From positions 1 to 52,424 of the forward strand of contig JAUYKS010000003.1 of NCBI GenBank assembly GCA_030699935.1: a stretch of DNA of 52,424 bases, given 5' to 3'. Shown here one piece after another: positions 1 to 52,424 of this stretch. The notes beneath the pieces are model-generated. The model made no database searches and was not told the DNA's origin. It was given only the letters and a program-made list of their open reading frames with translations. This stretch comes from a bacterium. GTDB taxonomy: Bacteria; Patescibacteriota; SICC01. The position numbers and the translations under genes were made by a program. The first letter of the stretch is position 1. Every line of letters begins with the position of its first letter.

Positions 1-662
<662 letters not shown>

Positions 663-785
663 GGCGCGTTCCTCCTTGTTTAGCTTGAGCTGTCGCTCTT
701 AAACATTAGTTGTGCGTCTACCGACGCAAAATCACTTTAATAAGTGTACCTAAAACGTGCGTGGGCACGCAATAGCGTCCCGGTC

Positions 786-1535
786 TCAGGCAGGTCGGCC
801 CCCCTGGAGTTCGGCGGTCAGCTGCCTGAGCTGTCCCAGCGAGACGCGGCGTCGCCGGATTTCCGTATGCATGTCCGGGGTCACTCGGCCATCGTGCACG
901 CGCTTGCCAAAGTCCTGATCGCCTTTCGGGTAATTGAACGCTAACAACTCCTCGGCGTGGCCGTCGCCCTCGCAGTGGAGCTCCAAGCGGCGGGCCATCA
1001 GGTGCAGCGTACCGAACGCCTTGTGGCCTTCCGGCAGCAGGTCCTTCTCCGAACGCAGCAGATTCGTCCCGTCATACCGGAACAGGCCGCCCCGCGGGTT
1101 GCTCTCGACGACCGCCAATCCCGGCTCGAACGAAGTGTCGATATCGATCCGGGTATGCATGGCGCCCGGTCGTTCCGCCACCCGGGCAGCTGCGACGTCT
1201 GCCAGCCGGCGGACGGCTTCGGCGCACTTGTCCCGGTACGCCGGCTTGTCGGCCTCAAGCGCTTCCAGGCCTTTCGGCGTCAGTCGCCACCGGTTGCTCC
1301 GGAACGCCAGGCATTCCATGGCACTCATCAGGTGTTCCTGCCGCGTGGCTTCTTGGATCTGGCGGGATGTCCGTTTGTAGATCCGGAAGTCCAGCCGATC
1401 ACGCACGTCTTGCTCCAGCTCTTGGTAGCTCATCGCGTGCGCCGACTCGGCCATCGTCAGGCGTACGACGTCGCGGACGCCGCCGAGCCCCGCTTCGGCG
1501 CGGCGGTCCGGACGCAGTTCTGCAGAAGACTCCAT
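786..1535 (-). CDS. Uncharacterized protein, possible winged-helix DNA-binding protein
   Basis: ORF 786-1544; ATG at 1535 preferred because TATATT lies 8 nt upstream. Segment ...MECLAFRSNRWRLTPKGLEALEAD... resembles a wHTH wing. Sits between fusA and tuf. Confidence 0.6.
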   Translation of the reverse strand: MESSAELRPDRRAEAGLGGVRDVVRLTMAESAHAMSYQELEQDVRDRLDFRIYKRTSRQIQEATRQEHLMSAMECLAFRSNRWRLTPKGLEALEADKPAYRDKCAEAVRRLADVAAARVAERPGAMHTRIDIDTSFEPGLAVVESNPRGGLFRYDGTNLLRSEKDLLPEGHKAFGTLHLMARRLELHCEGDGHAEELLAFNYPKGDQDFGKRVHDGRVTPDMHTEIRRRRVSLGQLRQLTAELQGGRPA

Positions 1536-1547
1536 GACTAGCAAATA

Positions 1548-1567
1548 TACCGCTTAGCTAAGCGGTA
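1548..1567. promoter_or_regulatory. 20-bp perfect palindrome TACCGCTTAGCTAAGCGGTA, candidate operator
   Basis: Exact inverted repeat overlapping the predicted -10 (TATATT, 1549->1544) of the 786-1535 gene. Confidence 0.6.
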
Positions 1568-1568
1568 A

Positions 1569-3674
<2,106 letters not shown>

Positions 3675-3683
3675 ACGAAAGTT

Positions 3684-3713
3684 AGTTTACGGGAAAAAAA
3701 CTGCTCTAGCTAG
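3684..3713 (-). promoter_or_regulatory. Promoter-like element CTAGCT-N9-TTTTTCCCGTAAACT upstream of fusA
   Basis: Same bipartite element and spacing occurs at 7276-7305; TAAACT ends 9 nt before the fusA ATG. Confidence 0.55.
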
Positions 3714-3725
3714 AAGCTGAGAGTA

Positions 3726-5069
3726 TTAATAAATTTTCTCATTAGCTATCAGTTTTCGTAAATCAACTTTTGAAATGTGTCTGACTCGTGAGAAAAGCTT
3801 TAGTAAACGGTAATGGTAGGCATTAAGCGTTGTTTGATTCGCTAGCTCTTCTAGGTAAGTGATGAGCTCAACTTTTTGACTCGACGTTGATTTTTTGTAG
3901 AGCCTATACAAGTCACTTTCACTCAAAGAAAGTATGACTTCTTCGTCAAGAACCTTTGCAAAAAACCCAGCCCTTAAATCTAACCTAATCTTTTCAATTG
4001 AGCAGTGCAGAAGACGACGAATTACGGATATTTTTCTAAAAGGGACATTGGGGTAATTTAAGAAATCTATCACTGCTCGTTCTACAAACTCTTTCTTCTC
4101 GGCATTTTTTTCATTCACCATGTTAAAAAGGTCAAAAGACCAGTAGAGGTGAAACTGGGATTTATTGGAAAACTCTTCTACCTTACCGCCATTAATCCTT
4201 AGTCCAAGTCTATGTAAAAGTCGGCCAGCTTCCTCAACTATCTGATGAGCAACCTCCCTACTTGGAGCAAAAATAATGTGATCATCAGAGAATCGCAGCC
4301 TTCGCGATCCTAATTTCTGGCAGTATGCAGCAAGTGCATTGTCGTATCCATGCAGATAGAAATTTGCCAAAATTCTAGAAGCATCTCCAACTTCATCTTG
4401 AGATATGCCTACATCAGTTTGCTTTTTCTGCGGGTTCCAGCGATGAAGGAAATCGCACATCCAATCAACAATGTCTGCATTTGAACAAGCGATTCTTAAC
4501 ATATCTTCAAGGATATTAACGTTAATAGAATCGTAGAAGTCAGCTATATCAAAATTGATAGCATACCCAAAGTTATCCTCTGAATAATTATGTGCGAGGT
4601 TTTGAAATTTACCCCAATGGTCGAACCAACCCAACGGGTTATAAGTAAGATCAGGTCCGTAATAGAGATTCGCACCTGATTTGATTGTTTCTATTTCTTT
4701 TGCTTCAGCATACTTAAGACCTATGTCAGTCCTATAACCTCCAAAGGTACCTTGTACTCTTCGATCTTCATCCGCGATATCTGGTTCTAATTTGCGGATT
4801 AAGTAGTAGTGGACACAAAGCTCAGGATAATCAAAAACAGGAACTATACGATTCGCTAAATTGTACTTTCTCCATAGAAGGTTTTCTCTAGGGGAGTACT
4901 GAGCATACTTATCGCTCTTAATGAGCTCATAAAGACTCATTAAGAACTCCTCCTTTTGTTCCGGAGTAGTTAGCGGATATTTATATGGCACCAAACTTCT
5001 ATTAACTGAGCTCCAAAAATTTTTAGAGAAGTGAAGTCTGAATAATGAGTAAGACTCGATTTTAGGCAT
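3726..5069 (-). CDS. Stand-alone reverse transcriptase-family protein
   Basis: RT motifs: FDIADFYDSI (A), GISQDEVGDASRILANFYL (B), RFSDDHIIF (C, xxDD). AT-rich: two lines counted by hand are 24/60 GC. Confidence 0.88.
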   Translation of the reverse strand: MPKIESYSLFRLHFSKNFWSSVNRSLVPYKYPLTTPEQKEEFLMSLYELIKSDKYAQYSPRENLLWRKYNLANRIVPVFDYPELCVHYYLIRKLEPDIADEDRRVQGTFGGYRTDIGLKYAEAKEIETIKSGANLYYGPDLTYNPLGWFDHWGKFQNLAHNYSEDNFGYAINFDIADFYDSINVNILEDMLRIACSNADIVDWMCDFLHRWNPQKKQTDVGISQDEVGDASRILANFYLHGYDNALAAYCQKLGSRRLRFSDDHIIFAPSREVAHQIVEEAGRLLHRLGLRINGGKVEEFSNKSQFHLYWSFDLFNMVNEKNAEKKEFVERAVIDFLNYPNVPFRKISVIRRLLHCSIEKIRLDLRAGFFAKVLDEEVILSLSESDLYRLYKKSTSSQKVELITYLEELANQTTLNAYHYRLLKLFSRVRHISKVDLRKLIANEKIY

Positions 5070-5113
5070 ATAGGGATGAAAATAATTGTCACACCCCTTT
5101 TACCTCAAGGATT

Positions 5114-5512
5114 CTACACAGCCCCCGCGTCCCGAATCACCTGCTTGTTATCAAGCGCGATCTCGAGCCCATCGATCTCGGACGGGTCGAACCACTGCAA
5201 CTCGTTCTCTTCGCCCCCGCCCGGCTCGCTGGTCTTCACGACGAACGTCAGCGGGATGCACGGCTGGTCCGGGTGCCGGTCCGGATCGTCGTAGTACTTG
5301 CCGGTGAACTCGATGGAATCGGTCGAGCCGATGCCGGCCTTGTCGCGCAGGCGCCGCTCGACGGCCTCGGTCAGCCGCTCGCCGGGGTTCACGTAGCCGG
5401 CAATCAGCTCCCACTTGCCCTGGTCCGGGTCCTTGGTGCGCTTCCGCAGCAGGACCTTGCCGTCCGGGTTGACGACGATGGAGGATACGGCGAGGAGCTT
5501 CTGGTCGGCCAT
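5114..5512 (-). CDS. NUDIX-fold protein with degenerate Nudix box
   Basis: GYVNPGERLTEAVERRLRDKAGI matches the Gx5Ex7 framework but has RRLRDK in place of REUxEE. Start MADQKLL preferred (TATTAT 7 nt upstream). Confidence 0.8.
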   Translation of the reverse strand: MADQKLLAVSSIVVNPDGKVLLRKRTKDPDQGKWELIAGYVNPGERLTEAVERRLRDKAGIGSTDSIEFTGKYYDDPDRHPDQPCIPLTFVVKTSEPGGGEENELQWFDPSEIDGLEIALDNKQVIRDAGAV

Positions 5513-5552
5513 GGCTTTCATAATACCAGTACATTGGCTATGATAATCCGCC

Positions 5553-6404
5553 ATGCCAAGCGAACCGATACCGGCTGCACTCGAACAACTTCGTCCTTAT
5601 CTGGAAAAGGAAACGCTTCCGTGGGCGGAAGTCAGTGCCGGGGACTCGATCATCGTCACCAGTTGTGACGCCGAAGGAAACGCCCTGGGCGATTCGGCCT
5701 TTACGTTGCTGGATATGGAAAAGCAGGAGGACGGTACTTACCGAACCGTTCTTCGATTGGAAAGTTCCGAGGTGACGTTCGGCGACGACTCATCGCCGCG
5801 GAAGCCGGTAGAACTCCCGGCGGGAACGATCATGTCGGGCGGCGTCGGTTGCGAACACTTCCCGGAGACGACGACCTACATGATGTACGTGGGCGGAATC
5901 TCCACCGGGCGAGACTTCTCGTTCGACAACGTCCTGACGCCTGACGGCGAAGTCAGGCAGGACGCGGCGCTGCGAGACGTCACGCAAGTCGCACATCGCG
6001 ACGGCGATTTAGAGGAATCGGCAGAAGAGACCGTCACCCGCTACCAGCGGACGGTCGAGGAGGAAAAGAAAAAGGATGACGAGGATACGGCACAACAGAT
6101 GCAAGCGATCGAAGGACAGCTCGACAAGGAACTGCAAGAGCATCTCGACGAAAAGACGGGCGCAAGGATTAAGGATCTCTGGTCCACCTTTTCCGACGAA
6201 GGAAAGTGGCGGCTGGCCATTTTGTGGTCGCATGCCCTGGATCAGGAAGTCACGGAGCGATACCTTCCTGCACTGGAAGAAGCCATGGAGGAAGAATTTA
6301 CCTGGGCACCGAACGCCGTCCGGGGTGCGATGATGCTGCCAGCTAGCCAGCGAGGCTACGCGATGATGGTCGAGAAACTCGGACTGCAGCGAAAAGAATC
6401 ATAG
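5553..6404 (+). CDS. Hypothetical protein (283 aa)
   Basis: Open frame with TATGATAAT just upstream of ATG; central charged coiled-coil-like segment; no recognised family. Confidence 0.65.
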   Translation: MPSEPIPAALEQLRPYLEKETLPWAEVSAGDSIIVTSCDAEGNALGDSAFTLLDMEKQEDGTYRTVLRLESSEVTFGDDSSPRKPVELPAGTIMSGGVGCEHFPETTTYMMYVGGISTGRDFSFDNVLTPDGEVRQDAALRDVTQVAHRDGDLEESAEETVTRYQRTVEEEKKKDDEDTAQQMQAIEGQLDKELQEHLDEKTGARIKDLWSTFSDEGKWRLAILWSHALDQEVTERYLPALEEAMEEEFTWAPNAVRGAMMLPASQRGYAMMVEKLGLQRKES

Positions 6405-6444
6405 AAGCGTCCGCCAGGGCGGAGCTTGCCGGCGCGGTCTCGGC

Positions 6445-7242
6445 CTAAAGGTAGCGGGTGTCCTTCGTGTGTTCGTACGCCGCCTTGCGGACCGTCTTGC
6501 CCAGGTGCGTATCCAGGTCCACGTCGCCGCCCGGATAGGTCCGCAGCGCCCGGCGGGCCAGCGTGTCGTACTTCGGGTCGCTGTAGTTGGTCTTCCAGTA
6601 TTCGCTGCCGAGGTTCATCTTGATCAGGCGGCCGTAGGCGGTGTCGACCAGGTCCTGCGGATCGACCCGGCAGGCGTTCCCCTTCACCATGTCCCAGAAC
6701 GGCATGCCCTTCGAGTCGAGATGGGTCAGGTCCAGCCGGTTGCTGTGCATGCCGAAGCCGGGTTCCAACTTGTGGACCGACGCGACCAGCACCAGCCAAT
6801 CGGTCCGCCTCCCGGGGAAATCCTTTGGTGGGTCGAGCAACTCGCGCACCTTGTCCAGCGCGTCGACGCGGGCGTCCGTCCATTCGATCGGACCGTCCCA
6901 GGCCTCTTCGATTTCTTCGATATCTTCCGTGTAGTAGACCGTGGGCACGTCCGTAGTGATAATGCCTTCCGACCAGTCCCACTGGAAGTGGTACCGCCGT
7001 TCGTCGCTTCCCTCCATCTCCTGGAGCAGGTACGACGCGCACGCGACCGTGTTGAACTGGGTGTGGCCGTGCTGAGGCTCGTCGGCAAGGTCTTCCTGCT
7101 CGAACCCGAGCTCCCGCATCATCACGACCAACTCGGTGACGCGTTGTTCTTTTTCCGCTTCGGTGAGCTCCCGGCGTTCCGGAGACTCTATCGGGATCGG
7201 CGGGGGCAGGGGTGCGAAGGCTGTACGTTCTGAGGCTTCCAT
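6445..7242 (-). CDS. Hypothetical protein (about 265 aa)
   Basis: Long minus ORF; ATG at 7242 (MEASERTAF...) preferred over TTG at 7254; no recognised family. Confidence 0.65.
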   Translation of the reverse strand: MEASERTAFAPLPPPIPIESPERRELTEAEKEQRVTELVVMMRELGFEQEDLADEPQHGHTQFNTVACASYLLQEMEGSDERRYHFQWDWSEGIITTDVPTVYYTEDIEEIEEAWDGPIEWTDARVDALDKVRELLDPPKDFPGRRTDWLVLVASVHKLEPGFGMHSNRLDLTHLDSKGMPFWDMVKGNACRVDPQDLVDTAYGRLIKMNLGSEYWKTNYSDPKYDTLARRALRTYPGGDVDLDTHLGKTVRKAAYEHTKDTRYL

Positions 7243-7275
7243 AATCTTTTCCAATTACCCCTTGGTATTAAATTC

Positions 7276-7305
7276 AGTTTACGGGAAAAATAGATTAGCA
7301 GCTAG
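7276..7305 (-). promoter_or_regulatory. Second copy of CTAGCT-N9-TTTTTCCCGTAAACT
   Basis: 15-bp exact match plus CTAGCT at identical spacing to 3684-3713. Confidence 0.55.
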
Positions 7306-7439
7306 CGTATGGACCGTAGTTCCAGTATATCCTGACAAGTTGGCGTATAATCAGAACGTTCCGCACCTTTCCAAGCGTCTCTCCTGTAAAGACTTCGCCT
7401 CAAAAGCACCAAATGGAGACGGAGAGAAAGGAGCAGAAG

Positions 7440-7601
7440 ATGAATCTAGAGGATAATCCTTTATATTCGACGGAACCGATCCGATTATATGGGCCGGGCA
7501 AAGAGGACAAGCGGGTAAAGCCCATCCCTCCTCGAATGACCCGGCGCACGTGGATCGTGGACGATCGATACCAGGTCGTTTCAATCAAAAAACGTTCATA
7601 A
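7440..7601 (+). CDS. Small hypothetical protein (53 aa)
   Basis: MNLEDNPLYSTEPIRLYGPGKEDKRVKP...; AAGGAG SD 6 nt before ATG; TATAAT upstream; terminator at 7641-7681. Confidence 0.6.
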   Translation: MNLEDNPLYSTEPIRLYGPGKEDKRVKPIPPRMTRRTWIVDDRYQVVSIKKRS

Positions 7602-7640
7602 CGTCCCGGAAAGGACACCATGAGCTACATACAGAAAATC

Positions 7641-7681
7641 GGGCCTCATAAATGACAACCATCATTACGAGGCCCTTTTTT
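7641..7681 (+). terminator. Intrinsic terminator
   Basis: GGGCCTC...GAGGCCC followed by TTTTTT. Confidence 0.75.
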
Positions 7682-7713
7682 CATGGGACCAATACCGCAC
7701 GCAGCGTGGACGG

Positions 7714-8184
7714 TTAATATCGCGCGTAGTGCGCGAACGCCCGGTTGGCTTCCGCCATCTTGAGCACGTCTTCCTTCTTCTTGTAGGCGGACCCCTCGTT
7801 CTTGGCGGCAGCGATCAGCTCCTCCGCCAAACGCTTGCTCATGGCGCTGCCCTGCTTGGCACGGGAGGTGTCGACCAGCCAGCGGATCGCCAGCTGCGTC
7901 TTGCGGCGCGGCCGGACCTCGGTCGGGATCTGGTAGGTGCTGCCGCCGACCCGGCGGGCGCGGACCTCGACCGACGGCGAGATGTTCTTAATCGCCTCTT
8001 CGAAGACCTCCAGCGGCTCGCGCTTGGTCTGCTCCTTGATGATGTCGAACGCGTCGTAGATGATCTTCTCGGCCGTAGTCCGTTTGCCATCCAGCATCAG
8101 CTTCCCGATGAACCGCGAGACCAGCTTGCTGCTGTAGCGCGGGTCGGGCTGGGGATCGCGGACGGCCGCACTGCTTTTACGCAT
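7714..8184 (-). CDS. rpsG: 30S ribosomal protein S7
   Basis: 156 aa, S7 signature ...[26 protein letters not shown]... Confidence 0.98.
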
Positions 8185-8704
8185 CGCCGCCCTCCTTGGT
8201 CGGAGCTTCCGCCGGCTTCTCTTCCGGCTTCGCGTCGGCGGCCGGGGCGGACGCGGCGGACTTTGACGATGCCGACGCCTTCCCGCCGCCGGACGGCTTC
8301 TTGGTGCCGTACTTGCTGCGGCTCTGCTTGCGGTCCTTCACGCCTTCCGTGTCCAGCACGCCGCGGACCACGTGGTAGCGCACGCCCGGCAGGTCCTTCA
8401 CCCGGCCGCCGCGGATCATCACCACGGAGTGCTCCTGGAGGTTGTGGCCCTCGCCCGGGATGTACGCGGTGACTTCCATGTTGTTGGTCAGCCGGACCCG
8501 GGCGATTTTTCGGAGCGCCGAGTTCGGCTTCTTCGGAGTCTGGGTCGAGACCTTCACGGCGACGCCGCGCTTCAGCGGCGCACCCTTCGGCAGCACCACG
8601 CTGCGGTTCTTCAGGACGTTAAAGGTGCGCTGCATCGCCGGAGACTTGCTCTTCTTGATTCCGGACTTGCGGCCCTTACGGACGAGTTGGTTGATGGTAG
8701 GCAT
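8177..8704 (-). CDS. rpsL: 30S ribosomal protein S12 with about 40-50 aa low-complexity C-terminal extension
   Basis: [60 protein letters not shown]; tail [34 protein letters not shown]. Confidence 0.97.
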
Positions 8705-8724
8705 CGGTATAGAGTCTACAGGAT

Positions 8725-16133
<7,409 letters not shown>

Positions 16134-16184
16134 CGAAATGCTCCCTCCTGATTAGTGGACGTTATGCGGCGACCTGTATTACGC

Positions 16185-16231
16185 AAAAATAGGCGCCACC
16201 ACGAACCCCACGCTCGCAATGACGCACCTAT
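16185..16231 (-). promoter_or_regulatory. Terminator-like hairpin in the rpoB leader (possible attenuator)
   Basis: Minus strand ATAGGTGC...GCGCCTAT followed by TTTT, between the rpoB promoter and start. Confidence 0.4.
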
Positions 16232-16272
16232 ATCTCTTAATGACTACAGGGCGACGAAACCATTCATTGATT

Positions 16273-16301
16273 AGTGTAGCCAGGGCATATGGGTGCGTCA
16301 A
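16273..16301 (-). promoter_or_regulatory. Sigma70-type promoter for rpoBC
   Basis: Minus strand TTGACG-17 bp-TACACT; the -35 overlaps the stop codon of the MFS gene. Confidence 0.6.
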
Positions 16302-17581
16302 GCGTTTTTTGCGGTAGCGTTGCGGCCGACCGGGAGGGCGATTATCGCCCACACCAGCAGCAGTCCGCCCAGCACGGTCACGACGGAGGTGACGGCGTAG
16401 GTGTCGACCAGGGCGCCGGCTAACAAGACCGGAGCCGTGTTGGCCAGGTTGACGCTCATGCCGAGGAACCCGAAGACCCGGCCCCGCATCGGCCGATCCG
16501 TCTGCTCATGGATCAGGGTCTGGGAAGCGATCATCACCATCGAGATCGAGAGGCCGAGCACGGTGGCGGCGATGCTGGTAATTCCCTCGCGGATGGCCAT
16601 GGCGTTACCATCCGTGACCCGGGCCAAGGCCGCGGCCGCGGTCTCGATCTGTCCCAAAAGGATGATCATCAGGCCCGCCAAAAGCAGCGCTCCGGTGGTC
16701 ACGAAGCGGATCGGAAATTGCTGGCGCGCCCGATGCAGCACGATGCCGCCGGCCAACATGCCGACCCCGATCGGCAGGATCACGATCCGGCTGACCTCAC
16801 GGAGGTTGGCCCCGAGGACTTCCCCGACGAAGGAAGGCAGCAGGACGATCACCACGCCGACGGCGGTCCAGACGGCGGTCATCTGCAGCAGGCCGTACCG
16901 GAGCAGCGGCGTCCGGCGGACGACCGAGAAGCCGTCCTTGAGTTCGTGGATCACGCTCCGGTAGGCGTCGCGGAGGGCTACTTTGCGCATCCGCTGATGC
17001 AGTGGCGGCAGCAAGGCGCAGGCGGCCGCCGCGGCGATGAAGCTGCCGGCCGCCAGGAAGATCGGCAGCGAGTCCCCGCCGATCTGGGAGATCGGGCCGG
17101 CCAATCCGTACCCCACCACGAAGCTCGCGAACATCGTGACGATGAAGACGGCGTTGGCCGCGACCAGCCGTTTCGGCTCGACCAGCTCGGGGATGGCGGC
17201 GCCTTCCGACGGCGTGAAGAACTGGGTGACCGTCGAGATCGCGAACGTTACCGCCAGCAGGACCGGGATGCTCGAGAGGTCGGTGAGGTAGAGCAGGACC
17301 AGGGCAGCCCGCAGGACGTTGGTCACGATCAGGACGCTGCGGCGATGCCAGCGGTCGGCGAAGACCCCGGCCACCGCCCCGAACAGCAGGCTCGGCAGGC
17401 CGAAGCTGAGGATGAACAGGCTGACCATCGTCGCCGATCCGGTGAGTTCGAAGACCCGGATCAGGAGCGTGAAGTTCACCATGTTGAACGCCGTCAACGA
17501 CAGCGCCTGGGAAAACCAGAGCTTCAGGAAGTGGCGGTTCGGTTCGAGCTCGCGGACAAGCTGCAGGAAGCGCGTCAGCAT
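16298..17581 (-). CDS. MFS-family membrane transporter
   Basis: 427 aa, multiple TM helices, MFS loop VFADRWHRRSVL and IHEQTDRPMRGRVFGFLG. Confidence 0.85.
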   Translation of the reverse strand: MLTRFLQLVRELEPNRHFLKLWFSQALSLTAFNMVNFTLLIRVFELTGSATMVSLFILSFGLPSLLFGAVAGVFADRWHRRSVLIVTNVLRAALVLLYLTDLSSIPVLLAVTFAISTVTQFFTPSEGAAIPELVEPKRLVAANAVFIVTMFASFVVGYGLAGPISQIGGDSLPIFLAAGSFIAAAAACALLPPLHQRMRKVALRDAYRSVIHELKDGFSVVRRTPLLRYGLLQMTAVWTAVGVVIVLLPSFVGEVLGANLREVSRIVILPIGVGMLAGGIVLHRARQQFPIRFVTTGALLLAGLMIILLGQIETAAAALARVTDGNAMAIREGITSIAATVLGLSISMVMIASQTLIHEQTDRPMRGRVFGFLGMSVNLANTAPVLLAGALVDTYAVTSVVTVLGGLLLVWAIIALPVGRNATAKNA

Positions 17582-17592
17582 CTTCGGGTCTG

Positions 17593-18213
17593 TTACTTCT
17601 TCTTTTTCGACGGCGTGATGATCTGGTCGACCAGGCCGTACTTCTTGGCGTCTTCCGGCGACATGAAGTAGTCGCGTTCGGTGTCCTTGGAGATCGTCTT
17701 GAGGTCCTGGCCGGTGTGCTTGGCGAGGATGTCGTTGAGGATATCGCGCATCTTGAGGATCTCCTTGGCGTGGATCTCGATATCGGTCGCCTGGCCTTCG
17801 AACCCACCCAGCACCTGGTGGATCATCACCCGGGAGTGCGGCAGGATGAACCGTTTCTTACTAGCGCCGCCGGCCAGCAGGACCGCGCCCATCGAGGCCG
17901 CCATGCCCATGCAGATCGTCTGCACCTCCGGCTTCACGAATTGCATCGTGTCGTAGATCGCCAAGCCGGCCGAGACGCTGCCGCCCGGACTGTTGATGTA
18001 GAGCTTGATGTCCTGGTCCGCGCTCTCGTTCTCCAGATGAAGCAGCTGCGCCATGATCAGGTTCGCGACCTGATCGTCGATCGGCGTGCCGATGAAGATG
18101 ATCCGCTCCTTGAGGAGGCGGGAGAAGATGTCGTACGCCCGTTCGCCGAACTGGGACTTCTCCAGGACGGTCGGAATCAGGACTTGGTCTTTGATGTCGG
18201 GTGTGTTTGCCAT
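17593..18213 (-). CDS. clpP: ATP-dependent Clp protease proteolytic subunit
   Basis: [59 protein letters not shown]. Confidence 0.97.
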
Positions 18214-18222
18214 GGCCCTAGC

Positions 18223-19677
18223 TTACCGCAGACGCTTCGGCGTATACAGCGGGTAGTGCTCTCGTAGCGCTTCCATGATCCGGGTCAGGATGTCGATGTT
18301 GACGCCGATCCCGCGCCGCAGCCGCCCGTCCACGAAACGGACCCGGAAGACGATCTGCATGAGGTATCCCTCCAGGCTCGGGGTAAGACGCAGGCCGAAA
18401 CGCGCCGCCAATTTCCGGAGCATCCGCTTGGCCCGGCGGCGGGTATCCGCGTCCGGGAGCGGCGGGATGCCTTCGGGACCGGACCCGGAACCGCCCCGGA
18501 ATTCCGGAACCGGGATCCGCGGCGTCCGCCCCCGCGGTCGGCGTGAGTCCCGGCGCGGCGATTCCGAAGCCGGGAAAACCGGTTCGGCGGGAGTTTCCGG
18601 TTTGGGCGGTAGCGGCGTCTCTAGCACCGGCTTTTTCCTTTCGCGTTCTTCCGGGGGTTCCGGCGGAACTTCCGGAATCGTCGTTTCGGCAGCCAACGCT
18701 TCGGCGGCCAGCTTGTCCGTTGCCGCTCCGCCGGCCTGGTCGAGTTCGGGCGAGCCGCCGGCGATCCGTGGCAAGCGCTCCGCGGCCCAGGCCCGTTCGA
18801 TCGTTTCCAGGGTACGTGCGAACGGAGACTCCGGTTCCCGGCGTATCGGCAGCGGTTCGGACGCCGTCTCCGACGCGATCCGCTCCGCCGCCCGTAACGA
18901 TCCGGCGAGGGATTCCGTCGCGTCAGGTCGTTCCGGTTCCGGCGCCGTCTTCGTCTTCGTTCCGACGGTCCGCTGCTCGACGATCGGCGAATCCTCCGAC
19001 GCCGTCTCGTGCACCTCGATCGTTCCCCGGTCGATGCTCACGAGGACCGGACCGCGGTCCGCGGTATCGATTACCAAGTCGACCGACTCCTCCGCCGGGA
19101 CGTTCCCGGCCAACGCTTCCGCCCGATCGGCCGCCTCTACCAAGGAAGGTCCTGGCTCGCCCGGCGCCGGCTCGGGAAACGCGGCCGCGATCTTCGCGAC
19201 CGTCTCCACCGGCGGCAGTGGCTCCGTTTCCCGGGCCACCGCGTAACGGACGGCGACCCGCTTGACGGGACCGTCCTCCGGTTCCGTTTCCGCGACGACG
19301 GCCCGGAGGAGCAGCGGCCCCTCTTCCAAATACCAGCGCATGTCCGGCCCGTGCCGTTGCCGCAGTTCCGCGTAGGCTTCCTCGCCGATGGATTCACGAA
19401 GCTCCGCCAACTCCACCCGGCGGCGGAACGCAGCTTCCGCGGCGATCTTCCGGATTTCCGATTCCGGGACCTTTTCGGACGTTTCCGGCGTTGGCTCGGG
19501 AGTCTCGCCGGACCGTCGTGACTTTTTCGAACGATCCATTGAAGCGTCCGGCGGATTCCCTTCCGCGCCTTCCTTGTCGTCGGCTCGTTTTCGTTTCCGT
19601 CTTTTTTCCACTTCCGGGTCCGGGACCTCGCCGGCAGCTTCGCTATCCACCCAGCGCCGTCCGGAACGCTCCGTCAT
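18223..19677 (-). CDS. Hypothetical Glu/Pro-rich protein with basic C-terminal domain
   Basis: 484 aa; overlaps tig stop by 4 nt (ATGA); low-complexity middle, ordered-looking C-terminus RRRAKRMLRKLAARFGLRLTPSLEGYLMQIVFRVRFVDGRL. Confidence 0.7.
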   Translation of the reverse strand: MTERSGRRWVDSEAAGEVPDPEVEKRRKRKRADDKEGAEGNPPDASMDRSKKSRRSGETPEPTPETSEKVPESEIRKIAAEAAFRRRVELAELRESIGEEAYAELRQRHGPDMRWYLEEGPLLLRAVVAETEPEDGPVKRVAVRYAVARETEPLPPVETVAKIAAAFPEPAPGEPGPSLVEAADRAEALAGNVPAEESVDLVIDTADRGPVLVSIDRGTIEVHETASEDSPIVEQRTVGTKTKTAPEPERPDATESLAGSLRAAERIASETASEPLPIRREPESPFARTLETIERAWAAERLPRIAGGSPELDQAGGAATDKLAAEALAAETTIPEVPPEPPEERERKKPVLETPLPPKPETPAEPVFPASESPRRDSRRPRGRTPRIPVPEFRGGSGSGPEGIPPLPDADTRRRAKRMLRKLAARFGLRLTPSLEGYLMQIVFRVRFVDGRLRRGIGVNIDILTRIMEALREHYPLYTPKRLR

Positions 19678-20969
19678 CCCGTCGCGTACTCCACCAGTTT
19701 GTCGACGGCCTGGCGGTTGCCCAGGATCCGCCGGACGTACGCCTTGAACTCGTCGCCCTTGATCCGTTCCTTGATCTTGTCGTCCGGCACGGCGGCGAGC
19801 TGCGTCGCGATCTCTTCCTTCAGGCGCTTCTCGGACACCTCGATCTTCTCCTTTTCCTGGATCGCGTTCAGGACCAGGCTCATCTTGACCCGCCGCTCGG
19901 CCTCGCCGCGCTGGTCCTTCCGGAAGTCATCCTCGGTCTTGCCGGATTGCTCGAGATATTTGTCGAAGGGGATTCCCTGCCGCTCGACGTGTTGCCGGAA
20001 CTCTGCGAACATCCGGGTCAGCTCGTCGCCGACCAGCTCTTCGGGTACCTCGACCTTCGCCCGGTCCACGACCTGGTTGACGACTTCCTGCTCGGTCTTC
20101 TGCCGGGCTTCTTGCTCCTTCTCTTTCTTGAGGTTCTCGGCCAGCCGCTTGCGCAGGTCGCCGACCGACTTCGCGCCGAAACCCTTGGCAAAGTCGTCGT
20201 CCAACTCCGGCAACTTGGTCTCCTGGACCTGGCGCATCGTCACCGTGAACTCGACCGGCTTTCCGGCCAGCGACTGCTCGTGATAGTCCTTCGGGAAGGT
20301 GAGCGTGAACGTCTTCACCTGGCCGGTCTTCAGGCCGACCAGCTCTTCCTCGAAGCCCGGGATGAAGCCGCCCTGTCCGAGCACCAGCGGGTGGTTCTCG
20401 CTCTTGGCGCCGGGGACCTCGGCCTTGTCCTTGCCTTTCCCCTGCTTGCCGACGAAGTCGATCTCGACGCGGTCCCCTTCCTTGGCGGCGCGGGTGACCT
20501 GCGCGAAACCGGCCCGCCCCTTCCGGAGCTGGTCCAACGCCTCGTCCACCTGCTTGTCGGAGTACTCAGATCGCTGCGGCTTCACGGATACCTTCTTGTA
20601 GTCGCCGAGGGTGACCGGCGGCATCACCGCGACGGTCGCCGTGAAGGAGAGGCCGTCCTTCTCGAGGTCGTCGTGCTCATGCTTGAGGTCGGTCTGCGGC
20701 CGCCCGACCGGACGGAGGTCGTGCTTCATCACGGCCTTGTAGTAGCTCTCGGCGACCGCCAGCTCCATCGCCTCGTGCGCGATGTGATGCGGGCCGGTCC
20801 GCGACTCGAGCACCGAACGCGGCGCCTTGCCCTTCCGGAATCCGGGCAGGTTCGCTTGCTTCGCGAGGTTCTTCACGGCCTGCTCGAAGTACCCCCGCAT
20901 CTCCTCGGGGCTGATCGAGATCTTCAGCGAGACCTCGCTTTTCGGCAATTCCTTCAGTTCGATGTCCAT
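19674..20969 (-). CDS. tig: Trigger factor
   Basis: MDIELKELPKSEVSLKISISPEEM..., NLPGFRKGKAP, FKBP-like VEIDFVGK. Start moved to 20969 because the longer ORF runs through a tRNA. Confidence 0.95.
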   Translation of the reverse strand: MDIELKELPKSEVSLKISISPEEMRGYFEQAVKNLAKQANLPGFRKGKAPRSVLESRTGPHHIAHEAMELAVAESYYKAVMKHDLRPVGRPQTDLKHEHDDLEKDGLSFTATVAVMPPVTLGDYKKVSVKPQRSEYSDKQVDEALDQLRKGRAGFAQVTRAAKEGDRVEIDFVGKQGKGKDKAEVPGAKSENHPLVLGQGGFIPGFEEELVGLKTGQVKTFTLTFPKDYHEQSLAGKPVEFTVTMRQVQETKLPELDDDFAKGFGAKSVGDLRKRLAENLKKEKEQEARQKTEQEVVNQVVDRAKVEVPEELVGDELTRMFAEFRQHVERQGIPFDKYLEQSGKTEDDFRKDQRGEAERRVKMSLVLNAIQEKEKIEVSEKRLKEEIATQLAAVPDDKIKERIKGDEFKAYVRRILGNRQAVDKLVEYATG

Positions 20970-20989
20970 ACGTCGTATCAGTATATAGG

Positions 20990-21074
20990 TGCCGGGGAGA
21001 GGAATCGAACCTCCACGGGTGTTACCCCACCGGGTCCTAAACCCGGCGCGTCTGCCTAGTTCCGCCACCCCGGC
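20990..21074 (-). tRNA. tRNA-Leu (anticodon UAG)
   Basis: Minus strand GCCGGGG...GCCGGGTTTAGGACCCGG...long variable arm...GGTTCGATTCC...CCCCGGC; acceptor stem pairs 7/7; anticodon loop TTTAGGA. Confidence 0.95.
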
Positions 21075-21228
21075 GAGTGTAGGCAATTGTATTCTACCGC
21101 TCCAGTTCGAGCAGTGCCGCCTCGCGGCGCAGCCAGTAGGCGGCGCGCCGCAGCATGCGGGTCAGAAAACGCAAGGCCTTGATCATCACGAGCATCCGCC
21201 AGCGTCTGAGCATCGTCATTGGCCGCCC

Positions 21229-21855
21229 TCACACCGTCACTTGATCGCGCATCTTTTCGAACGTCTTCTCGCCAATGCCGGAGACTTCCATCAGCTCTTC
21301 CGCGCTTTCGAACGGACCGAAGGCCTCCCGGTAGTCGATGATCTTCTTGGCGGTCACTTCGCCGACGCCGGGCAGGTTTTCCAGTTCAGAGGCCGTCGCG
21401 GTATTGATATTGATCAGGCCGTCGGACTCCCCATCGTCACCGACACTGCCGCCGTTATTGCTGCCCGCCGGATCGCTAGTCGACTCGACCATCTCGCCGA
21501 CCAGCGGGATATAGAGCTTCTGGTGATCCTTCAGCTCCTCGGCTTGGTTGAGATCCTTGGCGACCCAGACCCTGTCCGCATCCTGCGTGAACCCGCCGGA
21601 CGCCTTGACCGCGTCCGCCACCAGGCTGCCGCCGGGCAGCTCCCGGACGCCCGGCTTGGCGACCGCCCCCTCGATGTCCACCACGATCGTCAGCGGCGCG
21701 GTCGGTTGGGGCGACGGGCTGGGCAGCGTCGCGTCGAGCACTAACGGCTGCCCTTGCAAGCGGCTTGAGACGATCCCCGTCGCGACGGTCGCCACGATGG
21801 CGACCGCGACAGCCGGTATCCGGAACCGGTTCCACAATGCGATGATGCGCTCCAT
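21229..21855 (-). CDS. comEA: ComEA-like protein (SLBB plus helix-hairpin-helix)
   Basis: N-terminal TM, VVDIEGAVAKPGVRELPGGSLVADAVKASGG, ININTATASELENLPGVGEVTAKKIIDYRE. Confidence 0.88.
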   Translation of the reverse strand: MERIIALWNRFRIPAVAVAIVATVATGIVSSRLQGQPLVLDATLPSPSPQPTAPLTIVVDIEGAVAKPGVRELPGGSLVADAVKASGGFTQDADRVWVAKDLNQAEELKDHQKLYIPLVGEMVESTSDPAGSNNGGSVGDDGESDGLININTATASELENLPGVGEVTAKKIIDYREAFGPFESAEELMEVSGIGEKTFEKMRDQVTV

Positions 21856-21861
21856 AAAAGG

Positions 21862-21884
21862 TAGGTTGCTTACTAAGCAACCTA
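21862..21884 (-). promoter_or_regulatory. 10-bp-arm inverted repeat between comEA -10 and ATG
   Basis: TAGGTTGCTT-ACT-AAGCAACCTA; TATGAT directly upstream on the minus strand. Confidence 0.5.
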
Positions 21885-21946
21885 TCATATAGTAGCTTGT
21901 TTGCCAACATGCGCCGGTGCAACGAAGGCCGAGCCGGATGATGCCG

Positions 21947-24040
21947 TCACGCCAGACGGGCGGCGGCGAGCACCTTGTCCCGAAGCGCCGGAATCGTCTT
22001 CAGCCGAGGGTCGCGCTCCAGCAAGTCCCGGGCCGCGGCGCGGGCTGACTTCAGCAGCCGCGGGTCGGACAGGCCTTCGATCGACACGGCGAATCCGGAT
22101 TGTACGGTGCCGAGCACTTCCCCGGGCCCGCGGATTTCCAAGTCGACCTCCGCCAGCTCGAACCCGGAGTCGGTCCGCTCCATCGCCCGGAGCCGTTCGT
22201 TGTCCGCGGACGCGCCGTCGCCCGGCAACAGGTAGCAGTAAGACCGGTGCTTGCCGCGCCCGATCCGTCCGCGCAGCTGGTGGAGCTGGGCCAGCCCGAA
22301 CCGCTGCGCTTCCTCGATTACCATCACCGTGGCGTTCGGGACGTCGACTCCGACCTCCACCACCGAGGTCGAGACGAGTACGTCGAGTTCACCCCGCGAG
22401 AACGCGTCCATCGTCCGCACCTTGTCCTCGGCGGGCAGCCGGCCGTGCAAGAGCGCGACCTTGTATCCGTCGAACACCGTCGCTGCCAGCCGCTCGAATT
22501 CCTCTTCCGCCGCCTTCAGGCCCAGCTGAGAATCCGAGATCACCGGGTAAAGCACGAACGCCTGACGGCCCTTCGCGAGTTCGTCGCGGACCGCCGCGAA
22601 CGCCTTGTCCCGTCCGGCCGGCGCGACCACTTTCGTCGCGACCGCCGGGCGGCCCGCCGGCCGCTCGGGGATGATCGAGAGATCCTGGTCTCCGTAGGCC
22701 ACGAGGGCCAGCGTCCGGGGAATCGGCGTCGCGGTCATGCTGAGCAGATGCGGCGCCCCTGCTGACGACTTCACGAACTGCTCGGCCCGCAGCTTGGCGC
22801 GTTGCTCGACCCCGAACCGGTGCTGTTCGTCGACGATCGCCAGACCCAGCCGTTGCCAGCGGACGTCCCGTTGGATCAGCGCGTGCGTCCCGACGACGAT
22901 CGGTGCACCAGACGCGATCCGGCCGCGCGCCTCGTCCTGTTCGGCGGCGGGCTGCCCGCCGGCCAGTAGCGCGACCTCCAGGCCGAGCGGCTCGAACCAC
23001 TGCCGGAGCGTCGCCGCATGTTGCCGCGCAAGCACTTCGGTCGGCACCATGAACGCCGTCTGGAGACCCGCGGCCGCGGCTTGATGCGCGGCGGCGGCCG
23101 CCACGGCCGTCTTGCCGGATCCGACGTCGCCTTGGAGCAGCCGCAACATCGGCCGATCGCGGCCGAGGTCGGACAGGATCTCGTCGAGCGCAGTGCGCTG
23201 TCCTGTGGTCAGTTTCCACGGCAGGGCCTTCAGGAACTTGTCCAGCGCGGTGGTGTCGGTCGGGATCACTGTGGCCCGGGCTTCCTCTTGCCATTCGCGG
23301 CGGCGGCGCTGGGCGATCAACTGCTGGTAAAACACTTGCTCGAAATCGAACCGGTAGCGCGCCCGCTTGGCCGCGTCACTGTCCTCCGGAAAGTGGATGC
23401 TCCGGACCGCCTCGGCGACCGGCAGCAGGTCCGCACCGTCGCGGATATCATCCGGCAACGTTTCCGGCATTCGGTCGGCGTAACTCAGGAGCGGCCGGAT
23501 CTTGTAACGAAGCCAGCGCGAGCTGAGTCCTTCCGTCTCCGGATAGACCGGCACCAGCCGCCCGGAGTGGGTCTGCTCTCCGGTCAATGTCCGTCGCTCG
23601 ACGGCCGGGCTCTGGAGGTTGGTCCCGTACTTGCCGGTCTTCAGCTTCCCGACGAAGACGTATTCCTTGCCGACGATCAGTGACTCCGCTAGATACGGCT
23701 GATTGAACCAGACCGCTTCCAAGATAGCCGCCTTGGCAGCCTTGGCAGCCTTGTCTCCGAGTACGGCCGTCACTATGCTGCGCCGGCCGCGCAACCGCCG
23801 CAGCCGGACCGACTTGACCGGTGCCCGGAGCGTGACCGACCCGCCCGCCGGTAGGCTTCCCGACGCCAGCAATTCCGGCAACGTCGTGGTTTCCCGCAGG
23901 TCGTCGTACCGCCGTGGGGCGTAGCGGAGCAGGTCGCCGACCGTCCGGATCCCGAGCCGGTGCAGCCGTTTGGCGTACGCCGGCCCGACGCCGGGAAGCG
24001 TGTCGATCTGCTGCTGGATGATGTCGAGTTTAGCTTGCAT
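21947..24040 (-). CDS. recG: ATP-dependent DNA helicase RecG
   Basis: 697 aa; QGDVGSGKTAVAAAAA, DEQHRFGVEQR, SMTATPIPRTLAL, QLRGRIGRG. Confidence 0.96.
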   Translation of the reverse strand: MQAKLDIIQQQIDTLPGVGPAYAKRLHRLGIRTVGDLLRYAPRRYDDLRETTTLPELLASGSLPAGGSVTLRAPVKSVRLRRLRGRRSIVTAVLGDKAAKAAKAAILEAVWFNQPYLAESLIVGKEYVFVGKLKTGKYGTNLQSPAVERRTLTGEQTHSGRLVPVYPETEGLSSRWLRYKIRPLLSYADRMPETLPDDIRDGADLLPVAEAVRSIHFPEDSDAAKRARYRFDFEQVFYQQLIAQRRRREWQEEARATVIPTDTTALDKFLKALPWKLTTGQRTALDEILSDLGRDRPMLRLLQGDVGSGKTAVAAAAAHQAAAAGLQTAFMVPTEVLARQHAATLRQWFEPLGLEVALLAGGQPAAEQDEARGRIASGAPIVVGTHALIQRDVRWQRLGLAIVDEQHRFGVEQRAKLRAEQFVKSSAGAPHLLSMTATPIPRTLALVAYGDQDLSIIPERPAGRPAVATKVVAPAGRDKAFAAVRDELAKGRQAFVLYPVISDSQLGLKAAEEEFERLAATVFDGYKVALLHGRLPAEDKVRTMDAFSRGELDVLVSTSVVEVGVDVPNATVMVIEEAQRFGLAQLHQLRGRIGRGKHRSYCYLLPGDGASADNERLRAMERTDSGFELAEVDLEIRGPGEVLGTVQSGFAVSIEGLSDPRLLKSARAAARDLLERDPRLKTIPALRDKVLAAARLA

Positions 24041-24070
24041 GGAGCCGAAGGAGTTGCGCTCCCTCCGGCG

Positions 24071-25303
24071 TCAGCGCGTCACCTTGAGGAACCGCCGCTT
24101 GCCCACTCGGATGATCGGATAGGCGCTGGCGACCACGGACACGTTCGGATCGGTCTGGACGACGTCGTTCACCTGCACCGCCCCCTGCTGGATCAGCCGG
24201 TGTGCCTCGGACGAACTGCGGGCCATGCCGGATTCCTTGAGGACCTTCCAAAGCGGGACAGCCAGCCCTTCGGCGCGCCAGGTCGGGATGCCTTTCGGAG
24301 TCTCCTTCTTCTGGAACACGCGCACGAACGCCCGTTCCGCCTTCTCGGCGGCGTCCTTCCCTTGTACCTCGAGGACGATCGCCTTGGCCAACTGCATCTT
24401 GGCGTCGCGCGGGTTCTGCTTGATGGTCCGCTTCAGATCTTCCACCGCTTCCACCGATTGGCTGGTGCACCACTCGAACGCCGGCACCACGACCTCGTCC
24501 GGCAGATGCATGACCTGTCCGTAGAGTTCCTGCGGCTTGCCGGCGATCGCGATCGCGTTGCCTTCGGTCTTGCCGATCTTCACTCCCTTGGAGTCCGCCA
24601 ACAGCGGCACGGTCAGGACGAACTTCTCCTTGTCCTTGTATTCCTTGAGTAGCTTGCGTCCCTGCAGCATGTTGTACGTCTGGTCGGTGGCGCCGACCTC
24701 GACGTCGACGTTCAGGGCGACCGAGTCGTAGCCCTGCATCAGCGGGTAGAGGAACTCGCGGAGACTGATCGGCTTGCCCTGGTTCATCCGGCGCTCGAAC
24801 ATATCACGCTCCAGCAACTGCTGCACGGTGAAGTGCTGCGCCAGCTCGGCGACGCCGCTGAAGTCCATCTGCTCCAGCCAGGTTGAGTTGAATTCCGTCC
24901 GGGCCGGGTTGGCGCCGCGGAACTTGAGGAGCTTTTTCACCTGCCGTTTGTAGGCGCGGGCGTTCCGGAGTACCTGGGTCTTGGTGAGCGGCTGGCGGGC
25001 CGCCTGTTTGTCGGACGGATCCCCCGTCTGCGCGGTAAAGTCGCCGAAGAGCAGGATCACCTCGTGACCGAGCTCCTGGAAGTGCCGCATCTTCTGCAGC
25101 ACGATCAGGTGCCCGATGTGCAGGTCCGGCGAAGTCGGGTCGAGCCCGAGGTACACCTTGAGCCGGCGCCGGCCGCGCAACAGCTGCACGAGCGCTTCGC
25201 GTGACGGATAGATCGTATCCGTCCCGCGGTCGACCAACTGCGTGATTAGCGCCTCCTTTTGGGCTTCCGGCTTGGAATCTGCTTTAGTGACGGTTTTTGT
25301 CAT
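24071..25303 (-). CDS. tyrS: Tyrosine--tRNA ligase
   Basis: LGLDPTSPDLHIGHLIVLQKMRHFQELGH (HIGH), KIGKTEGNAIA (KMSKS-like), S4-like C-terminus. Confidence 0.95.
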   Translation of the reverse strand: MTKTVTKADSKPEAQKEALITQLVDRGTDTIYPSREALVQLLRGRRRLKVYLGLDPTSPDLHIGHLIVLQKMRHFQELGHEVILLFGDFTAQTGDPSDKQAARQPLTKTQVLRNARAYKRQVKKLLKFRGANPARTEFNSTWLEQMDFSGVAELAQHFTVQQLLERDMFERRMNQGKPISLREFLYPLMQGYDSVALNVDVEVGATDQTYNMLQGRKLLKEYKDKEKFVLTVPLLADSKGVKIGKTEGNAIAIAGKPQELYGQVMHLPDEVVVPAFEWCTSQSVEAVEDLKRTIKQNPRDAKMQLAKAIVLEVQGKDAAEKAERAFVRVFQKKETPKGIPTWRAEGLAVPLWKVLKESGMARSSSEAHRLIQQGAVQVNDVVQTDPNVSVVASAYPIIRVGKRRFLKVTR

Positions 25304-25339
25304 GTATCTGCCTTGCCAACCCATTATAGCTATACTTAT

Positions 25340-28048
25340 ATGGCTAGCGCTGCACCGTACATCGCGGCACCGCTCGATGCAAGCATGGGAAGAGTAAAAA
25401 ACGCAATCGCTGACCTGTTCGCCAAGGACCGGCTGACCGCCGACGACGGTTCGGTCTGGAAGGACGCGCAAGGACAATGGCGGAAACGCCGAGTCCTGAA
25501 GCTATCGGGTTCCAGCGGCTTCTTCGCGTTATGCCTGTTCCTGGCGATCGCCTCGATCGGCCTGCCGCTGCCGGGGCGCGTCAACGATGCCCGGGCCGAA
25601 GCCACCTCGCTCTATGCCCGCGACGGCAAGACCCTCCTCTATAAGATCCGCGGCGAGAAGAACCGCAGCCGGATCGACTTCAGCCAGATGCCGAAGTGCA
25701 TCAAGGACGCGACCGTCGCCACCGAGGACAAGAGCTTCTACAAGCACCAAGGGCTCGACCCGCGCGGCATGGCCCGGGCGTTGATCGTCAACCTCGAGTT
25801 CGGCCAGACCAGCCAGGGAGGCTCGACGATTACCCAGCAGCTGGTGAAGAACGCCCTGCTTTCGCCGGAGCGGACATATACCCGAAAGGCCAAGGAGCTG
25901 ATTCTCTCGCTGGAAATCGAGCAGATGTTGTCCAAGGACGAGATCCTGAAGCTATACCTCAACGAGATCCCGTACGGCCACAGCGCCTACGGCATCGAGG
26001 CCGCTTCGCAGACGTACTTCGCCAAACCGGCGCGCCGGCTGACACTTCCCGAATGCGCCACCCTGGCCGCCCTGCCCCAGGCACCGAGCCTGTACTCACC
26101 GTACATCGGCGACAAGAAACTGCTGCGCGAACGGACGCTGTTCGTCCTCGAGCAGATGCAGAACCAGAAATACATCGATCAGGCGGAACGCGACCAGGCC
26201 ACCGTCTCGGTGAAGAAGGGGCTGCAGTTCGCAGCTGCCCGCGGCGAGGACATCAAGGCGCCGCACTTCGTGTTCTACGTCCGGCAGCAGTTGGAGCGGG
26301 AACTCGGCGTGAAGGCTATCCAGGAGGGCGGCTACAAGGTGATCACGACGCTCGATCCGAAGAAGCAGGACATCGCCGAGGACGTGGTAACCCAGGCCAG
26401 CGGCAACTTCGGACTGTACGGCGCGTCGAACGCGGCGCTGACCGCGGTCAACCCGAAGACCGGACAGATCGAGGCGATGGTCGGCAGCGTCGATTTCTTC
26501 GACACGAAGGGCGACGGCAACGTCAACGTGGCCACCGCCAACCGGCAGCCCGGATCTTCGTTCAAGCCGATCGTCTACCTGGCGGCGTTCAAGAAAGGGC
26601 AACTGACGAACCTCGAGAAGCCGCTGGCGATGAACCCCACCACCTTGCTTTGGGACGTGAAGACGGACTTCGGCGGCGGGTACGCGCCGAACAACTACGA
26701 CCGCACGTTCCGCGGTCCGATCAGCGCCCGGGACGCCCTGCAGCAATCGCTGAACGTCCCGGCCGTGAAGGTACTGGACCTAATCGGCGTTCGCACCGCC
26801 ACCGACCTGGCCCACCAGATGGGCATCACCACCCTGAACGATCCGGACCGGTACGGTGACTCGCTGGTGCTCGGCGGCGGCGAGGTGAAACTGCTCGAGC
26901 TGACCTCGGCGTACAACGTGATCGCCAACCAAGGCGTGGCCGCCGTCCGGCGCAGCAATCCCAACGGGACCCACACCACGGCTACGGCGATCCTCAAGGT
27001 GACCGACCGCGAGAAGAAGGACGTGACGGATGACATCACCGGGAACTTCCAGAAGGGAGACGAGGTGGTTTCGAAGGATCTCGCCTATCAGATCTCCGAC
27101 GTATTGTCCGACGATCCGGCCCGGGCGCCGCAGTTCGGCAGCGGCGGACCGCTGACGTTGCCGGGGCGTCCGGATACCGCCGCCAAGACCGGCACCACCG
27201 ACAGCTACCGGGACGCCTGGACGGTCGGGTTCACGCCGCAGCTGTCCGCCGGGGTCTGGGTCGGCAACAACGACAACACGCCGATGAACGAAGCGGGCGG
27301 CAGCCGGGCGGCAGCGCCGATCTGGCACGACTTCATGGTGCGGGTGTTGGCGGACAAGCCGGTCGTGCCGTTCGAGCGGCCGGAAGGCATCAAGGAACTC
27401 CGGGTCGACCGGCTGACCGGCCTGCTGCCCGGCCGGAACACGCGCCAGACCAAGTCGGACCTATTCACCGACAGTAACGCGCCGAAGCAGCGCAGCGACG
27501 CCGGTGTCGGCATCGACAAGACTGAGTGTAAGCCGCGCGTCTCATTGAACAGCCCGTCCGGCGGGACGATCGACTCCGGCAGCGTCAGCATCTCGGCCAC
27601 CGCGACGACGTCCGGAGACGGACCGGGAATCGCCCAGGTCAGCTTCAACGTGGACGGCCGCGTGATCGCGACCGACACCGCCCCGCCGTTCTCGACCGCT
27701 ACGACGCTCAGTGGCGGTTCGCACACGATCACGGCGACCGCCCGCAGCAAGGACTGCAGCGAGGGGATCAGCGGCGAGTCGAGACTGCACAGCGAACGCC
27801 CGAACAACCCGAACTGGGAGAAGCCGGTGCAGGCCTGGATCCGCGGCCACGGATTGTCCTTCGGCCAGTCGGATAATACCGAGACGGCGACCGATTCCGT
27901 CCGGGTGACGGTCGGCAGCGGTGAAACTCCGACGCCCGAACCCTCCCCGACGGATGGCGGAGGTGGCGACGGTGGTGGCGGTGCGCTCGGTCCGGGCAGC
28001 CTGACTGGTTACCTGCGGGACGACCAGCTCCGGCTGCAGTTCGCTTGA
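25340..28048 (+). CDS. Class A penicillin-binding protein (transglycosylase/transpeptidase) with Ig-like C-terminal region
   Basis: ATEDKSFYKHQGLDPRGMARA, GGSTITQQLVKN, QPGSSFKPIVYLAAF, AKTGTTDSYRDAWTVGFTPQL. Confidence 0.95.
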   Translation: MASAAPYIAAPLDASMGRVKNAIADLFAKDRLTADDGSVWKDAQGQWRKRRVLKLSGSSGFFALCLFLAIASIGLPLPGRVNDARAEATSLYARDGKTLLYKIRGEKNRSRIDFSQMPKCIKDATVATEDKSFYKHQGLDPRGMARALIVNLEFGQTSQGGSTITQQLVKNALLSPERTYTRKAKELILSLEIEQMLSKDEILKLYLNEIPYGHSAYGIEAASQTYFAKPARRLTLPECATLAALPQAPSLYSPYIGDKKLLRERTLFVLEQMQNQKYIDQAERDQATVSVKKGLQFAAARGEDIKAPHFVFYVRQQLERELGVKAIQEGGYKVITTLDPKKQDIAEDVVTQASGNFGLYGASNAALTAVNPKTGQIEAMVGSVDFFDTKGDGNVNVATANRQPGSSFKPIVYLAAFKKGQLTNLEKPLAMNPTTLLWDVKTDFGGGYAPNNYDRTFRGPISARDALQQSLNVPAVKVLDLIGVRTATDLAHQMGITTLNDPDRYGDSLVLGGGEVKLLELTSAYNVIANQGVAAVRRSNPNGTHTTATAILKVTDREKKDVTDDITGNFQKGDEVVSKDLAYQISDVLSDDPARAPQFGSGGPLTLPGRPDTAAKTGTTDSYRDAWTVGFTPQLSAGVWVGNNDNTPMNEAGGSRAAAPIWHDFMVRVLADKPVVPFERPEGIKELRVDRLTGLLPGRNTRQTKSDLFTDSNAPKQRSDAGVGIDKTECKPRVSLNSPSGGTIDSGSVSISATATTSGDGPGIAQVSFNVDGRVIATDTAPPFSTATTLSGGSHTITATARSKDCSEGISGESRLHSERPNNPNWEKPVQAWIRGHGLSFGQSDNTETATDSVRVTVGSGETPTPEPSPTDGGGGDGGGGALGPGSLTGYLRDDQLRLQFA

Positions 28049-28059
28049 CCGGAGACGGC

Positions 28060-28707
28060 CTAGTACTTCGGATGGGCCGAGACGAAGACGCTGTCCTTGA
28101 GATAGAACCGCCACTGGTGTTCGCGGCCGCGGCGGATCCCGACGCGCGACGACTTCCCGATCTTCCGCGGCGGGACGTCCGGCGCGTCCTCGATACACAG
28201 GGTACCGCCGAGCAAGTCCTCGCGGTTCAGGCGCTGGTCCAGGTCCAGCGCTTGGCACAGCTTCGCCGGACCGTCGGTCAGTTCATGATCCGGCAGTTCC
28301 TTCAGGTGCGCACTCCGGAGGCGCCGGTTGCGCCGCATGGCCGCGATTCCTTCGTCCGGCTCCAGGGCACGAATCAGGACGGCGGTTCCCGACCCTTTCG
28401 GTTCGGTGACGCAATTCAGGCAGTAGTGCATGCCGTAGGTGAAGTAGACGTAGGCGTGCCCCGGTTCGCCGAACATCGGCGCGGCGCGGGACGCTTCTCC
28501 GTGACGGGCGTGCGACGCGACGTCGTCGGGACCCATGTACGCCTCGGTCTCGACGATGATGCCGGACAACCGCCGGCCGCGGCTGACTCGCACCAAGCGT
28601 TTTCCCAACAAGGCCCGGGCCACCTTGAGCGTGGGCCGGTCGTAGAACGAACGGGAAAGCTTCTTACTTCCCGTGTTTCTTCTCGTAGAGCGCGATGCCT
28701 TCTTCAA
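28060..28707 (-). CDS. mpg: DNA-3-methyladenine glycosylase (AAG/MPG family)
   Basis: ALLGKRLVR...IVETEAYMGPDDVASHARHG...MFGEPGHAYVYFTYGMHYCLNCVTEP. Start uncertain (overlaps the ppa end). Confidence 0.93.
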   Translation of the reverse strand: MKKASRSTRRNTGSKKLSRSFYDRPTLKVARALLGKRLVRVSRGRRLSGIIVETEAYMGPDDVASHARHGEASRAAPMFGEPGHAYVYFTYGMHYCLNCVTEPKGSGTAVLIRALEPDEGIAAMRRNRRLRSAHLKELPDHELTDGPAKLCQALDLDQRLNREDLLGGTLCIEDAPDVPPRKIGKSSRVGIRRGREHQWRFYLKDSVFVSAHPKY

Positions 28708-29194
28708 TGACCTTCACCGCCGCATCACGGCCTTCGATAGCCTCGATCGTGACCTTTTTGCCTTGCAGGTCCTTGTAATGCTCGAAGAAGTGCTTGATCT
28801 CATCAAGGACGACTGGGGATACGTCTGATTTGTCCTTGATGTGGACCATGCCCGCGTCGCCCGCAGGTACACAGAGCACCTTCTCGTCCTTTTCCCCACT
28901 GTCGACCATGCGGAGGACCGCGATGGGACGCGCCGGCACCACGGTGCCCGGATAGTACGGCTCCGCCCGGTTGATGATCATTGCATCGATCGCGTCGCCG
29001 TCATGCCAATGCGTCCGCGGGACCAGACCGTAGTCGACCGGATAGACGAACGCGGTCGGCACCACCCGATCCAGTACGATCACGCCCGTATCCTCGTCCA
29101 GCTCATACTTGTTCTTCGAGCCGCGGGGAATCTCGATGAACACGTTGATCTCGTCCGGCGGATTCCCGGTCGTGAGGTCGTGGACGACGTTCAT
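28664..29194 (-). CDS. ppa: Inorganic pyrophosphatase
   Basis: MNVVHDLTTG...FIEIPRGSKNKYELDEDTGVIVLDRV...YPVDYGLVPRTHWHDGDAIDAM. Confidence 0.96.
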   Translation of the reverse strand: MNVVHDLTTGNPPDEINVFIEIPRGSKNKYELDEDTGVIVLDRVVPTAFVYPVDYGLVPRTHWHDGDAIDAMIINRAEPYYPGTVVPARPIAVLRMVDSGEKDEKVLCVPAGDAGMVHIKDKSDVSPVVLDEIKHFFEHYKDLQGKKVTIEAIEGRDAAVKVIEEGIALYEKKHGK

Positions 29195-29607
29195 TTGACG
29201 GTCACCTCGCCGGCCTGGGACGGATTTAGGTGGTTGTGGAATCCCCAACTCCCCGCTTGCTCGAACGTGAACGTGTAGGAAGCGCCATCCTTCACGGTGT
29301 CGGAATTCAGGGCGCTGAGGTCCGTATGTTGCGGGTGCGGATTGCTGGCAATCAGCATCGGGCTGCTGCTGGCGTTCCGGAATACTACCGAGTCGCCGGC
29401 GTCCACCGTGACCGTGTCCGGCGAGAACCCGCTTTCCGTCAATGTGACGGTGGTCCCGGACTGTTCCGTCGCGGCGGTTTCTGCCGGAGTCGGAGTGGCG
29501 GCCGAAGTCGGGATCACTTCCTCGTCCTGGCGCTGGGTAGCGAACAGGGCCACGCCGATGCCGACGGCGATGAGGATCAGGACTGCTGCGATGATGCGGG
29601 GATTCAT
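29191..29607 (-). CDS. Membrane-anchored cupredoxin-like protein
   Basis: N-terminal TM; VTLTESGFSPDTVTVDAGDSVVFRNASSSP...SWGFHNHLNPSQAGEVTV. Confidence 0.82.
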   Translation of the reverse strand: MNPRIIAAVLILIAVGIGVALFATQRQDEEVIPTSAATPTPAETAATEQSGTTVTLTESGFSPDTVTVDAGDSVVFRNASSSPMLIASNPHPQHTDLSALNSDTVKDGASYTFTFEQAGSWGFHNHLNPSQAGEVTVK

Positions 29608-29629
29608 GCTTTAGTTTCCGTTTCCCAGC

Positions 29630-30868
<1,239 letters not shown>

Positions 30869-30879
30869 CTAGGTATCCC

Positions 30880-31356
30880 ATGACGAATACTCCAGACCAA
30901 GACCAAGAAGATCGTGATTTTTCCCAGGAAGAAGTCGGGGCTTCCCTGGCGGAGATATTCGAGGAGGAAATGGGTCCCGACGCGAATCCCGTCGCGGAAC
31001 GCATTGCCCATCGCCCGCGGCTGCTTCGGTACTACGAGGACGGCCTGGAGAAGCGAGAGGAAAACGAGCCTCGTAAGGTCAAGAAGCTGTTGGGGACCAA
31101 GACGGAATACGACGCCAGCCAGGATCTCAGGGCATATACCGTGGCGGGATATCGGATCGAACTGATAGACGAATTCAGCGAACTGGCGGAACCGCGCATC
31201 GATGACAACCTGCTGCACCCGGAACACGGCGTCCTGGAGACGCTTGAGGAATTGCTCAAGAAGATCTGCGGACCGGGTGCCGACCAGACGGACCTCAGGA
31301 GAAGGGTCATGATCCTCACGGAGATATCACGCCGATATCGGAAGGATGTGCGTTGA
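30880..31356 (+). CDS. Hypothetical protein (158 aa)
   Basis: Divergent from tgt; no recognised family; highly charged. Confidence 0.6.
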   Translation: MTNTPDQDQEDRDFSQEEVGASLAEIFEEEMGPDANPVAERIAHRPRLLRYYEDGLEKREENEPRKVKKLLGTKTEYDASQDLRAYTVAGYRIELIDEFSELAEPRIDDNLLHPEHGVLETLEELLKKICGPGADQTDLRRRVMILTEISRRYRKDVR

Positions 31357-31363
31357 TGGCGGG

Positions 31364-32287
31364 CTACCGCTGCCGGCCCGGTTTCGTCTTCCGCGGAGTA
31401 ACGAAGATCATCTTCCCCGCCACCGTCTGTAGCGACCGGCTGACCTCGGTTGTGACTTCCTTGCCGACCAGCTTGTCGCCGTTCTCCACGACGATCATCG
31501 TACCGTCGGGCAGGTAGCCCACGCCCTGGCCTTTCTCCTTGCCTTTGCCGACCACCTTCACCTCGAGCTCTTCGCCCGGCAGTACCGGTGGCCGCAACGA
31601 TCCGGCCAGTTCATTCACGTTGAGCACCGGTACCCGTTCGATCTCGGCGACGCGGTTGAGGTTGTAATCCGTCGTCATGATCGCGGCCTTCCGGCGCTTG
31701 GCGATCTCGACCAGCTTGCTGTCGACCGCCTTCGTCTTCCCGGTGATCTCGACGATCTCGACCAGGACTTCGGAATGTTTTTCCAGCGCGGTCAGCGCCT
31801 CCAGGCCGCGGCGTCCCTTGGCCCGCCGCAGCGGGTCCGACGAGTCCGCGATGTGCTGGAGCTCCTCGAGGACAATCCGCGGGACCAGCAACGTTCCGGA
31901 GAGAAAGCCCGCGTTCGCGATATCCAGGATGCGCGCGTCGATGATCGCGCTGGTGTCTACCACGATCTCGCGGCCGGACGGCGCGCCCCGTCCGGTGACC
32001 GCTTGGTAGAGGAACGAGACGAACAGCGAGCCGCGGATGGCGAACAGCGTTCCGAACATCGCCACGGTGAGCAGCGTCACGGCCAGCGGCAGGGCGGTGC
32101 CGTACGGTGACGGCAGCGTCGCCAACGGCAACGACAACAAGGCGCCGACCACCAGTCCGGCCAGGACTCCGACGAACGTCGTCAACAACGTCTTGGTATG
32201 CGCCCGGACGATCCCCCGCGTAATCAGCAAGGCGAGTACCGTCAACAGGCCGATGAAGATGACAAGCTGGATCGCTTCTTGGTCCAC
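31364..32287 (-). CDS. PIN/TRAM-domain membrane protein (YacL-like)
   Basis: TM N-terminus, VVDTSAIIDARILDIANAGFLSGTLLVPRIVLEELQHIADS (PIN), ...VGYLPDGTMIVVENG (TRAM); GTG start with TAGACT 6 nt upstream. Confidence 0.9.
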   Translation of the reverse strand: MDQEAIQLVIFIGLLTVLALLITRGIVRAHTKTLLTTFVGVLAGLVVGALLSLPLATLPSPYGTALPLAVTLLTVAMFGTLFAIRGSLFVSFLYQAVTGRGAPSGREIVVDTSAIIDARILDIANAGFLSGTLLVPRIVLEELQHIADSSDPLRRAKGRRGLEALTALEKHSEVLVEIVEITGKTKAVDSKLVEIAKRRKAAIMTTDYNLNRVAEIERVPVLNVNELAGSLRPPVLPGEELEVKVVGKGKEKGQGVGYLPDGTMIVVENGDKLVGKEVTTEVSRSLQTVAGKMIFVTPRKTKPGRQR

Positions 32288-32306
32288 GGATCCAGTCTAA
32301 CAGGGC

Positions 32307-34826
32307 TTACTTCTTGGCCGGGGTCCGCTTGGCGGCGCGGCTGGCCGTGAACGTGAATGCGTCTTTCTCGAAACCGATCCGGACTCGGGCGCCGTCCTTG
32401 ATCTCTCCGGACAGCAGCTTCTCGGCCAGCGGATCCTCGATATCGTTCTGGATCGCGCGACGGACCGGCCGGGCGCCGTACTGCGGGTCGAACCCGCGTT
32501 CGATCAGCGCGGCCTTCGCCTTGGCATCGACTGAGATCTTCAGATCGTGCTCCTTCAGCCGCCCCGCGAACTCGGTCAACTGCAGGTCGACGATCTTGCC
32601 GACCAGCTCCTTGGTCAGCGGCTTGAACACGACGATCTGGTCGAGACGGTTCAGGAACTCCGGCTTGAACTTGTCCTTGAGCTGCTCGAGGACGCGCTGT
32701 TTCATCTCCTCGTAACGCTGTTCCAGCGAGGCCTCGGAAGCGTCGTCGGTGACACGGAAACCGAGTTGGGCCGTCTTCTGGAGTTCGGATGCGCCCACGT
32801 TCGAGGTCAGGATGATGATCGCGTTCCGGAAGTCCACCTTCCGTCCCTTCGCATCGGTCAGCTGGCCGTCCTCGAGGATCTGCAGCAGCAGGTTGAACAC
32901 CTCCGGATGCGCCTTCTCGACCTCGTCGAGCAGGATCACGGAGTACGGATTACGCCGGATCTGCTCGGTGAGCTTGCCGCCTTCCTCGTAGCCGACATAC
33001 CCGGCCGGGGCGCCCACCAGTCGCGACACGTTATGCCGCTCCATGAACTCGGACATGTCGAGCTTGATCAGGTTGTCCTCGGCGCCGAATACTTCGCGCG
33101 CCAGGACCTTCACCAGCTCGGTCTTCCCGACACCGGTCGGACCGAGGAAGATGAACGATCCCATCGGGCGCTTCGGGTTGCCGATCCCGACGCGGCTACG
33201 CCGGATACTGCGGGACACCGCGGAGACGGCCTCGTCCTGCCCGATGATCTGTTGTTTCAGCTTCTTCTCGAGGTTGGTGAGATTCTCGGCCTCGGCCTTC
33301 ACCAAGCGCGTGACCGGCACGCCGGTCCATTGCGCCACCACCGTGGCGATGTCCTCGGACTGGACCTTCACCGTCTTCGGCCCCTTGCCGCGAAGTTGTT
33401 CGCGGATCTTGTTGGCCTTGTCACGGAGCTGGGCCGCCTTCTCGTAGTCCTGGTTGTCGATCGCCCGCTCTTTCTCGGAGTTCATCGCGGTCAGTTCCTC
33501 CTGGAGCTTCTTGAGTTCCGGGGTCAGACCGCCTTCTCGCAGACGGCCGGCCGAAGCCGCTTCGTCCACCAGGTCGATCGCCTTGTCCGGCAGGAACCGG
33601 TCGGCGATATAGCGGGTGCTCAGGCGCACCGCGGTCTCGATCGCCTCGTCGGTGATCTCGACGCCGTGATGATCCTCATAGTTCTTGCGGAGGCCCTTGA
33701 GCACGGCAACGGTCTCCTCCTCGGACGGTTCCTTCACGTGCACCGGCTGGAAGCGCCGCTCCAACGCCGCGTCCTTCTCGATGTGTTTGCGGTATTCGTC
33801 GAGCGTGGTCGCGCCGACCGTCTGGATCTCGCCGCGGGCCAGTGACGGCTTCAGGATCTGGGCCGCGTCCATCGAGCCCTCGGCCGCGCCCGCTCCGACG
33901 ATCGTGTGCAGCTCGTCGATGAACAGCACGATGTCGTCGAGCTTCTTGAGTTCCTCGATCACCTGTTTCACGCGTTCCTCGAACTCACCGCGGTACTTGG
34001 TGCCGGCGACCATCAGCGGCAGGTCGAGTGCCAGCACGCGCTTGCCGTGCAGCGCATCCGGGACGCGTTCCTCGATGATCCGCTCCGCCAGGCCTTCGAC
34101 GATGGCGGTCTTGCCGATGCCGGGCTCCCCGATCAGCACCGGATTGTTCTTGGTCCGCCGGCCCAGGATCTGGATCACCCGCTGGACTTCGTCGTCGCGG
34201 CCGATCACCGGATCGAGCTTGTTCTGCTTGGCCAGGTCGGTGAGGTCGGTCGAGAAGTAGTCGAGCGCCGGCGTCTTGTCCTTGTCCGCCTTCTGCTTCT
34301 TGATCGTGCCGCCGCCGGGCGTGACCGGCTGGCCGCCGTTCGGTTGCCCGGGCGTCGCCGCGCCGGCTCCGGAGGCCGTGCTGCCGGTGTGCCGGAACAG
34401 GTTCAGAACCTGCGACTTGATCCGCTCCGGATCCGCGCCGAGTTCCTCAAGGATCGAATACGCCTTGGTATTCTTGTCGCCGAGGATGCCGAGCAACAGG
34501 TGTTCCGTGCCGACGTAATAGTGCTGATGGCGTGCCGCGGTCGCGACCGCCTTCTCAATCACCTTCTTGGCAGGGTCGGTCAGGCCCGCTCCGCCCGCGT
34601 CATAGCGGGATTTCGACGAGAAACTGAGCGCCAGCTGGACCTTCTCCAGCGTGACCGCGTGCCCCTCGAGAATCTCGGCCGCCAGCGCCTCCGGATTGGA
34701 AACCAGGCCGACCAGGATGTGCTCGGTGCCGATGTACGCCTCGCCCATCGCCCGCGCCGCCTTCTGCGCGGCGGTCAGCGAAAGCTTGGCGTTCTTGGTG
34801 AATTTCTCGAAGTGTTCGTTCTGCAT
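32307..34826 (-). CDS. clpC: ATP-dependent Clp protease ATP-binding subunit ClpC
   Basis: Clp_N repeat, [18 protein letters not shown]-like linker, [15 protein letters not shown]; start set to MQNEHFEKF. Confidence 0.96.
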
Positions 34827-35009
34827 GGTGTCTCGTGCGTAATGCCTCAAGTATGGGTGGTGCAAGCAGTCCCTTCGTTGGAAGGATTGCTAAAAATGCG
34901 TTGGAATGTGGTTTTTGTTCACGCGAAGCGTATTTTTCGTTTCGCGACATTACAGTATATGAAGCCGGCACAGAGTCAAGTATCTGCACCAACCGGTTGC
35001 GCAAATTAA

Positions 35010-36554
35010 CTATTCGGAATCTTCTTTTTCGCCTGAACTATCGGGTTTTTCTTTGTCCGGAGCAGCTTCGGGAGTTTCCGGCTCTTCGGGTGCTTCGGGG
35101 GTTTCAGGGGCGGATTCCGAGGCGTCCTTCTTCTCTTTCGAAGTTTCTTTGTTCTCGGGAGATTCCGGCTCGACGGAAGTATCGGGCTCGGGTTTGGGCG
35201 CGGCTTTAGGCTCGGCTTCCGGCTCGGGAGCCGTGTCCCCGGCCTCGCTGACCGCCTGGGCCGCCAGCTGCTGGATTTCCTTGCGCCGATCGGATTCGAC
35301 GCCGTCGACCTTATCCAAGTCCGCGTCCTCGGCCGCCGCGATCTTCTGGGCGGATTCCAACTTCGCCGCTCCGAACGCCTTGGCCTCGTCCTCCGTGACA
35401 CCCTCGACCTTGCCGATCGGAATGCTGGCGATCACGCCGGCGGCGTCGGCATCCTCGCCGTCCGGCTCACTCGCCGCCTGGCCCGCCTTCCGCTGGGCCT
35501 CGGACTTGTCGATGTCGATCTGCCAGCCCGTCAGCTCGCCGCCCAAGCGGACGTTCTGACCGCCGCGGCCGATCGCCAGCGACAGCTGGTCGTCCGCGAC
35601 CTTGAGCGTCGCCGTCTTCGTCTTTTCGTCGAGGTCGATCTTCGAGATCTTCGCCGGGCTCAGGGCGTTGGCGATGTAGGTCTTCGAATCCTCGTCGAAG
35701 AGCACGATGTCGATCTTCTCGTCGCCGAGCTCGGCCATGATCGCCTGGACCCGGGTGCCGCGCTGGCCGACGCAGGTGCCGACCGGATCGACGCCTTCCT
35801 GGTTGGACGCGACCGCGACCTTGCTGCGGACTCCCGCCTCCCGCGCGACCGACTTGATCTCGACCGTGCCGGCGTGGATCTCGGGGACTTCGAGCTCGAA
35901 CAAGCGCCGCACGAAGTCCGGATGCGAACGGGTCAGGAGCAGCTGCGCCGCCCGGCCTTCCGGGTCGACCTCGCGCAACATCACCCGCAGGCGCTGCCCG
36001 ATATAGTACCGTTCGCGTTCGATCTGGTCGCCCGGACCGATCACGCCGACGGCGCGTCCGACCTCGACGAAGACGTTCCGGCCCTCGATCCGCTGGACCG
36101 AGCCGGTCATCAGCTCTCCGGTGCGGTCGGCGTATTCCTCGCGGACGATCTCACGTTCGACTTCGCGGATGCGCTGGATGATCAACTGCTTGGCGGTCTG
36201 CGCCGCGATCCGTCCGAATCCGGCCGGCGGTTCCACCGGCTCCTCCCAGGTCTCACCGGCCTTCGGGCTCTTCACGCCCTGCTTGCGCGCTTCGGTGACC
36301 GTCATCTGGACGTGCTCGTTCTCGACGTCGTCCTTCTTGGCGACCAGCTCGTGGACGATGAACAGCTTGGTCTCGCCGTTCTTCGGGTTGAAGTCGGCCC
36401 GGACGTGCTGCTCGGGGTAGCCGTAGTCCTTGCGGTACGCCGCGGCGACCGCCGAGGCGACGGTCTCGAAGATCCGCTCCTTGGGGATCTTCCGGTCGTA
36501 GGCGATCTGTTCGACCGCTTCCGCGAACGCTTTGGGGTCGATGTCGAGTTTCAT
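35010..36554 (-). CDS. nusA: Transcription termination/antitermination protein NusA with long acidic C-terminal tail
   Basis: NusA N-term, S1 and KH motifs: GTCVGQRGTRVQAIMAEL, AIGRGGQNVRLGGELTGW. Confidence 0.96.
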   Translation of the reverse strand: MKLDIDPKAFAEAVEQIAYDRKIPKERIFETVASAVAAAYRKDYGYPEQHVRADFNPKNGETKLFIVHELVAKKDDVENEHVQMTVTEARKQGVKSPKAGETWEEPVEPPAGFGRIAAQTAKQLIIQRIREVEREIVREEYADRTGELMTGSVQRIEGRNVFVEVGRAVGVIGPGDQIERERYYIGQRLRVMLREVDPEGRAAQLLLTRSHPDFVRRLFELEVPEIHAGTVEIKSVAREAGVRSKVAVASNQEGVDPVGTCVGQRGTRVQAIMAELGDEKIDIVLFDEDSKTYIANALSPAKISKIDLDEKTKTATLKVADDQLSLAIGRGGQNVRLGGELTGWQIDIDKSEAQRKAGQAASEPDGEDADAAGVIASIPIGKVEGVTEDEAKAFGAAKLESAQKIAAAEDADLDKVDGVESDRRKEIQQLAAQAVSEAGDTAPEPEAEPKAAPKPEPDTSVEPESPENKETSKEKKDASESAPETPEAPEEPETPEAAPDKEKPDSSGEKEDSE

Positions 36555-36575
36555 GATTTCGTGATTTCGGATGAT

Positions 36576-36597
36576 AAAAAACGGAGCCTGAGGCTCC
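36576..36597 (-). terminator. Terminator-like hairpin upstream of nusA (yraN terminator or nusA leader attenuator)
   Basis: Minus strand GGAGCC-TCA-GGCTCC-G-TTTTTT; TATACT 10 nt upstream. Confidence 0.65.
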
Positions 36598-36633
36598 AAC
36601 TAGAGTCAGTATAACAAAGGTCTCTTATCCACG

Positions 36634-36975
36634 CTAAGCCGTCACGTTACGGAAATGCTCCACGTCGTCGCCGGTGATCGCGACGACGTCGATCCGCCAC
36701 GGCGTCCGGGTGGCGTGTTCGCGCCGGAAGAAGCCGGCCGCCCGGACGGTGTGCCGCAGCTTGGCCGCGTTGACCGCTTCGGCGGGATGGCCGGCCGCGC
36801 CGCCGCGGCGTGTCTTCACTTCCACGAACACCAGTTCCCCGCCGTCGCGCATGACCAGGTCGATCTCGCCGTAGCGCGTATGGTAGTTCGCGGCGACGAG
36901 CGCAAATCCCTGGCCGAGCAGGTAATCCCGTGCCCGGCGCTCGCCGGCGCTGCCATACTCTCGCTTGCTTATCAC
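36634..36975 (-). CDS. yraN: UPF0102/YraN-family endonuclease-like protein
   Basis: GERRARDYLLGQGFALVAANYHTRYGEIDLVMRDGGELVFVEVKTRR; GTG start, TATACT 6 nt upstream. Confidence 0.9.
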   Translation of the reverse strand: MISKREYGSAGERRARDYLLGQGFALVAANYHTRYGEIDLVMRDGGELVFVEVKTRRGGAAGHPAEAVNAAKLRHTVRAAGFFRREHATRTPWRIDVVAITGDDVEHFRNVTA

Positions 36976-37020
36976 AAACCCAGTATAGCAAGCCAGCGGC
37001 AAGTCCGGCGACGATACCGA

Positions 37021-37599
37021 TCAGACGGTCAACTTGGGCTGGAGCAGCTTGGCGATCGGCGCCCAGGCACGGCGATGCAGGTCGCAGGGCCCGTGTTCCC
37101 GAAGCGCCCGCTGGTGGTCCAGCGTGCCGTAACCGACGTTCCGATGGAAGCCGTACTCCGGATACTCTTCCGCCAAATCGCGCATCAGACCGTCGCGATG
37201 CACCTTGGCCACCACCGAGGCCGCGGCGATGCAGAGCTCGGTCAGGTCTCCCTTGATGATCGTTTCGCAGGGATGGGCCCCGGCGAAGTAATCGTGACGA
37301 CCGTCTAGCAATACCCGGTCCGGGCCGGCGTCCAGCGCCGCGACGGCGCGGCTTCCCGCTTCCCGCAGCGCCCGGGATAATCCCAGCCGGTTGAATTCGT
37401 CGATCCCGACGGTCCCGACGCCGACTGCCATGGCGCGGCGGCGGACATACGCCGCGATCCGTTCGCGGTCCGCCTTGAGCAACAGTTTCGAATCCCGGAT
37501 TCCGTGAAACCGGGATTCCGGATCGAGGATGACCGCGCCGGCCACCAGAGGTCCGGCCCAGGCTCCGCGCCCGACCTCGTCCACGCCGCAGACGACCAC
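37021..37599 (-). CDS. rnhB: Ribonuclease HII
   Basis: CGVDEVGRGAWAGPLVAGAVIL, IRDSKLL, YLL..; start uncertain (GTG 37599 proposed; the longer ORF overlaps rplS). Confidence 0.92.
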   Translation of the reverse strand: MVVCGVDEVGRGAWAGPLVAGAVILDPESRFHGIRDSKLLLKADRERIAAYVRRRAMAVGVGTVGIDEFNRLGLSRALREAGSRAVAALDAGPDRVLLDGRHDYFAGAHPCETIIKGDLTELCIAAASVVAKVHRDGLMRDLAEEYPEYGFHRNVGYGTLDHQRALREHGPCDLHRRAWAPIAKLLQPKLTV

Positions 37600-37642
37600 G
37601 TCGGTCCGGGACCAGTGGCGTTCACGCTCCCGGCCGGGAGCC

Positions 37643-38167
37643 TTACTTCTTCTCGGCTGTTTTCTTATCGTTACCGGCATCGGGCTTCTTGGCTTCTGCT
37701 TCGGCGGGCTGTTTCGCCTCGGCCTTCGCTTCAACCTTAGCCTTTTCGGACGGAGCCGGCTTCGGCTGCGCCTTCACCTCGGCCCAGGGGTGGATCACCT
37801 CGCGGTCGGCCTGCTTGACCGGGACCTCCTTCATTCGCGCCGCCTTGCCAGCCCGGTCGCGCATGTAGTGCAGCTTGGCCCGCCGTACCTTGGCCGCCCG
37901 CTGGACCTCGATCTTCGTGATCTTCGGCGAATGCAGCGGGAAGATCCGTTCCACGCCGACGCCGGAACTGATCCGCCGCACGGTGAATGTCGCCTCGGGA
38001 CCGATGCCGCCGCGACGCCGGATTACCAGACCCTCGAAATACTGGGTCCGTTCCTTATTGCCTTCCTTGACGGTCGTATAGACGCGCACGCGGTCGCCGG
38101 GCTCCACGTTCGTGAACATCGGCTTGACCTGCTTGGCTGCGACCTTTCTGATCAGCGTTTGACTCAT
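37643..38167 (-). CDS. rplS: 50S ribosomal protein L19 with K/A/E-rich C-terminal extension
   Basis: [59 protein letters not shown]. Confidence 0.96.
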
Positions 38168-38177
38168 ACGCTCTAGC

Positions 38178-41100
38178 TTACCTCGCTTCGACCGAAACGT
38201 TCCAGTCCACGACTTCGAGGTCGTCAATCAGCGCCTTGGAGTAGCGCACGCCGTGGGCGAGTTTCAGTTTCTTCTCGCTCTCGCCGTGGGTCAGGATCAG
38301 GAATACCGGCGATTCGCCCCGATGATCCGAAAGTACCCGCTTCACCTGCTCCAGCACCGCCAGCGTCGTATTCTGGCCGAGCCGGACGGTCAGCGATTCG
38401 TACTTCATGGTGGCTGACTCCTGGCTTGGGGGATCGGCGGTCTCGGAATCAGCGACCTGAGTTTGCTGAGCCGCATCCGGCGCCTTCGGAGCCCCGGCGA
38501 CCATCATGTCAAGATCCTCGATTTCCACGTCGGAAGGCCGTTCGTGAGCGGGTGAAGCACCGGCGATTTCCGACGGTTCGACGGGCCGGTTCGGACGGGC
38601 TTCTTCCGACAACAGCTCGATCGAATCGGCCAGGATCTTCGGCTCGTCGTCCTTGCGGGAGATCTTGCCGGCGATCTTCAGCGCGGTGCCGGCATCCAGA
38701 TGCTCCCGGACGTCGAGATACAGCTTCGGGAAGACGATCACCTCGATCTTCCGGTTGCGGTCCTCGACGGTGACGAACGCCATCGGATCGCCTTTCTTGG
38801 TGTTGATCCGCTTCGTCACGGTGACCAGGCAGGCAATCTCGACCGGCCGCTTCTCGGGCAGGTTGGTCAGTGAGCTGATCGCCGCGAAACGTTTCACCAC
38901 GTCGCCGTACGAGCTGAGCGGATGTTCCGAGACGTACATCCCGAGCAATTCCCGTTCCCATTCCAGTTTCTGGCGCTGGTCGACCGAAGTCGAAGAGGCG
39001 GCCGGTGGCAGCGTGAACCCGGTCTCGCCGGCCGGTGATTCGCCGAACAGGCTGGACTGGCCGATCCGGTTTTCCGCCGCCCGGGCTGCCGCGAACCGCG
39101 CCATACCCTCTAGGCCGGCCAGCAGACGCCCGCGTCCGGCGGAATCGCCGGCGGCTCCGGTGTCGACGAGCCCGTCCAGCGCGCCGGCTTTGACCAGCGC
39201 TTCCAGCGATTTCTTGTTGGCGGTGCCGTCCGGAAGTCGCGACAGGAAGTCATTCAAATCGGTGAACGGCCCTTCGGCCTTCCGGCTCGCCACGATCGCT
39301 GCCGCCGTGTTCTTGCCGAGATTCTTGATCGCGTTCAGGCCGAAACGGATCGACTGCTTGTCGGCCGCCACCGCGAAGTCCGCGAACGATTCGTTGACGT
39401 CCGGCGGCAACACCTTGATGCCGAGCCCCTCGGCGTCGGTGATCGCATTGGCCAGCTTGTCGAGATCCTCCTGCTCACTGGTCATCAGCGCCGCCATGAA
39501 GGCGCTGGGATAGTGCGCCTTGAGATACGCCGTCTGATACGCGATCAGCGCGTAGCAAGCTGCATGCGATTTGTTGAAGGCGTACCGCGCAAAGTCCTCG
39601 AGCTCCCCGAAGAGCTTCACCGCCAAGCCGCGCTCCATGCCGCCGTGCTTGACCGCGCCGGTCACAAACTTCTCCTTCTGCTCCGCGAGCAGCGAAGCGA
39701 TCTTCTTGCCGACCGCCTTGCGCAGCGTGTCTGCCTCGCCGCCGGTGAATCCGGCCAGGTCCTTCGAGATCTGCATCACCTGCTCCTGGTAGACGATCAC
39801 GCCGTAGGTTTCCTTCAGCGCGTTCTCGACCTTCGGGTGCACGTAAGTCACCTGCTCGCGGCCGTGCTTCCGCTTGATGAACGAATCGATCCACTGCATC
39901 GGGCCGGGCCGGTAGAGCGAGACCATCGCCACGATGTCCTCGAACTTGGTCGGCCGCAACTCCTTGATATAGCGGCGCATGCCCTCGGACTCCAGCTGGA
40001 AGATGCCGTAGGTCCGACCCGCGGCCAGCAGCTCGAACGTCTTCGTGTCGTCGAGCGGGATATTTTCGACGTCGACCTGCTTGCCGTAGACCGCGTCGAT
40101 GATCTCGGTCGCGTTGCGGAGGATCGTCAGGTTGGAGAGCCCGAGGAAGTCCATCTTCAGCAATCCGATGTCCTCGATCGGGTACATCGAGTATTGGGTT
40201 ACCACCGAATCGTCGTCACCGCGGGTGGCGTGTTGCAGCGGTACGTGCTCGACCAGCGGCTTGTCGCCGATTACCACGCCGGCGGCGTGGGTCGAGGCGT
40301 GTCGGACCGATCCTTCGATCCGCGACGCCAGGTCGAGCAGACGGTCGACCGATTGGCTCTGGGCGGCCAGCTCCTTGAGCTCGGGCTGCTTGCGGGCTTC
40401 CGCCAGGTTCATGCCGAACGGGATCAGTTTGGCGACTTGGTCGACTTCGCCGTAGCTCAGACCCATCACGCGGCCGGTATCTCGGACCGCGGCCCGGGCG
40501 GCCATCGTACCGAAGGTTATGATCTGGGCGACCCGGTCCTTGCCGTACTTCTCGGCGACGTAATCGATTACCTCGGCCCGGCGGTCGTCAGCGAAGTCCA
40601 TGTCGATATCCGGCATCGAGATCCGGTCCGGATTGAGGAACCGTTCGAAGAGCAGGTCGTATTCGAGCGGATCCAAGGTCGTGATGTCGAGGACATACGA
40701 AACCAGGCTGCCAGCGGCACTGCCGCGTCCCGGCCCGACCCAGATGCCGCGACTCTTCGCCTCACGGACCAGGTCGCCGACGATCAGGAAGTAGCTTTCG
40801 AAACCCATCTTCTCGATCACACCGAGTTCGTAGTCGATCCGGTCGCCGACTTCCTTGGACGGCGCCTTGCCGTACCGCTTCTCGACGCCGGACGCGACTT
40901 GTTTCCGGAGCAGGTTCCGCTCCGTCTCGCCCTCCGGCACTTCGAACTTCGGCAGGATGATCTTGCCGAGCTCGAGCTCCAGGTCGCAGCGCTCCGCGAT
41001 CGCGACGGTGTTACTGACCGCTTCCGGCGTATCGGCGAAGCTCTCCGTCATCTCCTGCGGAGTCTTCAGCGAGAAGTCTTCGCCCGTCATGTTCAGCCGA

Positions 41101-41801
41101 TCGGTGTCATCGAGCTGCTTGCCGGTCTGGATGCAAACCAGCACGTCCTGCGCTTCGGAGTCGTCGGGCCGGACGTAGTGCGCGTCGTTGGTGCCGATCA
41201 GCGGCAGTCCCTTCTCTTTGGCAATCCGCTTCAGCGCGGCGTTGAGCTCGCCCTGCTCCGGGATGTTCGGGTGGTGCTGAAGCTCCAGGTAGTAGCGATC
41301 GCCGAATACTTTCGCGAACTTGTCGACGACTTTTTTCGCCTGTGCCTCGCCCGCGTCACGCAAGGCGTTCGCGACCTCGCCCTGCAGACAGGCCGAGGTG
41401 CAGATCAGCCCTTCGTGATGTCGCTGCAGCAGTTCCCAATCGATCCGCGGCTTGTAGTAGAAACCTTCGAGATGTGCCGCGGTCACTAGCTTGATCAGGT
41501 TCTTGTACCCGGTCCGGTTCTGCGCCAGGAGGATGAGGTGGTACGGGTTCACGTCCGCCGTCGGATCCTTGTCCTTGCGACCGCGCCGCGCCACGTAAAC
41601 CTCGCACCCGATGATCGGTTTGATGCCGGCCTTCGTCGCCGCTTGGTAGAACTCGACCGCGCCGTACAGCACGCCGTGGTCGGTGAGCGCCAAGGCGTCC
41701 ATGCCCTGCTGCTTTACCGTCGCCGAGAGGTCGGGCAGCTTGCTGAGTCCATCGAGCAGACTGTAGTGGGAGTGGGTGTGGAGGTGGACGAACTTACTCA
41801 T
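38178..41801 (-). CDS. dnaE: DNA polymerase III subunit alpha
   Basis: 1207 aa; [18 protein letters not shown] domain, [28 protein letters not shown]. Confidence 0.97.
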
Positions 41802-42402
41802 CCTCGCCCCGTACCGTCCCGCCGCGACGATCCAGGTAGACCGCCGTCCCGATCACCGCTAGCAGTACCGCCGCCAGCGATACCAGTAGGATCGCGATCC
41901 AACTGAAGAATCCGTGGACGATACTGACGACCCCGCCGACGATCGCCCGGCCGAAACCCGTACCGTCGAGGAACAGCACCAGGAGGAAGAACCCGCCGAG
42001 ACCGATCAGCGCCCGGACCAGCCAGCGCTGCCGGGCCCGTACCAATCCCCAGTACAGCTTCACCTGCGCGCCGAAAGAGTCGCGTTGCCGGGTCAGGTCG
42101 TTCAGATCGGCAACTCCCTGCCGGAACGCCTGCAGGTAATCCTTCGCGCGGGACTTGGTGAGCGCCCCCGTCGAACCATGACGCAGCCGCTCCACGAACG
42201 CGTACGCTTTGGTCACGTCGGCCGGACGGGTCAGGTGCAGCTTGACCGCCTCCAGCCGTTCGGCCGGCGTGTGGCCTGGGATGTGCTCCTCGGACATCCG
42301 GCCCTCGAACAGCTTGGCCGCCTCGAGCACCGCCAGCTTATGCGCACTGGCGGTATTCTCCTTTTCTGCTTCTTCTACCGAGGTCCAATCGATGGTAGCC
42401 AT
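41794..42402 (-). CDS. Hypothetical membrane protein
   Basis: 202 aa, two TM segments near the C-terminus; TAAGCT 7 nt before ATG. Confidence 0.7.
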   Translation of the reverse strand: MATIDWTSVEEAEKENTASAHKLAVLEAAKLFEGRMSEEHIPGHTPAERLEAVKLHLTRPADVTKAYAFVERLRHGSTGALTKSRAKDYLQAFRQGVADLNDLTRQRDSFGAQVKLYWGLVRARQRWLVRALIGLGGFFLLVLFLDGTGFGRAIVGGVVSIVHGFFSWIAILLVSLAAVLLAVIGTAVYLDRRGGTVRGEDE

Positions 42403-42470
42403 ATCTTCTAGCTTATAGCGAATGGGCGTCGGCTAGTAGCGGTGGGCGTCGGTACTCAGGGGGTCGGTAC

Positions 42471-42770
42471 TCAGGGGGTCGGGTTGATCTGATTGCCGGT
42501 CTCCTCGAAGAACTCTCCCAGTTCGCCGGGCAGGTTATCGCCGAGGATTCCCAGGACGGCGACGACGATCGCCACGACGACCGTTGCTCCGACGATCGCG
42601 CCGAACCCTCGCGCCAGTCCGGTCAGGAAATTCCTCCAAAGCAGCGACCGGGTGTCCTGGAGCTGTTCGAGATAGTCGTTGAACCGGCCGCGCTCCAGTG
42701 CCAGCGCGAGCTTCTCGATCGCCCGCTCCCGTTTCGCGGGTTTGCGCGCGGTCTGGCGCGGCTTCGCCAT
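42471..42770 (-). CDS. Small hypothetical membrane protein with basic N-terminus
   Basis: 99 aa, one TM; overlaps the next gene at the start. Confidence 0.65.
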   Translation of the reverse strand: MAKPRQTARKPAKRERAIEKLALALERGRFNDYLEQLQDTRSLLWRNFLTGLARGFGAIVGATVVVAIVVAVLGILGDNLPGELGEFFEETGNQINPTP

Positions 42771-43156
42771 TATCGGCTCCGTCGCGGTCGGGGGTTGCTG
42801 GCGGCCGGCCGTTTGGTTTGGCCGGCGGAGCGCTTCGCTTGGCGGACGGTACGGTTCGCCTGGCGGACGGTCTTCCGTGCCGTGCGCTTGGCCTGGCCGG
42901 CGGTCTTCTTGGCGGTACGTTTCGCCTGGCGGACGGTCTTGTCAGCCTCGCGCTTCGCCCGTTTGACGCCGCGGCGGGTCTTTCGTTCGGCCTTCTTTAC
43001 CTGTTTGCCGGCCTCGCCGGTGACGTCCTTCGCGGTGCGTTCGATGTCATGACGCGTCTCCTTGCCGGACTTCGGTGCCAGCAAGATCCCGGCGATGCCG
43101 CCGATCAGCGCTCCCAAGAACGTTCCTCGCACGAATTTTCCGCGTTTCGCCATCAA
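42770..43156 (-). CDS. YtxH-like membrane protein with K/R-rich repeat tail
   Basis: FLGALIGGIAGILLAPKSGKETRHDIERTAKDV then repeats TVRQAKRTAKKTAGQAKRTARKTVRQANRTVRQAKR; SD GAGGAGG. Confidence 0.78.
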   Translation of the reverse strand: MMAKRGKFVRGTFLGALIGGIAGILLAPKSGKETRHDIERTAKDVTGEAGKQVKKAERKTRRGVKRAKREADKTVRQAKRTAKKTAGQAKRTARKTVRQANRTVRQAKRSAGQTKRPAASNPRPRRSR

Positions 43157-43195
43157 AGCCTCCTCAAAAGTTCATTACGAAAGTTCATTACGATT

Positions 43196-43585
43196 TCACT
43201 GCGACGTCGGCTCGTGACGCAACAGCCGCGTCGCCCATACGACCAGGTATCCCAGCACGCCGTAGATCAGCATCGCGACCAGCGCTTCGAGCTCGATGCG
43301 CTGACCGGTGTAGTCGTTGTAGGTATCAAGACTGCCGAAGATGCCCGCGAACGGAGCGATCAGCGGCGCCGTCATCCCGTACCAGAAGTCGACGAAGGGC
43401 ACACCGGTGCGGGCCCCGAACAGCAACAGGATGAATCGGATCAGGATCACGGAAACGATCACCGCGATGATGAACCAGATGATGTCCTCGACCTTGCGGA
43501 CCCGCCGATCGTCCTGGCGTTCGGGTACGTCGGACCGGGTTTCCTCGACTTCCGTCTTGGATGCCGTGCTCGTACGGACCATCAC
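43196..43585 (-). CDS. YggT-like small membrane protein
   Basis: 129 aa; IIAVIVSVILIRFILLLFGARTGVPFVDFWYGMTAPLIAPF. Confidence 0.65.
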   Translation of the reverse strand: MMVRTSTASKTEVEETRSDVPERQDDRRVRKVEDIIWFIIAVIVSVILIRFILLLFGARTGVPFVDFWYGMTAPLIAPFAGIFGSLDTYNDYTGQRIELEALVAMLIYGVLGYLVVWATRLLRHEPTSQ

Positions 43586-43878
43586 TTCCTCTTTCTGGAC
43601 TTACGGCTGACCGTCTTCACGCCCTTGTTGAATCCCGCCAGGGCACCGACGACCGTCGCCAGCGGGCGTAACAGGTTGCTGCTATACGCGTTGACCGTAT
43701 CACCGGCCCGTTCGGCGGCACCTTTCAGCGGCTCCGCGACCTCGTAGACCTTGTCGACCAGTTTCCGGACGCGCCGGATCAGGATCAGGATCGCGAAGAG
43801 CAACAGGCAGAGCAGGACCGTCATGATGATCAGTCCGACCGAGGCGATCCAAAGGATGGTGTCCGGTACTTCAGTCAT
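43582..43878 (-). CDS. DUF948-like small membrane protein
   Basis: 98 aa; N-terminal TM then IRRVRKLVDKVYEVAEPLKGAAERAG; overlaps the next gene by 4 nt. Confidence 0.6.
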   Translation of the reverse strand: MTEVPDTILWIASVGLIIMTVLLCLLLFAILILIRRVRKLVDKVYEVAEPLKGAAERAGDTVNAYSSNLLRPLATVVGALAGFNKGVKTVSRKSRKRK

Positions 43879-43930
43879 ATGGTTACTAGCGTAGCGGTTT
43901 TGCAGCCGACGACAAGTGCAATCTTACAAA

Positions 43931-43958
43931 AAGGAAAAGCCCCGCGAGCGGGGCTTTT
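43931..43958 (-). terminator. Strong intrinsic terminator
   Basis: AAAAGCCCCG-CGAG-CGGGGCTTTT, 10-bp stem with T-rich tail on the minus strand. Confidence 0.9.
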
Positions 43959-43976
43959 CGAGATACGTAGTCGGAA

Positions 43977-44174
43977 CTACGCGGCCGGCGTGTCTTCGCC
44001 TGCGCCTTCGCCTTTGTCGTCGCCGGACTCGTCAGAGTCCGCGCCGTCGCTGGCCGGAGTTTCCTCCGTGGCGGGGGCTGCGTCGCCCTCGTCGCCCTTG
44101 TTGCCGCCGTTCTCGTCGGCATCAGGGGTCGGGTTTGCACCCTCGTCTGCGTCTTGCAGAAGGTTGATCAACAT
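43977..44174 (-). CDS. Small highly acidic protein (65 aa)
   Basis: MLINLLQDADEGANPTPDADENGG...; SD AAGGAGG upstream, terminator just downstream, TTGACA further upstream. Confidence 0.72.
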   Translation of the reverse strand: MLINLLQDADEGANPTPDADENGGNKGDEGDAAPATEETPASDGADSDESGDDKGEGAGEDTPAA

Positions 44175-44281
44175 AATGTTGTCCTCCTTGATTAGTTGCT
44201 ACGGCATGTACCGTCCGAAAACGGTATCGGCCCTATTGTCTCACAGCGGGCGAGGAAGCTGTCAACACTTGTCTTGGTAAG

Positions 44282-45778
44282 TTATGACAATTTTTTCTCG
44301 ACAAGTTGTGCAACTTCACTAGCATCGGCCGCGCCTTTGGTGGCTTTCATCACCGCGCCGACGATCACCTGCTTGGCGTTCACGTTGCCGGCCTTGAAGT
44401 CCGCGGCGGGTTTCGGATTGTCCTTGATCGCTTGATCGACCGCGGCTTCGATGTCACCTCCTGAAGCCATTGAAGACTTAAATTTGTCGATGATTTTTCC
44501 AAGGCTTCCATTAGATTTTTCCCATTCCTTGGAAATGACTTTTGCTTGTGGGCCTCTAATGACCCTAACGTGCGGGGCTATTGATAAAGTAAATTCTTTG
44601 AGCCGCTCTAAATTGCGTCGGTTTTCAAATTCTGGATATTGCCTATAAGAAAGCCACAGAATAGGAATTTTTCTAATTTGGTTATCGGCGTTTTTTACTA
44701 GACCATCGAGGGGTTTTCCAATGTAGCTTTCTGTCGCTGAGACTATAGCTTCCATTTCTTCCTTACTATTTATTGCTGCATCAAGTAACTCCTGGCTCGC
44801 GATGTAACGGTTATCGTCCTTATATAAGAGCCTGCGATAACTCATGGGGGTCATCCCAGTTTCGGCCTCAAGTTTTTCAAGGTTGAGTTCCTTCGGATTC
44901 AGCGGCGGGATGTCCGGCTCCGGGAAGTAGCGGTAGTCGTGCGCCTCCTCCTTGCCGCGTTGGCTGACCGTCTTGCCGCGGTCCTCATCGAAGCCGCGGG
45001 TCTCCTGGTCGATCTTCTCGCCTTTCCCCAGCAGCTCGGTCTGCCGCTTGATCTCGGACGCCAGGCCCTTCTCGACGAACCGGAAGCTGTTCAGGTTCTT
45101 CAGTTCGGTCTTGGTGCCGAGCTTCTTCTCGCCGGGCTTGCGGAGCGAGACGTTGGCGTCGGCCCGGAGGTGCCCCTTCTCCATGTCCGCGTCCGACACG
45201 CCGAGGTAGCGCATCAACCGGCGCAGTTCTTGGAGGAACCGCTTGGCTTCCGCCGGGCTGCGCAGGTCCGGCTCGGTGACGATCTCGGCCAGCGGCGTCC
45301 CGGAGCGATTCAGGTCCACCAACGAGTAGTCGGCGCCCTTCGGGTGGGTCAGCTTGCCGGCGTCCTCCTCCAAGTGCAGCCGCGTGATGCCGATTTTCTT
45401 GGTGACCGGCTTCCCGCCAGGCTTACCGTCCTCGACCATGTCGAACTCGAAAGTCCCCGGGCCTCCGAACGGCTGGTCGTACTGCGAGATCTGGTAGCCC
45501 TTCGGCAGGTCCGGGTAGAAGTATTGCTTGCGATCGAATTTCGATTCGTCCGGGATCGTGCAGCCTAGCGCCAACGCCACCTTGAGCGCCCACTCCACTG
45601 CCGTCCGATTCGGGACCGGCAACGCGCCCGGCAGCCCGAGGCAGACCGGGCAGGTCAGTTCGTTCGGCTTGGCGCCGTCGGCGCGGTTGTCGCAGCGACA
45701 GAACATCTTCGACTTCGTCCGCAGCTGGACGTGGATCTCCAGGCCGATGACGGCTTCATACTGCGTCGCGCCGCTCAC
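44282..45778 (-). CDS. gatB: Asp-tRNA(Asn)/Glu-tRNA(Gln) amidotransferase subunit B, with an atypical AT-rich internal segment
   Basis: YEAVIGLEIHVQLRTKSKMFC...DLNRSGTPLAEIVTEPDLRSPAEA...DYRYFPEPDIPPL canonical; C-terminal AAVDQAIKDNPKPAADFKAGN...GAVMKATKG canonical. Confidence 0.95.
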   Translation of the reverse strand: MSGATQYEAVIGLEIHVQLRTKSKMFCRCDNRADGAKPNELTCPVCLGLPGALPVPNRTAVEWALKVALALGCTIPDESKFDRKQYFYPDLPKGYQISQYDQPFGGPGTFEFDMVEDGKPGGKPVTKKIGITRLHLEEDAGKLTHPKGADYSLVDLNRSGTPLAEIVTEPDLRSPAEAKRFLQELRRLMRYLGVSDADMEKGHLRADANVSLRKPGEKKLGTKTELKNLNSFRFVEKGLASEIKRQTELLGKGEKIDQETRGFDEDRGKTVSQRGKEEAHDYRYFPEPDIPPLNPKELNLEKLEAETGMTPMSYRRLLYKDDNRYIASQELLDAAINSKEEMEAIVSATESYIGKPLDGLVKNADNQIRKIPILWLSYRQYPEFENRRNLERLKEFTLSIAPHVRVIRGPQAKVISKEWEKSNGSLGKIIDKFKSSMASGGDIEAAVDQAIKDNPKPAADFKAGNVNAKQVIVGAVMKATKGAADASEVAQLVEKKLS

Positions 45779-46206
45779 AACGCCCCCAAATCCTTCAGCG
45801 CCCGTTCGAACTTGTCGAGGGCGCTCTTCGTCTCGAAGCTCAGCAGTTCCTTATCCGCTTCGTGGACGATCCGGTTGCGCGTCTTGTGGGCGGACCAGAG
45901 GCCGTCGTAGTCGGAGAAGCGGGCGCGGCCGGCGGCCTTCAGGCGTTCCCCCATCGTGTCGCCGGGGATCCCGAGCGCCTTCAGACAGTGGTCGACGAGA
46001 TTGTCCGCGGTGATTACGGACTGCCGGAGGTGGGCCGGACCGCCGCGCTTCAGTTGTTCGCGGACCTCGTGCCAGCGGACGTGGGCCAGCGATTTGTCCT
46101 CGGCGGACAGCGTCTTGGGCAACGTGCGGTGCCGCTGGAGCATCAAGAGCAGACCGAGCACGATCACCAGCACGACGATCAGGATCATCGCGGTGATGGC
46201 GCTCAT
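45775..46206 (-). CDS. Membrane-anchored protein with HEPN-like RNxxxH motif, between gatA and gatB
   Basis: [25 protein letters not shown]; ...[21 protein letters not shown]...; 4-nt overlaps with gatA stop and gatB start. The longer 300 aa ORF overlaps gatA and is rejected. Confidence 0.75.
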
Positions 46207-47597
46207 TGCGGCTCCTTCGGCTTCGGCGGTTCCTTGACGTGCCAGTCGTGCCGTTGCTCGTAGGCGTGGGCCGCCCGCAGGACCGTCTCCTCGTCCCAGT
46301 GCTGGCCGATCAACTGCAGGCCGATCGGCAGGCCGGCCTTGTCGAATCCGGCCGGGACGGAGATCGCCGGCAATCCGGCCAGGCTGGCCGGCACCGTGAA
46401 GATGTCGGCGAGGTACATCGCCAGCGGGTCGTCGGACTTTTCGCCGAGTTTGAACGCGGTCGTCGGGGTCGTGGGGGTGAGTAACAGGTCCGCGTCCTTG
46501 AACGCCTTTTCGAAGTCCCGCGTGATCAGCGTCCGCACCTGCATCGCCTTCTTGTAGTACGCGTCGTAATATCCGGCAGACAGCGCGTAGGTGCCGAGCA
46601 TGATCCGGCGCTTCACTTCCGGCCCGAACCCCTGCGCGCGGCTCTGGAAGTAGACGTCCTCCAGTGAGCCCTGCCACGATCCTTCCCGCTCGACCGAATG
46701 GCCGTACCGGATCCCGTCGTAGCGCGCGAGGTTGGACGAGGCTTCGGCCGGCATCACCAGATAGTAGACGGACACGGCGTACTTGGTATGCGGCAGGCTG
46801 ACGTCGACGATTTCCGCGCCTGATTTTTTGAGGTCTTCCTTCGCTTGCTCGACCGCCTCTTCGATCTCCGACTGCACGCCGCCATCCTTAGCCCCGCCCT
46901 CGACTTCGAAATACTCTTTGGGGATCCCGATCTTCAAGCCCTTCACGTCTCCGGTCAAAGCCTTTCGATAGTCCGGCACGGGACGGTCGACGCTGGTCGC
47001 ATCCAGCGGATCGGGACCGGCGATCACGCCGAGCGCCGTGGCGGCATCGGCCACATTAGTCGTCAATGTCCCGGCTTGGTCGAGCGAGCTCGCCATCGCG
47101 ATCAGCCCGTACCGCGAGACCCGCCCGTACGTCGGCTTCATCCCGACCACGCCGCAGAAGGCGGCGGGCTGGCGGACTGAGCCGCCGGTATCGGTGCCGA
47201 GCCCGACCGGAGCCGACCGCTCCGCGACCGCCGCCGCCGAACCGCCGGAGCTCCCGCCGGGCACCCGCGTCGGATCCCAGGGGTTAACCGTCTTGCCCAG
47301 CGCCGAGTTCTCGGTCGAGGCGCCCATCGCGAACTCGTCGAGGTTCGTCTTGCCGATCACTTCCGCTCCGGCCTCGACGATCTTCCGTACGACCGTCGCA
47401 TCATACGGACTTTCGTACGGTTCGAGCATCTTCGAAGCCGCCGTGCTCTTGCGCCCGTCCGCCGTGACGATAATGTCCTTCACCGCGACCGGTACGCCCT
47501 TGAGGATTCCGGAGTCCAGCGCCTTACGAGCCGCCGTGACGCCGGCCGGCTTCGGCACCTCGCCGAGATACGGGCTCGACCCGGAGACGTTAGCCAC
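46203..47597 (-). CDS. gatA: Asp-tRNA(Asn)/Glu-tRNA(Gln) amidotransferase subunit A
   Basis: [72 protein letters not shown]. Confidence 0.97.
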
Positions 47598-47877
47598 CGA
47601 AGACCCCCTTCACCTTGATGCTCGTGCCGTCGCTAGCCGGCACGTCGACGGGCAGTTTATCGCGACGCTCGTTCTTGATTTCGTCGTCCGCCAGTACGTT
47701 CACCAAGCCAGTCACCTGGGCCGTCGGCGGGACATCGGCCGTATCGACTTCGTCCAACTGCTCGATGTAACCGAGGATCGAGGAAAGCTGTCCCTGGTAT
47801 ACGGCGATGTCGTCGTCCGACAACGCCAGCCGGGCCAGCCGGGCAACTTTTTCTACTGCCTGTCTGTCGATTTTCAC
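47590..47877 (-). CDS. gatC: Amidotransferase subunit C
   Basis: [45 protein letters not shown] start, TAAGCT 6 nt upstream. Confidence 0.93.
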
Positions 47878-47932
47878 CTTTCCAGCTTAGCGTCTAGACC
47901 GTACCTAACCAATGTTGCTAAGATATCGAGTC

Positions 47933-48298
47933 ATGAACACCGGACCAGAACATTCAGATCGAGTGCCCCGTTCTGTCGAAGAAGCCAGGGGGATCGCGGA
48001 GGCAAGCGTCGACGATTGGCGTGTTGTTCCGGAGCTGGCCAGACGAATCTGTGAAAACGGCCGGTCTGATATCCGGCATCAGATGGCGGCCGAGACCGGC
48101 GTGTGGCCTATATTCCATACTCTGAAACTGGACGCCGAGCGTCCCTCCGGCATCGGCATCGACTGTGAAACCGGGTTGCTCCGGGCGATCAGGCGGGCCG
48201 ATCCGACTGACGGAGAAATCGTCGATGCGTCTACGCCGACTACCGCCATAGACGGCAAACTGGTGCGCCGGTTACTCGAGTCCCACCTGGATACTTGA
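47933..48298 (+). CDS. Hypothetical protein (121 aa)
   Basis: TAAGAT 8 nt before ATG; no recognised family. Confidence 0.6.
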   Translation: MNTGPEHSDRVPRSVEEARGIAEASVDDWRVVPELARRICENGRSDIRHQMAAETGVWPIFHTLKLDAERPSGIGIDCETGLLRAIRRADPTDGEIVDASTPTTAIDGKLVRRLLESHLDT

Positions 48299-48323
48299 CA
48301 AAACGCCTTAACTGAGCTATTAT
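48295..48323 (+). promoter_or_regulatory. Near-consensus sigma70 promoter
   Basis: TTGACA-17 bp-TATTAT, overlapping the previous gene's TGA stop. Confidence 0.72.
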
Positions 48324-48341
48324 TCGTCAATTAGTAAATTA

Positions 48342-48483
48342 ATGGCGATGGGACCTAACAAACACAAACAGCAGTCATTCGACTTCGACGAAGAGGAGCA
48401 GCAGGAATCGCTTCCGCTCGGCGACGTCCTGCAACACGCCGACGAATTAGCAGAACACGAAGAAAACGACGAGGAACTTGGAC

Positions 48484-48491
<8 letters not shown>
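48342..48491 (+). CDS. Small acidic protein (49 aa), below the ORF-track cutoff
   Basis: MAMGPNKHKQQSFDFDEEEQQESLPLGDVLQHADELAEHEENDEELGHE*; 8-nt overlap ATGAGTGA with the next ORF. Confidence 0.6.
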
Positions 48492-51042
<2,551 letters not shown>

Positions 51043-51945
51043 CTAAACGCTCAGATCGCGCAGCGCTTTGATCCGTTTCGCGGTCGGCGGATGGGTGTTG
51101 AACAGGCCGGACAACCGGGCCGTGATACCCTTGCGGTCATTGAACGGGTTCTCGATATAGAGGTGCGCCGTCGCGTTGCTGGCCGTCCGCATCGGCCGAT
51201 GATCCTTGTCGATCTTCTCCAGGGCGCTAGCCAGGCCTTCCGGATACCGCGTCAGCAGCGCGCCGGTCGCGTCCGCCAGGAACTCGCGGCGGCGCGAGAT
51301 CGCCATCTGGATCAGCATCGCGAAGATCGGGGAGAGCAGTACCAGCACGAAACCGACGATCATCAGGATCAGCCGGAGTTGGCCGCCTTCGCGACTGTCG
51401 CCTCCACCCCAGAACGCCATACGTAAGAAGATATCCGCTAACAACGTGACGATGCCGACCATCACGACCACGATCGTCATTAGGCGCATGTCGTAATTGC
51501 CGACGTGCGCCAGCTCGTGCGCGATCACGCCCTCCAGCTCTTCGTTCTCGAGCTTCTTGACGAGGCCTGTGGTCACCGCGATCGAAGCGTGCTGCGGACT
51601 GCGGCCGGTCGCGAACGCGTTCGGGGCCGGGTCGTCGATCACGTAGACCTTGGGTATCGGCAGGCCCGCCGTGATCGCCAGGTTCTCGACCAGGTTCCAG
51701 ACGTACGGGTTGTCTTTACTTTGGATCGGCTTGGCGCGCGAGGCGGCCAGGGCGACCTTGTCCCCGCCGAAGTAGCTGAACAGCGACATCGCGATCGAGA
51801 CACCGACCGCGATCACCAGGATGCTCGGATCACCGAAGTAGTACGACGCGAACCAGCCCAGCGCCATGATCAGCAGCGCGAAGAACAGGAGGTAGAACAG
51901 CGACTTCGCCTTGTTGCGCGAGACTTGGGTGTAAAGCGTCGCCAC
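51043..51945 (-). CDS. htpX: HtpX-family zinc metalloprotease
   Basis: LEGVIAHELAHVGNYDMRLMTI (HExxH), TM segments, SRRREFLADATGALLTRYPEGLASALEKI. Confidence 0.94.
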   Translation of the reverse strand: MATLYTQVSRNKAKSLFYLLFFALLIMALGWFASYYFGDPSILVIAVGVSIAMSLFSYFGGDKVALAASRAKPIQSKDNPYVWNLVENLAITAGLPIPKVYVIDDPAPNAFATGRSPQHASIAVTTGLVKKLENEELEGVIAHELAHVGNYDMRLMTIVVVMVGIVTLLADIFLRMAFWGGGDSREGGQLRLILMIVGFVLVLLSPIFAMLIQMAISRRREFLADATGALLTRYPEGLASALEKIDKDHRPMRTASNATAHLYIENPFNDRKGITARLSGLFNTHPPTAKRIKALRDLSV

Positions 51946-52379
51946 TACTGCGCCCTCGCTGCTTCGAAGCCTTTGAACCAGGTCGAGACCACTTCAGGTC
52001 CGTCCGGTTCCTGCCAGCGCTCGAAGACGGTCTTCGCGTGCTTGAGCGCGGCAGCGGGGGCGACCTCCTCGCCCGTCTCCCGATCGCGAATGACGGAGCG
52101 GTGCCGGGAATGCTCCACGTCGTACCCGGACTCGATGAGGCTCGGCCTCACGACGACGTTCCAGATCGCCCGGAATTCCTCCGGCTCCATCACGTCTTCC
52201 ATCGAGTCCGCGATTTCCCGGAATTTGCGGTGGCGGCGCGGCAGGTCGACGGGATCGGTTCCGAGGATCGTCCATGCCTCCAGCGTCGTGAAGCCGTAGT
52301 CATCCTCGATCGCATGTAATGCGGACCGGCGCTCGAAGTGCCGGTCGGACCCCTCTGCGTCCGGAAAACGCTTCGTCAT
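51945..52379 (-). CDS. Hypothetical protein (144 aa)
   Basis: Start/stop adjacency with htpX; no recognised family. Confidence 0.6.
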   Translation of the reverse strand: MTKRFPDAEGSDRHFERRSALHAIEDDYGFTTLEAWTILGTDPVDLPRRHRKFREIADSMEDVMEPEEFRAIWNVVVRPSLIESGYDVEHSRHRSVIRDRETGEEVAPAAALKHAKTVFERWQEPDGPEVVSTWFKGFEAARAQ

Positions 52380-52385
52380 ACCGGT

Positions 52386-52424
52386 TTAGAACTTCGCTTT
52401 GACCGGCTGCTTGGCCGCGTCCGC
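52386..52424 (-). CDS. C-terminal end of another gene (LemA plausible from context only)
   Basis: Minus strand ...ADAAKQPVKAKF* before the edge; lemA commonly sits next to htpX. Confidence 0.3.
   Translation of the reverse strand, partial: ADAAKQPVKAKF

Follow-up and report, generated by a model that had tools for sequence, protein, structure and literature searches.

We found that the 447-aa reverse transcriptase (RT) encoded in the window (the whole 52,424-nt stretch of DNA analysed here) is, by its sequence, a member of UG13b, an already named group of UG/Abi RTs. The group itself is known from PADLOC, while the strongly diverged Patescibacteria member described here, for which we can predict a function, is a new addition to a recognised group of defence RTs. 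On balance, we consider it probable that this is a horizontally acquired, stand-alone UG13b enzyme acting as a single-gene anti-phage RT, which would synthesise DNA without a cis-encoded RNA template and would probably be protein-primed.

The open reading frame runs from an ATG start to a TAA stop with no internal stops and retains all three catalytic aspartates (D174, D262 and D263), bearing out the RT motifs A, B and C recognised in the original prediction (Table 1). Its GC content is 38.0% (47, 32 and 35% at the three codon positions, that is, a GC3 of 35%), compared with 64% GC and a GC3 of 87–90% for fusA, the NUDIX gene, rpoC and rpsG, and the ORF is the most AT-rich stretch of its length across the window. 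It lies 44 bp from the NUDIX gene and 51 bp from fusA, whose ATG is at 3674, so the description of an AT-rich RT squeezed between these two genes, with no room for a retron msr/msd, proved correct. The hairpin over the RT stop codon, together with the T tract that follows it, suggested that the RT gene may have its own terminator; this hairpin was absent from the output of a simple consensus scan. A consensus scan for promoters upstream of the RT gave fewer sites than shuffled sequences, and no target-site duplication or flanking direct repeats were found near the gene. The adjoining genes are ordinary, with no restriction, SLATT or ion-channel gene among them.

Table 1 Features of the RT locus in the window.
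Feature	Position	Strand	Remarks
UG13b reverse transcriptase, 447 aa	3726..5069	-	PADLOC RT_UG13b E=1.2e-96, residues 10-435
RT motif A, DIADFYDSI, residues 174-182	4524..4550	-	D174 invariant in 34 aligned sequences (alignment A2)
RT motif B, GISQDEVGDASRILANFYL, residues 221-239	4353..4409	-	Family consensus GIPQDE..DCSRILANFYL; here Pro to Ser
RT motif C, RFSDD, residues 259-263	4281..4295	-	D262 and D263 invariant in 34 aligned sequences
C-terminal all-helical domain, residues 303-443	3741..4163	-	AlphaFold2 model
NUDIX-RT gap, 44 bp, too small for a flanking ncRNA	5070..5113	-	
NUDIX hydrolase gene, upstream neighbour	5114..5554	-	Host-like composition
fusA, downstream neighbour	1569..3674	-	93-94% identity to same-genus copy (G001)
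rpsG, other edge of the variable rpsG-fusA gap	7714..8184	-	
Hairpin resembling an intrinsic terminator	3694..3755	-	Covers the RT stop codon, then T tract
Segment with no match ahead of fusA in the same-genus genome (G001)	3691..5113	.	Similarity restarts at 3690

Profile searches placed the protein clearly. Pfam RVT_1 matched at 36.8 bits, above its curated cut-off, and the PADLOC check proposed earlier returned RT_UG13b as the best match at 322 bits, far ahead of UG21, the next family (81 bits), UG13a (59 bits) and UG17 (44 bits). The protein resembles other RT_UG13b members in its whole-length profile match and invariant catalytic motifs, but it is the most deviant member we observed, with 19–37% identity to all others. 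The earlier view that this is a UG/DRT-type enzyme rather than an intron, retron or DGR RT was supported by the RT_UG13b match (1.2e-96) and by a score of 54 bits with the NCBIfam group II maturase model, whose cut-off is 300, and no intron RNA was found in the window. Retron models scored 31–41 bits, below cut-off, with no Rfam retron match and gaps too small for msr/msd; no repeat pair resembling TR/VR was found in 3400–5700; and an Rfam scan of the window detected tRNA only. Matches in BFVD were to general RT/RdRp folds, giving no indication of a viral origin. Elsewhere in the same genome, contig C14 (L001:1047-2952) carries a group II intron with a 553-aa RT and both catalytic RNA domains (RF02005 and RF00029); the two RTs have the RVT_1 core in common, whereas the intron RNA domains are found at C14 only.

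The host genome comprises 762 kb in 26 contigs and is 93% complete. When three genomes of the class were compared, the UG13b gene was not found in the other two. In the alignment with the same-genus genome G001, similarity ends 16 nt before the fusA ATG, and the slot upstream of fusA in G001 (L046:10730-12086) holds a foreign DpdB/DndB-like DGQHR gene followed by an 80-aa ORF; this gene is also AT-richer (48% GC) and matches DpdB (2.4e-19) and Pfam DndB (4.6e-17). The length of the rpsG–fusA gap is ~4.0 kb (window), 9.3 kb (G001), 6.6 kb (G003) or ~150 bp (G006). These sizes and the foreign gene in G001 indicated, within the four genomes, that the gap is a variable slot open to foreign genes, and it is in this slot between rpsG and fusA that the RT gene would have landed. 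Foreign composition and absence from the same-genus genome thus supported the horizontal acquisition put forward in the original prediction, and inspection of the same locus in related genomes, also suggested there, revealed a variable slot that lacks the RT and in G001 contains another foreign gene. The G003 gap (L051:3637-10157) contains ORFs that, judged by eye, resemble RadC and a MntA/HepT toxin-antitoxin pair.

No close relatives emerged when viral and genome contigs were scanned with single sequences, and phage records contained none either. A scan using an alignment of five members recovered 54 loci in GTDB genomes and five in viral contigs, some merely distant, and all 34 sequences in alignment A2 match RT_UG13b. 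The approximately 40 relatives come from Cyanobacteria, Bacteroidota, Patescibacteria, Alphaproteobacteria and one archaeon. In the tree, Alphaproteobacteria form a separate branch, and Cyanobacteria, Bacteroidota, Patescibacteria, a Sedimentisphaerales bin and the archaeon, a member of Thermoplasmata, are intermixed; this mixing of taxa, with many of the records being metagenome bins, fits horizontal spread of the group. Within the phylum, strong UG13b matches were obtained in two of 380 genomes, the window genome and G354.

Among the pattern-selected loci, some of which are cut by contig ends and for which the counts have no random-gene baseline, the branch around the window RT has restriction-modification genes no more than three genes away from the RT in L060, L061, L065, L067, L069, L073, L074, L075 and L078, as assigned by Pfam except in L065, where the protein was judged directly (L060 has a ResIII helicase only). 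The RT sits between hsdS and hsdR of type I restriction systems in L067 and L078, and Vsr adjoins it in L081. SLATT_5 is adjacent in nine loci (Alphaproteobacteria and L071), seven of them confirmed by Pfam and most convergent with the RT, and in two further loci its place is taken by a convergent Ion_trans_2 channel gene (L095:7428-8315 and L089:7344-8231). No SLATT gene is adjacent to the window RT, and a SLATT_5 search of the whole window genome, run without a positive control, gave no match. SLATT_5 is already known to accompany UG17/DRT10 and, in some cases, DRT9 (PMC8934634, PMC12632851, PMC12483538), and some Abi RTs also occur within restriction operons (PMC8934634). The SLATT_5 pairing is common to DRT10 (UG17 with SLATT and ncRNA) and the alphaproteobacterial UG13b branch, but UG13b shows no flanking ncRNA signal, its SLATT gene is mostly convergent where that of DRT10 lies upstream, and the window copy has none. 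Support for the predicted defence role comes only from membership of UG13b and from the neighbourhoods of the relatives.

To look for an RNA partner, we compared UG13b pairs with 72–87% DNA identity but different neighbours, and found that similarity is mostly lost within ~30 nt of the ORF ends (for example, from -1 to +7 in L047/L074 and from -1 to +18 in L058/L059). The exceptions lie upstream: L056/L057 share 109–136 nt, and L060/L065 share 72 nt, which is the tail of a methylase gene situated ahead of the RT in L065. As the control we used DRT2 loci with their adjacent ncRNA, taken from plasmid records because a Drt2 search of 399 genomes gave too few loci. Upstream of the RT, similarity between the control pairs extends over 339 nt at 80% DNA identity and over 199–206 nt at ~50% protein identity, indicating that the comparison would have revealed a flanking ncRNA of the DRT2 kind. 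Most UG13b pairs, unlike these controls, show no such extension beyond the ORF, and a flanking ncRNA is unlikely for UG13b. Within the ORFs, no consistent constraint at synonymous sites was detected (one of four groups at p = 0.046). From these alignments, UG13b seems to spread as one gene on its own, with no RNA to accompany it.

Structure prediction, another of the proposed checks, produced a confident AlphaFold2 model (pLDDT 87.8, pTM 0.87) in which the RT core is joined to a C-terminal part made up entirely of helices, with DRT4 and DRT6 as the best whole-length matches in the PDB. By Foldseek, query-normalised TM-scores (TMq) were 0.60 for DRT6 and 0.55–0.58 for DRT4/UG15, followed by AbiA (0.45–0.55), AbiK (0.44–0.49) and AbiP2 (~0.45), and were 0.34–0.38 for DRT9 and 0.39 for DRT2; group II intron RTs reached 0.45–0.48 through the core, with similar E-values. 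The relative L059 gave the same ranking (DRT4 0.59–0.61, DRT6 0.60, DRT9 0.39–0.43, DRT2 0.40), although the two models are not independent because they were built on nearly the same alignment. The modelled fold of the window RT is nearer to DRT4, DRT6 and Abi enzymes than to DRT2 or DRT9 over its whole length, at TM-scores (0.55–0.60) that are moderate. DRT4 (UG15) and DRT6 (UG12) likewise combine an RT core with an all-helical C-terminal domain in a single gene, but they belong to different UG groups and show only 13–15% identity to the window RT in the structural alignment. AbiK, AbiA and AbiP2 have a similar whole-length architecture, but the C-terminal part of the window RT is shorter, Pfam finds no extra domain in it, and the sequence match to AbiA is weak (48 bits in PADLOC; 38 bits in NCBIfam against a cut-off of 250). 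Class 1 UG RTs are described as template-independent enzymes that carry an alpha-helical repeat domain (PMC13174585), and this fusion of an RT to an all-helical repeat domain is present in our model according to AlphaFold2 and Foldseek. DRT4 is described as a single-gene, template-independent system (PMC13213688), and DRT1 (PMC13275509), like DRT4 and the class 1 UG RTs, provides a precedent for template-free DNA synthesis in abortive defence.

In the mechanism that we favour, the UG13b RT would form an oligomer, as do the DRT4, DRT6 and Abi enzymes, and this oligomer would polymerise DNA without a cis-encoded RNA template, with the chain probably starting from a side chain of the RT itself; no priming residue could be singled out. 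On phage infection, the DNA made by the enzyme would cause the cell to stop growing or to die. Some relatives would work together with a membrane protein or a restriction system, while the window RT would act alone. We found no experiments on any UG13 member in the open-access papers searched.

An alternative to this mechanism is an RT that depends on a structured RNA as its template, supplied from another place in the genome or from within the RT's own mRNA, in the way that DRT2, DRT9 and DRT10 require an adjacent ncRNA. DRT9 and DRT10 are RNA-templated and have recurrent SLATT_5 partners (PMC12483538, PMC12632851), so the recurrence of SLATT_5 in the alphaproteobacterial UG13b branch speaks for such a template, as does the upstream sequence common to L056 and L057. 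We nevertheless regard it as unlikely, given that most UG13b pairs lack the conserved flank that the DRT2 controls show clearly, that the ORFs show no consistent internal synonymous constraint, that the window flanks are just 44 and 51 bp, and that the predicted structure is closer to DRT4, DRT6 and Abi enzymes than to DRT2 and DRT9. The location between the NUDIX gene and fusA could instead point to an RT domesticated for a housekeeping role tied to the translation genes of the str operon region, as the original prediction had allowed. This reading found no support and is highly improbable: the same-genus slot holds a different foreign gene and lacks the RT, the sole other genome of the class compared lacks it as well, the composition of the gene is unadapted to the host, and no recurrent tie to translation genes was seen among the relatives.

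A further alternative to a working single-gene defence RT is that the acquired UG13b gene survives in the window only as a remnant, decaying or already inactive. It deviates at 10 of the 47 near-invariant columns (≥85% conserved in A2) and keeps 37, whereas other members deviate at four at most and keep at least 43. The deviations are P57Q, D83E, W112Y, N177D, L204M, a deleted Tyr, P223S, Y257R, A261S and S282G, among which the motif B Pro to Ser change, the loss of a near-invariant Tyr and the replacement of a conserved Trp by Tyr speak for decay, and the GC content of the gene is still foreign. Against this, stops or frameshifts would be expected of a remnant, yet all 447 codons are open, the catalytic triad is intact, the whole-length model is confident, and the gene has its own terminator-like hairpin; we therefore judge decay to be quite unlikely. 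The deviations may have arisen in a diverged sub-branch whose closer members are missing from the sample, or they may mark an altered enzyme or the onset of decay; because 10 of 47 near-invariant positions are broken, including the motif B Pro and the lost Tyr, the activity of the window copy is uncertain.

Taken as a single gene with no flanking RNA, a predicted DRT4/DRT6/Abi-like fold and recurrent partners, UG13b gains a testable identity, and these partners (type I restriction operons, SLATT_5 and ion channels) hint at where a DNA product may act. The locus also shows that an ultra-small genome of the Patescibacteria can carry an RT of defence type, and it indicates the rpsG–fusA gap as a landing place for foreign genes in the host lineage. 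A more far-reaching proposal, which we offer tentatively and consider possible but doubtful, is that UG13b represents a new DRT type, as yet without a number, in which one gene encodes an enzyme that synthesises DNA without a template and would serve as a plug-in for alternative effectors (alone, with restriction systems, or with SLATT/ion-channel proteins), and that the altered polymerase site of the window copy (P223S in motif B, the lost Tyr and Y257R) would change its product.

Several other RT genes were observed during the searches. In the Patescibacteria genome G247 (L010:186-3159), a 596-aa UG13a RT lies downstream of a gene whose C-terminal region resembles a nuclease, and the related Patescibacteria genomes G090 and G333 (L014:1105-3222 and L015) encode a 705-aa RT whose group is uncertain and whose UG13b match is weak. 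On an IMG/VR contig (L110:1524-7323), a UG13b RT is located two genes past a phage minor tail (tape-measure-like) protein and is possibly phage-carried.
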